NCBI GenBank assembly: GCA_020248985.1
Contig: JADCGL010000003.1
Location: 62,001-126,000, forward strand
Length of the DNA stretch: 64,000 bases
Source of the DNA: Telmatospirillum sp.
Lineage (GTDB): Bacteria; Pseudomonadota; Alphaproteobacteria; CACIAM-22H2
Reading direction: 5' to 3'
Positions 1 to 64,000 of this stretch are shown here, one piece after another. The notes under the pieces were generated by a model. The model saw only the letters and a list, made by a program, of their open reading frames with translations. It did no database searches and was not told where the DNA came from. Position 1 is the stretch's first letter. The number at the start of each line of letters is the position of its first letter. A program made the position numbers and the translations under genes.

Positions 1-567
1 GCGGGCTTCGTGTTTTTCGCGCGCAGCCCGCGCCATGTGAATCCTGCGACCGCCGCCCATTTGGCGCGCGGCCTGCCGCCACTGGCGATCCGCGTGGCCC
101 TTGCGGTCGACCCCAGCGACGCCGATCTCGATGCGATTCTAGCCGGCTTCCGGCCCGATTTGTGGCAGCTGCATGGCGCCGAAACGCCCGCGCGCGTTGC
201 CGAAATCAAAGCGCGCACGGGCCTGCCGGCCATGAAAGCGCTCGGCATTTCGCAAGCCGAGGATTTGGCGCAAGCCGAACCCTATCTCGAGGTCGCCGAC
301 CGGCTGCTGTTCGACGCCAAACCGCCCAAACGGCCCGACGCTTTGCCGGGCGGCAATGCCGTCAGCTTCGATTGGAAGATCTTGGCCGGTACGGAGTGGC
401 CGCTGCCGTGGATGCTGTCGGGCGGGCTCAACGCCGCCAATGTGGCGGCGGCTGCCCGCGTGTCGGGGGCTTTGTGCGTGGACGTATCCTCGGGCGTGGA
501 AGACCGGCCCGGGCACAAATCGCCGCGCCTGATCCGGCGCTTTTTGAGCGCCGCCGCCGAGGCTTAA
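1..567 (+). CDS. trpF: Phosphoribosylanthranilate isomerase, 5'-truncated
   Basis: Isomerises phosphoribosylanthranilate to the carboxyphenylamino-deoxyribulose phosphate in cytoplasmic tryptophan synthesis. The frame is open from base 1 and already reads AGFVFFARSPRHV, an internal TrpF motif that normally lies about 25-30 residues from the start, so the true start and the catalytic N-terminal Cys lie outside the window. Later TrpF landmarks are visible: LWQLHG, the LLFDAK strand carrying the catalytic Asp, and the phosphate-binding LSGGLNAANV. It ends at a TAA 57 bases before trpB, as in the usual alphaproteobacterial trpFBA order. The family assignment is secure; only the start is missing. 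Confidence 0.95.
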   Translation, partial: AGFVFFARSPRHVNPATAAHLARGLPPLAIRVALAVDPSDADLDAILAGFRPDLWQLHGAETPARVAEIKARTGLPAMKALGISQAEDLAQAEPYLEVADRLLFDAKPPKRPDALPGGNAVSFDWKILAGTEWPLPWMLSGGLNAANVAAAARVSGALCVDVSSGVEDRPGHKSPRLIRRFLSAAAEA

Positions 568-624
568 GTTGGGGCATGAGGCGGGCTTGGCCGTGCGTGC
601 GTGCTCGGCTATAACCCTGCGGCC

Positions 625-1836
625 ATGAACCAGATCAACTCCTTCCGCGCCGGCCCCGACGAGAACGGCCATTTCGGCCTGTTCGGCGGCCGCTATGTGT
701 CCGAAACCCTGATGCCGCTGATCCTCGAGGTCGAGCGCGCCTATATGGCCGCCCGCAAGGATCCGACATTCCAGAAAGAGCTCGACTATTATCTGGCCCA
801 TTATGTCGGCCGGCCGTCGCCTTTGTGGTTCGCCGAGCGCCTGACCAAAACATTGGGCGGCGCGAAGATCTATCTGAAGCGCGACGAGCTCAACCACACG
901 GGTGCGCACAAGATCAACAGCTGCATGGGCCAGATCCTGCTGGCCCAGCGCATGGGCAAGCGCCGCATCATCGCCGAGACCGGGGCGGGCCAGCATGGCG
1001 TGGCGACCGCCACCGTGTGCGCGCTGTTCGGCTTGCCCTGCACCGTCTATATGGGGGCGACCGACATTGCGCGCCAGGCGCCCAACGTGTTCCGCATGAA
1101 ACTGCTGGGAGCGGAAGTGAAACCCGTCACGTCGGGCACGGCCACGCTCAAAGACGCGATGAACGAAGCGCTGCGCGACTGGGTCGCCAATGTCGAAGAC
1201 ACCTACTACATCATCGGTACGGTCGCGGGTCCGCATCCCTATCCGATGATGGTGCGCGATTTCCAAAGCGTGATCGGCAAGGAAGCGCGCGAGCAGTTTC
1301 TGGCGGCCGAAGGCAAATTGCCGGACAAGCTCGTGGCCTGCATCGGCGGCGGCTCGAACGCGATGGGGCTGTTCCATCCGTTCCTCGACGACCGCGACGT
1401 GTCGATGGATGCGGTCGAAGCGGCCGGCCTCGGGCTCGATTCGGGCAAGCATGCGGCCTCGCTGCAAGGCGGGCGGCCCGGCGTGCTGCACGGCAACCGC
1501 ACCTTCCTGCTGATGGACGAAGACGGCCAGATCGACGAAGCCCATTCGATTTCGGCCGGTCTCGACTATCCCGGCATCGGGCCCGAACATTCGTGGCTGC
1601 ACGACATCAAGCGCGTGAAGTACGTCGCCGCAACCGACGACGAAGCCATCGAAGGCTTCAAGCTTCTGTCGCGCACCGAAGGCATTCTGCCGGCTCTTGA
1701 GCCCGCCCATGCCGTCGCGCATGTGGCGCGCATCGCACCCAGCCTGCCCAAGGACTACACGATCATCATGAATCTGTGCGGCCGCGGCGACAAAGACATC
1801 TTCACGATCGGCGAACGCCTCGGGGTGAAATTGTGA
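625..1836 (+). CDS. trpB: Tryptophan synthase beta chain
   Basis: Pyridoxal-phosphate enzyme that joins indole to serine, in the alpha2-beta2 tryptophan synthase complex. The product is 403 residues, normal for TrpB. The PLP lysine is K96 in HTGAHKINS, and the phosphate cup is GGGSNA. An in-frame GTG at 601 would add eight residues (LGYNPAA-like), but the ATG at 625 gives the family-typical N-terminus [15 protein letters not shown] and is preferred. The stop overlaps the trpA start by four bases (GTGA), which implies translational coupling of the two subunits. Confidence 0.97.
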
Positions 1837-2633
1837 GCCGCATCGCCGCACGCTTCGCCGCCCTCGCCGCCGAAGGGCGCGCAGGCCTCGTCACCTACGT
1901 GATGGCGGGCGATCCGGATGCCACATCTGCGCAGAAGATTCTCGACGGGCTGCCCGCCGCCGGGGCCGACATCATCGAGCTTGGTTTGCCCTTCTCCGAT
2001 CCGATGGCCGACGGCCCGGCTGTGCAGGCAGCGGCCTTGCGCTCGCTCAAAGCCGGCGGCTCGACGCGCAAGGCGCTGGCCCAGCTCGCCGCCTTCCGCA
2101 AGACCGACAGCACCACGCCGGTCGTGCTGATGGGCTATTTCAACCCGATCTATATCTACGGCCCCGAACGTTTCTGCCGCGATGCCGCGGCGGCCGGCGC
2201 GGACGGACTCATCGTCGTCGATCTGCCGCCCGAGGAAGATGCCGAACTGCGCCCGTTCGCGAAGGCCGCCGGCCTCGATCTCGTGCGGCTTGCCACGCCG
2301 ACGACCGACGACAAGCGCCTGCCGACCGTGCTCGCAGGGGCTTCGGGCTTTCTCTACTACGTCGCCGTGCTCGGCGTGACGGGCACGCGTTCGGCTGCGG
2401 CCGACCAAGTCGCCGGTGCTGTTGCCCGCATCCGCCGCTCGACGGCACTGCCGATCGCCGTCGGCTTCGGCATCAAGGATGCGGCCGGTGCCGCCGCCAT
2501 CGCGCGCCATGCCGATGCTTGCGTCGTGGGCTCCGCACTCGTGGCCCTGTCGGACAAACCTGCATCGCTGCACGGCCTCGTGCGCGACCTCGCCGCCGCA
2601 GTGCGCGGGGCGCGCGCCAAACAGATCGCCTGA
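1833..2633 (+). CDS. trpA: Tryptophan synthase alpha chain
   Basis: Cleaves indole-3-glycerol phosphate and channels the indole to TrpB. The product is 266 residues. The catalytic pair E49 and D60 is seen in [16 protein letters not shown], at the positions known from enterobacterial TrpA, and the phosphate loop GFGIKD follows. The start is GTG inside the trpB stop (GTGA). The open frame runs further upstream, but that part overlaps conserved trpB sequence and has no family similarity. It is followed after ten bases by accD. Confidence 0.96.
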
Positions 2634-2643
2634 TAGGGACACG

Positions 2644-3555
2644 ATGAGCTGGCTCACCAACTTCGTCCGCCCCAAGATCCGCGCCCTCGTCCGCAAGACC
2701 GAGGTGCCGGACAATCTGTGGGACACCTGCCCCGCCTGCAGCAAGATGATCTTCCACCGCGATCTGGAAGCGGCCCAGCGCGTGTGCCCGCATTGCGGCC
2801 ACCATATGCGCCTGCCCGCCAAGCGCCGTCTCGAGACTCTGTTCGACGAAGGCGTCTATGCGCGCATCGAGCTGCCCAAGGTCGTTGCCGATCCGCTCAA
2901 GTTCCGCGACCAGAAAAAATACGTCGATCGCCTGAAGGCCGCACGCGACAAAACCGGCGAACAGGACGCGATCCTCGTCGCACACGGCCGCATCGGCGGC
3001 ATGTCGGCGGTCGTGGCGGCTTTCGATTTCGAATTCCAAGGCGGGTCGATGGGCATTGCCGTCGGCGAAGGCCTCGTCGCGGCGGCGAAGCTCGCCGTGC
3101 TGCAGCAGGCCACGCTCATCGTCGTCCCGGCCTCGGGCGGGGCGCGCATGCAGGAAGGCATTTTGTCGCTGATGCAGATGCCGCGCTCGGTCATCGCGGC
3201 CGAAGAAGTCAAAGAAGCGGGTCTGCCCTATATCGTGCTGCTGACCGATCCCACGACCGGCGGCGTTTCGGCCTCGTTTGCGATGCTGGGCGACATCGCC
3301 ATCGCCGAGCCGGGGGCCACGATCGGCTTTGCCGGGGCGCGCGTGATCGAAGAGACGATCCGCGAGAAACTGCCGGCCGGATTCCAGAAGGCCGAGTATC
3401 TGCTCGAACACGGCATGGTCGACATGGTCGTGCACCGCCACGAGCTGCGCGCCACGCTCATTCGGCTGATCGGCCTGCTGACCGAGCCGAAGCCGCGCGC
3501 CGAGATCGTGGCCATGCCGATGCCGCAGCTCGAGATCCCCGACGCCAAGGCGTGA
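2644..3555 (+). CDS. accD: Acetyl-CoA carboxylase carboxyltransferase beta subunit
   Basis: Beta half of the carboxyltransferase that moves the carboxyl group from biotin to acetyl-CoA in the first step of fatty-acid synthesis. The product is 303 residues. The N-terminal four-cysteine zinc ribbon is complete (C29, C32, C48, C51), followed by the crotonase-like core with SGGARMQEG and TTGGVSASFA. Placement between trpA and folC is the classic bacterial arrangement. The start is the ATG after the trpA stop; the stop overlaps the folC GTG start by four bases. Confidence 0.97.
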   Translation: MSWLTNFVRPKIRALVRKTEVPDNLWDTCPACSKMIFHRDLEAAQRVCPHCGHHMRLPAKRRLETLFDEGVYARIELPKVVADPLKFRDQKKYVDRLKAARDKTGEQDAILVAHGRIGGMSAVVAAFDFEFQGGSMGIAVGEGLVAAAKLAVLQQATLIVVPASGGARMQEGILSLMQMPRSVIAAEEVKEAGLPYIVLLTDPTTGGVSASFAMLGDIAIAEPGATIGFAGARVIEETIREKLPAGFQKAEYLLEHGMVDMVVHRHELRATLIRLIGLLTEPKPRAEIVAMPMPQLEIPDAKA

Positions 3556-4817
3556 GTGCGGACCCGATCCTGGAGCGGCTGAAGTCGCTCCATCCCAAAG
3601 CCATCGACATGTCGCTCGACCGGCTCGTGCGGCTGATGACGGCACTGGGCAATCCGCAGGATCGGCTCGCGCCGGTCGTGCATGTGGCGGGCACCAACGG
3701 CAAGGGCTCCACGCTCGCCTGCCTGCGCGCGATGCTCGAAGCCGCCGGCAAAACCGTGCATGTCTACACCTCGCCGCATCTCGTGCGCTTCAACGAACGC
3801 ATCCGCGTTGCCGGCACGCTGATCGACGATGCGTCGCTCGCCGCCTTGCTCGAAGAGATCGAAACGGTGAATGCGGGTGCGCCCATCACCTTTTTCGAAG
3901 TCACGACGGCGGCGGCCTTCCTCGCCTTCGCGCGCAGCCCGGCCGACTATGTGCTGCTCGAAACGGGCATGGGCGGACGGCTCGATGCGACGAACTTGGT
4001 CGAGAAACCCGTCGCGATCGGGCTTACGCCGATCTCGTTCGACCACATGCAGTATCTGGGCAGTACGCTGGCTGCCATCGCCGGCGAAAAGGCCGGCATC
4101 ATCAAGCCCGGCGTGCCCATTTATGTCGGCGTGCAGCCGCCGGAGGCGGCATCCGTGTTCGAGGCCAAAGCAAAGGCGTTGGGCGCGCCCTTGTTCCGCA
4201 GCGGCCGCGAATGGCATTTTTCGACAACCGCCGACGGCTTCGTGTGGCAACGCGACGGCCGACGCTACGATTTGCCGCGCCCGGCCCTGCCCGGTCGCCA
4301 CCAGATCGACAATGCGGCCTTGGCCGTCGCCATTGCCGACGGGCTTGGCCTGTCCGCCAACGCGATCGCGGCGGGTGTTGCGGCCGCCCGATGGCCCGCA
4401 CGGCTGCAGCGCCTCACGCAAGGACCGCTGCCTGCGCTGCTGGGCCCCGACATTCCGCTTTATCTCGACGGCGGCCACAACGAAGCGGCGGGCGAAGTTT
4501 TGGCGATCTGGGCCCAAGGCCGAAAGATCGATCTTGTGTTCGGCATGCTCTCGACCAAGGAGCCCGCCGATTTTCTGCGCCATGTCGCCCCGTTCGTGCG
4601 CCGCTTGCGCGCCATTGCGATCGAAGACGAGCCGTTGTCGCGGTCGGCCGCGGAGATCGTTGCGGCGGCCCGCAGCGTCGGCATCGCCGATGCAACGGCG
4701 ACGGCGAGCCCGCAAGCCGCGATCGCCGATCTGGCAGCCCAGGCGAACGCGCAAACGCCGGTGCTGATCTGCGGCTCGCTCTATCTGTGCGGCCGCATCC
4801 TCGGCGACAATTCCTGA
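3552..4817 (+). CDS. folC: Bifunctional folylpolyglutamate / dihydrofolate synthase
   Basis: ATP-dependent ligase of the Mur-ligase fold that adds glutamate to dihydropteroate and/or folates. The product is 421 residues from a GTG start coupled to accD (GTGA overlap). Visible marks are the P-loop GTNGKGS at 47-53, YTSPHLVRFNERIR, LETGMGGRLDATN, ISFDHMQYLG and the late DGGHNEAA. Length and motif order fit the family. It probably ends the trp/acc/fol transcription unit, since a separate gene with its own AAGG-like ribosome site begins 33 bases on. Confidence 0.95.
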   Translation: MSADPILERLKSLHPKAIDMSLDRLVRLMTALGNPQDRLAPVVHVAGTNGKGSTLACLRAMLEAAGKTVHVYTSPHLVRFNERIRVAGTLIDDASLAALLEEIETVNAGAPITFFEVTTAAAFLAFARSPADYVLLETGMGGRLDATNLVEKPVAIGLTPISFDHMQYLGSTLAAIAGEKAGIIKPGVPIYVGVQPPEAASVFEAKAKALGAPLFRSGREWHFSTTADGFVWQRDGRRYDLPRPALPGRHQIDNAALAVAIADGLGLSANAIAAGVAAARWPARLQRLTQGPLPALLGPDIPLYLDGGHNEAAGEVLAIWAQGRKIDLVFGMLSTKEPADFLRHVAPFVRRLRAIAIEDEPLSRSAAEIVAAARSVGIADATATASPQAAIADLAAQANAQTPVLICGSLYLCGRILGDNS

Positions 4818-4850
4818 CATCGGCGGCGAACCGCTGCTAAGGTTGCTGCC

Positions 4851-6800
4851 ATGGCATGGAGCAAGTTCTTCGGCAAACAGACGGGTGAGCCGGCAAGCGG
4901 GGCTGACGCATTCCTCGCCGCCGCACCGATCGGCTTCTTCGCGCTCGATGCGGCGGGCCGCTTCGTGTTCGCCAACCCGGCCTTTGCCGATTTGCTCGGC
5001 CGTCCGGTCGACGAAATCTGCGCCGGCTTGCGGCTGCACGACGTTCTGGCCGATGCGGTTCCGCCCGAGGCGGCCCCGTTCCAGGCCTTTGCCGACCGCC
5101 AGGCCACCAAGGGCGAAGTGCGTTTGCGCCGCGTGGGCTCGGCGCCGGTGCTGGTCACGATCGAGCAGACGCTCGATCCCGACAGGCGCGACGGCATTGC
5201 GCTGCGCGGCCTTGCCCGCGACGCCGCCCCGTCGCAGGCGATGGCCACCGCCCTTGCGCGCAGCGAGACCGGCTTTCGCCGCTTTTTCGAAAACGCGCCC
5301 GTCGGAATTGCGCTGATCGACCCCGACGGGCGCTTGACCGAAACCAACCGCGCCTTTCAGCGCCTGTGCGGTGCCACGCGCGAAGCGGCGGTGGGCCGCA
5401 ATGTGGCGATGTTCGCAGCCCCCGAGGAGCGCGCCGAACTCGTCGCCAAATTGCACCGCCTCGCCGCGGGTGCCGCCGCCAGCGACGCCGCCGGCGGCGC
5501 GCAAGACCGGCTCAATCTGCGGCTCGTGGCCGAAGACGGCAAAGAGCATGTCGTTGCCGTTTTTGCGCGCGCGCTCGACGAAGCCGCGGGCAGTGCCGGC
5601 GCCGTCATTCTGCATTTTCTCGATATCAGCGAGCAGCGCCGGCTCGAACAGCAGTTCGCGCAGTCGCAGAAAATGCAGGCGGTGGGCCAGCTCGCGGGCG
5701 GCGTCGCCCACGACTTCAACAATCTGCTGACCGCGATGATCGGCTTTTGCGACCTCCTGCTGCTGCGCCACCAGCCCGGCGACGCGTCGTTCGCCGACAT
5801 CATGCAGATTCGCCAGAACGCCAACCGCGCGGCCAATCTCGTGCGCCAACTCTTGGCCTTCTCGCGCCAGCAGACGCTGCAGCCGAAGGTCATCGACGCG
5901 ACCGATGCGCTGACCGAGCTTTCGCATCTGCTGCGCCGCCTCATCGGCGCAGGCATCGAGCTCAAGGTCGTGCATGCGCGCGACCTGTGGCTCGTGCGCG
6001 TGGACCAGGGCCAGCTCGAACAGGTCATCATCAATCTTGCCGTCAACGCGCGCGACGCGATGCAAGGCGGCGGCGTGCTCACGATCCGCACCGGCAATGC
6101 TGTCAAGACCGCGCCCGAGCGCCATGGCGACGAGGAAATCCCGGCCGGCGAATATGTGCGCATCGCAGTCGAAGACACCGGCACCGGCATTTCGCCCGAG
6201 ATTCTCGGCCGCATTTTCGAGCCGTTTTTTTCGACAAAGGCCGTGGGTTCCGGCACGGGCCTGGGCCTGTCGACCGTCTACGGCATTGTGCGCCAAACCG
6301 GCGGCTTCGTGTTGGTCGAAAGCCGGCCCGGCCAAGGTTCCACCTTCACGCTGCTGCTGCCCCGCTGGGTGGGGGCGGCCGAAGCCGAAGGGGTCGTCGA
6401 ACCCGCCGCACGACGGCGCGACCTCACGGGTGCAGGCACCGTGCTGCTCGTCGAAGACGAAGACGCCGTGCGCCTGTTCGGCGCCCGCGCCTTGCGCAAC
6501 AAGGGCTACAAAGTGGTCGAAGCCAAAACCGGCGACGCGGCGCTGGAGATCGTGCGCGAGATGGGATCGAGCATCGACCTCATGATCACCGACGTTGTCA
6601 TGCCGCAGATGGACGGCACGACCTTGATCCGCGAATCGCGCAAATTGTTTCCCAATCTGAAGATCATCTGCATCTCGGGCTATGCCGAAGAGCAATTCCG
6701 GCAGACGCTGGAAGGCTTCGACAACGTGCATTTCCTGCCCAAGCCCTTCAGCCTCGACCAGCTCGCCGCCAAAGCCAAAGAGGCGATGCGCCCAGGCTGA
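4851..6800 (+). CDS. cckA: CckA-type hybrid sensor histidine kinase, no membrane segments
   Basis: Hybrid kinase feeding phosphoryl groups toward ChpT and the CtrA/CpdR cell-cycle and motility network in alphaproteobacteria (family knowledge). The 649 residues read as PAS (about 21-125), PAS (about 134-255), dimerisation helix with H287 in LAGGVAHDFNNLL, an ATPase domain with a GTGLGLSTVYG G-box, and a C-terminal receiver with phosphoacceptor D581 in ITDVVMPQMDG. The stretch from the His box through FCDLLLLRH and NRAANLVRQLLAFSRQQ is characteristic of CckA. Caulobacter CckA starts with two membrane helices; here PAS-A begins about 20 residues from the start and I see no hydrophobic helix. It could be a soluble paralogue. 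Confidence 0.88.
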   Translation: MAWSKFFGKQTGEPASGADAFLAAAPIGFFALDAAGRFVFANPAFADLLGRPVDEICAGLRLHDVLADAVPPEAAPFQAFADRQATKGEVRLRRVGSAPVLVTIEQTLDPDRRDGIALRGLARDAAPSQAMATALARSETGFRRFFENAPVGIALIDPDGRLTETNRAFQRLCGATREAAVGRNVAMFAAPEERAELVAKLHRLAAGAAASDAAGGAQDRLNLRLVAEDGKEHVVAVFARALDEAAGSAGAVILHFLDISEQRRLEQQFAQSQKMQAVGQLAGGVAHDFNNLLTAMIGFCDLLLLRHQPGDASFADIMQIRQNANRAANLVRQLLAFSRQQTLQPKVIDATDALTELSHLLRRLIGAGIELKVVHARDLWLVRVDQGQLEQVIINLAVNARDAMQGGGVLTIRTGNAVKTAPERHGDEEIPAGEYVRIAVEDTGTGISPEILGRIFEPFFSTKAVGSGTGLGLSTVYGIVRQTGGFVLVESRPGQGSTFTLLLPRWVGAAEAEGVVEPAARRRDLTGAGTVLLVEDEDAVRLFGARALRNKGYKVVEAKTGDAALEIVREMGSSIDLMITDVVMPQMDGTTLIRESRKLFPNLKIICISGYAEEQFRQTLEGFDNVHFLPKPFSLDQLAAKAKEAMRPG

Positions 6801-6813
6801 GGCCGCACGGTCG

Positions 6814-7455
6814 CTAGCACGCGTGAAAGCCGCCGCCTGGAATGGGGGCGGGCATCCAGACGCCGAGAATGCGCCCATGCGGGCGGGCGGGTTCGAGCAC
6901 GATCGCAGCCCCTTCCGGAAAAGCACGTCCGCCGACAGCTTCGCCCAAGACCATGATCGCGGGCGTGCGATGGCCCACGAGCACGCGGTTGGCACCCGGT
7001 GGAACGGGTTCGCTGAACAGCCGCGCGTGTCCGGCCAGTACTTCGCCAAAGCGCGCGCCGGCATAATCGTCGGCCAAGAGATCGTCAGTCACGCGCACAT
7101 TCGAGGCACCGAAGGCCAGCTCGGCCGTATCGCGCGCGCGATAGACCGGGCCCGCAAGCACGGGCAACTGCACCGGAATTCGGTGCGTTTCGAACGCTTG
7201 GCCGATCGCGCGCGATTGCGCTTGCCCGGCGGCCGAGATGTTGCGCTGGCCGTCGCGGTCGCCGATGCGAAACGAACGGTCGCACGGCATGCCGAGCGTG
7301 TCGGCATGGCGGAAATACAGCACGAGCCCGCCCGCCTGCAGTCGCGCGATCAATGCTTGCCCCGCCGGCGTTTCGCTTGGTGTGGGTATCAGCGTTTGGG
7401 CTGCCGCGGCACCGGCAAAGAAGAGAGCGATGGCAAGAATCAGGCGCGCAAACAT
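6814..7455 (-). CDS. Secreted histidine-phosphatase-family protein
   Basis: Histidine phosphatase superfamily (phosphoglycerate-mutase fold) enzyme with a signal peptide, so probably periplasmic. Residues 1-19 are a hydrophobic leader ending AAAAQT. The RHG-type motif is LYFRHADTLGM, with Ala in place of the usual Gly, and the second catalytic His is in VLVGHRTPAI. The product is 213 residues. It lies 7 bases downstream of another histidine phosphatase gene on the same strand, so the two are probably co-transcribed. The substrate cannot be told. It ends convergent with cckA. Confidence 0.8.
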   Translation of the reverse strand: MFARLILAIALFFAGAAAAQTLIPTPSETPAGQALIARLQAGGLVLYFRHADTLGMPCDRSFRIGDRDGQRNISAAGQAQSRAIGQAFETHRIPVQLPVLAGPVYRARDTAELAFGASNVRVTDDLLADDYAGARFGEVLAGHARLFSEPVPPGANRVLVGHRTPAIMVLGEAVGGRAFPEGAAIVLEPARPHGRILGVWMPAPIPGGGFHAC

Positions 7456-7462
7456 CCGCTTG

Positions 7463-8038
7463 CTAGCTCGATACGGCGGCCACCCGCCAGGGCCCAGGCA
7501 CCAGCTGCACCGGGACGGCGTTGGCGAGCGTGGCGGCGCGCGGCAGGCCCAGCGTTTCGCGCAACGCCGAAAAACTGCCGCCGTGGGCGACGATCAGCAC
7601 GGGGGCCGGGTTCGTCAGTGCGCGTGCGACAGCACTTGCGATGCGCACGCAAAATTCGGCAAACGGCTCGGCGCCTGAGGGCGTCTCGCCTGCGTACCAC
7701 GCGGCGAGCATGCCGGTGTCGGGCGTTCCTTCTCGCGCACCCCAATTGGTCTCGGCGAGAGCCGGCTCGAACACGACGTCGAGGCCGCGCGCGGCCGCGA
7801 CGATTTCGGCCGTGCGGCGCGCGCGAACCAGCGGGCTTGTGACGATCGTGGTGATTTCGATGTGGCGCAACGCGGCAGCGGCCGATTGGGCTTGCGCAAG
7901 GCCCCTGTCGTTGAGCGGCACGTCGCGGCTGCCTTGCAGCAGGCCTTGGCGGTTCCAGTCGGTCTCGCCGTGGCGCAGAAAGAAAAAAGGAACAAGCGGG
8001 ATATTGCCCGGCTTGTTCCTTTGATCGGTATCGTGCAC
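7463..8038 (-). CDS. Histidine phosphatase family protein (cytoplasmic)
   Basis: Phosphoglycerate-mutase-like phosphatase of 191 residues. It has the canonical LRHGETDWN box near the N-terminus and the second His in IVAHGGSFSAL; there is no signal peptide. The only reasonable start is a GTG at 8038, 11 bases after the infB stop. The first 17 codons then coincide with a strong intrinsic-terminator structure (7983-8019), so expression would need read-through from infB or an internal promoter. Known relatives act on phosphoglycerate, alpha-ribazole phosphate or other small phosphate esters; nothing here picks one. Confidence 0.8.
   Translation of the reverse strand: MHDTDQRNKPGNIPLVPFFFLRHGETDWNRQGLLQGSRDVPLNDRGLAQAQSAAAALRHIEITTIVTSPLVRARRTAEIVAAARGLDVVFEPALAETNWGAREGTPDTGMLAAWYAGETPSGAEPFAEFCVRIASAVARALTNPAPVLIVAHGGSFSALRETLGLPRAATLANAVPVQLVPGPWRVAAVSS
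7983..8019 (-). terminator. Intrinsic terminator after infB, inside the next gene's start
   Basis: On the minus strand a GGAACAAGC / GCTTGTTCC stem, extended by a CGGG/CCC part around a short AT-rich loop, is followed directly by six T residues. It lies about 30 bases after the infB stop. The structure is a textbook Rho-independent terminator and overlaps the N-terminal codons of the histidine phosphatase gene. Confidence 0.8.
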
Positions 8039-8049
8039 CTGAGGAGACC

Positions 8050-10752
8050 CTAGATCGTGCGCGCGACTTCTTCGATTTCGAAGCACTCGATGAGGTCGCC
8101 CTCGCGGATGTCCTCGTAGTTTTCGAAGGCCATGCCGCACTCGTAGCCGTCCTGCACCTCGCGCACTTCGTCCTTGAAGCGGCGCAGCGTCTTGAGCGTG
8201 CCCTCGTGGATGACGGTCTGGTCGCGCAGCAGGCGTACTTTGGCGCCGCGCTTGACCATGCCTTCGACCACGCGGCAGCCCGCGACCTTGCCGACCTTCG
8301 TGATGTTGAAGATCTGGCGGATTTCGGCATTGCCGAGGAACTTCTCGCGCAAGGTCGGCGAGAGCATGCCCGAGAGGGCCGCTTTGATCTCGTCGATGAC
8401 CTGGTAGATGATCGAGTAGTAGCGGATCTCGATGCCGTCGCGCTTGGCCATCTCGCGTGCCTGCGGGTTGGCGCGCACGTTGAAGCCGACCACGAAGCCC
8501 TGGCTTGCCTTGGCGAGTGCGATGTCGCCTTCGGTGATGCCGCCGACCGCCCCGTGCAGCACGCGCACGGCCACTTCGTCGGTGCGCAGCTTCGTGAGCG
8601 ACGCCACGATGGCTTCGAGCGAGCCTTGCACGTCGGTCTTGACGACGACGGCAAGCTCCTTGGCTTCGCCTTCCTGGATCTTGGTGAACATCTGCTCGAG
8701 CGTGCCGCGCGCGCGCATGGCGGACGAAGCGTCGCGCGCCCGGCGCTGGCGGAACTCGGTCACTTCGCGCGCGCGCGCATCGGTTTCCACGACCTGGAAA
8801 TCGTCGCCCGCAAGCGGCGTGCCGTTGAGGCCGATGACTTCGACGGGCGTCGAGGGCCCGGCGGCGTCGATCTGCTTGCCGCGCTCGTCCACGAGGGCGC
8901 GCACGCGGCCCCATTCTTCGCCGGCCACGAAAATGTCGCCGACGCGCAGCGTGCCCTTCTGCACGAGCACGGTCGCGACCGGCCCGCGGCCGCGTTCGAG
9001 CTTGGCTTCGACGATCGCACCTTGCGCCGAACGGTTCGGGTTGGCGCGCAGTTCGAGGATTTCGGCCTGCAGCAGGATGGCTTCTTCGAGCTTGTCGAGA
9101 CCGGTGCGGGCCTTGGCCGACACGTCGATGCCGAGCACGTCGCCGCCGTAGCCTTCGATCGCGATGCCGTGCTGCAGCAGATCGGCGCGCACGCGGTTCG
9201 AATCCGCCCCCGGCTTGTCGACCTTGTTGATCGCGACGATGACCGGCACGTTGGCGGCCTTGGCGTGCGCGATGGCTTCGATCGTCTGCGGCTGGATGCC
9301 GTCGTCGGCGGCCACGACCAGCACCACGATGTCGGTCACTTTGGCGCCGCGCGCGCGCATCGCGGTGAAGGCTTCGTGGCCCGGCGTGTCGAGGAAGGCG
9401 ATCGCCTGTCCGTTCTTGAGCTGCACCTTGTAGGCGCCGATATGCTGCGTGATGCCGCCCGCTTCGTGCTTGGCGACGTCGGTTTCGCGCAACGCATCGA
9501 GCAGCGAGGTCTTGCCGTGGTCGACGTGGCCCATGATCGTGACGACGGGGGCGCGCGGCTCGAGCGCTTCGTCCTGGTCGCCCACGCCCTCGAGGCCGAT
9601 TTCGACGTCGGCTTCGGCCACGCGCTTCACCTTGTGGCCGAATTCGGCGACGATGAGTTCGGCCGTGTCGGCGTCGATCGTCTGGTTGACGGTCGCCATC
9701 ACGCCCATCTTCATCAGGCTCTTGATCACGTCGACGCCGCGCTCGGCCATGCGGTTGGCGAGCTCCTGCACGGTGATCGCCTCCGGCACCACCACGTCGC
9801 GCACGACTTTGGCCGACGGGCCCTGCTGGAACATGCGCGAGCGTTCCTTCTCGCGCGCGCGCTTCATCGCGGCGAGCGAGCGCACGCGGATCGTTTCTTC
9901 CGATTCGAGCGCCTGGGTCACCGACATCTTGTTCTGGCGGCGCTCCTTGAGATCGCGCCCGCCTTCGGGCGCGGCCTTGCCGGGACCCGGACGCATGCCG
10001 ACCCCGCCGCGGCCCGGCGCTTGGCCGGGGCGGAAGGCGCCGGGACGGCGCGGGCGTTCCTCGTCGTCGGCTGTGGCGGCAACGCCGGCACGCGCCAGCA
10101 TCGCGGCCGGAACCGCAACGGGTGCAGCAGGGGCCGCAGGCGCGGCCGGGCTTGCCGCCGCGCGCGCGGCTTCGGCGGCCTGGCGGCGCTTGCCTTCTTC
10201 TTCGTTGAGGCGAAGGGTTTCTTCTTCGGCCTTTTTCTTCTGCGCTTCGTCGATGCGCTGGGCTTCGACCGTGTCGGTCTTTTTCTGAACCGCGTCTTCC
10301 TGCTTGCGCTTGGCCTCTTCGACGGCCTTGCGCTTCATCTCTTCTTCGAAGATTTTCGCTTCTTCTTCCGAGCGGCGCTTGGCTTCGATGTCGGCGCGGA
10401 TCGCGCTCTGGATCGCGCGCTGGCGCGCGGTGCGCTCCTCTTCGGTGAGGGCGCGCAGCACCTGGGGCTTGGCCGCAGGCTTGGCGACCGCAGCGGCCTG
10501 GGCGCTCGACGGCGCTTCGGCGGCCGGAGCGGCGGCGGCACCGGCCGCGGGCGCGGCGCCGGGCGCGCGCTTCTTGCGCACTTCGACCTGCACCGTCTTG
10601 GAACGGCCGTGTGGGAAGCTTTGCCGGACCTGGCCCGCATCGCCGCCGGCACCGGAACCGGCGCGCAGCTCCAGCCGCCCGCCGGTTTTGCCGGCAAGGG
10701 CAAGCTTCTTCTTGGCGTCTTGGGCCGTATCGATGTCTTTGCTGTCCGTCAT
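8050..10752 (-). CDS. infB: Translation initiation factor IF-2
   Basis: GTPase that delivers initiator tRNA to the ribosome. The product is 900 residues. The N-terminal part has low complexity: a charged region rich in Lys/Glu/Arg (roughly 100-200) and Ala/Pro-rich linkers. An IF2-N segment follows, then the G domain with GHVDHGKT at 408-415, DTPGHEAF and NKVDKPGA, then domains II-IV. The ATG at 10752 gives [19 protein letters not shown], which matches alphaproteobacterial IF-2; further upstream codons are not family-like. It is the last conserved member of the rimP-nusA-ylxR-infB operon and is followed by a terminator. Confidence 0.97.
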
Positions 10753-10771
10753 TTGTTGCCTGTCGTCGCTT

Positions 10772-11398
10772 TCATTCGTTGCGCGCACTCTGGCGATAGC
10801 TCGCCAGACGCGCCAGATCTTCCTGCACGCGCAGCGCGAGTGCGCCCGGTGCAATGGCCGCGTGCACGGCGTGCTCGCGGCCGAAGGCTTCGCCCATTTC
10901 GTTCGCCGTCAATCCCGTCGCCACCGGAATGTCGTGCCCGCCGAGCCGCGCGCGCTCGGCGAGCGAACCGTCGGCCGCAGCAACCAGCACCGCACAGCGG
11001 CCTTTTTCGATCTTCTCTTTGACCTTCGCGAAGCCCGACGCCGCCTGGCCCGCGCGCCGGCACAAGGCCAGGCTTTCGACCGCACGGCGCATCAGCAGGA
11101 AGCCGACGCGCTCGGCCAGATCCTCGCCGACCGTCACGCGCGCGCGCGCGGCTTTGGCGAACAGGCCCTTGGCGACGGCCGTATCGACCGCCGCGCGCGT
11201 GGCCGTGACCCAGATCCCGCGCCCCGGCAGCTTGCCCGCAATGTCGGGCACGATCGTGTTTTCGGGACCGACCACAAAACGCACGAAATCGGCGCGCGGA
11301 CCCGACTTGCCGCTGACGATGCAGCGGCGCAGCGGGCCTGCCGCATCGGCATCGATGTCGGACTCCGTTTCGGGGACGAGGGCGAGCGCTTCGGTCAC
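10772..11398 (-). CDS. ylxR: YlxR (DUF448) RNA-binding protein fused to an L7Ae-like domain
   Basis: Small putative RNA-binding protein of the nusA operon. The 208-residue protein has an N-terminal DUF448/YlxR part (about 22-95; [20 protein letters not shown] region and the [10 protein letters not shown] loop) and a C-terminal part (about 100-195) resembling ribosomal L7Ae/YlxQ, with [12 protein letters not shown]. In Firmicutes these are two genes; in alphaproteobacteria they are commonly one. It sits 18 bases after nusA and 19 bases before infB. The exact role is not established; ribosome or RNase P association has been proposed for the family. Confidence 0.9.
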
Positions 11399-11416
11399 GG
11401 TTTCTGGCCGGTTTCC

Positions 11417-12931
11417 TTACTTCTTCTCGGCCGCGAACCAGTGTTCGCGCGCCTTCATGATGATGGCGTTGGCGGTCTCTTCGTCGAGCGTGTCTTTGCC
11501 GACGATATCGAGGAGTTCGTCGCCGGCAAGGTCGCCCAGATCGTCGAGCGTCTTGACGCCCTTCTCGCCGAGCTTCACGAGCAGGCCCGGGCCGAAGCCG
11601 GTCGCTTCGGCAACCTCGTCGGTCACGCCCAGGCGCACGCGCTCGGCTTCGAAGCGCTCGTATTCCTTGGCGACGAAGGCTTCCGCGCGCGTCTTGAGCT
11701 CGCCCGCAACGCCCTCGTCGAAGCCTTCGATGTTGGCAAGATCGTCGAGATCGACGGCCGCCACTTCGTCGACCGTGGTGAACCCTTCGGTCACGAGCAG
11801 GCCCGCGATCACGTCGTCGACGTCGAGCGCGTCCACGAACACCTGCGAGCGTTCCTTGAATTCCTGCTGGCGACGTTCGGATTCTTCGGCTTCGGTGAGA
11901 ATGTCGATGGCCCAGCCGGTCAGCATGGAGGCGAGGCGCACATTCTGCCCGCGGCGGCCGATGGCGAGCGACAGCTGCTCGTCCGGCACCACCACTTCGA
12001 TGCGGCGCGCTTCTTCGTCGAGCACCACTTTGGTGACTTCCGCCGGAGCGAGCGCGTTCACGACGAACGTGGCGGGGTCGTTCGACCACGGAATGATGTC
12101 GATCTTTTCGCCCTGCTGCTCGGCCACGACGGCCTGCACGCGACTGCCGCGCATGCCGACGCAAGCGCCCACGGGATCGATCGAATGGTCGTGGCTGATG
12201 ACCGCGATCTTGCCGCGGGAGCCGGGATCGCGCGCCACGGCCTTGATCTCGATGATGCCGTCGTAGATTTCCGGCACTTCCTGCGCGAAGAGCTTGGCCG
12301 TGAATTGCGGATGCGTGCGCGACAGGAAAATCTGGGGCCCGCGCGCTTCGGCGCGCACGTCGTAGATATAGGCGCGCACGCGGTCCTGCACGCGGAAGCT
12401 TTCGCGCGGGATCGTCTCGTCGCGGCGCAGAATGGCTTCGGCGCGGCCGAGATCGACCGTGATGTTGCCGAACTCGACGCGCTTGACGAGGCCGTTGACG
12501 ATTTCGCCGATGCGGTCCTTGTACTCGTCGAACTGGCGGGTGCGCTCGGCTTCGCGCACGCGCTGGACGATGACCTGCTTGGCCGTCTGTGCTGCGATGC
12601 GGCCGAAATCGATCGGCGGCAGCGGATCGGTCAGGTAGTCGCCGACCTTGGCGTCGGGGTTCTTGCGCAGCGCGTCTTCGACCGACATTTCGGTCGCGTC
12701 GTTGGTGACGGGATCGGCCACCATGCGGTAGCGCAGCAGCTGCATTTCGCCGTTGTCGCGGTCGATATGCGCGCGGATGTCGTGCTCGAGGCCGTATTTG
12801 GCGCGGCCGGCCTTCTGGATGGCCTGCTCCATGGCTTCGAGAACCTGCTCGCGCTCGATGCCTTTTTCGCGCGCGACAGCGTCGGCAACCTGGAGCATTT
12901 CGATGCGATTGTAGGCGGTCGTGCGTTCCAT
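11417..12931 (-). CDS. nusA: Transcription termination/antitermination protein NusA
   Basis: RNA polymerase-binding elongation factor controlling pausing, termination and antitermination. The 504 residues read in order as the N-terminal polymerase-binding domain (about 1-130), S1, KH1 and KH2 ([33 protein letters not shown]), and two C-terminal helix-hairpin-helix acidic repeats (from about 370). The start ATG at 12931 gives [20 protein letters not shown], preceded by an AAGAAG ribosome site; a longer frame to 13006 lacks similarity. It lies 43 bases after rimP. Confidence 0.96.
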
Positions 12932-12974
12932 GGTCTTCTTGTCTCTTGTTCGGGGATTTCGGTCTTGGCGGGTT

Positions 12975-13499
12975 TCAGGCGCTCGCGGCTGCCGCTTCGG
13001 CGGCACGCGTCGCGGCGATCAGTTCGTCGGTCAGCAGCAATTTTGCGCGGGCGATTTCGGCAAGCGGCACTTCAGCCGCTCCTTCCTTCGTTTCGATGCG
13101 CACGCGGTCTTCGGCCACGCCCAAAAGCGTGCCCGAAAAGCGCTTGCGCCCGTCGAGCGGGTTTTTGGTCTCGATCTTGGCGGCGTGGCCGGCAAAGCGC
13201 GCATAGTCGGATGCGCGCACCAGCGGCCGGTCGATGCCGGGCGAGCTCACCTCGAGCACATAGGCCGATACGATCGGGTCTTCAACGTCGAGCTTGGCCG
13301 AAAGGGCGCGCGACAGCGCTTCGCAGTCTTCGATGCGCATCGCCTTGCGGTCTTTGCGCTCGGCCATGATCTGCAAGGTCGGCCGATCGCGGCCCGTGAC
13401 GACGGCGCGCACAAGCTCGTAGCCCAGACCGTCCACGGTCGGGCCCACCAGCTGTTCGAGATTGCGACTGCGCTGTTCCATTGCTACGCGGTGTTCCAT
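12975..13499 (-). CDS. rimP: Ribosome maturation factor RimP
   Basis: Cytoplasmic factor needed for maturation of the 30S subunit. The product is 174 residues, with the typical [14 protein letters not shown] opening, the [13 protein letters not shown] signature and an Ala-rich tail. The ATG at 13499 or the in-frame ATG at 13481 could start it. It is the first gene of the rimP-nusA-ylxR-infB operon. The leader of about 130 bases carries a promoter and a terminator-like hairpin, so expression is probably controlled by attenuation. Confidence 0.94.
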
Positions 13500-13555
13500 C
13501 GGTCTTTGCGCGGTTGGTTCCGACCGGCAAAAGCCGTTCGAAAAAGCCGGGCGCC

Positions 13556-13587
13556 AAACAAAAAAGTGCGCCGGTTTGGGCGCACTT
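13556..13587 (-). terminator. Terminator-like hairpin in the rimP leader (candidate attenuator)
   Basis: On the minus strand a perfect 9-bp stem AAGTGCGCC / GGCGCACTT with a 6-base loop is followed by a T-rich run (TTTTTTGTTT). It lies between the predicted rimP promoter and the rimP start, with no minus-strand gene upstream that it could terminate. Terminator-type leaders before rimP are known from enterobacteria; the role here is inferred. Confidence 0.65.
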
Positions 13588-13631
13588 GCTACCTATCGCC
13601 CGAGCCAAACGTCGGACGTTATGACGCGCGC

Positions 13632-13659
13632 AATATACGCTTTTTCGCGTTCGAATCAA
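13632..13659 (-). promoter_or_regulatory. Predicted sigma-70-type promoter for rimP operon
   Basis: Minus strand: -35 TTGATT (13654-13659), 16-base spacer, -10 TATATT (13632-13637). Both hexamers are close to consensus. Transcription would begin near 13625, giving a leader of about 125 bases before rimP that contains the terminator-like hairpin. Confidence 0.6.
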
Positions 13660-13696
13660 GTTTTCCCAAGCCCCCTCCAACCGGCTCGAAAACAAA

Positions 13697-13708
13697 GGTA
13701 AATTTACC
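13697..13708. promoter_or_regulatory. Perfect palindrome GGTAAATTTACC, candidate operator
   Basis: A 12-bp perfect inverted repeat, extended by ACAAA on the left and TTTGT on the right with a one-base offset, lies in the divergent gap between rimP and the TPR lipoprotein gene. It is AT-rich in very GC-rich surroundings. It could bind a dimeric regulator of either gene. I know no matching regulator. Confidence 0.4.
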
Positions 13709-13789
13709 CTTTTGTGCGCAGCACCCCCAGCCCCCATTGGAAGCCTGGGCAAGCTGCGCTAAGTTGCCGACCCGGGTTGCGATTCGCAA

Positions 13790-15556
13790 ATGCCCGCAAA
13801 GTTGGGTGCGACCAGAATGGCGAGCATGATGCGTGCGGGACCCTTGGCAGCCGTGGGGCTCGCGGCAAGCGTTGTTGTCGGCTGCGCGCAGATGTCGCAA
13901 GACCGCGCCCTGCTGCCGACGGCACCCGACAGTATCGTCTATACGGCGTCCGGCAGTTATTTGGCAGCCCAGCATGCGCAGCGCACGCGCGACGTAGCCG
14001 CCGCCGCCGATTTCAGCATGCGCGGACTCGAGGCCGAGCCCAACAATATCGATTTTCTCGGCCGCGCCCATCCGGCGTTGGTCGAAGCGGGCCGCATCGA
14101 AGAAGCCGCGGCCGTCGCTGCCAAGCTCGTCGCCTACGATCCAAGTTATACGCCCGCGCATCTGACGCTTGCGGTCGTCGAAATGCGCGCCGACCAGCTC
14201 GAGGCGGCCCGCGCGCGCCTGGCACGCCTGCCGATCCAAGGCGTCAATCGCCTCGTGCATCCGCTGATGATCGCGTGGATCGACATGGCGCTGGGCCGGC
14301 CGGCATCGGCGCTCAATTCGCTGCGCCCGGTGCAGGAAGTGCAGGGCTTCCGCTCGATGCACGACTACCACGCCGGGCTCATCAACGAGCTCGCCGGCCG
14401 CTTCGACGATGCGGAAGCAAGCTATCGCCGCGCGGTCGAAGGCGATGCGGGCGCCCCGCCGCGCCTGATCGAAGCGTTCGGCGGTTTCCTCGAGCGGCGC
14501 GGCCGGCCGGCCGAGGCGCGTGCGCTTTACTTGCGCGTGCGCGGCACGCTCGGCGATTCGCCGATCATCCGCGCCGGCCTCGCGCGCACGGCCGGCGGCG
14601 GCGCACCGGGCCCCGCCCCCGCATTCGCCACGCCCAATGGCCTTGCAGGTGCCGGCGAAGCGCTTGCCAATCTCGCGGCCGCGTTCCGCCAGGACAATAC
14701 GGTGACGCTGGCGCTCGCCTTTGCGCGCCTCGGGCTCTATCTCAACCCCACCGATTCGGCGGCGCTTTCGAACGCCGGCGACATTCTCGACCAGCTCGAC
14801 CAGCGCGACAAAGCCGACGCGCTCTACATGCGCGTCGATCCGGCCTCGCCCTACGGCTTCGCCGCACGCCTGCGGGTCGCCGAAAACATGCACGAGACCG
14901 GCAACACCGATGCGGCCGTGCGCATGCTCGAACAGATCGCGGCCGAGCGGCCCGACCGCATCGAGCCGCTTGTCACCATGGGCAACGCGCTGCGCGAGAA
15001 AGAACGCTTCACCGAAGCCGCAGCGGCCTACGGGCGCGCGATCGCGCGCTTGGGCGTGCCCGAGCCGCGCCATTGGTCGCTGTTCTATGTGCGCGGCATC
15101 GCTTTCGAGCGCGCCAAGAACTGGCCGGCCGCCGAGCAGCATTTCAAGCGCGCGCTCGAACTGCAGCCCGACCAGCCGGACGTGCTGAACTATCTGGCCT
15201 ACACGTGGGTCGACAAAGGCCTCAACATCGTCGAGGCCGAGCGCATGCTCAAGCGCGCCGTCGAGCTGCGGCCCAATTCGGGCCATATCGTCGACTCGCT
15301 CGCCTGGGCCTATTTCCGGCTCGGGCGTTTCGAGGAGGCCGTGCCGCTGCTCGAGCGCGCCGTCGAGTTGCTGCCGCAGGACGCCGTCGTGCTCGACCAT
15401 CTCGGCGACGGGCTGTGGCGCGTGGGCCGCCAGCTCGAAGCGACGTTCCAATGGAAGCGCGCGCTCGACAACAATCCCGAGCCCGAACTCAAACTCGAAA
15501 TCGAAAAGAAACTGCGCGGCGGCCTGCCCCCGCTCGCCCCCGGCGCTACGCGCTGA
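13790..15556 (+). CDS. TPR-repeat lipoprotein
   Basis: A 588-residue protein with a lipoprotein signal (hydrophobic stretch then VVVGC, Cys32) followed by many tetratricopeptide repeats over almost its whole length; clear units include FKRALELQPDQPDVLNYLAY and LLERAVELLPQDAVVLDHLG. The expected place is the inner leaflet of the outer membrane or the periplasmic face of a membrane, as a scaffold for protein-protein contacts. Possible starts are the ATGs at 13790, 13817 and 13826; all keep the lipobox. The C-terminus overlaps the convergent EamA gene by 11 bases. The partner is unknown. Confidence 0.85.
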   Translation: MPAKLGATRMASMMRAGPLAAVGLAASVVVGCAQMSQDRALLPTAPDSIVYTASGSYLAAQHAQRTRDVAAAADFSMRGLEAEPNNIDFLGRAHPALVEAGRIEEAAAVAAKLVAYDPSYTPAHLTLAVVEMRADQLEAARARLARLPIQGVNRLVHPLMIAWIDMALGRPASALNSLRPVQEVQGFRSMHDYHAGLINELAGRFDDAEASYRRAVEGDAGAPPRLIEAFGGFLERRGRPAEARALYLRVRGTLGDSPIIRAGLARTAGGGAPGPAPAFATPNGLAGAGEALANLAAAFRQDNTVTLALAFARLGLYLNPTDSAALSNAGDILDQLDQRDKADALYMRVDPASPYGFAARLRVAENMHETGNTDAAVRMLEQIAAERPDRIEPLVTMGNALREKERFTEAAAAYGRAIARLGVPEPRHWSLFYVRGIAFERAKNWPAAEQHFKRALELQPDQPDVLNYLAYTWVDKGLNIVEAERMLKRAVELRPNSGHIVDSLAWAYFRLGRFEEAVPLLERAVELLPQDAVVLDHLGDGLWRVGRQLEATFQWKRALDNNPEPELKLEIEKKLRGGLPPLAPGATR

Positions 15557-16448
15557 GCGCCAGCAGCAGGCCCACGCCGGCCAGCACCAGCGCCAAACCG
15601 GCGGCTTCGCGCAAGGCGAGGCGCTGGGCGAAGACGCGGCGGCCGACGAAAAACGCGTACAGCATTTCGACGAGGCCCAACGTGCGCACGAGGGCTGCCG
15701 AGGCCAGCGAAAACGCCGTGAACCAGCCGGCAGAGGCCAACGCACCCATCAACCCCGCAAACAGCGACGGTCGCCATGCGGCGACCACGCGGGCCAGCAC
15801 GTCGCGGTCGCGCACGGCGAGATAGGCCGAACCTGCGGCTGCCTGCAGCCCGAGCGCAAGGGCGAGAGCGGTCAAAGCGGCGATCCAGAATTGCGGTTCG
15901 TCGAGTGCGAGGATGCCGCCGCGGTAGCACACGGCCGACAGCGCAAAGAAAGCGCCTGCCGCCACGCCGAAGGCAGCCGCGCGCCAATCCCCGCCTTTGG
16001 CCGCCCACGGATTGCCCGACAGCACCATCACGCCCAGCGTGGCGAGCGCGATCGCGGCAAAGCCCGCGAGCCCGACCGGCTCTTGCAGCACGGCAGCCGC
16101 GAAAATCGCGACCTGCACGGGTTCGGTTTTCGTGAACGCGATCGACACGGCAAAAGCCTGCGTGCGCATGGCCGCCAGCATCGCGGCGGTCGCCAAGATC
16201 TGCGTCAAAGCACCCGCCGCAATCCAACCGAGCGCCGAAACGTCAGGCAGTGGCGGCGCGCGCCCGGCAAGGAAGCAGGCGACCGCCAGCATCGCAAGCG
16301 CAAACGGAAAGCCGTAGAGAAAACGCACATGCGTGGCACCCACTGTGCCGAGGCTCGCGGTCAAATGCCGCTGCATGGCGTTGCGCGCGGTCTGTGCGGC
16401 GGCGGCGGCGAGCGTGGCCGGAATCCAAAGCCAAGAAAGATCGTCCAT
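15546..16448 (-). CDS. EamA/DMT-family transporter
   Basis: Integral membrane transporter of the drug/metabolite superfamily, 300 residues, with about ten hydrophobic segments in two EamA repeats. The first repeat ends near FTKTEPVQVAIFAAAVLQEPV, and the second runs from about 155 to LVLAGVGLLLALSA. Such proteins export or exchange small metabolites such as amino acids, but substrate cannot be inferred from the sequence. Its 3' end overlaps the convergent TPR gene by 11 bases, leaving no room for a separate terminator. Confidence 0.85.
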   Translation of the reverse strand: MDDLSWLWIPATLAAAAAQTARNAMQRHLTASLGTVGATHVRFLYGFPFALAMLAVACFLAGRAPPLPDVSALGWIAAGALTQILATAAMLAAMRTQAFAVSIAFTKTEPVQVAIFAAAVLQEPVGLAGFAAIALATLGVMVLSGNPWAAKGGDWRAAAFGVAAGAFFALSAVCYRGGILALDEPQFWIAALTALALALGLQAAAGSAYLAVRDRDVLARVVAAWRPSLFAGLMGALASAGWFTAFSLASAALVRTLGLVEMLYAFFVGRRVFAQRLALREAAGLALVLAGVGLLLALSA

Positions 16449-16498
16449 CGCCCGACCTTAACGCGCGCGGCCTTGATTGCGAGGCGATATTTCCGCCG

Positions 16499-18202
16499 TT
16501 ATTGGCTCGATGCTATGGCGGCGGCGCCGCGCATCGGCACGACAAGCGTGCGCAGGAAGGCAGGCTGCGTGCCGGGTGCCGCAGGCGTCGATGCCGGCGT
16601 CGCGCCGGGCGCAGCGGCCGGTGCAATAGGCAGCGTGATCGCTGCCGGGCGCGGTTGTACGGGGCTCGGTTGCTGAGGCCGCTGGGCAGGGGCTGCTTGC
16701 GCGAACATGGCGGGTTGGACCAGCGTCCAATCGGCCGTGCGGCGCTCAAGTTCGGCCGCCAGCATCTCGACCTCGCCCATTTGCGTTTCGCCGGGCAGCG
16801 GATCGCGGCCGATCGAAACGCCCACGGCACCGGCCGCGTTCTGCACCTCGATGAACGCCGCATCGCGCCGGTAGCTTGCGAACAGGCGGCCGAAGCCGCG
16901 CTGCAGAATATCGAGCTCGCGCGCAAGGCCCGTGCGGCCAGCCCCCGCTTCGGCTGCGAGCGCGTTTTCGAGATCGGCCGCGCGCGCCGCCAAATCGTAG
17001 TCCACGCGCGCCAGCCGATAGCGGCGGGCCGCAATATTGACCTGCGCCAGCACGATCATGCTGACCGACAGGCGACGCAGTTCGCCGACCTGTTCCTGCG
17101 CTTCGGCCGCCCGGATGCTCGCGGGCCCCGAAATCAGGTTGAGCAGATTCCAAGTGAGCCGCAGGCCCGCTTCGGCCCATTCGTGGTTCACGATGTACTG
17201 GTTTGAATCGCGATTGAGCGAACCGCTGATTTCGAGGCCCGGCAGCATGCGCAGCATCGCTTTGCGCGTTTCGTCGCGGTTGATGCGCTTTGTATAGTCT
17301 TCCTCGCGCAGCTCGGGCCGCTCGACGAGTGCGGTGCGCTCGAGCGCTTCGAGATCCTCGATGCTTTGCAGCGGCACGTTGGTGTCGAACCCGATGGGAG
17401 CCGCCAACACGAGCGTGCGCCGGAAGCTCACATTCATGAGGGCTGCAAGCTCGGCGCGCGCGGACTCGATTTCGCGGCGCAGCAGCTGGGCCTGTTGCAT
17501 CATGTCGACGAGCTGACGCTTGAACTGGGCTTCGTTGACCGTCGGGCGCGCGCGCTCGCTTTCGACCGCCAGCCACGCGCGCTGCACGCGCGCTTCGAGC
17601 GCCTCGACCTCGGGCAGCAGCATCTGCGCGTTGAGCGCGCGCCAGTAGGCGCCGCGTACGTCGTTCATGATCGTCTGCACGGCCTTGCGGCGGCGCTCGC
17701 CGGCTACGAGCACGAGGTTCGATTGTTGGCGCGCGCGCATGTAGCCGACGCCGAAATCGAGCACGTTCCAGCTCGTGCCGAGCGAAGCGATCGAACGGAA
17801 ACGGTCGGTCGAAATCGACGGCGACGACACCGAACCGCTCGACGGCGTGTATCCCGTGGCTTCGTAGTTGTTCGAGCGCAGCGAATAGCCGGCCGAGGCC
17901 GCCATCTGCGGCAGCATGCCGTAGGCCGCGACGTCGTTGAGGCGCATCGCGACCGCCTCTTCCATCATGCGCGTGCGGCGGTCGAGATTGTAGCGCAACG
18001 CATAGGCTTGCGCCGTGTAGAGCGTCAGCGGCCGCTCGAGTTCGACCGCCGCCGGAAACAACGCGGCGAGATCCGTTTGCGCGCGCTGTGTGCGTTCGGC
18101 GGCCGTCGTCGGCGGCTGCTTGACCGCACAGCCGCTTGCAAGCAGAGCTGCGGCAAGCACGCCGACTTTCGCCGATGTCGAAAAAACAAACCGTCTGTGC
18201 AC
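16499..18202 (-). CDS. TolC-family outer-membrane lipoprotein
   Basis: Outer-membrane efflux channel-like protein (TolC/OMF family), 567 residues from a GTG start. Hydrophobic leader and lipobox LLASGC place the lipidated Cys at 25. The long alpha-helical repeat region is typical (LPEVEALEARVQRAWLAVESE, AELAALMNVSF), and the second repeat contains LRLTWNLLNLISGP. The C-terminal 70 residues are Pro/Ala-rich and beyond the usual OMF core. No RND or MFP partner gene is nearby; instead the upstream co-oriented gene, 52 bases away, encodes a secreted Gly-rich repeat protein. The open frame extends upstream of 18202 but only through the repeat DNA. Confidence 0.82.
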   Translation of the reverse strand: MHRRFVFSTSAKVGVLAAALLASGCAVKQPPTTAAERTQRAQTDLAALFPAAVELERPLTLYTAQAYALRYNLDRRTRMMEEAVAMRLNDVAAYGMLPQMAASAGYSLRSNNYEATGYTPSSGSVSSPSISTDRFRSIASLGTSWNVLDFGVGYMRARQQSNLVLVAGERRRKAVQTIMNDVRGAYWRALNAQMLLPEVEALEARVQRAWLAVESERARPTVNEAQFKRQLVDMMQQAQLLRREIESARAELAALMNVSFRRTLVLAAPIGFDTNVPLQSIEDLEALERTALVERPELREEDYTKRINRDETRKAMLRMLPGLEISGSLNRDSNQYIVNHEWAEAGLRLTWNLLNLISGPASIRAAEAQEQVGELRRLSVSMIVLAQVNIAARRYRLARVDYDLAARAADLENALAAEAGAGRTGLARELDILQRGFGRLFASYRRDAAFIEVQNAAGAVGVSIGRDPLPGETQMGEVEMLAAELERRTADWTLVQPAMFAQAAPAQRPQQPSPVQPRPAAITLPIAPAAAPGATPASTPAAPGTQPAFLRTLVVPMRGAAAIASSQ

Positions 18203-18254
18203 GCGACTGCCTCGAGATCCTTGTTTGTCGAACGGTCCGACCGGACCGGTTGCT

Positions 18255-19238
18255 TCAGTTCGTCGGCGCAGGTGCCGGCCCTGCGGGCGGGCCGCCCGGT
18301 GTGCCGCCCAAACCGCCGCCGCCTGGCGCGCCGCCCAGACCGCCGCCGCCGGCAGGACCGCCGCCGCCGGCAGGACCGCCGCCAGGTGCACCGCCCCCGG
18401 GAGCACCGCCAAAGCCGCCGCTGCCCGGCGGGCCGCCTAAGCCGCCGCCGCCAGGTGCACCACCAAGACCACCACCGCCCGGCGGACCGCCCAAGCCGCC
18501 GCCACCGGGTGCGCCGCCCAGACCACCGCCCGGCGCACCGAGTCCACCGCCAGGCGCGCCAAGTCCGCCACCGAGGCCGCCACCCGGGCCGCCCAAACCA
18601 CCACCCGGACCACCGATTCCACCGCCCGGGCCGCCTAAACCGCCGCCGGGACCGCCAAGTCCGCCGCCAGGGCCACCCAAGCCACCGCCCGGACCACCAA
18701 GGCCACCGCCTGGGCCGCCCAAACCGCCGCCGGGTCCACCCAAACCGCCCCCTGGGCCGCCCAAACCGCCGCCAGGTGCGCCTATTCCGCCGCCAGGGCC
18801 ACCGGGACCGCCGCCCGGGCCACCGGGCGCACCGCCGAGACCGGGCGGACCGCCGCCAAGACCGGGAGCGCCGCCAAGACCGGGGGCGCCGCCGCCGACG
18901 CCAGGCGGGCCACCACCCAAACCAGGCGGACCGCCGCCAATTCCAGGTGGACCGCCGCCGATTCCGGGCGGGCCACCACCCAAACCGGGCGGGCCGCCGC
19001 CAATGCCGGGAGGACCGCCGCCGGGCGGGCCGCCAAAACCGCCGGGTGCACCGCCGGGTCCCGGCGGGCGCGGGGGTGGGCCACCGGGGGGCGGTGCGCC
19101 GCCGGGCGGACCGCCACTCGGCGGGCCACCGCTCGGCGGCGGGGGCGGACCGCCCGAAGGCGGGGCTTGGGCATAAAGCGTGCCCGCAGCGATCAGAACC
19201 AGAGCCGTCGTCGCAGCCAGAAGTGCGCGCGTGCGCAT
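18255..19238 (-). CDS. Secreted Gly/Pro-rich repeat protein
   Basis: A 327-residue protein with a clean Sec signal peptide (MRTRALLAATTALVLIAAG, cleavage after AQA near 24). The rest is almost entirely Gly and Pro with Leu/Ile/Ala: an N-terminal GGPP region, a central run of LGGPGGG heptads, and a C-terminal GGGGLGGAPG part. No catalytic residues or Cys occur. The minus frame is preferred over the long open plus frame because it has the signal peptide and sits in line with the TolC-like lipoprotein gene. Such composition suggests a surface or matrix structural protein; I recognise no family. Confidence 0.7.
   Translation of the reverse strand: MRTRALLAATTALVLIAAGTLYAQAPPSGGPPPPPSGGPPSGGPPGGAPPPGGPPPRPPGPGGAPGGFGGPPGGGPPGIGGGPPGLGGGPPGIGGGPPGIGGGPPGLGGGPPGVGGGAPGLGGAPGLGGGPPGLGGAPGGPGGGPGGPGGGIGAPGGGLGGPGGGLGGPGGGLGGPGGGLGGPGGGLGGPGGGLGGPGGGLGGPGGGIGGPGGGLGGPGGGLGGGLGAPGGGLGAPGGGLGGAPGGGGLGGPPGGGGLGGAPGGGGLGGPPGSGGFGGAPGGGAPGGGPAGGGGPAGGGGLGGAPGGGGLGGTPGGPPAGPAPAPTN
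18580..18790 (-). repeat. Tandem 21-bp coding repeat (LGGPGGG units)
   Basis: About ten imperfect 21-base units encode LGGPGGG heptads in the Gly-rich protein. Silent changes differ between units while the amino acids stay the same, so the repeat is kept at protein level rather than being a fresh expansion. Both strands are open in phase here, which produces a false Pro-rich frame on the plus strand. Confidence 0.8.
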
Positions 19239-19325
19239 GGCGAATCCCCCCAACGCGGGTCGATGCAAAATGCAAAGCTTCGTAAAATGTAATCCCGGTC
19301 TGAAATATTGTCTCGGGATAAATGC

Positions 19326-19348
19326 CTGACTCGCTCGAAAGCGGTCAG
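19326..19348 (-). terminator. Hairpin after metW, probable terminator
   Basis: Minus strand: stem CTGAC-CGCT / AGCG-(A)-GTCAG capped by a TTCG tetraloop, about 20 bases after the metW stop. The following sequence is only moderately T-rich. A second, weaker ATCCCG/CGGGAT stem follows at about 19288-19320. Confidence 0.45.
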
Positions 19349-19368
19349 AATTCCCGCAACGGCGTGTG

Positions 19369-20019
19369 TCAGCCGCCGCGCGTCAGCACGAACAGGCCTT
19401 GTTCGCCGAGCAGGTTGGCCAAGCGCCCGGGCGCCTGCAGGCCTTTGGGGCGGCCAACGGAGTCGAGCACCATGGCTTGCTCGATCGTGACGTCGAGTGC
19501 GCGGCACAGATCGACGAAATCGTCGAGCGTGCAGAGGTGGATATTCGGCGTTTCGTACCAAGCCGAGGTCAGCGTGCCGGTGACCGGCATCTTGCCCCCG
19601 AACAGCAGGCGCAGCCGCACATGCCAGACGCCGAAATTGGGAAACGACACGATCGCGCGGCGCGAGATGCGCACAAGATGCTCGAGCACCGCCTTGGGAT
19701 CCCACGTCGCCTGCAAAGTCTGCGACAGGATCGCGTAGTCGAAACCGCGCGTGGGGTAGTCTTTGAGGTCGGTGTCGGCGTCGCCCTGCACGACCGACAG
19801 GCCTTGCGCCACGCACGCATTGACGCCCGCCTGGCTGATCTCGATGCCGCGCGCATCGACGTTTTTTTCGTGCGCGAGATAGTCGAGCAAAGCGCCGTCG
19901 CCGCAGCCGATGTCGAGCACGCGGCTGCCCGGCTCGATCATCTCGGCGATCGCCTGCAGATCGACGCGGATCGAGGCGCGCGGGCGCCCCTGTGCGGCCA
20001 ACGGCAAAGGTCCGGTCAT
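19369..20019 (-). CDS. metW: MetW methyltransferase-like protein
   Basis: Partner of MetX in methionine synthesis of many proteobacteria; a SAM-dependent methyltransferase fold. The product is 216 residues. SAM motif I is VLDIGCGDG at about 34-42, and the family-typical [20 protein letters not shown] and [12 protein letters not shown] follow. Its start overlaps the metX stop by four bases (ATGA), as expected for the metXW pair. Recent work in other species shows MetW can be needed for MetX activity; that is family knowledge. Confidence 0.93.
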
Positions 20020-21191
20020 TTGAATTTCAGACCCCGATGTTCGGCCGCCCCGTTGAGGAAACCGCCGAGCACGGCATGGAACTCCGGCTCGTCGAGCAGG
20101 AACGCGTCGTGGCCCTTGTCGGAGACGATCTCGACGAACGAGACATTGGCCGCCGCGGCATTAAGCGCATGCACAAGGGCACGGCTTTCGGACGTCGGGA
20201 ACAGCCAGTCGGACGTGAAGCTCACCACGCAAAAGCGCGTCTTCGTGCCTTCGAAAGCCGCGGCAAGGCTGCCGCCATGCTCGGCCTGCAGATCGAAATA
20301 ATCCATCGCGCGCGTGATGTAGAGATAGGAATTGGCATCGAAGCGATCGACGAAGGTCGAGCCTTGATGGCGCAGATAGCTCTCGACCTGGAAATCGGCG
20401 TCGAAGCCGTAGGAGAGCTGCGCGCGGTCCTGCAGCTTGCGGCCGAATTTGCGATGGAGCGCCGTCTCGGACAGGTACGTGATGTGCGCAGCCATGCGCG
20501 CCACGGCGAGGCCGCGCTGCGGCTGCGTGCCGGCGGCCTGGTAAGCCCCGCCGTTCCATTGCGGATCGGCCATGATCGCCTGGCGGCCGACTTCGTGGAA
20601 CGCGATGTTCTGCGCCGAATGGCGATAGGACGTGGCGACGGGGACGGCCGCAAAGACGCGCTCGGGATAGGCCGAGCACCATTCCAGCACCTGCATGCCG
20701 CCCATCGAGCCGCCGATCACGCAGAACAGTTTGTCGATGCCGAGATGGTCGATCAGGCGCGCTTGCGCCTTGACCATGTCGCCGATCGTGATGACCGGAA
20801 AAGCGAGACCGTAAGGCTGGCCGGTGGCCGGATCGAGATCCTTGGGGCCCGTGGTGCCCATGCAGCCGCCGAGCACGTTCGCGCACACGATGAAGTAGCG
20901 GTCCGTGTCGAGCAACTTGCCCGGCCCGACGATCGCCTCCCACCAGCCAGGCTTGCCGGTGACGGGATGGCGGTCGGCCACGAAATGGTCGCCGGTCAAT
21001 GCGTGGCAAACCAGAATGCCGTTCGATTTCTCGGCATTCAGCGTACCGTAGGTCTGGTAGGCGACTGTCACGGGCCCAAGCTCGACGCCGGAATCGAGGC
21101 GCAAGGGATCGCTTGCCGGAATCACGAAGCGTTTGCCGGTGAACGACGCTGCAGCACTGTCGAGGGTCGTGATGCTGGGATGTGCGGTCAA
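20016..21191 (-). CDS. metX: Homoserine O-acyltransferase MetX
   Basis: Alpha/beta hydrolase that acylates homoserine as the first committed step to methionine. From the TTG at 21191 the product is 391 residues, the usual length. Visible marks are [12 protein letters not shown], the nucleophile S162 in [14 protein letters not shown] with the acid, and SDKGHDAFL with the catalytic His. There is no in-frame ATG or GTG before the conserved core; TTGs at 21191, 21221 and 21359 are the only options, and the two longer forms add non-conserved sequence. Whether the acyl donor is acetyl- or succinyl-CoA is not decided here. Confidence 0.9.
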
Positions 21192-21378
21192 GGGTTCGGT
21201 GCCAAGGGATCGGGGGAACAAAGCGGGCGAAACATGGGCCAAGCGGCAGGCGGATTCAAGCGCTTGCTGCGGCAGAGGCGTGCTGGGGGTGCAAGGGGGC
21301 AATTGTATTGCGCGGTGCGACGGCGCTGGGCTATGGCTTGTGCGCCCATCATGACCCAATTCCGATGACCCGCTTCCG

Positions 21379-22272
21379 ATGACTCAGGCGCCTGCTTCGC
21401 TCGCCGACCTGCGCCGTCGCCTCGATGCGATCGACGACCGCCTCCTCGACCAGCTCATGGAGCGCGCGCGCGTGATGGAAGACGTGCGCGCCGCCAAAGC
21501 CGCCGATGCCAAAGCTGCCGATGAGGGGCCGAGCCCGCGCCTCGCACGGCCCGGGCGCGAATTGGCGATCCTGCGCCGGCTTGTGGCGCGCATCCAAGGC
21601 CCGCTGCCGCCGGGCCTAGTGGTTCGGCTGTGGCGCGACATCATGACGAGCTTCACGCGCCTGCAAGGCGCTTTTTCGGTGGTGGTCCTCGACACGCCGT
21701 CCGCCGAGCGCGCCAAACCGCCCGCACAGCTGATGGGCTTGGCACGCCGCCATTACGGCCAAGCCACACCGCTTTTGACCGCAAGCTCGCCCGCCCAGCT
21801 GATTGCGCGCCTCGACGATGGGCGCGCGCAATTGGGCCTTTTGCCCACGCCCGAAGACACGCCCGATCTCAATTGGTGGCGCAATCTGGCGCCCGGCGGC
21901 CTGCAGGTGCTGGCCCGCTTGCCGATCGACGGGCGCGAAACACAGCCCGGCGCGTTTGTTGTCGGGCGCCAGAATTTCGAAGAATCGGGTGCCGATCGCG
22001 GCCTGCTCGCGGTCGCACCCGACATCGAAGCAAGCCGCGCCAAGCTTGTGCGGATGCTGACCGATGCGGGCTTGAGCCCGGTCGGCATCATCGCCGAAAC
22101 GCCGGTCGGCGGCCGGCCGCTGTTCTTGATCGTCAACGAGGCTTATGTCGCCCCCGGCGACGCAAGGCTCGCGAATTTGGCCGGCGCAGGCGTGCGCACG
22201 AGTGTCGCGGGCGGCTACGGCGTGCCGCTCGACCTGGCCTTGGACCAGCCTTTGAAGGGAGTTCCTGCATGA
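21379..22272 (+). CDS. Chorismate mutase with a C-terminal extension domain
   Basis: The N-terminal 85 residues form an AroQ-type chorismate mutase helix bundle ([26 protein letters not shown], then helices to [13 protein letters not shown]). The remaining 200 residues have alternating strands and helices and resemble a prephenate-dehydratase-like fold, but the TRF catalytic motif of dehydratases is absent. It probably converts chorismate to prephenate. The gene overlaps the next by four bases and heads a set with an aminotransferase and a prephenate-type dehydrogenase, which supports a role in phenylalanine/tyrosine synthesis. It is divergent from metX. Confidence 0.82.
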
Positions 22273-23357
22273 CGTCGCCTGTGCCGCGCCCCGGCATTCT
22301 CGAGATCAAGCCCTATGTCGGCGGCAAGTCGAGCGCGGCGGGATCGCAGAAGCCGATCAAACTCTCCTCGAACGAAGGCGCACTCGGGCCGTCGCCCAAA
22401 GCCATTGCCGCCGCCGCAGCAGCAGCGGCCGAAATGCACCGCTATCCCGACAGCCAATCGACCGCCTTGCGGGCGGCCATCGGCAAGCGCTTTTCGCTCG
22501 ATCCCGCGCGCATCGTGTGCGGCTCGGGCTCGGACGAGCTGATTGCATTGCTCGTCAAAGCCTATGCCGGGCCCGGCGACGAGGTGCTCTACAGCCAATA
22601 CGGCTTCACGATGTACCCGATCTCCGCGCTTACCGTGGGGGCGACGCCCGTCTGGGCGCCCGAGCAGGGCTATCGCACCGACATCGACGCGCTGATCGCC
22701 AAGGCGGGGCCGAAGACCAAAATCTGTTTCCTTGCCAATCCCAACAACCCGACCGGCTCCTACGTGACGGGTGCCGACATCAAGCGCCTGCGCGACCGCC
22801 TGCCGCCGCACACGCTGCTGGTGATCGATGCGGCCTATGCCGAATATGTGAGCCGCAACGACTATTCGGCCGGCGTCGAGACCGTGGACGGCAGCGACAA
22901 TACGGTGATGCTGCGAACCTTCTCGAAGATGTTTGCACTCGGCGGCATGCGTCTGGGCTGGGCCTATTGCCCGCCCGCGATCGTGGACGTGCTCGACCGC
23001 GTGCGCGGCCCCTTCAATGTGGGTGCTGCCGCGCAGGCCGCCGGCGTTGCGGCCCTCGAAGATCTCGCCTTCCAGGACCGGGTGCGCGCGCACAACGACC
23101 GCGTGCTGCCGTGGTTCGTGGGCGAATGCGAAAAGCTCGGCCTTTCGACATTGCCCTCGGTCGGCAATTTCGTGATGGTGCGCTTCCCCGATGCGCCTGC
23201 GAAAAGCGCGGCGGCGGCCAACGAGTTTCTGATGGCGCGTGCGATCATTCCGCGTGCGGTCGCCAATTACGGCCTGCCGGAATTCCTGCGCTTCACGATC
23301 GGCACCGACGAAGAAATGAAAGCCGTCGTCGCGGCACTCGGCGAGTTCCTCAAGTGA
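22269..23357 (+). CDS. hisC: Histidinol-phosphate / aromatic aminotransferase
   Basis: Class I/II PLP aminotransferase of the HisC family, 362 residues. The PLP lysine is K220 in RTFSKMFALGGMRLGW; other marks are SSNEGALGPSP, ANPNNPTGSYV and the C-terminal FLRFTIGT. The start ATG lies in the upstream stop (ATGA) and the stop overlaps the next GTG start. Position between chorismate mutase and a TyrA/TyrC dehydrogenase suggests that it also, or mainly, transaminates prephenate or phenylpyruvate; HisC enzymes in this setting are often dual-function. Confidence 0.9.
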   Translation: MTSPVPRPGILEIKPYVGGKSSAAGSQKPIKLSSNEGALGPSPKAIAAAAAAAAEMHRYPDSQSTALRAAIGKRFSLDPARIVCGSGSDELIALLVKAYAGPGDEVLYSQYGFTMYPISALTVGATPVWAPEQGYRTDIDALIAKAGPKTKICFLANPNNPTGSYVTGADIKRLRDRLPPHTLLVIDAAYAEYVSRNDYSAGVETVDGSDNTVMLRTFSKMFALGGMRLGWAYCPPAIVDVLDRVRGPFNVGAAAQAAGVAALEDLAFQDRVRAHNDRVLPWFVGECEKLGLSTLPSVGNFVMVRFPDAPAKSAAAANEFLMARAIIPRAVANYGLPEFLRFTIGTDEEMKAVVAALGEFLK

Positions 23358-24235
23358 GACCCGTCGTCGGCACGCTGGCGATCATCGGCTGCGGGCTGAT
23401 CGGCTCGTCGATCGCGCGCGCGGCGCGGCGCGGCAATGCCGCTGCGCGCATCGTTGTGTGCGATGCCGATGCGGGTGCGCGCCGCGCAATCGCCAAGCTC
23501 GGTTTTGCCGACGCGATCGTGGCCTCGCCCGCGAAGGCCGTGGCCAAAGCCGACATGGTCGTGCTGTGCACGCCGATGTCGACCTATGCTGCGATCGGAC
23601 GCGCGATCGGCTCCAAGCTCAAAGCCGGCGCAGTTCTCACCGACGCGGGCTCGGTCAAGCGGGCCGCACAAGATCGCCTCGCACCGTTCGTGCCGCGCGG
23701 CGTGCATCTTGTTCCGGCCCATCCTGTCGCGGGGACCGAGAATTCGGGGCCCGAAGCAGGCTTTGCCGAATTGTTCGACGGGCGCTGGTGCATCGTGACG
23801 CCGGTCGCGGGCACGCCCAAACTGGCGACCAAAAAGGTCGAGGCCTTGTGGACGCGCCTCGGCAGCAAAGTTGCCGTGATGACGCCCGAGCACCACGACC
23901 GCGTGCTCGCCATCACGAGCCACGTGCCGCATCTGATCGCCTACACGATCGTTAACACGGCGAGCGACCTCGAAGGTACTTTGCGCGCCGAAGTGATCCG
24001 CTATTCGGCCTCGGGCTTCCGCGATTTCACGCGCGTGGCCGCCTCGAGCCCGGTCATGTGGCGCGACATCTTCCTCGCCAACAAAGACGCCGTGCTCGAA
24101 ATGCTGGGCCGTCTCTACGAAGACATCGCGCTGCTGCAGAAGGCGATCCGCCACGACGAGGGCGACACGCTGGAGCGGCTGTTCGCCAAGGCGCGCCACA
24201 TCAGGCGCAGCGTCGTCGCCGCCAAGCAGGACTAG
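23354..24235 (+). CDS. tyrC: Prephenate / arogenate (cyclohexadienyl) dehydrogenase
   Basis: NAD(P)-dependent dehydrogenase of tyrosine synthesis, 293 residues from a GTG start (GTGA overlap with hisC). The Rossmann motif is IIGCGLIGSS at 10-19, and the substrate region has AHPVAGTENSGPEAGF with the conserved His. A FLANKDAVLEML helix region and a basic C-terminal tail follow. The stop codon directly abuts the stop codon of the convergent trmB. Confidence 0.92.
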   Translation: MRPVVGTLAIIGCGLIGSSIARAARRGNAAARIVVCDADAGARRAIAKLGFADAIVASPAKAVAKADMVVLCTPMSTYAAIGRAIGSKLKAGAVLTDAGSVKRAAQDRLAPFVPRGVHLVPAHPVAGTENSGPEAGFAELFDGRWCIVTPVAGTPKLATKKVEALWTRLGSKVAVMTPEHHDRVLAITSHVPHLIAYTIVNTASDLEGTLRAEVIRYSASGFRDFTRVAASSPVMWRDIFLANKDAVLEMLGRLYEDIALLQKAIRHDEGDTLERLFAKARHIRRSVVAAKQD

Positions 24236-24958
24236 CTAGAGGCGTACATAGCGCAGGATCGTCGCCTTGCGCCCTTGCAGGCGCGCTTTGGCGGCGTAAC
24301 GCGTTTCGATGGCGTCTTGCGGATAGAGGCGCCAATCGTCGGCGGTGCGCGCGGTCCACGCAAACGCCGGATGCGCCTTCATCGCGACGAGCATCCACAG
24401 TAGATAGGGCTCGTCGTCGGTCGCAAGGCGCAGCTCGGCCCCCGGCTTCAAGAGCCGTGCCGCTTCGTCGAGGAACGGCGGCGCGATCAAACGGCGCTTG
24501 TGGTGGCGCTGCTTGGGCCACGGATCGGGATGGAGCACGAACATCTTTTCGAGCGACGCGTCGGGCAAACCGGCGAACAGATCGCGCGCGTCGCCCTGAT
24601 AGACCCGCACGTTCGTGAGGTTGCGCTGCTCGAGATGGCGCACGGCGGCGACCACGCCGTTCACGAACGGCTCAGCGCCGATCAACGCGACGTCGGGATT
24701 GTTAGCGGCCTGGTGGGCCAAATGTTCGCCGCCGCCGAATCCGATTTCGAACCACAAAGCGCGCGGCACGAAGCCGAACAAGGCGGGGATATCGAGCTTG
24801 CTGTCGGCGCGGATTTCGTAGGCCGGCAAGGCCCGGTCGATCAGACCCTTTTGGCTCGGCTTGAGCTTGCGCCCGTGCCGCCGGCCGTAGGAATGCACAA
24901 GGCGCCGGGGTTCGCCCGGCGCCTTGTCGTTTCCGTCGCGATCCGCTTCGTCGATCAA
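24236..24958 (-). CDS. trmB: tRNA (guanine-N7)-methyltransferase
   Basis: SAM-dependent enzyme that makes m7G46 in tRNA variable loops. The product is 240 residues from a TTG overlapping the metK stop (TTGA), which fits the coupling style of this genome; a GTG at 24898 would give 220 residues starting [11 protein letters not shown]. Family marks are [26 protein letters not shown] (SAM motif), [18 protein letters not shown] and [13 protein letters not shown]. The start is therefore uncertain, the identity is not. Confidence 0.92.
24897..24927 (-). terminator. Strong hairpin between metK and trmB
   Basis: A perfect 13-bp GC-rich stem (ACAAGGCGCCGGG / complement) with a 5-base loop lies about 28 bases after the metK stop. 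There is no T-run on either side, so it may be a Rho-assisted stop, an RNA stabiliser or a block to trmB translation. It overlaps the alternative GTG start of trmB. Confidence 0.4.
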
Positions 24959-26169
24959 CGCGCGCCGAACGCCTTGCGCAGATCCTTGACGAGGTCGGTC
25001 TTTTCCCACGAGAAGCCGCCGTCCTTTTCGGGCGCGCGGCCGAAATGGCCGTACGACGACGTGCGGCGATAGATCGGCTTGTTGAGGCCCAGATGCTCGC
25101 GAATGCCGCGCGGCGTCAGGTTCACAAGCTCCTGCAGCACCTTCGAGAGCTTGGCTTCGTCCACCTGGCTGGTGCCGTCGGTGTCGACATAGACCGACAG
25201 CGGCTTCGCCACGCCGATCGCGTAGGAGAGCTGGATCGTGCAGCGGTCGGCAAGACCGGCAGCGACCACGTTCTTGGCGAGATAGCGCGCGACATAGGCG
25301 GCCGAACGGTCGACCTTCGTCGGGTCCTTGCCCGAGAAGGCGCCGCCGCCGTGCGGAGCCGCACCGCCGTAGGTGTCGACGATGATCTTGCGGCCCGTGA
25401 GGCCGCAATCGCCGTCCGGACCGCCGATCACGAAGTTGCCGGTCGGGTTCACGTAGAACTCGTTCTCCGGAATCTTCCAGCCCTTGGGCAGAACGGCCTG
25501 CACATAGGGGCGCACGATTTCGCGCACGTCGTCCTGGTCGACCTTGGCCGAATGCTGCGTCGAGACGACGATGGCCGTCGCTTCGACCGGCTTGCCGTTG
25601 ACGTAGCGCAGCGTGACCTGGCTCTTGGCGTCGGGCTCGAGATACTTCTCTTTGCCCGAATGGCGCGCTTCGGCCATCAGGCGCAGGATGTTGTGCGAGT
25701 ACTGCAACGGGGCCGGCATCAGTTCCGGCGTTTCGTTCGTGGCGTAGCCGAACATGATGCCCTGGTCGCCGGCACCTTCGTCCTTGTTGCCCTTGGCGTC
25801 CACGCCCATGGCGATGTCGGCCGACTGGCCGTGCAGATGGACCTGCACCTTGGCCTTCTTCCAGTGGAAGCCCTTCTGCTCGTAGCCGATCTCGCGCACG
25901 GCGCCGCGCGCAAGCTTCTCGATCACGTCGGCATTGACCTTGCCGCCCTTCAGCATCGGCGCCTTGGGACCGCACTTCTTCGCATCGAGGCGGACTTCGC
26001 CCGCAATCACGATGCGGTTGGTCGTCACCAGCGTTTCGCACGCCACGCGCGCGTAGGGGTCGAGACCCAGGAACGCATCGACGACCGCGTCGGAGATGCG
26101 GTCGGACACCTTGTCCGGGTGGCCTTCGGAAACGGATTCGCTGGTGAAAACAAACTCGCCCTTGCGCAT
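24955..26169 (-). CDS. metK: S-adenosylmethionine synthetase
   Basis: Makes SAM from methionine and ATP. The product is 404 residues, with the N-terminal [14 protein letters not shown], the loop [12 protein letters not shown], the P-loop-like [19 protein letters not shown], and the family C-terminus with YGHFGR. The ATG at 26169 is preceded by GGAGGAAA, a strong ribosome site. The 184-base leader holds a TTGACG -35-like box but no clear -10, and I could not fit it to a known SAM riboswitch class. It lies downstream of an XRE regulator on the same strand. Confidence 0.97.
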
Positions 26170-26353
26170 GGGCTTTCCTCCGAAATGGGATCAGGGATCA
26201 GAACGTTCGAGCGGCCGACAACGCGCGCGACTCGGAAGCTATTTCCCGAACCGAACGCGAAAACTGCGGTCTTTTGGCAAGGATCGTCCGGCGCGTCAAC
26301 AGACAAGCGGCCCGCAAGCTGGTGCCGCCCCCGGGATCGCAGCCGAATCGCGT

Positions 26354-26893
26354 CTATTTCGCGTTTTTCTTGGCTTTGTTGGTCGAGCCGACCGGCCGGC
26401 CGCGGCGCGGGCGTGCCAAAGCCGTCGGGCTGTTGCCGCCGATCGCGCGGATGGCACTGACCATGTTCTGGCGCAGCTTGCGGTCTTCGATATCGTAATA
26501 GGCGCGCACGAGCTCGATCGTTTCGCGCCGCACGAGCGGGTCGATCTGGTAGGTCGGCACGCGCCCGTCGGCGAGACCCTGGATGTGCTTGCGGCCATAG
26601 GCGGCGACGGCGCTCGGCATCTCGTCGAAGAAATACTGCACGTTCGTATCGAGGGCGCGTGCTGCTTCGTAGAGGCGCGAGGCCGACATGCGGTTGGCGC
26701 CGCGCTCGTTCTTCTGGATCTGCTGGAACGTCACGCCGAGCAGGCGGCCCACTTCCTGCTGCGACAGACCCAGGATCGTGCGGCGCTCGCGCAGCCGGTT
26801 CCCGACATGCACGTCGATCGGATTCGCGCCCGGCGACGCGCGCTTGCGCCGACCGCGCGCCGCTGCTGCAGTCGGTTTCTTCTTTTCGGCCAT
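26354..26893 (-). CDS. XRE-family regulator with C-terminal AT-hook
   Basis: DNA-binding regulator of 179 residues. Residues 30-90 are a Cro/C1-type helix-turn-helix (LSQQEVGRLLGVTFQQIQKNE). The middle (about 120-155) is helical and resembles the dimer region of MucR-independent rhizobial XRE proteins. The tail carries PRRGRPVGS (162-170), an AT-hook core for minor-groove binding of AT DNA, within a very basic end. The upstream region has a palindrome over its own -10 box, so autoregulation is likely. Next gene downstream is metK. Confidence 0.85.
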   Translation of the reverse strand: MAEKKKPTAAAARGRRKRASPGANPIDVHVGNRLRERRTILGLSQQEVGRLLGVTFQQIQKNERGANRMSASRLYEAARALDTNVQYFFDEMPSAVAAYGRKHIQGLADGRVPTYQIDPLVRRETIELVRAYYDIEDRKLRQNMVSAIRAIGGNSPTALARPRRGRPVGSTNKAKKNAK

Positions 26894-26932
26894 TGCTCAA
26901 CTCTCCCGTCGCGGAACTGGACTCGTCGTCGG

Positions 26933-26946
26933 ACTACATTTGTAGT
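26933..26946 (-). promoter_or_regulatory. Palindromic operator over the promoter of the XRE gene
   Basis: ACTACA-TT-TGTAGT is a perfect 14-bp inverted repeat about 40 bases before the regulator's start. On the minus strand it overlaps a predicted -10 (TACAAA) spaced 17 bases from a -35 TTGCGC. The placement is typical for an autorepressor site. Confidence 0.55.
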
Positions 26947-26991
26947 TACTGCGAACATCGCGCGCAATCGAAGTCCTTGGCGACAAAAAAC

Positions 26992-28548
26992 TCACCTCGT
27001 CGCCACGTTGCGGCGCCGCAGCCATCCGGCCAGCGCGCCGAAGATCGCCGCCAGCGCGACGATCGGCACGCTGCGCGCACGCGCATAGGGCGTTGCCGAA
27101 AGGGCCGGCGGCAAGCCGGCATCGAGCACGCCGCGCACGCCCAGGCCGAGTTTCGCCACCGGACGGCCGTAGCCGTCGATGACCGCCGAGATGCCGCCGC
27201 CCGCAGCCCGGATCACGGGCAATCCCTCCTCGACGGCGCGGAGCCTTGTGGCCGCAAAATGCTGGTGCGGGCCGCTCGATTGCCCGAACCACGAATCGTT
27301 GGTCAGGTTCAGCAGCATATTCGGGCGCGGGCCTTCGGGCACGACGTTGCCGGGAAAAATGATCTCGTAGCAGATCAGCGGACTTGCGACCGGCAAGCCG
27401 CTTATCGCCAGCAGCTGCGGCCCGGGCCCGGCGCTGAAATCGACGCCGCCGGGCACGATGCGCTCGAACGGCAACCACTCGCGCAGCGGCACGTATTCGC
27501 CGAACGGCACCAGATGGAATTTGTCGAAGGTGGCGCTCAGCGTGCCGTCGGGTGCCATCGCATGCAGCGAATTCCATGCGTAAAAGGTCCCGTCTGCGTC
27601 GCGTGCGAATCGCGGGGCACCCGTCACCAGCATGCCGCCCGACGGCACGGCTGCGGCCACTTGCGCGCGCCGTGCCGCCAAGGAAGGCGTATCGCCCCAA
27701 ATCGGAAACGCGGTCGCCGTCTCCGACCAGATCACGTGCGTGGCGGCGGCGAACCCGTCGCTGCGCGTGAGGGCGATCAGCTCCTCGAGGTTGCGCTCGC
27801 GCGCTTCCGGATCCCATTTGAGCGCCTGCGGCACGTTGGGCTGCACGATGCGCAGGCGAATGTCGGGCAGCACTGCATCGTCGCTCTGCGCCAAACGATA
27901 GACGCCAGCGCCCCACGCGAGCGCCAGCATCGCAACACTCGCTGCCGCCGGCTGCCAACTGCCGCGCGCCAAAGCGGCGGGCAATGCAAATACGAGGACG
28001 CCGATACCCGACAGGCCGTACGCACCGAACAAGGCAGCACTTTGCGCCAGCGCGTCGTTCGCCAGCCAAGCGGTCGCAACGAGGTTCCACGGAAAGCCGG
28101 TCAGCACGTGGCCGCGCGCGATCTCGGCCAGCATCCAGAACAGCGCCAATCCAAACGGTGCCGCCAAGCCCGACAATTTGGCCGCCCGCACGCACGCGGC
28201 TGCCGCACCGACGAAGACGCCGAGGACCGCGCCCAAACCCAGCACGGCAAACGGGATCAGCCAGCCCACACGCCACCATTCGATCATCAGCGCGTTGGCG
28301 ATCCAATAGAGGCCGACCGCAAAATGCCCGAGCCCGAACAGCCAGCCGATCCAGAAGGCGCTGCGCACGCGGCTGCCTTCGAGCATCCACACAAGGCCGA
28401 CAAACGCCACGAACCCGAGCGGAAACATATAAAGCGGCGGCAAGATGCCCGCGCCCACGACGCCGAGCCCGATCGCGGCGGCCGCGCGCCGTCGCCCGGA
28501 AAGACGGCCAAGGGCCTCGGCGACCGAACCCAGATCCAAAATTCCCAT
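26992..28548 (-). CDS. lnt: Apolipoprotein N-acyltransferase
   Basis: Inner-membrane enzyme that adds the third acyl chain to lipoproteins. The product is 518 residues, with about six N-terminal membrane segments, a nitrilase-like periplasmic domain (about 230-485) and one C-terminal segment. The catalytic triad is visible as E276 (WSETATAFP), K343 (FDKFHLVPFGEY) and C393 (LICYEIIFP), in line with E267-K335-C387 of Escherichia coli. The start ATG at 28548 lies four bases after the corC stop. Confidence 0.96.
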   Translation of the reverse strand: MGILDLGSVAEALGRLSGRRRAAAAIGLGVVGAGILPPLYMFPLGFVAFVGLVWMLEGSRVRSAFWIGWLFGLGHFAVGLYWIANALMIEWWRVGWLIPFAVLGLGAVLGVFVGAAAACVRAAKLSGLAAPFGLALFWMLAEIARGHVLTGFPWNLVATAWLANDALAQSAALFGAYGLSGIGVLVFALPAALARGSWQPAAASVAMLALAWGAGVYRLAQSDDAVLPDIRLRIVQPNVPQALKWDPEARERNLEELIALTRSDGFAAATHVIWSETATAFPIWGDTPSLAARRAQVAAAVPSGGMLVTGAPRFARDADGTFYAWNSLHAMAPDGTLSATFDKFHLVPFGEYVPLREWLPFERIVPGGVDFSAGPGPQLLAISGLPVASPLICYEIIFPGNVVPEGPRPNMLLNLTNDSWFGQSSGPHQHFAATRLRAVEEGLPVIRAAGGGISAVIDGYGRPVAKLGLGVRGVLDAGLPPALSATPYARARSVPIVALAAIFGALAGWLRRRNVATR

Positions 28549-28552
28549 CGCG

Positions 28553-29443
28553 TCAGCCGGCCGGCTCGTCCGACGCACCGCGCGGCTCGATTCGGCGCGC
28601 TTTGAGTTTTTTGATGCGCCGCGGATCGGCGTCGATGATTTCGAACTCGCAGCCCGCGGGATGGCGAATGATCTCGCCGCGGCCCGGCACGCGGCCCGCG
28701 ACCGACACGACCGCCCCGCCGACCGTGTCCACGTCGGCCGCACGCTCGGCATCGTCGAGTGCGATGCCGGTCTGCGTCTGGAATTCGTCGATCGGCAGAC
28801 GCGCATCGACTTGCCACAGCCCGTCGGCGGTCTTGGCGAGCAGGGGACCGTCTTCCACGTCGTGCTCGTCTTCGATGTCGCCGACGATCGCTTCGACGAC
28901 GTCTTCGATCGTCACGAGTCCGTCGATGCCGCCGTATTCGTCGACGACGAGCGCCAGATGCGTGCGGCTTTTGCGCATCTCGAGCAGCAGATCGAGCACG
29001 CGCATCGACGGGGCCACGAACAGCACCTTGCGCAGCACGTCGGCGAGATTGAACGCCTCGCCGGACTGTTTGACGCGCAGCACGTCTTTCACGTGCACGA
29101 AACCCTGCACCTCGTCGAGCGAGCCGCGGAACACGGGCACGCGGCTGTGCGCCTCGCGCACCAGGAAGGCGACGAGCTCTTCGAGCGCAATGCCGTAGTC
29201 GACCGCGACGATGTCGGCGCGCGGCACCATCACGTCTTCGGCCGTCACCTCGCGCAGGCGCAGCACGTTGGCAAGAATGGCGCGCTCGGCCGCCCCCATC
29301 GGTTCGGCGGGCGCTTCGCCCTCTTCGATGATTTCTTCGATCGTGTCGCGCAGCTGCTCTTCGGCCGCCCGCCCGCGCGGGCGCAGCATGTCGCGCAAGC
29401 GTTCGCGCAGACGGTCGGCAAAACTATGGACGTCGTCGTTCAT
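28553..29443 (-). CDS. corC: CBS-domain protein of the CorC/HlyC family
   Basis: Soluble 296-residue protein with two CBS domains (about 70-190; VTAEDVMVPRADIVAV and VDEYGGIDGLVTIEDVVEAI) and a C-terminal CorC/HlyC transporter-associated domain. Relatives are linked to magnesium/cobalt efflux or, in this operon position next to ybeY, to envelope and RNA quality functions. No DUF21 membrane domain is present. The start at 29443 (MNDDVHSFADRLRERL) overlaps the ybeY stop by four bases. Confidence 0.9.
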   Translation of the reverse strand: MNDDVHSFADRLRERLRDMLRPRGRAAEEQLRDTIEEIIEEGEAPAEPMGAAERAILANVLRLREVTAEDVMVPRADIVAVDYGIALEELVAFLVREAHSRVPVFRGSLDEVQGFVHVKDVLRVKQSGEAFNLADVLRKVLFVAPSMRVLDLLLEMRKSRTHLALVVDEYGGIDGLVTIEDVVEAIVGDIEDEHDVEDGPLLAKTADGLWQVDARLPIDEFQTQTGIALDDAERAADVDTVGGAVVSVAGRVPGRGEIIRHPAGCEFEIIDADPRRIKKLKARRIEPRGASDEPAG

Positions 29444-29889
29444 GCGGCTTTCCTGGCACCGTAGGGATCGGGCAGGCCGAGGCGGCGCAGCACGCGGCGT
29501 TCGCGCGCTTCCATCGCAAACGCATCTTCCGCCGTTTCGTGGTCGAAGCCGCGAAGATGCAGCGTGCCGTGCACGACGAGATGGCGCACATGGCGCGCGA
29601 AAGATTTGTGCTGCTGGCGCGCTTCGCGCCGGCACGTTTCGTAAGCCAGCGCCACATCGCCCGCACCTTGGCTGGCGGCAAAGGACAAAACATTCGTCGG
29701 CTTGTCGAGCCCGCGAAAATCGCGATTGAGTTCGCGCAGCATTGCGTCGTCCCCAAGGGCAATGGCGATGGGACCGCCCGAAAAACTTTCGAGCGCCGCC
29801 ACGGCCGCCTGTCGCACCACGGCCTCAGTGCGGGCAAGCGAACGCCGCCAGCGCGGATCCAGCACGGCAATGCGAATGTCGGCGTTCAT
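29440..29889 (-). CDS. ybeY: Endoribonuclease YbeY
   Basis: Metal-dependent RNase for 16S rRNA 3' maturation and ribosome quality control. The product is 149 residues. The zinc site HGTLHLRGFDH (three His) is intact, as is the upstream LNRDFRGLDKPTNVLSFA. It overlaps phoH upstream and corC downstream by four bases each, so it is translated as part of the miaB-phoH-ybeY-corC-lnt unit. Confidence 0.96.
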   Translation of the reverse strand: MNADIRIAVLDPRWRRSLARTEAVVRQAAVAALESFSGGPIAIALGDDAMLRELNRDFRGLDKPTNVLSFAASQGAGDVALAYETCRREARQQHKSFARHVRHLVVHGTLHLRGFDHETAEDAFAMEARERRVLRRLGLPDPYGARKAA

Positions 29890-30851
29890 TTTTTCGCGCC
29901 GTCGCGTGCGTCATACGCATCGACGATGCGCCCGACCAGCGGATGGCGCACGACGTCCTGGTTGAGGAAACGCACGGTGCCGATACCTTGCACGCCTTCG
30001 AGCGCTTCGAGCGCATCGGCGAGACCCGAGCGTGTGCCCGGCGGCAGATCGACCTGGCTCAAGTCGCCGGTCACGACCATGCGGCTGCCTTCGCCCAGGC
30101 GCGTCAGAAACATCTTCATCTGCATGGCAGTGGTGTTCTGCGCCTCGTCCAGAATCGCAAAGGCATTGGCGAGCGTGCGGCCGCGCATGAAGGCAAGCGG
30201 GGCGATTTCGATTTCGCCGGTCGCCAAGCGCTTGGTCACCTGCTCGCCGGGCAGCATGTCGTAGAGCGCGTCGTAGAGCGGGCGCAGATACGGATCGACC
30301 TTCTCGCGCATGTCGCCGGGCAGGAATCCCAGACGTTCGCCCGCCTCGACAGCCGGGCGCGACAGGATGATTCGGTCGACTTTGCCCGAGGTCAGCGCAT
30401 CGACCGCCATCGCGACGGCAAGATAGGTTTTTCCCGTGCCCGCAGGCCCAACGCCGAACACCAGCTCGTTGAGCTTGAGGGCTTTGAGATAAGCGCCCTG
30501 GTTGGCCGTGCGTGGGGCCACACGGCGCTTGCGCGTGGTGATCGCGAGGCCCTCGGCGCCGAAAAGATCGAGCCCCCCCTCGCTGCTGCGCGGCTGCGAC
30601 AGACGCACGGCGGCTTCGACTTCGCCCAGATCCACGTTCATCCCCTTGCGCAGTTTGGCGTAGACGGCATTGAGCGCGTCGCGCGCGGCTTCGGTCGCCG
30701 AATGCGGACCTTGAATGCGCACTTGGTTGCCGCGCGACACGATGGCGACGCCCAGCATTTGTTCGATGCGCGCCAGATGCCGATCGTGCTCGCCGAACAG
30801 GGGCGACAGCAGCGACGTATCGTCGAATGCCAGCACGATGGGAGCGCTCAC
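29886..30851 (-). CDS. phoH: PhoH-like ATPase
   Basis: PhoH family P-loop NTPase of 321 residues, often linked with YbeY and RNA metabolism. An N-terminal KH-like region (about 20-90) precedes Walker [31 protein letters not shown], and Walker [11 protein letters not shown]. The GTG start at 30851 overlaps the miaB stop (GTGA). The frame is open much further upstream but only antisense-free over miaB sequence with no similarity. Confidence 0.94.
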
Positions 30852-32197
30852 GCCGACCGCCTTTCCGCCGAATCGAATCGCGTATCGCAGATTTCGCCGG
30901 CCAAGGAGTTTGGCGCCAGCGCCAATATGCGCGTTTCCAGAATTTGGCCGGCCGCCGCATTGGACGCATGCGCGTGCACGGGCTGCAGCCACGGCGTTTT
31001 GCCGACGAGCTGGCCCGCGTGGCGGCCTTCGCGCGCATAGAGCACCGGCACGGTTTTGCCGATCAGCGCGCGGTTGAACGCATCCTGCTGATCGCGCAGC
31101 AGCGCCTGCAAACGCTGCAGCCGCGCGTCCTGCACGGCCTCTGGCACTTGGGCGGCGATGAGAGCGGCGGGCGTGCCGGGGCGCGGCGAATACTTGAACG
31201 AATAGGCGGCAGCAAAGCCGATTTCTGCAACGAGCGCCATCGTCGCTTCGAAATCCGCGTCGGTTTCGCCCGGGAAGCCGACGATGAAATCGCTCGACAG
31301 CGCAATGTCGGGGCGGGCGCTGCGCAAGCGGCGCACGAGATCGCGATATTGTTCGGCCGTATGGCCGCGATTCATTGCATCGAGAATGCGGTCCGAGCCG
31401 GACTGCACGGGCAGATGCACATACGGCATCACGGCCGGCGTATCGGCGTGTGCCGCGATCAGATCGGCGTCCATGTCGCGCGGATGCGACGTGGTGTAGC
31501 GCAGCCGCTTGAGCCCGTCGATGCGCGAAAGGCGACGCATCAAAGCGCCCAGCCCGATCTCGGCGCCGGTCTCGTCGCGGCCGTGATAGGCGTTCACATT
31601 CTGCCCCAGCAGCGTAAGTTCGACGGCCCCGTTGGCGACAAGTGCGCGCGCTTCGGCCTCGACCGAGGCGGGCTCGCGCGAATACTCGGCCCCGCGCGTG
31701 TAAGGAACCACGCAGAAGGTGCAGAATTTGTCGCAGCCTTCCTGCACCGTCAAAAACGCCGAAACACCCTGCGCGGTCGCAGGGGCGGGCAAATGGTCGA
31801 ATTTCACATCGACCGGAAAATCTGTGTCGAGGGCAGTACCGGCGCCGCGCGCCGCGCGCGCCACAAGTTCGGGCAGGCGGTGATAGGCTTGCGGGCCCAG
31901 AACCACATCCACATAGGGGGCCCGCGCCAGAATGGCTTCGCCCTCGGCCTGAGCCACGCAGCCTGCGACCGCCAGCATCGTGCCGTCGCGGTCTTTGAGC
32001 GGTTTGAGGCGCCCCAGCTCCGAGAACACCTTCTCGGAGGCTTTTTCGCGGATATGGCAGGTGTTCAGAATGACGAGGTCCGCCCCTTCGGCCGAGTCGA
32101 CGGGGCAAAAGCCGAGCGGCGCCAAGACATCCGCCATGCGGGCGGAGTCGTAGACGTTCATCTGGCAGCCATATGTTTTGATGTGGAGCTTTTTCAC
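30848..32197 (-). CDS. miaB: tRNA-2-methylthio-N6-dimethylallyladenosine synthase
   Basis: Radical-SAM methylthiotransferase acting on i6A37 of tRNA. From the GTG at 32197 the product is 449 residues starting [13 protein letters not shown] as in most MiaB proteins. The N-terminal cluster cysteines ([22 protein letters not shown]) and the radical-SAM CDKFCTFC are present, and a C-terminal TRAM domain follows. A TTG at 32239 would add 14 residues ([14 protein letters not shown]). It opens the overlap chain to phoH. Confidence 0.95.
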
Positions 32198-32245
32198 GCG
32201 CGCCGCAAATTCATGCCCGAGCCTATCATTGCCCGACAAGGCGCT

Positions 32246-33010
32246 TCAAGCGGCCACCGGACGGCCCGCATTGATTGCCGCCAGAGTTTGCGAAATGGTC
32301 GATTCGCAATGCTGGGACAAGGCCTTGCGCGATCCGGCAGCGGCAAGGCTGGTGGCCGGATGGAAGACGATTTCGATGCCGAGCTGGCCCAATCCGATCA
32401 GCCGCCAGAGATGCGGCAGCAATTCCATGTCGCCGTACCACGCCACCGCCGGGCGCAAGGCCCGGCACAGCGGCATACCGTCGAGCCGGGTATAGGCGAT
32501 CGTGACCGGCTGCACGATCACACCCGCCCGATCGGCGGCGGCGAACAACGCGCTCTTGAAGGGCCGCGTTCGATTGCCGTCGCCAGTCGTGCCTTCGGCA
32601 AACAAGACGAGCGCGCCGCCCTGGGTCAGGCGCGTTTCGAGCGCCGATTTTTCGTCGGCCACGCGGTTGCGCTGGCGTCCGACAAAAACCGTGCGCTGGA
32701 GTTTGGCAAGCCAACCGAAAAACGGCCAGCCGGCGATTTCGGTTTTGGCGACGAAACTGACCTCGGCAAGTGCCGACAGGGCCACGATGTCGATATACGA
32801 GACATGGTTGGCCACGAACAACACCGGCCGGTCCGCAACCGGCGCACCGGTGGTTTTGATGGAGATGCCGAACAGGCGCGCGCAGCGTGCATGGTACCAG
32901 TGCGGCAACGCGCTCGCCGCCCGCCAATCGAGTGCGACGAACAAGGCCTGCAGCGGCATCAACGGCAGCGTCAAAGCGACATAGGCGGCCGCCCGGAACC
33001 CAGCCAACAT
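32246..33010 (-). CDS. 1-acyl-sn-glycerol-3-phosphate acyltransferase (PlsC/OlsA-like)
   Basis: Membrane-associated acyltransferase of 254 residues with the HX4D box in NHVSYIDIVA and the second motif FAEGTTGDGNR; an N-terminal hydrophobic segment anchors it. It follows an OlsB-like gene by 26 bases, so it is either PlsC (phosphatidic acid) or OlsA, which acylates lyso-ornithine lipid. The adjacent OlsB homologue favours OlsA; this is inference. The ATG at 33010 is used; a TTG at 33031 would add seven residues. Confidence 0.85.
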   Translation of the reverse strand: MLAGFRAAAYVALTLPLMPLQALFVALDWRAASALPHWYHARCARLFGISIKTTGAPVADRPVLFVANHVSYIDIVALSALAEVSFVAKTEIAGWPFFGWLAKLQRTVFVGRQRNRVADEKSALETRLTQGGALVLFAEGTTGDGNRTRPFKSALFAAADRAGVIVQPVTIAYTRLDGMPLCRALRPAVAWYGDMELLPHLWRLIGLGQLGIEIVFHPATSLAAAGSRKALSQHCESTISQTLAAINAGRPVAA

Positions 33011-33036
33011 GCGCGAGGCAATTTGGTCCAAGCCGA

Positions 33037-33924
33037 TCAGTCCGCGCTCGAGGCGCCGACTTCGCGGCTGTAGTGCTTGAGATATTTGGATGTCACGGCA
33101 TCGGTCACGACCTGGATGCAGACATCGATCGTATTGAATTCGTGGTCGATCACCGCGCCGTCGCCGACGAAACCGCCGACGCGCAGATAGCCTTTGATCA
33201 GCGGCGGCAAGGCCGCGATCACGGAGCGCGCATCGAAAGCACGCGCGGCATCCGCGTGCACGGCCTGGTCGGCCGGCATCAAATCCATCGACACGTAGCG
33301 CGCGGGCAGGGCGCGTGCCCGGATGCTTTCGGGCGCGAGATGGTTGTGGTGCAGATAGCCGAGCGCGCCGGCATGGGCAGCTACATCGGTGCCGGGCAGG
33401 CTTGCGCAGCCGAACAGGATCTTGACGTCGTGCGCGAAGACGTAGGCCGCAATGCCCTTCCACAGCAGCTGCATCGTCGGGCGGGTGCGGTGGGCGGCAT
33501 CGACGCACGAGCGGCCGAGTTCGAGCAATTCGCCTTCGGCGGCCAGCATGCGCGAAATGTCGAACTCGCCGGCCGAATAGAAGCCGTGATGACGGTCGGC
33601 GACGGAGCGGCGCAGCAGCCGATAGGTGCCCACGATCGCGGCCGGGCCCGTGGCTTTGGCATGGTCGAGAACGAGCAGATGGTCGCAATATTCGTCGTAG
33701 CGATCGGCGTCGCGCTTGCGATCGGCGGCCGGCCCGGTCGGGCGTGCGCCCATTTCCTCGACAAAAACTTTGTAGCGCAGCGCTTGCGCCGCATCGATCT
33801 CGGCAGCCGTCTCGGCAAGCCGCACCTCGAGCGATCCCAAACGCAGCCCTGCGTCCGGGATGGCGGGGGCGGGAAACCCTGCGCCGGACACCAGCGCATC
33901 GAACATCGCGGCATGAGCGGTCAT
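33037..33924 (-). CDS. olsB: OlsB-like GNAT acyltransferase (hemolysin-like family)
   Basis: Family of L-ornithine N-alpha-acyl-ACP acyltransferases that make lyso-ornithine lipid, formerly called hemolysin-like. The product is 295 residues, with the typical AQALRYKVFVEEM region, DEYCDHLLVLD, GTYRLLRR, a FYSAGEFDISRML segment and ELGRSCVDAAHRTRPTMQLLW. An OlsA/PlsC-like gene follows directly, which is the known olsBA pairing. The start overlaps the fur stop by four bases. Confidence 0.82.
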   Translation of the reverse strand: MTAHAAMFDALVSGAGFPAPAIPDAGLRLGSLEVRLAETAAEIDAAQALRYKVFVEEMGARPTGPAADRKRDADRYDEYCDHLLVLDHAKATGPAAIVGTYRLLRRSVADRHHGFYSAGEFDISRMLAAEGELLELGRSCVDAAHRTRPTMQLLWKGIAAYVFAHDVKILFGCASLPGTDVAAHAGALGYLHHNHLAPESIRARALPARYVSMDLMPADQAVHADAARAFDARSVIAALPPLIKGYLRVGGFVGDGAVIDHEFNTIDVCIQVVTDAVTSKYLKHYSREVGASSAD

Positions 33925-34370
33925 TGCGGGATTTCCTTTTTCTTCGCAAGCGCTGGGTCGTGTGCCGCCAACGGCACGCCGTAGAGTTCGAGACGGTGGC
34001 CGACCAGCTCGTAGCCGTGCTGGCGTGCCACTTCGCGCTGCAAGCGTTCGATTTCCTCGTTGTGGAACTCGATCACCGTGCCGCTTTTGATGTCGATCAG
34101 ATGGTCGTGGTGTTCTTCAGGCGCTTCTTCGTAGCGCGAGCGGCCATCGCCGAAATCGAGACGCGCCAGAATGTTCGCTTCTTCGAATAGCTTGACGGTG
34201 CGGTAGACGGTGGCGATGGAAATGCGCGGATCGATGGCCGAGGCGCGGCGATAAACCTGCTCGACGTCCGGATGGTCGGTCGATTCGGCCAGAACCCGCG
34301 CGATCACGCGTCGTTGGCCGGTCATTTTCAGACCTTTTTCGACGCAAAGCTGCTCGATTCGCTGTGGCAT
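33921..34370 (-). CDS. fur: Ferric uptake regulator family protein
   Basis: Metal-responsive transcription regulator, 149 residues from the ATG at 34370, which has a GGGAG ribosome site at good spacing; an ATG at 34400 adds ten residues. The winged helix spans about 10-85 (TGQRRVIARVLAES, ISIATVYRTVKLFEE), and the metal-site run EEHHDHLID follows. The C-terminal cysteine pairs seen in enterobacterial Fur are absent, which is common in alphaproteobacteria, where Fur may act as a manganese regulator (Mur). Confidence 0.92.
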   Translation of the reverse strand: MPQRIEQLCVEKGLKMTGQRRVIARVLAESTDHPDVEQVYRRASAIDPRISIATVYRTVKLFEEANILARLDFGDGRSRYEEAPEEHHDHLIDIKSGTVIEFHNEEIERLQREVARQHGYELVGHRLELYGVPLAAHDPALAKKKEIPQ

Positions 34371-34503
34371 CGCAACGTAGCTCCCATAGCCGTCAGGCAT
34401 CGTAAAAGCGCCGCTCCTTTCCTTCTCGCCCTTGTGCCGCCAAGTGCCTGGATCTGCGCTTGCGACTCGAGGTGTCGTGAACTGAAGACGACGATGTACC
34501 CGA

Positions 34504-34509
34504 ATTATA
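34504..34509 (-). promoter_or_regulatory. -10 box upstream of fur
   Basis: A perfect TATAAT on the minus strand, 21 bases after the mucR stop and about 135 bases before the fur start, in an otherwise GC-rich gap. No good -35 is seen at 16-18 bases, so the assignment is tentative. Confidence 0.35.
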
Positions 34510-34529
34510 TTGCGTCGCGATGACGGCGG

Positions 34530-34958
34530 TTAGTCTCCATTGCCGCCGCGCCGCCGTTTCGATTTGGTCCCCAAACCGAGATCGCGCGCCAACTGGCTGC
34601 GCTTCTTGGCATAATTCGGGGCGACCATGGGATATTCCGGCGGCAGGCCCCAGCGCTCGCGATATTGTTCGGGCGACATGTTGTAGGCCGATTTCAGATG
34701 CCTTTTCAGCATCTTGAGCTTCTTGCCGTCTTCCAGACAAACGATGAAATCGTTGGTCACAGACTTTTTGATCGCCACAGCCGGCTGCGGCCGCTCGACC
34801 GGAACGGCGCCCGTCTCGATCCCAGCAAGTGTTTGATAAGTCTGGCGGATAAGAGCCTGAAGTGCGTCGCCGTCAAGCGCGTTTTTGGCCGCGTGCGCAG
34901 CGACGATGCTGGCCGTCAACGTCAACAAATCGGCACTGCGCGGCGGTTCCGTTTTCAT
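34530..34958 (-). CDS. mucR: MucR/Ros-family transcription regulator
   Basis: Global regulator of the MucR family, which binds AT-rich DNA and controls exopolysaccharide, motility and cell-cycle genes in alphaproteobacteria. The product is 142 residues from ATG 34958; a GTG at 34970 adds four. The signature IVCLEDGKKLKMLKRHLKSAYNMSPEQYRERWGL is split over residues 67-100. The second zinc cysteine is Asp (CLED) and the last His is replaced by Tyr, so zinc binding in the Ros way is unlikely. The basic tail (KSKRRRGGNGD) is unusual. Confidence 0.9.
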   Translation of the reverse strand: MKTEPPRSADLLTLTASIVAAHAAKNALDGDALQALIRQTYQTLAGIETGAVPVERPQPAVAIKKSVTNDFIVCLEDGKKLKMLKRHLKSAYNMSPEQYRERWGLPPEYPMVAPNYAKKRSQLARDLGLGTKSKRRRGGNGD

Positions 34959-35043
34959 CTCGATTGCCACAAGAATCCCGTTGTTTTAGTGCATTTACTT
35001 GGTTCATGTAGGTATCCGCGCACCAAATCGCAAGTATTGCCAA

Positions 35044-35496
35044 TTACCCAAGAGTTGCGGGTGCCGCCGACATCGTCAAAGCGGCGACAAAACGACCACC
35101 GCCGCGCGCATAATAGTTTGCCCGTCGCCCGACTTCGGCAAAACCGAGCCCAGTATAAAGGCGCTGGGCACCGCGATTGTCTTCGGCGACTTCAAGAAAT
35201 ACCGCCGTCACGCGCGGCACGCAGGCCGCGACCGCCCGCACCAGCGCGCGGCCCACCCCTTGGCGGCGATAGGGGCCAAGCACGCCGAGGCTCAAAAGCT
35301 CGGCTGCGTCGCCCGCAAGGCGGCCCAAGGCGAAGCCGACCGGCGCTTTGCCGTCGAACGCCATCAGCGCGTAGACGCCTGGCGAGCGCATCACGTCGGC
35401 CATTGCACTCGGGCCCCAGCCTTCGTCGAGACACTCGCAATGCAAAGCGGACAGCACGGCGCTGTAGGCGCGGTCGACCGGATGGACTTCGATCAT
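35044..35496 (-). CDS. rimI: Ribosomal-protein-alanine N-acetyltransferase-like GNAT
   Basis: GNAT-fold acetyltransferase, 150 residues, with the acetyl-CoA loop RRQGVGRALV and ENRGAQRLYTGLGF. RimI acetylates the N-terminal Ala of S18 in E. coli, and in many genomes it lies next to tsaB, as here (4-base overlap). Substrate is assumed from that context. The gap to mucR is about 85 bases and likely holds the mucR promoter. Confidence 0.88.
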   Translation of the reverse strand: MIEVHPVDRAYSAVLSALHCECLDEGWGPSAMADVMRSPGVYALMAFDGKAPVGFALGRLAGDAAELLSLGVLGPYRRQGVGRALVRAVAACVPRVTAVFLEVAEDNRGAQRLYTGLGFAEVGRRANYYARGGGRFVAALTMSAAPATLG

Positions 35497-36131
35497 TGGG
35501 CCTTCGGCACAGTGGTGGCGGGCGGATGGATATAGAGCGGCAGCAACGGTCCGCCGACTGGGTCGCTCGATTCGGCAAGGGCTGCAAGCGTGCGCGCATC
35601 GGGCAAGCTTTCGCCTGGATCAATGCGCGCGGCTTTCCCCAGGGCACGCAGGCGTTCGGCAAAGACCGCGGCGACATCGCCGCCGACCAGAAACGCGTCG
35701 CCGGTCGGCGCAAAATCCACGGGCTTGACGGCCCCCGGCACCTGCCCGTCGAGTTGGAAAAACGCTTCGGCGCGTTTGGAGTCGAACACAATCAAGCGCC
35801 GCTCCTGCGCGCCAGGCACGCCCATTTGAGCGGCGACCACGGCAAACGCATCGAAGCCGACGAGCCGCGCGCCGCTGGCTTGGGCAAAACCTTGGGCGGC
35901 GGCGATCCCGCCGCGCAGGCCCGTGAAATGGCCGGGCCCGCGCACGGTCGCAACGCACGCGATGGACGACGCGGCAAGACCGGCCTCGGCGAGAACATCC
36001 GCGACCATCGGCAGCAGGATTTCGGCATGGCCGCGTGCCGTGGCGACATGGCGCCACGCGCGCACTTGGCCGTCGACCCGCACACAGGCCGAAACAGCCG
36101 CAAAGCTCGTATCGAAGGCCAGAATATTCAT
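35493..36131 (-). CDS. tsaB: tRNA threonylcarbamoyladenosine protein TsaB
   Basis: ASKHA-fold scaffold partner of TsaD and TsaE in making t6A37 of tRNA. The product is 212 residues, with the family start MNILAFDTSFAAVSACV, GHAEILLPMV, VRGPGHFTGLRGGIAAAQGF and a degenerate metal site, as expected for TsaB. Its ATG lies only 14 bases from the ATG of the divergent dipeptidase gene, so the two promoters must lie within the opposite coding regions. Confidence 0.94.
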   Translation of the reverse strand: MNILAFDTSFAAVSACVRVDGQVRAWRHVATARGHAEILLPMVADVLAEAGLAASSIACVATVRGPGHFTGLRGGIAAAQGFAQASGARLVGFDAFAVVAAQMGVPGAQERRLIVFDSKRAEAFFQLDGQVPGAVKPVDFAPTGDAFLVGGDVAAVFAERLRALGKAARIDPGESLPDARTLAALAESSDPVGGPLLPLYIHPPATTVPKAQ

Positions 36132-36145
36132 GCTAGAACCGCGTC

Positions 36146-36721
36146 ATGACTTTGGTGCCGATTGCCGCTCCGAATTTCGATGTCGATGTCGATCTGCGCT
36201 ACGCGACGGCCGACAATTTCACGGGCAAGCCGGTCTATGCCAACGCCCAAGCCTGGTTGCACGCGGATGCCGCCAACGCACTCGCGCGCGCGATCGAATT
36301 GGCGGCTGGCCTCGGATTGCGCTTCAAGATTTTCGACGCGTTCCGCCCGTCCGAAGCGCAATGGGCCTTGTGGAACTTTCGTCCCGATCCCGACTTTCTG
36401 GCCGATCCGCGCCGCGGCTCGCCGCATTCGCGCGGCGTTGCGGTCGATCTCACGCTGATCGACGGGACAACGGGCGCGGAGCTCGACATGGGAACGGGCT
36501 TCGATGCGTTCACGACGCAATCCTACCATGGCGACACCACGGTCGGCCGCGACGCCCAACGCAATCGGCATATTCTGCTGGGCGTGATGTCGGCAGCCGG
36601 CTGGGATTTCTACAGGCGCGAATGGTGGCACTATCAGCTCTTCGATTCGAGACGCTATCCGGTTCTGTCCGACAGCGTGCTGGCGGCAGGGCAGGCGGGC
36701 GGCCTGATGGCGAAGCCTTAG
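36146..36721 (+). CDS. ddpX: D-alanyl-D-alanine dipeptidase (VanX/DdpX family)
   Basis: Zinc dipeptidase that splits D-Ala-D-Ala. The product is 191 residues. Zinc and catalytic residues of the family are in place: H94 and D101 in SPHSRGVAVD, the FDAFRPSEAQ arginine, and E159/H162 in EWWHYQL. No signal peptide is visible, so it is cytoplasmic and probably recycles wall-derived dipeptide rather than giving glycopeptide resistance; no VanA/VanH partner is near. A glycan gene run follows 25 bases downstream. Confidence 0.9.
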   Translation: MTLVPIAAPNFDVDVDLRYATADNFTGKPVYANAQAWLHADAANALARAIELAAGLGLRFKIFDAFRPSEAQWALWNFRPDPDFLADPRRGSPHSRGVAVDLTLIDGTTGAELDMGTGFDAFTTQSYHGDTTVGRDAQRNRHILLGVMSAAGWDFYRREWWHYQLFDSRRYPVLSDSVLAAGQAGGLMAKP

Positions 36722-36746
36722 CCTGCGAATCGGAGACAAGGCGAGC

Positions 36747-37982
36747 GTGAAACGGCTTACCGTCATCGTCAAAGGCTGGCCGCGCCTGTCGGAAACCTTC
36801 GTGGCGCAGGAGCTTGTCGGGCTCGAAGCGCTGGGCCTCGAACTCGATCTGTGGTCGCTGCGCCACCCGACCGACACGCGCCGCCATGCGCTGCATCTGC
36901 AGCTCAAAGCGCGCGTGCGCTATCTGCCGGAATATCTGCGGCAGGAACCGGGCCGCGTGCTGCGCGGGCTTGCCGCCGCCTTTCGCCGGCCGGGCTGGTG
37001 GGCCGCCTTTGGCACTTTCCTCAAAGATTGGCGGCGCGATCCCACGGCCAATCGCATACGCCGCTTCGGCCAGGCGTGCGTGCTGGCAGCCGAAATGGAT
37101 CCGGCCACAGCCCATCTCTACGCGCATTTCATCCACACGCCCGGCTCGGTCGCGCGCTATGCGGCGATCTTGTGCGGGCTCAGCTGGTCGGCGTCCGCGC
37201 ATGCCAAAGACATCTGGACCACGCCTGTCTGGGAAAAGGCCGAAAAACTGGCCGACATGGCCTGGTGCACGACCTGCACAGCCGCCGGGGCCGATCACCT
37301 GAATGCGCTGGTGCCGGGCAAGACGCATCTTGTTTATCACGGGCTCGATCTGGCGCGCTGGCCGGCACCAACCGAATCGCGGCCCAAGCGCGACGGGACG
37401 GACCAACGCGATCCCGTGCAGATCGTCTCGGTCGGCCGGCTGGTCGCCAAAAAAGGCTATGACGATCTGATCGCTGCCTTGGGCCTGCTCGACAAAAAAA
37501 CGGCCTGGCGCCTTGTCCATATCGGCGGCGGGCCGCTCAAAGAAAGCCTAAAGGCGCAAGCCGCTTCCGCCGGCATCGCCGAGCGCATCGACTGGCGCGG
37601 TGCCCAAGACCAAACGGCCGTGCGCGAGACGCTTGCGGGCGGCGATCTGTTCGTGCTGGCAAGCCGCGTTGCCGCCGACGGCGACCGCGACGGACTGCCC
37701 AATGTGCTGATGGAAGCGGCAAGCCAGGGCTTAGCGCTTGTCGCAACCGAAGTTGCCGCGATCCCCGAATTCGTGACGGACGACTGCGGCGTGCTCGTCC
37801 CGCCGGGCGACCCGGCTTCGTTGGCAAGTGCTTTGCAGGCCCTGATCCGCGACCCGGCTGCGCGCACGCGTCTTGGGTCCGCAGCCCAAAGCCGCGTGCG
37901 ACGCGATTTTCCGTTCGCGCGCGGACGCGAAGCACTCTACCAATTGCTGCACCCATGCTTGTCGCCGCCTATGCCCCGCTGA
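36747..37982 (+). CDS. Glycosyltransferase family 4 (first of pair)
   Basis: GT-B fold retaining glycosyltransferase of 411 residues. The N-terminal half (KGWPRLSETFVAQELVGLEALG) is typical of colanic acid/exopolysaccharide-type transferases. The C-terminal half has VSVGRLVAKKGYDDLI, then DGLPNVLMEAASQGLALVATEVAAIPEFV, holding the E-x7-E-like nucleotide-sugar site. Cytoplasmic or membrane-peripheral. Its last 28 bases overlap the next transferase gene in another frame. Donor and acceptor are unknown. Confidence 0.87.
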   Translation: MKRLTVIVKGWPRLSETFVAQELVGLEALGLELDLWSLRHPTDTRRHALHLQLKARVRYLPEYLRQEPGRVLRGLAAAFRRPGWWAAFGTFLKDWRRDPTANRIRRFGQACVLAAEMDPATAHLYAHFIHTPGSVARYAAILCGLSWSASAHAKDIWTTPVWEKAEKLADMAWCTTCTAAGADHLNALVPGKTHLVYHGLDLARWPAPTESRPKRDGTDQRDPVQIVSVGRLVAKKGYDDLIAALGLLDKKTAWRLVHIGGGPLKESLKAQAASAGIAERIDWRGAQDQTAVRETLAGGDLFVLASRVAADGDRDGLPNVLMEAASQGLALVATEVAAIPEFVTDDCGVLVPPGDPASLASALQALIRDPAARTRLGSAAQSRVRRDFPFARGREALYQLLHPCLSPPMPR

Positions 37983-39046
37983 AACCGCCCGACCATCCGG
38001 TGCCGTCCGGCGACCGCCGCGTGGCGCGGCTGCTCGACGCCGCTCTCGTGCGCGCGGGCCATCGCGTGGAATGGCCGTCGCGCTTTCGCAGCCGCGACGG
38101 GGCCGGCAACCGGCTGCGCCAACTGCGCCTGGCTTTGCTGGGCGGGCGCCTCGCCGACCGGCTCTTGCGCCGACTTGCCGCCCGGCCGACCGGTCAGCGC
38201 CCGCAAGCCTGGATCACCTACCATCTCTACTACAAAGCCCCGGACCATCTCGGGCCGACGGTCGCGCGCGGGCTTGGCATTCCCTACATCGTCGTCGAAG
38301 CGTCGCTTGCCGCGAAACAATTGGGCGGCAGATGGGATATGGGCCATCGCGCTACTGTGGCGGCCCTCGGCCAAGCCTCGGCCATTGTCTCGCTCAACCC
38401 GGGCGACGTGCCCGCAATCGACGCATTCCGAAATCCGCGCGTGCCCCATTATCTGCTGCCGCCGTTTCTGGCGGCCGACGCCTATGCGCAAAGCCAGCCG
38501 CGCAGCGCAGCGCCCGCAAGATTATTGGCCGTGGGCATGATGCGCGACGGCGACAAGCGCCGCTCTTACGCCGTACTGGCGCAAGCCCTCGCGCGGGTCA
38601 AAGCGCCGTGGCAGCTTGCAATCGTCGGCGACGGACCCGCGCGCGCCGAAATCGAAGCGGATTTCGCGGCCTTCGGCGCGCGCGTGCGCTTCCACGGCGA
38701 ATGCAATGAATCGCAGATGGCCGCCTTGCGGGCTGCGAGCGACATCTATGTGTGGCCCGCGATCGGCGAGGCGTTCGGCATGGCTCTTTTGGAAGCGCAG
38801 GCAAGCGGCCTGCCGGCCGTCGCCGGCGCCACGCCCGGTGTAGCCGCCATCATCGCCGACGGCCAGACCGGCCTGCTGGCCACGCTTGGCGATGCGGCCG
38901 AATTTGCGCAAGCGCTCGCCACGCTGTGTCTCGATACGGGCTTGCGCGCCAAGATGGGCCGGGCCGCCTTCGCCAAGGTACGCGAACAGCACGACATTGC
39001 CGGAGCCGCCGATTTGCTCGACCGCATCCTGCGGCGGCAAGCATGA
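37955..39046 (+). CDS. Glycosyltransferase family 4 (second of pair)
   Basis: GT-B glycosyltransferase of 363 residues. The N-terminus has PPDHPVPSGDRRVARLLDAAL, the start of the second Rossmann domain is ARLLAVGMMRDGDKRRSY, and the donor-site region is WPAIGEAFGMALLEAQASGLPAVAG. It starts 28 bases inside the previous gene and overlaps the next by four bases, so it is co-translated. It is not a close duplicate of its neighbour. Confidence 0.86.
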   Translation: MLVAAYAPLKPPDHPVPSGDRRVARLLDAALVRAGHRVEWPSRFRSRDGAGNRLRQLRLALLGGRLADRLLRRLAARPTGQRPQAWITYHLYYKAPDHLGPTVARGLGIPYIVVEASLAAKQLGGRWDMGHRATVAALGQASAIVSLNPGDVPAIDAFRNPRVPHYLLPPFLAADAYAQSQPRSAAPARLLAVGMMRDGDKRRSYAVLAQALARVKAPWQLAIVGDGPARAEIEADFAAFGARVRFHGECNESQMAALRAASDIYVWPAIGEAFGMALLEAQASGLPAVAGATPGVAAIIADGQTGLLATLGDAAEFAQALATLCLDTGLRAKMGRAAFAKVREQHDIAGAADLLDRILRRQA

Positions 39047-39654
39047 CCGAAAAGCGCACCTATGTGGCTTTCATGCGCCACGGCCCGACCGCGTGGAACG
39101 GGGCCCGCCGCCTGCAAGGGCGTGCGGACATCGAAATCACGCCGCGCTCGCAGCATTTCCTCGAAGAGCGCCGCCTGCCGCGCGAGTTCGGGCATTTCCG
39201 CGTGCTGTGTTCGCCCTTGCGGCGGTGCCGACAGACAGCCGAGATCCTCGGCCTCAAGTCCGAGATCGAGCCGCGTTTGATCGAAATGGATTGGGGCGAA
39301 TTCGAGGGTCGCACGATCGAAGAACTGCGCGTGTCGCACAATTTCGATTTCGCCGAAAACGAAAAGCGCGGCCTCGATTTCCAGCCGCCGGGCGGCGAAT
39401 CGCCGCGCATGGTGCAGGAACGTGTGGCGCCCTTGCTGCGCGAGATCGCCCTCGAAGGCCTCGACACGCTGTGCGTCACGCATCGCGGCATTTTCCGTGC
39501 GGTCTATGCGCGCGCGCGCAATTGGGACATGGTCGGTCCGCCGCCCGACAAGCTCGATCTCTATTCGCTGCATGTTTTCGCCCTCGATGCGGACGGCACG
39601 CCGCATGTCGAAGCGCTCAATCTGGCGCTGAAACGGCGATGGCTAAAATCCTGA
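39043..39654 (+). CDS. Histidine phosphatase in the glycan operon
   Basis: Phosphoglycerate-mutase-like phosphatase, 203 residues, with FMRHGPTAWNGARRLQGR at the N-terminus, CSPLRRCRQTAEIL, and the second His in LCVTHRGIFRAVYARA. Cytoplasmic. It starts in an ATGA overlap and is overlapped by the next gene over 16 bases. Its place among glycosyltransferases suggests it removes phosphate from a sugar phosphate or lipid-linked intermediate; this is inference. Confidence 0.84.
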   Translation: MTEKRTYVAFMRHGPTAWNGARRLQGRADIEITPRSQHFLEERRLPREFGHFRVLCSPLRRCRQTAEILGLKSEIEPRLIEMDWGEFEGRTIEELRVSHNFDFAENEKRGLDFQPPGGESPRMVQERVAPLLREIALEGLDTLCVTHRGIFRAVYARARNWDMVGPPPDKLDLYSLHVFALDADGTPHVEALNLALKRRWLKS

Positions 39655-40736
39655 TCCATGTCCAGCATCTGCTGGGCTCGGGCCACGCACACCGCATGGC
39701 GGCGATCGCCGCCGCAGCTGCCGCACGCGGCCACGACGTAACGCTCGCCTCGGGCGGCCGTCCGCTGAAGCTGGCCCTCGGCGAAGCCAAGCTCGCGCAA
39801 TTGCCCAGCCTCGTTGCCGCCGATGCGCGCTTCAAAGATCTGCGCGACGACCAAGACCGGCCCATCGATGCCGCCTGGCGAAGCCGCCGCGCGGCTGCCA
39901 CACGCGATTTGTTTTTGCGGCTCAAGCCCGACTTGCTCGTCGTCGAGCTCTATCCGTTCGGACGCAGCATGCTGACTTTCGAGCTTGAAGCGCTGCTTGA
40001 CGACGCGCGCGGCATTCCGGTGCTGTGCTCGGTGCGCGACGTGCTGCAGCGCCCGGCCGAGGCAGCCAAGGCGGCCGCACGGGTTGCGGCGGTCTCGCGC
40101 TTCGACGCCGTGCTCGTGCATGGCGACCGCGACTTTCTGCCGCTCCAAGCAAGCTGGCCCGAAACGGCGTCGCTCGGAGCAAAGCTGCATTACACGGGCT
40201 ATGTCGGCCCGGCCGAAGGCGCGGCAAGCACAGCGCGCGACGAAGTCGTCGTGTCGGTCGGCGGCGGAGCGGCGGGCAAAGAATTGCTGGCGGCGACCTT
40301 GGCGCTGGCCGAGCGGCGCGCCAATGCCGGCGAGAAATGGCGCATCCGTGTCGGCAATGCGACAAACGTGCCGACCTGCGCCAATCCGCATATCGTGTGC
40401 GAGCCGAACCAGGCGGACTTTGCCGATCTTTTGCGCCATGCGCGTCTTTCGATCAGTCAAGCCGGCTACAATACCTGCGTCGATCTGTTGCGCGCCCGCT
40501 GCCCGGCCATTCTCGTTCCTTTCGATGCGGGCAACGAGCGCGAACAGACGATCCGCGCGCACGCGTTTGCCGAAGCGGGGTTGGCGCAGCTTTGCACGCC
40601 CGCCACGCTTGCCGCCGCGATCGACAACGCGCAGAAGCCGCGCGCCCACAACATCGCTTGCGAAGGGGCGGCCCAAACAGCCAAACTCTTCGAACAATGG
40701 CTGCACCCTATCCCCTTGCCGACTGGACCGATCTGA
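39639..40736 (+). CDS. MurG-like (GT28-type) glycosyltransferase
   Basis: Predicted glycosyltransferase of 365 residues, similar to the COG4671 group. It starts MAKILIHVQHLLGSGHAHRMA, with the nucleotide-sugar side VVVSVGGGAAGKELL, and ends with the MurG-like acceptor/UDP-site run ARLSISQAGYNTCVDLL followed by PFDAGNEREQTIRA. It overlaps the phosphatase gene by 16 bases and the deacetylase gene by 40 bases. The family is not well characterised; it is not MurG itself, since the cell-division cluster is absent. Confidence 0.82.
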   Translation: MAKILIHVQHLLGSGHAHRMAAIAAAAAARGHDVTLASGGRPLKLALGEAKLAQLPSLVAADARFKDLRDDQDRPIDAAWRSRRAAATRDLFLRLKPDLLVVELYPFGRSMLTFELEALLDDARGIPVLCSVRDVLQRPAEAAKAAARVAAVSRFDAVLVHGDRDFLPLQASWPETASLGAKLHYTGYVGPAEGAASTARDEVVVSVGGGAAGKELLAATLALAERRANAGEKWRIRVGNATNVPTCANPHIVCEPNQADFADLLRHARLSISQAGYNTCVDLLRARCPAILVPFDAGNEREQTIRAHAFAEAGLAQLCTPATLAAAIDNAQKPRAHNIACEGAAQTAKLFEQWLHPIPLPTGPI

Positions 40737-41464
40737 CCGCCACGCTCGACGCCTATGCCGCCGCCGGCAAAAGCGCGACCTTGTGGTGGCGCGACGACGA
40801 CGCCACCCACCCGACCGCAGCCCTCGACCGGCTGCTGGCGATCGCACCGACAATTCCGCTGGCCTTGGCCGTCATCCCAGCGCGCGCCGTACCCGACTTG
40901 GCTGCGCGCGTGGGGCAAGCGCCCAATGTGCGCGTATGCCTGCATGGCTGGAACCATTGGAACCATGCGCCGCTCGGCGCCCCAAAATCCGAGTTGGGTC
41001 CGGAGCGGCCCACGGCCTATGTGGTCGGCGAATTGGCGCGCGGGCATATGACACTGCGCAGCCTATTTCCGGACATGCTGGCCATGCTGGTCCCGCCGCA
41101 CAACCGCATCGCCCCTGCTGCGGCGACCGCCCTGCGCGGGGCAGGCCTCACCGGGCTTTCGGCCTTCAATGCGCGCAAGAACGTGCCGCCTGGCATCGTC
41201 CAGACGAACACCCATATCGACCTTATGGATTGGACCACGCGCCGCTTCGCGGGCGAGGCGTCCTGCTTGGGCGCTCTTGTCGGGCATTTGCGCGCAAAGC
41301 TTGAGGCGCGCGTCGATGCCGACGAGCCGACTGGCATCCTCACGCATCATCTGGCGCACGACGAAGAGGCATGGGCCTTCCTGCAGCGCGTCTTCGCGGC
41401 TCTTGGCGCGCATCGTGCGGTGCGCTTTGCCGACCCTGTTGAAATTTTCGCGGCGCAACCATGA
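40697..41464 (+). CDS. Polysaccharide deacetylase family protein
   Basis: NodB-fold deacetylase of 255 residues. The metal-binding acidic motif is WWRDDDATHP (D33-D35), and the His pair is in CLHGWNHWNHAP (H83, H87/H90). A later histidine site is GILTHHLAHDEEAW. It is thus likely to remove an N- or O-acetyl group from a sugar in the cytoplasm, as no signal peptide is seen. It starts 40 bases inside the MurG-like gene and overlaps the next gene by four bases. Confidence 0.83.
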   Translation: MAAPYPLADWTDLTATLDAYAAAGKSATLWWRDDDATHPTAALDRLLAIAPTIPLALAVIPARAVPDLAARVGQAPNVRVCLHGWNHWNHAPLGAPKSELGPERPTAYVVGELARGHMTLRSLFPDMLAMLVPPHNRIAPAAATALRGAGLTGLSAFNARKNVPPGIVQTNTHIDLMDWTTRRFAGEASCLGALVGHLRAKLEARVDADEPTGILTHHLAHDEEAWAFLQRVFAALGAHRAVRFADPVEIFAAQP

Positions 41465-41981
41465 CAGAACGACTTTCCTACCCCGTCAAAGCCGTGATGG
41501 GCGACTATGCGCGCGCGGCGATCGGCATCATATTCACCGGCGTACCGGCCTTGTCGCTCGGGCAATGGACGTTTGCGCACTGGCTGCTTGTACCGCTGTG
41601 CCTTCTGTTTCTGGTTTTTGCGTGGCGGACCCGAGTACGCCAGAGAACCGCAATCGTTTGGGACGACACGGGTCTCTCGCTTTCGGGGTCTGCGCAAGCT
41701 AGTGTTCGCTGGAATCAAGTTCGGTCGCTGAAACTTGCATTCTACGCAACGGGGCGCGACCGCACGGGGGGGTGGATGCAACTGACGCTGAAATCCGACG
41801 CAGCGAAAATCAGTGCCGATTCGGCTGCCGACAATTTTCCGGCTTTTGCGGCGCGTGCGGCTCTGGCAGCACAAGCGCTCGACTTGCCGATCGACGACGC
41901 CACGCGTGCGAATTTCAACGCTATCGGAATCCCTTTTGCCCCATCCGTTCGCGAGACCGCCGCAATCGACGAGGCGAACGC

Positions 41982-41985
<4 letters not shown>
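41461..41985 (+). CDS. Small membrane protein with PH-like domain
   Basis: A 174-residue protein with two adjoining membrane helices (about 19-56) and a soluble beta-rich part (about 63-110; TAIVWDDTGLSLSGSA, VRWNQVRSLKLAF) like bacterial PH domains (STM3941-type). No function known. It overlaps the deacetylase by four bases and the ABC ATPase by four (GTGA), so it physically links the glycan genes and the importer genes in one reading run. Confidence 0.65.
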
Positions 41986-43900
<1,915 letters not shown>

Positions 43901-43904
<4 letters not shown>

Positions 43905-45799
43905 TTCGCAAACTCGCACTCGCCCTTTCCCTGTTGGCGGCACCGGCTGCGGCGGCGCCCTACATCGAAACGCCGTCGCTTGCCGCGGACGTTGCCGGCG
44001 GGCGTTTGCCTGCGATCGCCGAGCGACTGCCCAAAGCGCCGCTTGCGACCAAATTGGCGCGCGAAGATTGGGAGCCCGGCCGCCATGGCGGCGAATTGCG
44101 CACGCTCGCGGGCCGCGCCCAGGATGTGCGCATCATCTCGACCTTCAGCTACGCGCGGCTGATCGGCTACGATGCCGAGCTGCGTTTGGCGCCCGATCTG
44201 CTCGAAGCGCTCGACATCGTCGAGGGCCGCATCTTCACGATGCGCTTGCGCCCTGGCCATCGCTGGTCGGACGGCGCCCCCTTCACGTCCGAAGATTTCC
44301 GCTATTTCTGGGAGGACGTCGCCAACAACAAAGAGTTGTCGCCGGGCGGTCCCGTCAAGGCGCTGCTCGTGGACGGCAAGCCGCCCAAAGTTTCGTATCC
44401 CGACGCGACGACCGTGGTTTTCGAATGGCATGCGCCCAATCCGGGCCTGCTGTCGGCGCTGGCCGGGCCCGCACCGCTGACGCTTTACCGCCCCGCCCAT
44501 TATCTGCGCGCCTTCCATGCGCGCTACACCGATCCGGCCGCGTTGACGCAAGCCGCCCGCCGCACCAATGCACGCAATTGGGCGCAGATGCACAATCGGC
44601 TCGACAGTGTCGGCCGCAACGAGAATCCGGATCTGCCCACGCTCGATCCGTGGATGGTGCGCACGCGCGCACCCTCGGAGCGTTTCGTGTTCGAACGCAA
44701 TCCCTTCTACCACCGCATCGACGAGAACGGGCGCCAGCTGCCCTATATTGACCGGCTCGTGATGAACGTGGCCGACGGCAAAATTCTTTCCGCCAAAACG
44801 GGAGCGGGCGAGTCTGATTTGCAGGCGCGCGGCCTCAATTTTGCGAACTACACGTTTCTGCGCCAGGCCGGCAAGCGCAACGATTTCGAAACGCGCCTGT
44901 GGAACACGGCCAAGGGTTCCCACATCGCGCTCTATCCCAATCTCAACGCCAACGACCCGGTCTGGCGCACGCTGCTGCGCGACGTTCGCTTCCGCCGCGC
45001 TTTGTCGCTTGCGATCAACCGGCGCGAAGTGAATCAGGTCGTGTATTTCGGCCTTGCGGTCGAAGGTGCGAACAGCGTGCTGCCGGCAAGCCCGCTTTAC
45101 GCGCCTGAGTTCCGCAATCTCTGGAGCGGCTTCGACATCGCGACCGCCAACCGCTTGCTCGACGAGATGGGCCTTACCCAGCGCGACGGGCGCGGCGTGC
45201 GCAAACTGCCCGACGGCCGCCCGCTCGAAATGGTGGTCGAAACGGCGGGCGAGGACGGCGAACAGGTCGACGTGCTCGAGCTCATCCACGATTCCTGGAT
45301 GCAGATCGGCGTCAAGCTGTTCTCGCGCCCGCAGCAGCGCGAGATTTTCCGCAACCGCATCTTCGCGGGCGAAACCAAGATGAGCGTGTGGATCGGCCTC
45401 GAAAACGGCTTGCCGAGCGCCGATTTTTCGCCCGAAGAGCTCGCTCCCGTCTCGCAGAACCATCTGCAATGGCCCAAATGGGGCCAGTTCGCCGAAACCG
45501 GGGGAACGGCCGGCGAAGCGGTCGATATGGCGGCCGCAAAGGAACTGCTCGAACTCAACGAAGCCTGGCGCAAGGCCGGCGATCCGGCCGACCGCGCGCG
45601 CATCTGGCAGCGCATGCTTGCCAACCACGCCGAAAACGTCTGGTCGATCGGGATCGTCGCCAATGTGCGCCAGCCCGTGGTGGTGTCGCGCCGCTTGCGC
45701 AACGTGCCGAGCGAAGCGGTGTGGAATTGGGACCCGGGCGCTTTCTTCGGCATGCACCGCATGGATACGTTCTGGTTCGACGGCGAGGCGCGGAAATAG
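43901..45799 (+). CDS. ABC transporter substrate-binding protein, family 5
   Basis: Periplasmic binding protein (SBP_bac_5) of 632 residues, larger than DppA. A Sec signal is clear (RKLALALSLLAAPAAA). The domain marks are MRLRPGHRWSDGAPFTSEDF and VRFRRALSLAINRREVNQVVYFG. Ligands of this family include peptides, opines and, in some branches, oligosaccharides. It starts in an ATGA overlap with the ATPase and is followed by the permeases, so the full importer is encoded here. Confidence 0.9.
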
Positions 45800-45803
45800 C
45801 GGC

Positions 45804-46802
45804 ATGTTCCAGTATCTGATCCGCCGCCTTCTGGTGATGGTGCCGACCTTGCTGGCGATCAGCGCCATCGTGTTCACGATCATCCAGCTGCCGCCCGGCG
45901 ACTATCTGTCGACGCTGATCGCCGAGCTGCAGTCGCAGGGCGAGACCGCCAATCTCGAGCGCATCGCTTTCTTGCGCGAGCAGTACGGGCTCGACCGCAC
46001 GCCGGTCGAACAGTATTTCCATTGGCTGTTCGGTCTGCTTGAGGGCGATCTGGGCTGGTCGTTCGAGTACAATCTGCCGGTCAACCAAGTGATCGGCGAC
46101 AGGCTCGCTTTGAGCTTCCTGATCGCGTTCGTGACCGTGCTGTTCACCTATGCGGTCGCCTTCCCGATCGGCATCTATTCGGCCACGCACCAGTATTCGT
46201 GGGGCGATTACGGCCTCACGCTGCTCGGGTTTTTGGGGCTTGCGACGCCGTCTTTTCTGCTGGCCCTCGTGATGCTGTATCTCGCCAATGTGTGGTTCGG
46301 CACGTCGATCGGCGGGCTGATGGACCCCGAATACATCGACGCGCCCATGTCGTGGGGCAAGTTCGTGTCGGTGCTCGAGCATCTGTGGATCCCGGTCCTC
46401 GTGATCGGCACGTCGGGCACAGCCGCGATGATTCGGCGCCTGCGTGCCAATCTGCTCGACGAACTGCAGAAACAGTATTTCACGACCGCCAAAGCCAAGG
46501 GCCTGCCGCCGCGCCGGGCCCTTCTCAAATATCCGCTGCGCATGTCGCTCAATCCGTTCATTTCCGACATCGGCGACCTTCTGCCGCACATGATCTCGGG
46601 CGCTGCCATCGTCTCGGTCGTGATGTCGCTGCCGACGAACGGCCCGATGCTGCTGGCGGCGCTGCGCAGCCAAGACATGTATCTGGCCGGTTCGTTCCTG
46701 ATGATCGAAGCGGTGCTGATCGTGGTCGGCGTGTTCCTGTCCGACCTGGCGCTCGCCGCCCTCGATCCGCGCATCCGCCTGCATGGAGGCGCCACGAAAT
46801 GA
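45804..46802 (+). CDS. ABC transporter permease, DppB-like
   Basis: Inner-membrane permease of 332 residues with about six helices. The N-terminal IRRLLVMVPTLLAISAIVF leads to QLPPGDYLSTLIAELQSQGE, a variant loop different from classical DppB (which has PGDP). The coupling helix region is TAKAKGLPPRRALLKYPLR. The PPGDY type is one I associate with an oligosaccharide-importing branch of the peptide family; this is not proven. It begins four bases after the binding-protein stop. Confidence 0.92.
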   Translation: MFQYLIRRLLVMVPTLLAISAIVFTIIQLPPGDYLSTLIAELQSQGETANLERIAFLREQYGLDRTPVEQYFHWLFGLLEGDLGWSFEYNLPVNQVIGDRLALSFLIAFVTVLFTYAVAFPIGIYSATHQYSWGDYGLTLLGFLGLATPSFLLALVMLYLANVWFGTSIGGLMDPEYIDAPMSWGKFVSVLEHLWIPVLVIGTSGTAAMIRRLRANLLDELQKQYFTTAKAKGLPPRRALLKYPLRMSLNPFISDIGDLLPHMISGAAIVSVVMSLPTNGPMLLAALRSQDMYLAGSFLMIEAVLIVVGVFLSDLALAALDPRIRLHGGATK

Positions 46803-47974
46803 GCGGGGCCCCTGTGACGAGCGACGAGAAACTGCCGCACTATGTGCGCCGCGAGCCGTTCGACGCGTACGACGGCGAGAGGCTCGACCCGAAGCTCGAA
46901 TCCTACTACATGGCCACGCAGTGGCGGCTGATGTGGTGGAAGCTGAAGCGCCATCGGCTTGCCGTGTGGTCGGGCGTTTTCCTGCTGCTGATGTACGCCT
47001 CGATTCTGGTCAGCGAGATGATCGCGCCCTATGCGAGCGGCACGCGCAACACCGATTTCATCTACGCACCGCCGCAGGCCGTGCATCTGTTCCACGACGG
47101 CAAATTTGTGGGCCCCTTCGTGTACGGACTCGACTATTCGCTCGATCTCGATACGCTGAAGCGCAACTACACGCCCAATCCCGACAAGGTTCAGAAGCTG
47201 CGCTTTTTCTGCAGCGGCGACCGCTACGAATGGATGGGGCTCGTCGCCGGCAGTTTCCATTTCGTGTGCCCGGCCGAGGGCGGCACATTTTTCTTTTTCG
47301 GCACCGACAGGCTCGGGCGCGACGTGTTCAGCCGGCTTGCCTACGGAACGCGCATTTCGCTGACGATCGGTCTCATTGGCGTCACGATCAAATTCATTCT
47401 CGGCATCGTGCTGGGCGGGCTTGCCGGCTATTACGGCGGCTGGGTCGACATGGCGATCCAGCGCCTGATCGAGATCATCCGCTCCTTCCCCGAACTGCCT
47501 TTGTGGATGGCCCTTTCGGCGTCGCTGCCGGTGTCGTGGAGCCCGCTCTACATCTATTTCGGCATCACGCTCATTCTCGGCATGATCGGTTGGACCGGTT
47601 TGGGCCGCGCCGTGCGCTCGAAGCTCTTGTCGCTGCGCGAGGAAGATTTCTGCACGGCTGCCAATCTGATGGGCGCGTCGCCCCGGCGCATCATCTTCCG
47701 CCATCTGGTGCCGAGCTTCATGAGCCATCTGATCGCGTCGGCAACGCTCGCGATTCCGACGATGATCCTCGGCGAAACGGCGCTGAGCTTTTTGGGTCTA
47801 GGCCTGCGCCCGCCGATCACGTCGTGGGGCGTGTTGCTGACGGAGGCGCAGAACATCAACGTGGTCGCGCTCTATCCGTGGCTGCTGCTGCCCGTGCTGC
47901 CAGTCATCGCCACGGTGCTTGCCTTCAACTTTTTGGGCGACGGTTTGCGCGACGCCGCCGACCCCTACAAGTAG
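46799..47974 (+). CDS. ABC transporter permease, DppC-like
   Basis: Second permease, 391 residues. A cytoplasmic start (about 45 residues) and first helix (WSGVFLLLMYASILVSEMIA) are followed by a large periplasmic insert (about 80-160) before GTDRLGRDVFSRLAYGTR and five more helices. The coupling loop is AANLMGASPRRIIFRHLVP. The insert is longer than in DppC and recalls YejE-type permeases. It starts in an ATGA overlap and ends three bases from a convergent gene. Confidence 0.92.
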   Translation: MSGAPVTSDEKLPHYVRREPFDAYDGERLDPKLESYYMATQWRLMWWKLKRHRLAVWSGVFLLLMYASILVSEMIAPYASGTRNTDFIYAPPQAVHLFHDGKFVGPFVYGLDYSLDLDTLKRNYTPNPDKVQKLRFFCSGDRYEWMGLVAGSFHFVCPAEGGTFFFFGTDRLGRDVFSRLAYGTRISLTIGLIGVTIKFILGIVLGGLAGYYGGWVDMAIQRLIEIIRSFPELPLWMALSASLPVSWSPLYIYFGITLILGMIGWTGLGRAVRSKLLSLREEDFCTAANLMGASPRRIIFRHLVPSFMSHLIASATLAIPTMILGETALSFLGLGLRPPITSWGVLLTEAQNINVVALYPWLLLPVLPVIATVLAFNFLGDGLRDAADPYK

Positions 47975-47977
47975 GAA

Positions 47978-48811
47978 CTAAAGTTCGATCGTCTGGCCTT
48001 CTTTGGCAACGATGGTGCCTGGGCGCATCGCCTCGGCTTCGGCCGCGACCTTGTCCATGAAATTGTCGTCGTGCGAAGGATCGTGGTGGAAAATGGCCAG
48101 GCGTTTCACGTTGGCCTGGGTTGCGAGCCGCACGCCCTCCTGCCAGGTCGAGTGGCCCCAACCGACATGGCTTGGAAATTCGGCATCGGTATAGGTGCTG
48201 TCGTAGATCACAAGGTCGGCGCCGTCGATGAGGCGCAGTATGTTTGCGTCCGGCTTGCCGGGCACATGCTCGGTATCCGTCACGTAGCAGAGCGACTTGC
48301 CGGCAGCCTCGATCCGGTAGCCGGTGGCGCGGTTGGGATGGTTCAGCGGAGCCGTCTTGATCACGATTCCGGGGCCGGGGCGCAGCGTGTCGCCGATTTT
48401 GAAGTCGTTGAACGAAACGTCAGCCGTGAAGATCTCGAGCGGGATCGGGAACAAGGGTGCCTGCATCATGGTCGAGAGCACGGCCCGCAGGCTGGTTTCG
48501 GGCGCCAAGTGCCCCGCCCACATGCGAAAGCGATTGCGCGGGTTGTAGAGCGGATCGAAAAATGGAATGCCCTGGATATGGTCGAAATGGCTGTGCGTGA
48601 AGTACCAGTCGGTCTCGCACAATTCGGCCCGCGCGGCGATGGCGCGGCCGAGCGGCAGCAGGCCCGTGCCGGCATCGAAAATCAAATGGCGGCCATTTGC
48701 GTGCACTTCCAAGCAGGGCGTGTTGCCGCCATAGCGCACCGTGGCCGGGCCCGGACACGCGATCGACCCGCGAACGCCCCAAAAGGTGACGGCAAGACGA
48801 TCAGTCGTCAC
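47978..48811 (-). CDS. MBL-fold metallo-hydrolase
   Basis: Metallo-beta-lactamase fold protein of 277 residues. The start VTFWGVRGSIACPGP and the metal motif THSHFDHIQG are as in the phosphodiesterase/RNase Z-like branch; later metal ligands are seen in CYVTDTEH, and IFHHDPSHDD supplies another His cluster. The substrate may be a cyclic nucleotide or a phosphodiester, not decided. It is coupled by a 4-base overlap to the regulator gene upstream. Confidence 0.85.
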   Translation of the reverse strand: MTTDRLAVTFWGVRGSIACPGPATVRYGGNTPCLEVHANGRHLIFDAGTGLLPLGRAIAARAELCETDWYFTHSHFDHIQGIPFFDPLYNPRNRFRMWAGHLAPETSLRAVLSTMMQAPLFPIPLEIFTADVSFNDFKIGDTLRPGPGIVIKTAPLNHPNRATGYRIEAAGKSLCYVTDTEHVPGKPDANILRLIDGADLVIYDSTYTDAEFPSHVGWGHSTWQEGVRLATQANVKRLAIFHHDPSHDDNFMDKVAAEAEAMRPGTIVAKEGQTIEL

Positions 48812-49518
48812 TTGCGCACTTCCTTTCCGCGCAGCGCCAGGCGATACCCGCCGGGCACCGTTTCGAGAATCTTGGCGCGGCCCTGGCCGTGCTCGAGCTT
48901 GCGCCGCAGTCGATAGATATGGGTCTCCAACGTACGGGTGCTCACCTTTGAATTATAGCCCCAAACGTCGCGGAGCAAGTCTTCTCGTGCCACGTCTTGC
49001 CCGGCGGTTCGCAGCAGCATCGACAAAAGATGCGTCTCGATTTCGGTCAGCACGGTCTCAATGCCGGTGCGGCGATGGCGCAAGCGCCGGGCAGGTGCAT
49101 CGAAATCGAACGTGGCCTTGCCCAAACGCAGCTGCGGCGCTGGCTTGCGAGGGCTTTTCGCAGGGGGGGACGTTCCCGCATGCATCGCCGTGCGCAGCAC
49201 CCCGGCCAAGACCTGCAGCCGGACCGGTTTTGGCAGAAGAGCTTCAGTTCCGCCCGGTTTTATCCGCACGCCGGGCCGCGCCAACAGACAAATCGGGCAC
49301 CGCAGGGCAAGCGCGAGAAGCGCGAGTGCGGCCTGCGGCCGACGTCCGAGATTGTCATGATCGACGACGGCCGCCTCGAAACCGATGGCTTTGGCGAGCG
49401 CGAAGGCCGCATCGCGCGCTGCCGTGGCTTCGGCGCGAAAGCCATGGCCTTCAAGCCCTTCGGCGAGGGCTGCGGCAAGCGGATTATCGGCCAAGATCAG
49501 GATGCGTGGACGGCTCAT
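48808..49518 (-). CDS. OmpR-type winged-helix regulator with degenerate receiver
   Basis: A 236-residue protein with a receiver-like N-terminal domain and a C-terminal winged helix (about 140-230; TEIETHLLSMLLRTAGQDVAR, TRTLETHIYRLRRKLE). In the receiver the acidic pair of the first strand is reduced to one Asp (ILILADNPL), the Thr/Ser strand reads ICLLARPG, while an Asp (AAVVDHD) and the Lys (LLPKPV) remain. Normal phosphorylation is therefore doubtful. No kinase gene is next to it; it is co-expressed with the MBL hydrolase. Confidence 0.82.
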   Translation of the reverse strand: MSRPRILILADNPLAAALAEGLEGHGFRAEATAARDAAFALAKAIGFEAAVVDHDNLGRRPQAALALLALALRCPICLLARPGVRIKPGGTEALLPKPVRLQVLAGVLRTAMHAGTSPPAKSPRKPAPQLRLGKATFDFDAPARRLRHRRTGIETVLTEIETHLLSMLLRTAGQDVAREDLLRDVWGYNSKVSTRTLETHIYRLRRKLEHGQGRAKILETVPGGYRLALRGKEVRK

Positions 49519-49564
49519 GAAGAGCCAATCCTAGCCCGCCCTACCCGTAAAATGAAATCGGCTA

Positions 49565-49609
49565 CAAAATGAAACGGGCCGCGCGGGGATCTGCCCAGCG
49601 CGGCCCGTT
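49565..49609 (-). terminator. Intrinsic terminator after the TorF gene
   Basis: Minus strand: perfect 12-bp stem AACGGGCCGCGC / GCGCGGCCCGTT, 13-base loop, then TTCATTTTGT. It begins 18 bases after the TorF stop. The stem is symmetric, but the T-rich tail exists only on this strand. Confidence 0.7.
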
Positions 49610-49626
49610 CGTTCGACTAGGCGGAT

Positions 49627-50499
49627 TTAGAACTTCTTGATGAACGAGAAGGAAACCTGGCCCTTCGTCTGCTCATAAGCGTCAGGCTGCAACACGCCGT
49701 TGGTGTTCCCGATGCGATCGAAGCCCAGCGAAGAACCCTTCTTGATGTTCGTATCGGAGTAAAGTGCCGCCAAGGTGAAGGTAAAGGGTACGTCGAAGTC
49801 GCGCGCGAGACCGACGTTCCACGTGGTGTAGTCCGGCGCGCCAAAAGCCCAGTTGTATTCGATCGTCTGGCGACCGACGCGACCCGAGAGCAGGAAGTCA
49901 TACGGCAGCGGCACGTCGAAACCGCCTTCGTAGTACACGCCCTTGCCGCTCGCGTACGAGAAGTCTTTGGCGTAAAACACCGAGCCGACTGCCGTCGCGA
50001 GGCCGAAATCGTAGGCGAACTTGCCGTAGACTTCGTTCCATTGCGGGTTGCCGTAGGTGTTCGGCCCGATGCCGCCCGACGTGCTGTCGGCCGTGTTGTT
50101 AGGATAGGTGTAGCTGATGAAGCCCGCATCGAGCGTGAGGCCTGCAAGCGGGGTTGCGTAGCGCACGCCGCCGAAGAGGTCGACTTCCAGATGCTGGCGG
50201 ATCGTCTGCGAACCGGCCGGCGTATTGTTCGCCGGGAAGCGCGTATTCGAAGCAAAGGCGCCCAGGTACGGGGTGAAATCGCCAATGGCGTAGGTGTATT
50301 CAAGATTGCCCTGCAGCGCCGGGCCCTTCTTGCTCTGCGACAAGCCGCGGAAGATGTAGTTGGTCGTGGCCGTCACCGTCGGTGCAAACGTGCCAAACGA
50401 CGTCTCGATCTGGGCTTGCGCGGGCGTGCTGGCAATCGAAATGCCGAACAAAGTTGCAATTGCCCCAAAGATTGCCGAATTCTTAAGCGTTTTCAACAT
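49627..50499 (-). CDS. TorF-family putative outer-membrane porin
   Basis: Beta-barrel outer-membrane protein of 290 residues (TIGR02001-like family). The signal peptide ends STPAQAQ near residue 30, then TATTNYIFRGLSQSKKGPALQG, the family opening, follows; aromatic-ended strands and a C-terminal Phe (FSFIKKF) indicate a barrel recognised by BamA. The ATG at 50499 is preceded by GAGG six bases away and is preferred to the ATG at 50511. Its own terminator follows, so it is monocistronic. Confidence 0.85.
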   Translation of the reverse strand: MLKTLKNSAIFGAIATLFGISIASTPAQAQIETSFGTFAPTVTATTNYIFRGLSQSKKGPALQGNLEYTYAIGDFTPYLGAFASNTRFPANNTPAGSQTIRQHLEVDLFGGVRYATPLAGLTLDAGFISYTYPNNTADSTSGGIGPNTYGNPQWNEVYGKFAYDFGLATAVGSVFYAKDFSYASGKGVYYEGGFDVPLPYDFLLSGRVGRQTIEYNWAFGAPDYTTWNVGLARDFDVPFTFTLAALYSDTNIKKGSSLGFDRIGNTNGVLQPDAYEQTKGQVSFSFIKKF

Positions 50500-50648
50500 T
50501 ATCGACCTCATTCCGCGAGTGATGTGTCTGCTGGAGCAAGAATTAGCCCAACACCTCCGAGTCGGTCACGGTTTTTTGCCGATTCCGAGGGGTCATCTCT
50601 GATTCTGCGAATGGACGTTGCACTTCTGCAACAAAAGCGACATCGCGG

Positions 50649-51512
50649 TCATTTCGACGCGGCGGCGATCATTGCCAAGGCCGCTTTGCCGACTGGATGC
50701 GAAGAATCGGCAAGTTTCTCGACGATCGTGAAGTGGTTGAGGCCGGCCGCGGGGACCACCGTTACTGCGGCGCCGGCAGCGCGCCACGCGGCGGCAAGAT
50801 CCGCCTGCTGGCCCAAAAAGGCCGGCGTTTCTTTTGCGCCAACGGCGAGCCACAGCTTCGTACCGGGCTGCGGCCGCAAGGTCAGCGGCGAACAGGTTGC
50901 AACAACGCGATCGGTCAATTGCAGAATCGGCTGCTGGTAGCTGCGCTTGAGCGGTGCGAGGTCGTAGACGCCCGATACGCCATAGCAGCCCGCAATTCGC
51001 GCGGCCGTATCGGGAAACGTGCACAGCATCGCCGCAAGATGCCCGCCTGCCGAATGGCCGCCGACAAAGATCGCGCCTGGATCGCAGCCAAATCGCGGTG
51101 CTTGGAACCATAGATAATCGAGGGCCGCGCGAATCTGCGCCACGATCGCGTCAATGCCGACCGCCGGGCACAGCGCGTAATTCAGCGTGGCATAGGCAAT
51201 GCCCTTGGCGGCAAAAGCGGGCCCGAGACCGCGCACATCGCTTTTGTCGAGCGATTGCCAATAACCGCCATGGATGAACACGAACAACGGCGCACGCGCC
51301 GCGCCGATGCGCTCGGGCACCAGCAGATCAAGATTCTGGTTGAGCCCCGGCCCGTAGGCAACGTCGCGATGCCAGCCTGGGACAGCCAAAGCGGCCGCGC
51401 CGCTGCGCTGCCAAGCTTCGACGGTTTTGCCGAAATCGGGCACGGCCGCGCGATTGTTGAACAGCGCGTCGAGGGCAGCCTGGTCGGCTGGATAGGAGAA
51501 CCGTTTGGGCAT
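50649..51512 (-). CDS. Alpha/beta hydrolase, kynurenine-formamidase-like
   Basis: Esterase/amidase of 287 residues with the oxyanion motif FIHGGYWQSLDKSD, the nucleophile Ser in VGGHSAGGHLA, and a C-terminal His in LNHFTIVEKL. HGGYW is typical of the arylformamidase-type branch. No other kynurenine gene is near, so the substrate is open. It is divergent from lolA with about 50 bases between. Confidence 0.8.
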   Translation of the reverse strand: MPKRFSYPADQAALDALFNNRAAVPDFGKTVEAWQRSGAAALAVPGWHRDVAYGPGLNQNLDLLVPERIGAARAPLFVFIHGGYWQSLDKSDVRGLGPAFAAKGIAYATLNYALCPAVGIDAIVAQIRAALDYLWFQAPRFGCDPGAIFVGGHSAGGHLAAMLCTFPDTAARIAGCYGVSGVYDLAPLKRSYQQPILQLTDRVVATCSPLTLRPQPGTKLWLAVGAKETPAFLGQQADLAAAWRAAGAAVTVVPAAGLNHFTIVEKLADSSHPVGKAALAMIAAASK

Positions 51513-51562
51513 GACGCGTTCCGCCTTGTTTGGACCTCAATTGTGCGGCATGAACGCCCGTG

Positions 51563-52216
51563 ATGGCGAGAAATTTGATCACGGGCGGCGGGATATTGGC
51601 GCGACGCGGCTTCCTGTTGGGTGCAGCGGCAATGGTCGGCAGCCCTGCCTATGCACAAGCGCCGAGCGGGCCGGACAGTGCCGATATAGCGCGCGTCGAG
51701 GCCTATCTTGAGACGATCCGCACGCTCGATTCGCGTTTTCTGCAGATCGGGCCGGACGGCAGCGTGGCCGAAGGGCGTTTCCTGCTGTCGCGCCCGGGCC
51801 GCTTGCGGCTCGAATACGACGCGCCAAATCCCAATCTGCTCGTCTCGGACGGGCGGGCTTTTGTCCATATCGACAAGTCTCTGCGCACCATCGCCTATCT
51901 GCCGATCGATTCCACGCCGGCGGGTCTGCTGGTGCGCGCCGAGATTCGACTTTCCGGCGACGTAACGGTCGTCGGCATCGAGCGCAGCCCGGCCGCTTTG
52001 CGCATGACGCTGATCCAAACCAAAGATCCGCGCGCCGGGCGCTTGGTTCTGACCTTTGTTGATCGGCCGCTGGCATTGGTCGGCTGGAGCGTGGTCGATG
52101 CGCAAGGGCTGACCACGCGGCTCACCTTGGTCGATGCCAGGTTCGGCGCCGCACTCGATGCGGCGGCATTTTCGTTCGTCGATCCGAATGTGCCGAGCGG
52201 CGGAGCGCGGCCCTAG
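51563..52216 (+). CDS. lolA: LolA-like outer-membrane lipoprotein carrier
   Basis: Periplasmic chaperone family that moves lipoproteins to the outer membrane. The product is 217 residues; LETIRTLDSRFLQIGPDG, FLLSRPGRLRLEYDAPNPNLLVSDG and IDSTPAGLLV match LolA. The leader is unusual: ARRGFLLGAAAMVG with twin Arg followed by FLL, like a Tat signal, ending YAQA. ATG 51563 follows a GTG at 51560 that could also serve. If it is truly LolA, its partner lolCDE genes are elsewhere. Confidence 0.82.
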   Translation: MARNLITGGGILARRGFLLGAAAMVGSPAYAQAPSGPDSADIARVEAYLETIRTLDSRFLQIGPDGSVAEGRFLLSRPGRLRLEYDAPNPNLLVSDGRAFVHIDKSLRTIAYLPIDSTPAGLLVRAEIRLSGDVTVVGIERSPAALRMTLIQTKDPRAGRLVLTFVDRPLALVGWSVVDAQGLTTRLTLVDARFGAALDAAAFSFVDPNVPSGGARP

Positions 52217-52333
52217 GCAAATTGCGACCTTCGGGCGGCAATTCTTGCCTCTCGATTGTGATTGGAGCTTTTACAAGTATCTGATTCGATTGAGGAACTC
52301 TGTGGTCTGGCGCTTGCTTTGACAAGTCCAGCC

Positions 52334-53347
52334 ATGATCGAGCCAAACCGCCCCGCCGCAAACGCCTCACCCGCAACGTTCGAAATGCGGCCAAACCCCA
52401 ATCGGCATCTCAATGCCGACGCGCCGGACGATATCGTCCTGCCTGCAAGCGGGCAGAATTCGAGCGGCAGCTTTTTCGACTACATCAACCCGCTGCAGCA
52501 TCTGCCGATTGTCGGTACGCTCTATCGCGCTGTCACCGGTGCCACGATTTCGCCGTCGGCGCGCATTGTCGGCGGCCTCCTCTATGGCGGTCCGATCGGC
52601 TTTGCGAGCTCGCTTGCCAATGCCGTCGTCGAAACCGCCAGCGGCAAAGACATCGGCGAACATGCGATGGCGGCGGTCGGCATCGGCGGTTCGCGCAGCA
52701 GATTTCCCACTCTCGACACTTCCTCGAATTTCGCGCAAGCGGCGCCACCGCCGCCGCCCCAGAATGTGGATGCCCGCACGATGGCAGCGCTTGGCGGCGG
52801 CGGCTTGCAATTCGCAAGCGCAGGCGGCGACTCCGATAGCATGCTGGCAACCTGGATCGCAGGTCCTGGACAAGAGTTTGCCCGCAACGTTGCACAAACG
52901 CCGGCGCTGCCGACACGCGCCGCGCCCGCGCCGACACAGGTTGCGGCCGCACCGGCACCGATCCAACCGACAGCCCCAAACCCCACCGGTGGCGGCGACA
53001 ACAACCGATCGGCCGGCAACGCGCCGATGGGGCGCTCGCTTGTCGAATATCGGGCGTCGGCGATCAATACGTCGGCAAGTTTCCGCGGGCTTGGCCCGGC
53101 GGGGCCTTCCGGCGTGTCGCGCATGCCGGCGTCGCCCATCCAGCCCGCGAGCCTGCAAACGCAGCCGTCAAGCCGCGCCAATGCCGGCGAAAACGTTTTT
53201 TCGGCGCAAGTGCAGACGCAGCTGCAGGCGCAAGACCAGCGCGATACGGGCGAAGCCGACAGCTATTTCGCGGCACAAATGGCGGCTGGGCTCGAACGCT
53301 ATTCGCGCATGCAACGCGAACGGCTCAGCGAAGGCCAGCGGCTCTAA
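52334..53347 (+). CDS. Uncharacterised Gly/Ala/Pro-rich protein
   Basis: A 337-residue protein of no family I recognise. Residues about 45-100 (SFFDYINPLQHLPIVGTLYRAVTGATI, then ARIVGGLLYGGPIGFASSLANAV) contain small-residue hydrophobic stretches that may contact membrane; the middle (140-290) is Pro/Ala/Gln-rich and disordered, and the end is helical and charged (SYFAAQMAAGLERYSRMQRERL). No signal peptide. ATG 52334 is chosen; a TTG at 52262 adds 24 residues. It lies 117 bases after lolA and may share its promoter. Confidence 0.6.
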   Translation: MIEPNRPAANASPATFEMRPNPNRHLNADAPDDIVLPASGQNSSGSFFDYINPLQHLPIVGTLYRAVTGATISPSARIVGGLLYGGPIGFASSLANAVVETASGKDIGEHAMAAVGIGGSRSRFPTLDTSSNFAQAAPPPPPQNVDARTMAALGGGGLQFASAGGDSDSMLATWIAGPGQEFARNVAQTPALPTRAAPAPTQVAAAPAPIQPTAPNPTGGGDNNRSAGNAPMGRSLVEYRASAINTSASFRGLGPAGPSGVSRMPASPIQPASLQTQPSSRANAGENVFSAQVQTQLQAQDQRDTGEADSYFAAQMAAGLERYSRMQRERLSEGQRL

Positions 53348-53359
53348 CCGCCCGCATTT

Positions 53360-54022
53360 CTAACCGGGCGCCGGCGCCCGCGCACCGAAAATGGCGCTGC
53401 CGATACGCACATGCGTTGCACCCAAAGCCACCGCCGTCTCGTAGTCCGCACTCATGCCCATCGACAGGAGCGCTAGGCCGTTGCGCGCCGCGATCTCGGC
53501 CAGCAGTGCAAAATGCGGGGCCGGCGGCTCGTCGGCTGGCGGAATGCACATAAGGCCAGCGATCGCGAGTCGATGCTGATTTTGGCACTCGGCAATGAAA
53601 GCGTCGGCCGCCTCCGGAAGGATTCCGGCCTTTTGCGGCTCGGCTCCGGTATTGACCTGCACGAAAAGCCGGGGCCGTTTGGGCGTGCGTGCGAATTCGG
53701 TCGCCAAGGCAGCCGCAAGTTTGGGGCGGTCGAGCGTTTGAATAACATCAAACGTGGCCACGGCTTCTTTGACTTTATTGGTCTGCAAGGGGCCAATCAG
53801 ATGTAGTTCGAGATTGGCATGATGCGCGCGCAAAGGCGGGTATTTCGCCATAGCCTCCTGCACGCGATTTTCGCCGAACACAATTTGGCCCGCCGCAAGC
53901 GCCTGCTCGACATCGCTGGCCGGATAGGTTTTGGCAACGGCGACAAGGGTGACTTGCTGAGGCCCCGCAGCGGCGATTTTGGCGCGCGTGGCCAAAAGGC
54001 GATCAGCAATCGAATCCATCAT
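53360..54022 (-). CDS. YggS-family PLP-homeostasis protein
   Basis: Small PLP-binding TIM-barrel protein (YggS/PLPBP), 220 residues. The PLP lysine is in TLVAVAKTYPASDVEQA, followed by FGENRVQEAMAKYP, HLIGPLQTNKVKEAV, and the C-terminal MGMSADYETAVALGATHVRIGSAIFG. It buffers cellular PLP and affects amino-acid metabolism. A 16-bp palindrome at its 3' end separates it from the convergent unknown gene. Confidence 0.93.
   Translation of the reverse strand: MMDSIADRLLATRAKIAAAGPQQVTLVAVAKTYPASDVEQALAAGQIVFGENRVQEAMAKYPPLRAHHANLELHLIGPLQTNKVKEAVATFDVIQTLDRPKLAAALATEFARTPKRPRLFVQVNTGAEPQKAGILPEAADAFIAECQNQHRLAIAGLMCIPPADEPPAPHFALLAEIAARNGLALLSMGMSADYETAVALGATHVRIGSAIFGARAPAPG
53365..53380. repeat. 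16-bp perfect palindrome at convergent gene ends
   Basis: CGGGCGCCGGCGCCCG spans the last codons of the YggS gene, 18 bases past the stop of the unknown plus-strand gene. It could form a hairpin on both transcripts but has no T-tract. Confidence 0.4.
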
Positions 54023-54043
54023 CGTTTATAGGCCTGAAAAAGA

Positions 54044-54073
54044 AAAAGGGGGATGGCGAACCATCCCCCTTTC
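54044..54073 (-). terminator. Intrinsic terminator after the large porin gene
   Basis: Minus strand: 12-bp stem AAAGGGGGATGG / CCATCCCCCTTT with a TTCG loop, followed by TTCTTTTTC. About 32 bases after the porin stop. A strong Rho-independent terminator. Confidence 0.8.
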
Positions 54074-54104
54074 CGTATCTCCCAAGCGGGGAGAGACGAT
54101 TTGC

Positions 54105-55439
54105 TTAGAACGCCAGGACGAGGGCCGAAACGGCGCCGTTGGCCTTCTGCGTCGTCTTGATGTTGTTCGGCACCGAAGAGAAGCTGGCGTAGTAACCGCC
54201 AACCTGCTTCAACGTGAACACCGACAGCTGGACCGACACGCCCGGAGCGAGCGTGTAAGCGCCGTTCAGAGCAAGAGCCGTACGCTTGTCGTCGCCGAGC
54301 GTGGAGGCATTCTTCACGCCCGTTTCACGGTTGACGCGATCGGGTGTGGCTTTGCCGTTGAAGTAGTTCAACGACACCGAAGCCGGCCCGAAGATGTAGC
54401 CGACGCCCGCTTCATACGCGCGGCTGTCGCTGATCACCATCTGGTTGGTGACGGTGTTGCCGAGCGCCGACGCCGTGGCGCCCATGCCGACGATGTTGAC
54501 CGTGTCGCCAGCCGTGTGGCTGCCGCGCATGATGTTGGCAACGTCCTTATAGTCGGTGTAGGAGCCGCCGATCTGGATGCCCTGCCACACGGCGTTGGCG
54601 CCGAGGCCCCAAGCCTTCGCGTCGGGGATCTTGAACGCTGCCGTGCCCGTGCCCGTCGCGCGAGCGCCGGGGTTCGTCGCGTTCCAGTGGTAGTAGGTGC
54701 CGTAGGCGCTGACCGCCACGTCGCCGATCGGACGCGTGAAGTTCAGAGCCACTGCCTTGCCGTTGTCGTACGACTGACCCGTCGTGGCGACCTGCGACGC
54801 ATGGCGACCTGCCGAGATTTCCGGGGTCCAGCTGGCGATCAGCTGGAAGCCTTCGATGCGCGGCGAGATGTAGATGAGCTTTTCCGACTGACGGTCGTAG
54901 AGACGGATCGAGGTCGAGCCGTAGCCCGTATCGTCCGCCGACACCGTGGCCGGGCCGCCGCCGCCGACGAAGTCGTAGATCTTGCCGAGACGCGCCGAAC
55001 CAGCCGTGAAGGCGTCGAACGAGCCGACGAAACCCTGCTGCGAGGCGTTGTCGTCGCGACCGACGCGGACCTGGCCGAATGCGCCGCCGATACCGGCATA
55101 AGCGCGACGGAACAGCGAGTCCTGGTTGAAGCGGCTGTTCGTGGTGTCGTACGAGAAGCCGGTCTGGTCTTCCAGCTGGAACACGCCAAGGGCCTGCATG
55201 CCATTCGCCGTGGCAAAGCGCGCCGTCACGTCAAAACGGACCGCCGTCTGCACGTCGGCAGAGGAGGTGTGGCCCGAGAGACGATCATACGAGACTGCGC
55301 CGACGAAGCCGCGGCTCAAGCCGCCGATCGTTACTTCCGTATTGTTCGTTTTGAATGCCTGGGCATTTGCCGGGGCAATGGCACCGAACGAGGCAGCGAC
55401 TGCCAGCGCCGTGGTGCCAAAAAGCCAGTTCTTGTTCAT
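54105..55439 (-). CDS. General porin, outer membrane
   Basis: A 444-residue beta-barrel porin of the Gram-negative type. Signal peptide with cleavage after ANAQA (near 27). Family features: long alternating strands, RFDVTARFATANGMQALGVFQLEDQ, a RVGRDDNASQQGFVGSFDAF loop and the C-terminal Phe (ALVLAF) for BAM recognition. Codons are more uniform than in neighbours, as expected for a highly expressed protein. It is monocistronic, with a strong terminator after it; its promoter lies in the 337-base gap to the DUF3576 gene. Confidence 0.88.
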   Translation of the reverse strand: MNKNWLFGTTALAVAASFGAIAPANAQAFKTNNTEVTIGGLSRGFVGAVSYDRLSGHTSSADVQTAVRFDVTARFATANGMQALGVFQLEDQTGFSYDTTNSRFNQDSLFRRAYAGIGGAFGQVRVGRDDNASQQGFVGSFDAFTAGSARLGKIYDFVGGGGPATVSADDTGYGSTSIRLYDRQSEKLIYISPRIEGFQLIASWTPEISAGRHASQVATTGQSYDNGKAVALNFTRPIGDVAVSAYGTYYHWNATNPGARATGTGTAAFKIPDAKAWGLGANAVWQGIQIGGSYTDYKDVANIMRGSHTAGDTVNIVGMGATASALGNTVTNQMVISDSRAYEAGVGYIFGPASVSLNYFNGKATPDRVNRETGVKNASTLGDDKRTALALNGAYTLAPGVSVQLSVFTLKQVGGYYASFSSVPNNIKTTQKANGAVSALVLAF

Positions 55440-55776
55440 TCACTCTCTCCATGATGAGCTCTGCGCGAGCATTATCGCTGCACTGGATTGGTCCCAACGC
55501 AAACGCTCAGTAGCCATCTCATTTTGCCGGAGGGTGGTCAATTGTTTGGCGACCGGCTCGAAAGCTTTGAAAGCAGCCTGTTGCCGATACGCCACAGCGG
55601 TAACGCCGAATTAGGAATAATTACGGATTTGTGGGTTGATCCTTGGTTTTTCAAAGCAACAGCATCGAATCTGGGCGTTGAAAACGCCGCAGCAGGGGGC
55701 CAATTCTTTGCGAAGACGCCCGCAACCAGCTATTGTCGCGTCAGGTGCATGAGTCACGAATCAGGCAGGTCAAATT
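55440..55776. other. Divergent intergenic region, porin / DUF3576 gene
   Basis: A 337-base gap, more AT-rich than its neighbours. On the plus strand a promoter for the DUF3576 gene is likely at 55708-55736. On the minus strand a TTGACC (about 55536-55541) could be a -35 box for the porin, but no good -10 is seen. An open plus frame at 55488-55787 has no protein-like features. The region has room for a regulatory RNA, but I see no definite structure. Confidence 0.4.
55708..55736 (+). promoter_or_regulatory. Predicted promoter for the DUF3576 gene
   Basis: -35 TTGCGA (55708-55713), 17-base spacer, -10 TATTGT (55731-55736), about 40 bases before the ATG. Confidence 0.45.
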
Positions 55777-56337
55777 ATGTTTGTTAAATATGTCGAGGCC
55801 TTCTCCCGGGCGGCTGCAACGGTTGCGATCGTTGTTGCGTTGACGGCATGCTCGGGCGCCCGCATCGAAGAGGATATTCCGCGCGAAGTGCCAGGCAGCA
55901 ACAGCGTATACACCTCTTCCACGGCGCCCAGCGGCGCCGGAATCGGCAGTTTGTTCGGCGATGGGGGCCTTGGTATCGGCGGCAATCGAGGAACAAGCAG
56001 CGGAACGGGGATCGGGGTCAACGCGTTGCTGTGGCAGGCGACACTCGACACGATCGCCTTCATGCCGTTGGTTCAGGCCGATCCGTTTGGCGGAGTCATC
56101 CTAACCGACTGGTACAGCGCCGAGACGGCTCCGTCCGAGCGCCTCAAGCTCAACATCTTCATTCTCGGCCAGGATTTGCGCGCAGATGCAGTTCGCGTTT
56201 CCATGTTCCGCCAACGCCGCACTGGAGCCGATAGCTGGGAGGACGTCGCGGTGCAGCCGCAAGGTCCGATCGGCATCGAGAATGCGATTTTGACGCGCGC
56301 ACGCACGCTGCGTCGCGAACGGGCCAGCGCGCGCTGA
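55777..56337 (+). CDS. DUF3576 lipoprotein
   Basis: A 186-residue lipoprotein with the hydrophobic leader VAIVVALTAC (lipobox LTAC, Cys near 25). A Gly/Ser linker (about 45-80) leads to the DUF3576 core: GVNALLWQATLDTIAFMPL, DPFGGVILTDWYS, ERLKLNIFILGQDLRADAVRVSMFRQ. In alphaproteobacteria this gene commonly sits just before leuS; here two GT41 genes lie between. Function unknown, probably envelope. It ends three bases from the convergent GT41 gene. Confidence 0.82.
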   Translation: MFVKYVEAFSRAAATVAIVVALTACSGARIEEDIPREVPGSNSVYTSSTAPSGAGIGSLFGDGGLGIGGNRGTSSGTGIGVNALLWQATLDTIAFMPLVQADPFGGVILTDWYSAETAPSERLKLNIFILGQDLRADAVRVSMFRQRRTGADSWEDVAVQPQGPIGIENAILTRARTLRRERASAR

Positions 56338-56340
56338 GTT

Positions 56341-59300
56341 TCAACCGCGCGATAAAAGGCCTAACCTCTCGGAATTGTAGATTTTTTCGATCGCGGCTTC
56401 GAAGTTTCGCGTCCAGCCGGCACCGTCCATGACAGGGCTTGACGCAAAGCGCGCGCGCAGCGTGCGCCGATATTCGGCGAGCCGCGCGCGGTCTTTGCCG
56501 AGTGCGGTCGCGATCTGCACATAGTCGTCGATGGTTTCGCCGACGAGTTCGCCCAAGCCGGCATGGCGCAAAAGGCTCGCCCCTACACGCGCCGAATGGC
56601 GGTCGCCAACGCACGTCACGACGGGAACGCCCATCCACAAGGCTTCGCACGTCGTCGTGGTGCCGTTGTAGGGGAATGTATCGAGGGCAACGTCGATGCG
56701 CGCATAGGCCGCCAAATGCGCGGCGGTTGCCGCCCGTTCGTCGATCAGGATCAAGCGATCCGACGGCAAACCTGCATCAAGAAACATTCTGCGCAAACGC
56801 GGGCCCGATTTTGACTCGCGCGCCAGCGGCGGCTTGAGCAGGAGCTTGGCGTTGGGAATCGCACCGACAATGCGGGCCCATGCTTCGGCGACGGGCGGTC
56901 GGATTTTCTGCGTGCCGTTGAACGATCCAAAGGTGGGCGACCCGACGATCGCGATCGGCGGCGGTGCCACATCGGGCGCATCGTCCGGTGCCGAATAGCA
57001 GACGAATGGCCCTGCAAGGCGCTCGAGTTTCTCGGAAAAATGCGCGGCGGCGTCCGACGGCGGATCCGCCGTCGCATCGCCGATGCGATAGCCGATCTCG
57101 GGTATACCGGTCGAGCCAGGAAAGCCGAGCCATTCGACGATCGCAGGGGCGGGCTTGTAGGCCGCAGCGGCAATCAGGGAACCGCTCGTATAGCCGCCCA
57201 ATTCCACAAGCACATCGATATTCGCGTCGGCGACAGCCTGCGCAATCTGCGCGGGCGCCAAGCGCGTGGTTTCAAGCCAAGACGTCGCCGATGCCGCAAA
57301 CCAGTCGGAAATCTCGTCGCGCGGCGCAATGCCGAAATCGGCGAAACAGTGCAGTTCGTAGTGCCCGCGGTCGCAATTTTCGAACAGCGGCTTGAGGAAA
57401 TAGGCGCAGGAGTGGCGCCGAAAGTCGGGCGACAAAAAGCCGATACGCAATTTCGCGCCACGCTTCCGCGCGGCGAACAAAGGGGCCGACGGCCGTTGCA
57501 GCCGCGCCGATATCGCAGCACCGATCGACCGCAGGGCGGCGCCATCTTTTGCCGCATCGGCGATGCTGAGAAAATAGCGCCGCTGCAGCGCCAGGGTCGC
57601 TTCGTTGGATTTGTCCGTTGAATCGACCGTTTCAAACGATTTGATTGCCGCCTCGAAATCGCCGACTTCGAACTGCAGCAGCGCCATATTGTAACGCGCC
57701 TGCAGATGGTTCGGAGCGAGCTCGAGCGCCTTCGTCAGAGCCGCAAGTGCGGCCGGATGGTCGCCCGATTCTTTGTGGAAATGGCCGAGATTGGACCAGC
57801 GCTCGGGCAGTTCGGGCTCGAGAGCAAGAGCACGTTCCAGAAGCGTGCGCGCCGTCGTCCGATCGCCCATGGCGAGCATTACGGACGCAAGAGCGGTAGC
57901 GGCCATGGCCGAATCGGGTCGCAATTCGATCGCCTTTTCGAGCGCTTCGCGCGCGGCGTCGAACGACGCTGGATCGCGCAACAGCATGCCGAGATTGAAC
58001 CAGGCATCGTAGTTGGCCGGATCGAGCGTAGTCGCGTCTCGGAAATAGCCGATTGCCGCGTCGCGGCGATCGGTTGCGGCAGCAAAATGACCGAGACGAT
58101 TGAGAATCGCGACATCCGACGGGGCTGCTGCACGCGCCGCAGCAAGAGCCGAAAATCCTTGCTCGATATCGCCGCGCTTGAACGCGTCGTCGGCGCGGGC
58201 AAGCAGATCGGACACGGTTTCAGCCGTCGGCGCGGGTGACACGGGCTGGCCCGTTGCGTCGGCATAAATACGTTCAAGGGCTGCTTCAAAACCGCGCGTC
58301 CAGCGATACCCATCCATAACGGGACTCGCGGCGAGTTTCCGGCGGATCGTGCCGCGATATGCGGCGAGCCGCGCGCGATCCTGGCCCAACGCGACGGCAA
58401 GCGCCACGTACGATTCGACATCGGTTGCCACAAGCTCGGGCAAGCCGGCATGGGCAAGCAATGTGGCACCGACGCGCGCGGAATGGCGGTCGCCTGCATA
58501 CGCGACAACGGGCACGCCCATCCACAAAGCTTCGCAGGTCGTTGTCGTACCGTTGTAGGGGAACGTATCGAGGGCGACGTCGAGACGCGCATAAGCAGCC
58601 AAGTGCGCTTCCGTGCTCTGCGTGCCGTCGATCAGCACGAGCCGGTCTTCCGGCAGGCCTGCGGCCGCAAACATGCTGCTGAGCCGCTCGCGCGTCTTGG
58701 GTTCGGTCGAGAGCGGGGCTTTAATCAGCAGCTTCGCGTTCGGCACCGCCATTACAATGCGCGTCCACACGCGCGCGGTGTGCGCGCGGATTTTGTGGGC
58801 GCTGTTGAACGTGCCGAAAGTCGGCCCGTCGGACGCAAGGATCGGCGGCGGCGCGACGTCGGGCGCTTCAGGCGGCGGCGAGAAGCAAAGGAACGGCCCA
58901 TCGAGCCGCTCGAGCTTCTCGCAGAAATGCGCCTCGATTTTGCCCGCAGGATCGGCGACCGTGTCGCCGATGCGGTAGGCGATCTCCGGAAGACCCGTCG
59001 AGGCCGGAAACCCGAGCCATTCGACGATCGCTGGGGCCGGCCGATAGGCGCAGACCGCGATCATCGAACCGCCCGTATAACCGCCGAGCTCGAGCAACAC
59101 GTCGATTCGGTCGTCGGCGACTTTGCGCGCGATCTCGGGCGGGCTCAGCGCCGTCGTGTCGGTCCAGTGGTCCGCCGACGCGCGGAACCAATCGGTCACC
59201 TGGTCGGGCTCGGCTTGCGTGAAATCGGCATAGCAGTGGAACTCGAAGCGCGACCTGTCGCGATTCTCGAACAGCGGCTGCAGGAAATAGGCGCAGGAAT

Positions 59301-60129
59301 GGCGCCTGAAATCGGTCGACAACAGGCCGATCCGCAGTCGAGGCCCGCGCGGCGTCGGCGTGTAGAAGGGCGCGTCCGTGCGGTCCATCTTGTCCGAGAT
59401 TTCGCGGCCGAGCGCCAGAAGCTGCTCGCCGGTCGCGTCGATCTCGGAGATATGCGGGAAATAGCGGCGCTCGAGAGAAGTGAAGACGTCTTCGTCGACA
59501 TTGTCGCGGACGATGGCGTCGAACTCGGCCGACGCTTTTTCGAAGTCGCCGACCTTGTAGTCGAGGGTGGCGATATTGTAGCGCACCTGCAGCGAATTCG
59601 GGCTCAACTTCAGCGCGCGCTCGAGGGCCGCGCGTGCTTCGTCGTAGGCGCGCAACTCGCGCAGCAGATTGCCGAGATTGGACCAGCGCTCGGCCACATC
59701 GGGCTCGAGCTCGGCGGCGCGCTGAAGATGCGCAAGCGCCGCCTCGCGCGCCTTGAGCGAGATTTCGGCAAGGCCCAATGCCGTCAGGGCCGCGGCCGAT
59801 TGGGGCCGGCAGCGCACGGCCTGGGCGAGTGCCTCGCGCGCCTCGCCGTTATGGCCGTTCTGCCGCAGCAGCAGACCCAGATTGTACCAGGCTTCGTAGC
59901 TGTCGGCGTCGATGCCGACGACTCGGCGGAAATAGCCGATCGCGTCGTCGATGCGGCCCGCGGAAGCCGAAAACACGCCGAGATTGTTGAGAATCTTGGC
60001 GTTGCCGGGATCGGCCGCTTGGGCGTCGCGCAGGATGCGGAAACATCCTTCAAGGTCGCCGCCCTGGAACGCGGCAGCGGCGGCTTTGAGATAGGGCGGC
60101 ATTTCGCCCGGCTTGGAAGAGTCTGTCAT
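56341..60129 (-). CDS. Tandem TPR-GT41 (SPINDLY/OGT-like) double enzyme
   Basis: A 1262-residue chain holding two full copies of a TPR plus O-GlcNAc-transferase-type unit. Copy 1: TPRs about 8-240, GT41 domain about 262-620 (RIGLLSTDFRRHSCAYF; RPAPAIVEWLGFPASTG; DTFPYNGTTTTCEALWMG near 520). Copy 2: TPRs about 636-870, GT41 about 892-1250 (RIGFLSPDFRRHSCAYF; same later motifs, DTFPYNG near 1148). Catalytic-region His and the Lys of LLIKAPL/LLKPPL are kept in both, so both may be active. Likely cytoplasmic protein glycosylation, or glycosylation of a surface-protein precursor. It follows another GT41 gene by 12 bases. Confidence 0.88.
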   Translation of the reverse strand: MTDSSKPGEMPPYLKAAAAAFQGGDLEGCFRILRDAQAADPGNAKILNNLGVFSASAGRIDDAIGYFRRVVGIDADSYEAWYNLGLLLRQNGHNGEAREALAQAVRCRPQSAAALTALGLAEISLKAREAALAHLQRAAELEPDVAERWSNLGNLLRELRAYDEARAALERALKLSPNSLQVRYNIATLDYKVGDFEKASAEFDAIVRDNVDEDVFTSLERRYFPHISEIDATGEQLLALGREISDKMDRTDAPFYTPTPRGPRLRIGLLSTDFRRHSCAYFLQPLFENRDRSRFEFHCYADFTQAEPDQVTDWFRASADHWTDTTALSPPEIARKVADDRIDVLLELGGYTGGSMIAVCAYRPAPAIVEWLGFPASTGLPEIAYRIGDTVADPAGKIEAHFCEKLERLDGPFLCFSPPPEAPDVAPPPILASDGPTFGTFNSAHKIRAHTARVWTRIVMAVPNAKLLIKAPLSTEPKTRERLSSMFAAAGLPEDRLVLIDGTQSTEAHLAAYARLDVALDTFPYNGTTTTCEALWMGVPVVAYAGDRHSARVGATLLAHAGLPELVATDVESYVALAVALGQDRARLAAYRGTIRRKLAASPVMDGYRWTRGFEAALERIYADATGQPVSPAPTAETVSDLLARADDAFKRGDIEQGFSALAAARAAAPSDVAILNRLGHFAAATDRRDAAIGYFRDATTLDPANYDAWFNLGMLLRDPASFDAAREALEKAIELRPDSAMAATALASVMLAMGDRTTARTLLERALALEPELPERWSNLGHFHKESGDHPAALAALTKALELAPNHLQARYNMALLQFEVGDFEAAIKSFETVDSTDKSNEATLALQRRYFLSIADAAKDGAALRSIGAAISARLQRPSAPLFAARKRGAKLRIGFLSPDFRRHSCAYFLKPLFENCDRGHYELHCFADFGIAPRDEISDWFAASATSWLETTRLAPAQIAQAVADANIDVLVELGGYTSGSLIAAAAYKPAPAIVEWLGFPGSTGIPEIGYRIGDATADPPSDAAAHFSEKLERLAGPFVCYSAPDDAPDVAPPPIAIVGSPTFGSFNGTQKIRPPVAEAWARIVGAIPNAKLLLKPPLARESKSGPRLRRMFLDAGLPSDRLILIDERAATAAHLAAYARIDVALDTFPYNGTTTTCEALWMGVPVVTCVGDRHSARVGASLLRHAGLGELVGETIDDYVQIATALGKDRARLAEYRRTLRARFASSPVMDGAGWTRNFEAAIEKIYNSERLGLLSRG

Positions 60130-60141
60130 CGTGTTGCGAAC

Positions 60142-61539
60142 TCAACTCGCGGCGGGGGTTTTTGTCGGACGTTCGGCGAAAATGCGGGACAAACCCGCCT
60201 CGAAAGTACGGGTCCATCGCGCCGCGTCGCAGACGAGGCTCGCCGACAATTTCGTGCGCATCGTGCTGCGATAGGCTTCGAGGCGCGAACGATCGGTGGC
60301 CAAGGCAACGGCTTTTTCGACGTAGTCGTCGGGCGTTTCGGCAATCAATTCGCCGAGGCCCGCATGGTGCAGCAGACTGGCACCCACGCAAGCCGAATGG
60401 CGCCGGCCGCGCAGGGCGACGACCGGCACGCCCATCCACAGCGCCTCGCATGTGGTCGTGGTGCCGTTGTAGGGGAACGTGTCGAGTGCGACATGCAGCT
60501 TCGCATAGGTCGCAAGATGGCCGCGCAGATCGCGTTCGAAACCGAGCAGCGTCAGCTTTTCGGGCGGCAGGCCGGCGGCGGCGAACATGCCGCGCAAGTA
60601 CGCGGCATTCGTCGGTTCTTCGTCGAGGCGGCATTTGATGAGCAAGCGTGCGCCAGGTACGCGCGCGACGATTCGCGCCCACAGCTGGGCCGTCTGCATG
60701 TTGAACTTGTGCAGCGCGTTGAACGTACCGAAACAGATTTCGCCGTCGGGCACGGGGGCCGGAGCCGGCGCACTTTCTTCGGGCGCGTAGCACAGGAACG
60801 GACCGTCGAGACGCACGATCTTTTCGCTGAAATGCGCATCGGCAGGTCCCGGCGGGTCGCTGACCGCGTCGCCGAAGCGATAGCCGATGCCCGGAATGCC
60901 CGTCGAGGCCGGGAAACCCAGCCACGACACGATTTTGCGTGCGGGCCGGTAGGTGCAGACCGGCGCCGTCGAGCCGAAGGAATACCCGCCCACATCGACC
61001 AACACGTCGATGGCCGCTTCGCAAATATGCTGGGCAAGCGTCGGCATGATGAAATGCGTGGTCTCGGTCCAGCGATCGGCCGAGTGCTTGAACCAGTCCG
61101 ACTGCGCGTCGCGCTTTGTTTCGCTGTAGTCGGCATAGCAGTGGAACTCGAACTGCTTGCGGTCGCGATTCTCGAACAGCGGGCGCAGAAAGAACGCGCA
61201 GGAATGGCGGCGAAAATCGGGCGACAAAAAGCCGATGCGCAGCCGGCCGGGGCGGCGCGGGCCAGGCCGCAGAACCGGCTTCAAAGGTCGCGGAAACTGT
61301 CCGGAATGGTGCTTAGCATAAGCAAGCAGGGTCGCGCCGTCGGTCTCAGGATCGCAAATTTTCGCCGTGAATTCCGAGTCGCGGGCCGCCCGCGCATAGC
61401 CGAACAGCGCATAGGCGCGCGCATCGGCCGGATGCGCCTGAAGATGCGCGTCGAACGCCGACACGGCATCGGCAAAACGCCGTTGCGCAAGCGCCTCGAT
61501 GCCGCTTTGCAGACGGTCGCCGGATTGTGGGTCGGACAT
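60142..61539 (-). CDS. GT41 (SPINDLY/OGT-like) glycosyltransferase, single catalytic domain
   Basis: A 465-residue protein from ATG 61539 (MSDPQSGDRLQSGIEAL); longer starts at 61590 and 61638 are possible. A short helical repeat part (about 1-70, one or two TPRs) precedes the catalytic region: RIGFLSPDFRRHSCAFFLRPLF at about 99, DVGGYSFGSTAPVCTYRPARK, WLGFPASTG, and DTFPYNGTTTTCEALWMG near 351. It is the first gene of a two-gene unit with the double enzyme. Acceptor unknown; bacterial relatives modify flagellin, adhesins or other surface proteins. Confidence 0.86.
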   Translation of the reverse strand: MSDPQSGDRLQSGIEALAQRRFADAVSAFDAHLQAHPADARAYALFGYARAARDSEFTAKICDPETDGATLLAYAKHHSGQFPRPLKPVLRPGPRRPGRLRIGFLSPDFRRHSCAFFLRPLFENRDRKQFEFHCYADYSETKRDAQSDWFKHSADRWTETTHFIMPTLAQHICEAAIDVLVDVGGYSFGSTAPVCTYRPARKIVSWLGFPASTGIPGIGYRFGDAVSDPPGPADAHFSEKIVRLDGPFLCYAPEESAPAPAPVPDGEICFGTFNALHKFNMQTAQLWARIVARVPGARLLIKCRLDEEPTNAAYLRGMFAAAGLPPEKLTLLGFERDLRGHLATYAKLHVALDTFPYNGTTTTCEALWMGVPVVALRGRRHSACVGASLLHHAGLGELIAETPDDYVEKAVALATDRSRLEAYRSTMRTKLSASLVCDAARWTRTFEAGLSRIFAERPTKTPAAS

Positions 61540-61695
61540 TTCCAAATGGCTCGGCAGTTCGGTCGTTTGGCCCTCGGTGTCGGGTACCATGCGCACCCGC
61601 ACCTGACAAGCGAACGCAGCCACTTCGGCTATTCCCATCTTTGAGCAGTTCGCCTATTCATGGGGCCCCTTCGACCGACAGACGGCAAAACACGC

Positions 61696-64000
61696 ATGGC
61701 CCGCTACAATTTCCGCGAATCCGAAACGCAGTGGCAGCAACGCTGGGAACAGGCGCGCGCCTTCGAACCGAGCGACGATTTCACGAAGCCCAAATACTAC
61801 GTGCTCGAGATGTTTCCGTATCCGTCGGGCCGCATCCATATGGGCCACGTGCGCAACTACACGCTGGGCGACGTAGTGGCACGCCATCGCAAAGCTCTCG
61901 GCTACAACGTGCTGCATCCGATGGGCTGGGACGCTTTCGGCCTGCCGGCCGAAAACGCCGCGCGCGACATGCAGATCCATCCCGGCAAATGGACCTACGA
62001 CAACATCGCTACGATGCGCGGCGAATTGAAACGCGTGGGCCTCGCCATCGACTGGACGCGCGAAATCGCGACCTGCCATCCCGGCTACTACGCGCACGAA
62101 CAGGCGCTGTTCCTGGATTTCTTCGACAAGGGCCTCGTCTATCGCAAGGAAGCCTTCGTCAATTGGGACCCGATCGACCAGACCGTGCTCGCCAACGAGC
62201 AGGTGATCGACGGCAAGGGCTGGCGCTCGGGTGCGGCCGTCGAAAAGAAGAAGCTGTCGCAGTGGTTCTTCAAGATCACGCACTATGCCGAAGAGCTTCT
62301 GTCGGCCCTGGGCACGCTCGACCGCTGGCCCGAAAAAGTGCGGCTGATGCAGGAGAACTGGATCGGCAAATCGTCGGGCGCTTACGTGCGTTTCGCGCTC
62401 GAAGGTCGATCCGACAGTGTCGAGGTTTTCACCACGCGGCCCGACACGCTGTTCGGGGCTTCATTCCTCGCTTTGTCGCCCGACCACAAGCTCACGGCCG
62501 AACTTGCGGCCGCAAACCCGGCACTCGCCGCCTTCGTGGCCGAGTGCCAGCGCGCCGGCACGTCGGCCGCCGTCGTCGAACAGCTCGAGAAAAAGGGCTT
62601 CGACACCGGACTTCGCGTCGCCCACCCGTTCGTTGCCGGCAAGACGCTGCCCGTCTGGGTCGCCAATTTTGTGCTGATCGACTACGGCACGGGGGCGATT
62701 TTCGGCTGCCCCGCGCACGACCAGCGCGACTGGGATTTCGCGACCAAATACGGCCTGCCGATCGCGGCCGTCGTCGCCCCCGAAGGCGAAAAAATCGACA
62801 TCTCGAAGGAGGCCTATACAGGCCCCGGCCGCCTCGTGAATTCCGATTTCCTCGACGGGCTCGAAGTCGAGGACGCCAAAGCACGGGTCGGCGAAAAGCT
62901 CAAAGCGCTGGGGACCGGCGAGCCGACGGTCGTGTGGCGCCTGCGCGATTGGCTCGTCAGCCGCCAGCGCTATTGGGGCTGTCCGATCCCGGTCGTGCAT
63001 TGCGGCACGTGCGGCGTGGTGCCGGTGCCGAAGAGCGAGCTGCCGGTCAAACTGCCCGACGATGTGCGCTTCGACAAACCGGGCAATCCGCTCGACCACC
63101 ACCCGACCTGGAAGCATGTCGGCTGCCCCAAATGCGGCAAGCCGGCACGTCGCGAAACCGACACGTTCGATACGTTCGTCGATTCGTCGTGGTACTTCGC
63201 GCGTTTCTGCAGCCCGCGCGACGCAAACCCCGTGGACCGCAAGGCGGTCGATTACTGGCTGCCGGTCGATCAGTATGTCGGCGGCGTCGAGCATGCGATT
63301 TTGCATCTGCTCTATTCGCGCTTCTTCACGCGCGCGATGCGCGCCACGGGCCACGCCAATCTCGACGAGCCGTTTGCCGGCCTGTTCACGCAAGGCATGG
63401 TCTGCCACGAGAGCTACAAGAGTGCCGCCGGCAAATGGCTCTATCCCGAAGAGATCGAGCGCAAATCGGAAAATCTCGTTGTCGAGATCGCGACCGGCCA
63501 GCCGGTGACAGTCGGCCGCCGCGAGGTCATGTCGAAATCCAAAAAGAACGTCGTCGCCCCGGGCCGCATCATCGACGAATACGGTGCGGATACGGCAAGG
63601 CTGTTCATGCTGTCGGACAGCCCGCCCGAGCGCGATCTCGAATGGACCGAAGCGGGCGTGGACGGCGCGTTCCGCTTCCTGCAGCGCCTATGGCGCGACG
63701 TGACCGAGCCCGATGTTCCGTTTGCGGCCAAAGACGCACCCAAGCCCGACACGCTTGCCCCGGCCGCCGATGCCGCGTTGCGCGCCGTGCACAAGACGAT
63801 CGCGTCGGTCTCCGACAATCTCGAGAATTTCCGCTTCAATGTCGCGGTTGCGCAGATTCGCACGCTCGCGAACACGCTGGGCGATCTCGACGTGAAAGCG
63901 GCGGGAGCCGATTGGGTGCGACGGCGCGGCTACGAGATCCTCGTGCAGCTCGTAGGCCCGATGGTACCGCATATCGGCGAATCGCTATGGGCCGCCCTCG
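61696..64000 (+). CDS. leuS: Leucyl-tRNA synthetase, 3'-truncated by window end
   Basis: Class I aminoacyl-tRNA synthetase charging tRNA-Leu. The ATG at 61696 gives [18 protein letters not shown], as in other alphaproteobacteria, and the frame stays open to base 64000 (768 codons). HIGH site: [15 protein letters not shown] (H48-H51); the editing domain lies at about 225-420 with [10 protein letters not shown]; a C2-type zinc-like insert has CGTCG and CPKCGK; KMSKS is VMSKSKKN at 611-618. About 90 C-terminal residues are missing. It is divergent from the GT41 gene, with 156 bases between. Confidence 0.97.

Follow-up and report, generated by a model that had tools for sequence, protein, structure and literature searches.

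A terminator-type hairpin in the leader of the rimP-nusA-infB operon is conserved across Alphaproteobacteria and often kept before nusA in genomes without detectable rimP

We analysed a stretch of 64,000 nucleotides from Telmatospirillum sp. (hereafter, the window), in which a short segment precedes the genes rimP, nusA, ylxR, and infB, in this order on the minus strand. The features of the leader and the operon are, in window coordinates:

13654..13659, minus strand: -35 element TTGATT; TTG[ACG]NN, at 16-18 nt from the -10 element, is found in 22/23 family genomes
13632..13637, minus strand: -10 element TATATT, with a 16-nt spacer to the -35 element
13598..13617, minus strand: small upstream hairpin P1, with arms 13617-13612 and 13603-13598
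13564..13587, minus strand: terminator hairpin AAGTGCGCC-CAAACC-GGCGCACTT, whose 9 pairs are all retained within the genus
13560..13565, minus strand: T6 run of the terminator, identical in each of the 23 family sequences
12975..13499, minus strand: rimP (PF02576, 3.9e-21; PF17384, 8.2e-16), starting at ATG 13499 (or 13481)
11417..12928, minus strand: nusA (PF08529, 8.2e-39; KH and S1 domains)
10772..11398, minus strand: ylxR (DUF448; PF04296, 5e-20)
8050..10752, minus strand: infB (IF-2; PF11987, PF04760, and others)
13790..15556, plus strand: TPR-repeat protein, the divergent neighbour upstream of the leader

The terminator stem is a perfect 9 bp (13587-13579 with 13572-13564) closed by the loop CAAACC. 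A preliminary description of this segment had reported a promoter (TTGATT-16-TATATT), a 9-bp stem, and a T-run before rimP, and all of them lie where it placed them on the minus strand. It had also remarked that no co-directional upstream gene needs a terminator, which holds, since the TPR neighbour (13790, plus strand) is divergent. Transcription would start near 13625 and the leader RNA would end at the T6 run, giving a length of about 66 nt. The end of the T-run lies 60 nt from ATG 13499, inside the published range of the rimP-leader (4-130 nt). The gene has a second in-frame ATG at 13481. The alignments of most homologues begin only at residue 4-11. In one relative (L004) the sole nearby rimP ATG matches the second one; translation may thus start at 13481. 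We found no tRNA genes in the window, and so no metY, and Rfam at its gathering score gave no matches there (no riboswitch, T-box, or other described leader family); permissive thresholds yielded no family either. Inspection by eye revealed no leader-peptide frame with an ATG or GTG start and a stop within 13625-13560.

Scanning the sequence by itself gives a signal that is modestly above chance: within 2 kb there is one promoter where 0.4 are expected and four terminator-like sites where 2.4 are expected, and the folding of the whole leader has a z of -1.6. It is conservation that excludes chance. A hairpin of the motif type followed by a T-run was found upstream of rimP in 113 of 153 loci across the class; the reverse strand gave 2/153 and shuffled sequence 0.2.

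We searched for RimP among close relatives and found it in 11/11 genomes of the genus and 23/23 of the order, all 23 of which belong to one family. In every one of these 23 genomes a promoter and then a hairpin with a T-run stand upstream of rimP. The strict promoter pattern fits 22 of the 23 (the other, L023, has a 15-nt spacer, as judged by eye), and in these 22 the -10 element is 44-54 nt from the stem. In L004 the rimP ATG lies only 10 nt past the T-run; this leaves no room for a promoter between the two, and the hairpin must therefore lie inside the transcript. In the genus alignment (10 distinct sequences) the terminator is paired in 100% of cells, and one pair is changed on both sides (7 distinct rows have C-G there and 3 have G-C). 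The P1 hairpin is paired in 95% of cells; here too a single pair has changed in both partners, and the hairpin is weaker outside the genus. Of the 23 aligned family sequences, 16 have G-C and 7 have C-G at pair 70-84. The stem of the window and six genus mates reads GTGCGCC/GGCGCAC and that of the four other genus mates GTGGGCC/GGCCCAC. In the NusA tree, the seven C-G sequences (L001-L007, including the window) make up one side of a branch, and four with GCTGGCC/GGCCGGC stems (L012-L015) form another group. The stem has been rewritten by paired changes twice, separately, within the family.

The spread of the hairpin was studied in a larger sample of the class, in which RimP was matched in 171 of 192 alphaproteobacterial genomes. 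We took the region upstream of rimP from every second of about 150 genomes listed among these 171, which gave 74 class regions, one partial row (G094) being left out. The hairpin-plus-T scan passes in 48/74; the reverse strand gives 2/74 and dinucleotide shuffles 0.3. We trained a covariance model, R1, on 43 of the 74 regions, chosen by their fit to a letter pattern, with the window's family excluded; L055 and L078 (near-copies that fit the pattern) and L077 (doubtful) were omitted. The training stems contain 28 cells with changes on both sides, against 4.8 in shuffles. R1 matches 55 of the 74 regions at E<=0.01, a count that is not independent because 43 of them are training members; of the 31 regions outside training, 17 are matched at E<=0.1, 12 of them at E<=0.01.

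Applied to the 64-kb window, R1 has its best match in the leader (13599-13552, 26.9 bits, E 3.3e-4). The second best, at 54034-54083 on the minus strand (15.7 bits), is a GGGGGAT...ATCCCCC hairpin with a T-run, probably an ordinary terminator. The model matches 23/23 family loci (worst E 0.016), and in the window's own 4.3-Mb genome the leader is its sole match at E<=0.1 (150 of 1,954 candidates scored). R1 is not perfectly specific: elsewhere in the family a genome can contain as many as 11 matches at E<=0.1, and several genomes have their best match elsewhere than in the rimP leader. We then have the named relatives, the 80 loci closest to the window's NusA among 586, which lean to Rhodospirillales and Acetobacterales; one of them (L119) was reassigned to the rimP-less group described below, leaving 79. 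R1 matched 71 of these 79 held-out loci, 68 at E<=0.1 and three weakly (E 0.16, 0.16, and 0.92). All but one of the 71 matches (70) lie just upstream of rimP, ending at most 102 nt from its start. Many hairpins also score on the opposite strand because the stems are palindromic, and most such matches were left out of the counts for the 79 loci and the 74 regions.

The commonest stem in the class, GTGGGCC...GGCCCAC-TTTTTT-rTT, is the published rimP-leader signature, and Acetobacteraceae carry GGGTGGCC...GGGCCGCC. In about 10 of the 153 class leaders (clear cases chosen from 18 listed), a GGGTGGGCC-type hairpin stands upstream of rimP with no run of four T after it (L024, L040, L063, L109, L112, L121, L136, L143, L175, and L177). 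Termination is thus not the whole story everywhere, and in these leaders the hairpin may do something else.

A further comparison concerns genomes that have nusA and no detectable rimP. Our first set came from 21 sampled genomes lacking a RimP match, of which 20 were searched for NusA and 15 were positive; adding L119, a named Rhodospirillaceae bacterium, made 16 nusA loci. RimP_N at E<=0.1 was found in 0/16 of these genomes, against 10/14 control genomes. R1 matches 8 of the 16 loci. In a second, larger draw, RimP_N was absent from 31 of 389 alphaproteobacterial genomes, and we used the 16 of these 31 that had not been used before (11 deduced from gaps in the numbering). NusA was found in 14 of the 16, and R1 matches 9 of the 14 nusA loci. 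Pooling both sets, the hairpin is kept in 17 of 30 rimP-less genomes with nusA, in every case within 0-90 nt upstream of nusA (measured by hand). Some of these matches are weak (worst E 0.68), several of the genomes share the families f84, f58, and f145, so that the 17 matches amount to about 10 family-level cases, and 13 of the 30 loci have no R1 match. There is no further R1 match at E<=1 in the 134 kb around the rimP-less nusA loci.

Two consequences follow from this retention, which is the new result of the present analysis. First, RimP is dispensable as a sensor or target of the leader, since the hairpin stays at nusA when rimP is gone. Second, the hairpin is not the 3' terminator of one particular gene, since the genes upstream of it vary (trmB or metK, identified by eye from translations, or others). 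The likely target suggested by these comparisons is nusA, or its operon. The retention itself is compatible with any signal acting on the operon and leaves NusA unproven as the sensor. It provides a natural experiment that separates the two proposed sensors. The genomes without RimP_N (31/389) are mostly of 0.8-2 Mb among those listed, and represent repeated losses of RimP, a ribosome-maturation factor, in alphaproteobacterial genomes.

The leader is a variant of a published attenuator, for which feedback by NusA has already been proposed. Naville and Gautheret (2010; PMC2965389) called the rimP-leader the most ubiquitous transcription attenuator; the passages devoted to it describe a GGGc(...)gCCC stem and no antiterminator, consider NusA the best candidate regulator, and mention RimP as a possible regulator of itself. 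The likeness to the window is close: both have a terminator hairpin and a U-stretch in the 5' UTR of rimP-nusA-infB, with no larger conserved element and no visible antiterminator according to these passages, and the published stem GTGGGCC/GGCCCAC is carried by four of the window's genus mates and by relatives across the class. The window's clade differs in lacking the GGGc(...)gCCC signature described there: one G-C pair was swapped to C-G, by which GGG/CCC was lost while the stem was kept. The word Alphaproteobacteria does not occur in the main text of that article, nor do rimP or nusA in those of PMC3616915 and PMC4287350, and we found no study or experiment on the alphaproteobacterial leader in the open-licence literature, which does not prove that none exists. 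Rfam has a family for the rimP leader, RF01770, with an equal operon position by name and description. Searched up to E=10, it matches nothing in the window, and it matches none of the rimP leaders of the 23 family genomes, in one of which it gives a weak match away from the rimP leader; this model fits another lineage. Another family, RF02056 (STnc390), seemed a candidate in one relative, but below the cut-off it matches 16/23 family and 11/14 control genomes, and its matches in the window's own genome fall outside the leader; it was therefore rejected.

Control of NusA through the leader of its operon is known from other Bacteria. A review (PMC12288461) reports that in B. subtilis NusA stimulates termination in its own 5' leader and so autoregulates, and the E. 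coli metY-nusA-infB operon is described in PMC6511841 as having terminators, RNase III sites, and control by NusA of its own operon. The E. coli operon includes metY, whereas the window has no gene for this tRNA. In those two species the control was shown by experiment, whereas here it is approached through anatomy and comparison.

We thus propose the following explanation, which as a whole we consider probable. Transcripts of the rimP-nusA-ylxR-infB operon would begin with this segment as their 5' leader. The polymerase would start near 13625 and make the small hairpin, then the 9-bp GC-rich one followed by U6. In a fraction of rounds it would terminate at U6 and release an RNA of about 66 nt; in the others it would read through into rimP, nusA, ylxR, and infB. 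Termination most likely becomes more frequent as more NusA occupies the polymerase, and NusA would in this way limit its own operon with no need for a competing antiterminator. Against this explanation stand the leaders that lack a T-run, the 13 of 30 rimP-less nusA loci with no R1 match, and the absence from the window's clade of the class-wide GGG/CCC signature, which hinted at recognition by a protein. The attenuator-like leader put forward in the preliminary description is backed by position, promoter, conservation, and paired changes. Its suggestion of feedback by NusA stands in part: retention at nusA in 17 of the 30 rimP-less genomes excludes RimP as an obligatory sensor and fits NusA or its operon as the target. 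Its interpretation as a whole is partly supported, and the observation from which it started is confirmed. The short stable RNA that it envisaged, of about 66 nt, is plausible. NusA is a central transcription factor, and among the papers cited here control of its level is described for E. coli and B. subtilis alone.

A more specific version is tentative, and we would sooner doubt it than adopt it. The hairpin could be a portable sensor of NusA that belongs to nusA and not to rimP, read by the shape and position of its stem and not by the letters GGG/CCC; in lineages lacking the T-run it would act as a NusA-dependent pause and not as a terminator. Recognition by shape over letters is suggested because two clades of the family rewrote the stem by paired changes. 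These swapped stems are ready-made double mutants with which to ask whether the regulator reads letters or shape.

The same parts could make an unregulated partial terminator, which would either fix operon transcription at a low level or serve mainly to produce a small RNA. The leader contains no antiterminator or sensor domain that we could find, and the list of ProQ-bound small RNAs in PMC5391140 includes the rimP leader. However, such an element would hardly be conserved so widely before one operon that encodes a termination factor, and feedback is reported for E. coli and B. subtilis in the sources given above (PMC6511841, PMC12288461), so we regard this explanation as unlikely. It is somewhat less probable still that the hairpin, instead of terminating transcription, chiefly serves mRNA processing or stability, for example as a 5' barrier or an RNase III site. 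In E. coli the corresponding region of the leader contains RNase III sites, as described in PMC6511841, the T-run is missing in some relatives, and the window's read-through RNA can form a longer hairpin in which CGGGCG/CGCCCG (13597-13602 with 13548-13553) encloses both terminator and U-tract. We rejected this outer stem because it is unconserved even in the genus, with 70% of cells paired and no paired change. The invariance of the T6 in the family also speaks against a processing element.

Attenuation with two alternative states, with P1 acting as an antiterminator by pairing with the terminator, is very improbable. The preliminary description had called for folding the leader in search of such an antiterminator, and none is supported. 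In the window, GUUUGG in the P1 loop could form a kissing contact with CCAAAC in the terminator loop, but we saw no paired change for it among 11 genus sequences, whose differences break it or open gaps in it, and we rejected it. GGGCG can also pair with CGCCC before the 3' arm emerges; this 5-bp alternative would be transient, since it loses once the arm is out and the terminator hairpin, once formed, is alone worth -15.0 kcal/mol. We give hardly any credit to the idea, raised in PMC2965389 as a possibility, that RimP regulates its own production by binding the leader: rimP is indeed the first gene of the operon in the window, but the hairpin lies beside nusA in 17/30 genomes with no RimP_N match. 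That the hairpin ends an upstream gene deserves as little, for although trmB or metK (named by eye) is directly upstream in some relatives, the window's neighbour is divergent, a promoter intervenes in 22/23 family genomes, and the hairpin stays while the upstream gene varies. Elsewhere in the window, an open reading frame on the minus strand (18255-19268) encodes a protein of 337 residues made up largely of PGGG/GGPPG repeats.

What the first reader, a model, noticed from the sequence alone, without database searches (positions are those of the whole stretch)
56341..60129. One protein with two complete TPR-GT41 units head to tail
The protein repeats an entire OGT-like architecture (TPR, catalytic, TPR, catalytic) in 1262 residues. 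Both catalytic halves keep DFRRHSCAYF, WLGFP(A/G)STG and DTFPYNGTTTTCEALWMG, so it looks like a tethered two-active-site enzyme rather than a decayed duplicate. OGT family members I know have one catalytic region. Two sites could glycosylate neighbouring positions of one client or act in sequence with different donors.
Basis: partly seen in the sequence, partly recalled or inferred. Interest (0 to 1): 0.72.

Follow-up and report, generated by a model that had tools for sequence, protein, structure and literature searches.

The report
Double-headed bacterial TPR sugar transferase
One bacterial gene encodes two complete, apparently intact sugar-attaching enzymes of the SPINDLY/OGT kind joined head to tail; such chains turn out to recur in many bacteria, in one sulfate reducer with eleven copies in one open reading frame, and I found no paper that describes them.

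Summary
The minus-strand ORF 56341-60129 encodes 1262 residues: TPR-GT41-TPR-GT41. The halves are 57% identical over 603 aa, and both keep every catalytic and donor-contact residue checked against Arabidopsis SPINDLY (SPY), including the essential Lys665 equivalent. Predicted structures of both halves match SPY best (Z about 46-50). A third GT41 gene (498 aa) lies 12 nt upstream in the same frame. A same-genus genome has one TPR-GT41 gene at the same DUF3576-leuS locus, probably the orthologue of unit B. So this looks like a fused pair from a tandem gene array. Purifying selection acts on both units, and TPR-B evolves fastest.

The two-donor idea is weakened: the sites are identical at all compared positions and carry the Tyr of GDP-fucose-type SPY, not the Cys of UDP-GlcNAc OGT. 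The architecture is not unique. Multi-unit GT41 ORFs occur in about 20 other genomes from several phyla. The extreme is Desulfonema magnum (complete genome), with 8395 codons and 11 units; its unit order is conserved one-to-one in two related genomes. I found no paper describing such proteins.

Most likely this is a tethered pair of SPY-type protein O-glycosyltransferases using one donor class. Client, donor and activity are untested. It is a new variant of a known kind.

The parts
56341..60129 (-). 1262-aa tandem TPR-GT41-TPR-GT41 protein
   Evidence: single open frame; PF13844 and TPR families in both halves; halves 57% identical
59503..60096 (-). TPR array of unit A (about residues 12-209)
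   Evidence: helix pairs in AF2 model of unit A; Pfam TPR
58258..59343 (-). GT41 catalytic domain A (residues 263-624)
   Evidence: structural match to SPY Z 48.4, 603 aligned, rmsd 3.2 A for the whole unit
58216..58251 (-). short linker A-B (residues 627-638)
   Evidence: low pLDDT (model residues 583-587); no internal ATG near it, only GTG-like codons 630 and 639
57562..58215 (-). TPR array of unit B (about residues 639-856), the fast-evolving part
   Evidence: branch length 0.76 versus 0.26 (A) and 0.13 (G009) in the TPR tree
56368..57456 (-). GT41 catalytic domain B (residues 892-1254)
   Evidence: unit B matches SPY 8dti Z 46.3 and TtOGT 5djs Z 46.2
60142..61638 (-). third GT41 gene, 498 aa, little TPR; same frame as the tandem gene, separated by TGA and 12 nt
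   Evidence: its catalytic domain is 60% identical to cat A
55777..56337 (+). DUF3576 lipoprotein-like gene, left border of the GT41 insert
   Evidence: PF12100; synteny with G009
61660..63999 (+). leuS (runs off the window), right border of the GT41 insert
   Evidence: 96% identical to G009

Best explanation
The gene encodes a tethered pair of SPINDLY-type cytosolic protein O-glycosyltransferases (GT41). Each unit has its own TPR superhelix for client binding and its own intact active site. It arose by in-frame fusion of two neighbouring genes of a TPR-GT41 tandem array (the unfused neighbour survives 12 nt upstream). Both sites most likely use the same class of sugar nucleotide (SPY-like pocket). 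They act on the same or related clients, with unit B's diverged TPR altering client reach. Shown: architecture, intact residues, fold, array context, purifying selection, recurrence elsewhere. Inferred: catalytic activity of both sites, common donor, client, benefit of tethering.
For: Both halves keep D491, H495, S496, E567, G570, T572, G593, N661, K665, H728, Y744, T747-749, C751 and E752 of SPY (functional roles of most from PMC9715652). AF2: unit A pLDDT 88.9, pTM 0.81; tandem residues 50-1249 pLDDT 86.9. Best PDB matches are SPY for both units. dN/dS 0.21-0.25 in the catalytic domains (dN 0.215-0.285, dS 1.04-1.21). Upstream GT41 gene in the same frame. At the same locus a congeneric genome has one TPR-GT41 plus a convergent GT41, and seven of the ten other genus genomes have a GT41 gene at or beside the YggS-porin-DUF3576-leuS block. 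Independent tandem GT41s: same family (G016) and many other bacteria, some with unit-to-unit orthology between species (L062/L066, L067/L086).
Against: No biochemical evidence; the donor cannot be read from sequence alone. TtOGT, also with Tyr at this position, showed no O-GlcNAc activity in vitro (PMC9715652). No client gene is adjacent with any evidence of being one. Only one genome carries this tandem, so its retention over time is not shown. pTM 0.53 of the tandem model leaves the relative placement of the two sites undetermined.
Confidence: 0.6

Rival explanations
1. Covalent pseudo-dimer: the fusion mainly makes permanent the head-to-tail dimer that SPY forms (TPR1 of one protomer on the C-lobe of the other), so A and B are a single functional 2-site unit rather than two independent heads.
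For: SPY is a head-to-tail dimer and its activity falls in WT/K665A heterodimers, i.e. it works 2:2 (PMC9715652). Here C-lobe A is joined directly to the first TPR of B by a short linker.
Against: AF2 gives no confident inter-unit arrangement (pTM 0.53). Chains of 3, 6, 9 and 11 units elsewhere are not explained by dimerisation alone.
Confidence: 0.3
2. Two-step or two-donor enzyme: A attaches the first sugar and B extends it or uses another donor.
For: Two intact sites and divergent TPRs. In some other tandems one unit is of SPY type and one of OGT/Xc type (e.g. D. magnum unit 11, L070, L078 and L080 second units).
Against: In this protein the two sites are identical at all 16 compared positions, including the donor-selecting Tyr.
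Confidence: 0.12
3. One unit is catalytically silent and serves only as an additional client-binding or regulatory arm.
For: TPR-B has a branch about three times as long as TPR-A. Such silencing seems to occur in another tandem: L063 unit 2 has lost several catalytic residues.
Against: No catalytic position is lost in A or B and dN/dS is similar for both catalytic domains.
Confidence: 0.15
4. Sequencing or assembly error: two adjacent genes whose stop codon was lost in the assembly.
For: Draft genome in 44 contigs; the neighbouring 498-aa gene is separated from unit A only by a stop in the same frame; several junction codons are one substitution from a stop.
Against: No exact repeat over 23 nt that would drive misassembly; no ATG near the start of unit B and only GTG codons 630 and 639 without an evident ribosome-binding site; equivalent fusions in complete or independent genomes.
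Confidence: 0.07

Closest known systems
Arabidopsis SPINDLY (SPY), GT41 protein O-fucosyltransferase (PDB 7y4i, 8dti)
   Same: TPR superhelix plus GT41 GT-B fold; all mutated catalytic and GDP-contact residues kept in both halves; best structural match of both units
   Different: SPY has one catalytic domain and 11 TPRs; here there are two shorter TPR-catalytic units in one chain; donor untested
Bacterial single-unit TPR-GT41 proteins (XcOGT 2jlb; T. terrenum OGT 5djs)
   Same: size and fold of each unit
   Different: tandem; biochemical activity of these bacterial proteins is itself poorly defined
Caulobacter FlmG, flagellin O-glycosyltransferase (TPR plus GT-B)
   Same: TPR client arm plus C-terminal GT-B transferase acting in the cytosol (PMC7591256)
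   Different: FlmG is single; in this genome a different, single GT41 (C2:59151-60812) lies with flagellar genes and a flagellin, so it is the better FlmG candidate
Multi-unit GT41 frames found here (Desulfonema magnum 8395 codons, 11 units; Desulfatirhabdium at least 9; Pelobacter 6; Nitrospirae and Burkholderiales 2)
   Same: head-to-tail TPR-GT41 repetition with intact active sites in nearly all units
   Different: unit relationships show separate origins; the window protein's units are nearest to each other and to neighbouring or congeneric genes

Membership tests
GT41 (CAZy), PF13844 | PF13844 match over the curated cut-off, twice | tested here: met
   310.8 bits, cut-off 25, four lobe matches; each lobe over cut-off
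GT41 (CAZy), PF13844 | conserved phosphate-contacting Lys (SPY K665 / hOGT K842) in each unit | tested here: met
   Lys in A, B and the 498-aa neighbour
GT41 (CAZy), PF13844 | GT-B fold preceded by TPR superhelix | tested here: met
SPINDLY-type protein O-fucosyltransferase | Tyr at the SPY Y744 position and TTT(x)CE donor loop | tested here: met
   both halves; role of Y744 from PMC9715652
SPINDLY-type protein O-fucosyltransferase | transfer of fucose from GDP-fucose to Ser/Thr | not testable with these tools
   needs enzyme assay
O-GlcNAc transferase proper (human OGT type) | Cys at the C917 position (SPY Y744) leaving room for GlcNAc | tested here: not met
   Tyr in both units (equivalence from PMC9715652)
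FlmG-type flagellin transferase | flagellin as client | not tested
   six flagellin matches in the genome, none near this gene; a separate GT41 sits in a flagellar locus

The most novel reading that the evidence does not exclude
Tandem GT41 proteins, from two units here to eleven in Desulfobacterota, form a class of assembly-line-like protein glycosyltransferases. In them each TPR-catalytic unit has its own fixed role along one polypeptide and modifies successive sites of a large or repetitive client.
Probability: 0.3. Interest if true: 0.78.

Novelty: new variant of a known kind. Interest (0 to 1): 0.55.

Why it matters
Described OGT/SPY enzymes have one active site. A natural two-site fusion isolates what tethering does (processivity, dimer locking, widened client range) and is small enough to assay. 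The ordered, conserved 11-unit chain in Desulfobacterota makes the question sharper: units that could have been homogenised have kept separate identities in order across genera, which is hard to explain unless each has its own job.

Tried and rejected
(1) Assembly duplicate: rejected as the main explanation (57% aa identity, 23-nt longest exact match). (2) Mosaic/recombinant origin of the G009 single gene (TPR from A, catalytic domain from B), suggested by raw identities (TPR 60 vs 49%, cat 62-65 vs 70-71%): not needed. Trees leave (B,G009) best in both parts, with a long TPR-B branch. (A,B) sisterhood is excluded for the TPR (AU 0.022) but not for the catalytic domain (AU 0.155). (3) Local duplication in this species only: disfavoured by the same trees, since cat B groups with G009 (99.6/100) to the exclusion of A. 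(4) Different donors for the two sites: no residue difference found at the donor pocket positions tested. (5) Flagellin as client: not adjacent; another GT41 occupies the flagellar locus. (6) Tandem GT41 on plasmids: no two-unit gene stood out; the places covering most of the query span only about 1.8-1.9 kb, single-gene size. (7) L115 (SAR116 single-cell genome) has two identical units, which may be an amplification or assembly artefact, so I do not count it as support. (8) Literature searches for multi-GT41 proteins found none. The library is open-access only, and the Desulfonema genome paper (PMC8315694) is not held. (9) The survey (1 tandem among 26 GT41-bearing alphaproteobacterial genomes of 96) used E<=1e-22 and is a lower bound.

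Full report
Observation. The frame 56341..60129 on the minus strand is a single 1262-residue ORF. Pfam assigns GT41 (PF13844, 310.8 bits against a cut-off of 25, four lobe matches) and TPR models to both halves. Residues 20-622 of the first half align with the second half at 57.4% identity without large gaps. The gene sits in the middle of a 214-kb contig, and the longest exact word shared by the halves is 23 nt, so it is not a collapsed or duplicated assembly repeat.

Active sites. I aligned both halves with the Arabidopsis SPY catalytic domain as printed by the PDB search and read off the positions with known roles. Those roles come from PMC9715652: K665 essential; H495 substitutions dead; S496, Y744 and T748 strongly reduced; N661 and H728 contact GDP; E567, G570 and T572 lie in loops around the active site. 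All sixteen positions are identical to SPY in unit A and in unit B. The position that the SPY authors link to donor choice (Y744; Cys917 in human OGT, which uses UDP-GlcNAc) is Tyr in both. So neither site looks dead, and nothing in the pocket suggests that the two sites use different donors. Which donor they use cannot be read from this.

Fold. AlphaFold2 of unit A gave pLDDT 88.9 and pTM 0.81; its best structural match is SPY 7y4i (Z 48.4, 603 aligned, rmsd 3.2 A). The model of residues 50-1249 gave pLDDT 86.9 with a low-confidence hinge between the units, and pTM 0.53. Unit B matches SPY 8dti (Z 46.3, 607 aligned, rmsd 4.7 A) and T. terrenum OGT (Z 46.2, 504 aligned, rmsd 2.7 A). The relative position of the two active sites is therefore not determined.

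Context and origin. The gene upstream (60142..61638, 498 aa) is another GT41 with only a remnant of TPR. It is in the same frame as the tandem gene, separated by TGA and 12 nt. The locus is thus a run of three GT41 domains, of which the last two are fused. In the congeneric genome G009 the same YggS-porin-DUF3576--leuS locus (leuS 96% identical) holds one TPR-GT41 of the same orientation plus a convergent GT41. Across the genus the block is a turnover site: GT41 genes lie between YggS and the porin (G001, G005, G007), between DUF3576 and leuS (G000, G009, G010, and probably G008, where the contig ends), beyond leuS (G004), or were not seen in the stretch examined (G002, G003, G006). Catalytic-domain trees place G009 with unit B (99.6/100), then A, then the 498-aa gene. 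The TPR tree excludes A and B as sisters (AU 0.022) and shows a long TPR-B branch (0.76 against 0.26 and 0.13). I read this as an older A/B duplication, loss of A in G009, and faster change in TPR-B. The (A,B) alternative is not excluded for the catalytic part (AU 0.155). Catalytic-domain dN/dS is 0.21-0.25 between A, B and G009; TPR ratios are 0.30-0.43; dS is near or above 1, so these are rough.

How common it is. A scan of species-level genomes with the protein returned about 20 other loci whose single frames hold two or more GT41 domains. They come from Desulfobacterota, Nitrospirota, Thiotrichaceae, Burkholderiales and other Betaproteobacteria, Planctomycetota and others. The hits were picked with a tandem query, so this is not a frequency. 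In a sample of 96 alphaproteobacterial genomes, 26 had a strong GT41 and only the window's own showed two units in a frame at the threshold used. Another family member (G016) has a separate two-unit frame of 1368 codons that fills its contig; its units are 51% identical to each other and only 41-45% to the window's. Pairs of Nitrospirae (L062/L066) and betaproteobacteria (L067/L086) show unit 1 nearest to unit 1 and unit 2 nearest to unit 2. Tandems are therefore kept through speciation in those lineages.

The extreme case. The complete chromosome of Desulfonema magnum (NZ_CP061800.1, 6110238-6135422, minus) has one open frame of 8395 codons with 11 TPR-GT41 units. In Desulfatirhabdium a frame of at least 6568 codons has 9 units, which match the Desulfonema units in the same order. 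In a third genome (Desulfobacterales GMC2) all 11 units occur in the same order, spread over five frames, and each of the 11 best matches its same-numbered Desulfonema unit (70-83% identity). Units 1-10 within Desulfonema are 62-73% identical to one another. Catalytic residues are kept in nearly all units, and the last unit is of a different, OGT-like subtype. I found no description of these proteins in the open-access papers searched. I did not check how the public record annotates this frame.

Mechanism. Most likely the window protein is a tethered pair of SPY-type protein O-glycosyltransferases with one donor class and two TPR arms, formed by stop loss between neighbouring array genes. Tethering would raise local site density on a client or fix the dimer. 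SPY itself is a head-to-tail dimer that needs both sites (PMC9715652), so a covalent pseudo-dimer is the strongest rival and partly compatible. Architecture, intact residues and fold are shown; activity, donor, client and benefit are inferred. FlmG shows that a bacterial TPR-GT-B enzyme can bind its client through the TPR part (PMC7591256). In this genome a different single GT41 gene lies among flagellar genes, so flagellin is not the favoured client here.

Verdict. The finding is real and correctly described. The interpretation of two live sites is favoured; the two-donor idea is weakened; uniqueness is wrong. It is a new variant of a known kind, with the ordered 11-unit relatives as the more surprising extension.

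Noticed in passing
L152/L153 (Desulfonema magnum NZ_CP061800.1, 6110238-6135422, minus strand): One 8395-codon open frame with 11 TPR-GT41 units; unit order conserved one-to-one in Desulfobacterales GMC2 (11 units over five frames), and 9 units collinear in Desulfatirhabdium. The last unit is OGT-like, the others SPY-like.
   Followed up: partly
L155 (Pelobacter sp. GS8, G013:C20:51335-62584): 3750-codon frame with 6 GT41 units, several with altered donor-loop residues (GLT instead of TTT), next to a single-unit GT41 gene.
   Followed up: partly
L070, L078, L080 (second units): Tandem GT41 proteins in which one unit is SPY-like and the other has the OGT/Xc-like His...Asp donor loop: candidates for true two-donor enzymes.
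   Followed up: no
L115 (SAR116 single-cell genome), 5473-10176: Two GT41 units whose catalytic sequences are identical; may be a very recent duplication or an amplification/assembly artefact.
   Followed up: no
window 53360-61660: YggS-porin-DUF3576-leuS block is a turnover hot spot for GT41 genes across the genus; the adjacent porin is a conceivable client.
   Followed up: partly
whole genome G000: 33 GT41 lobe matches (about 17 proteins) and six flagellins; one GT41 (L178:3151-4812) lies beside hook-like and flagellin genes and is a FlmG candidate.
   Followed up: partly
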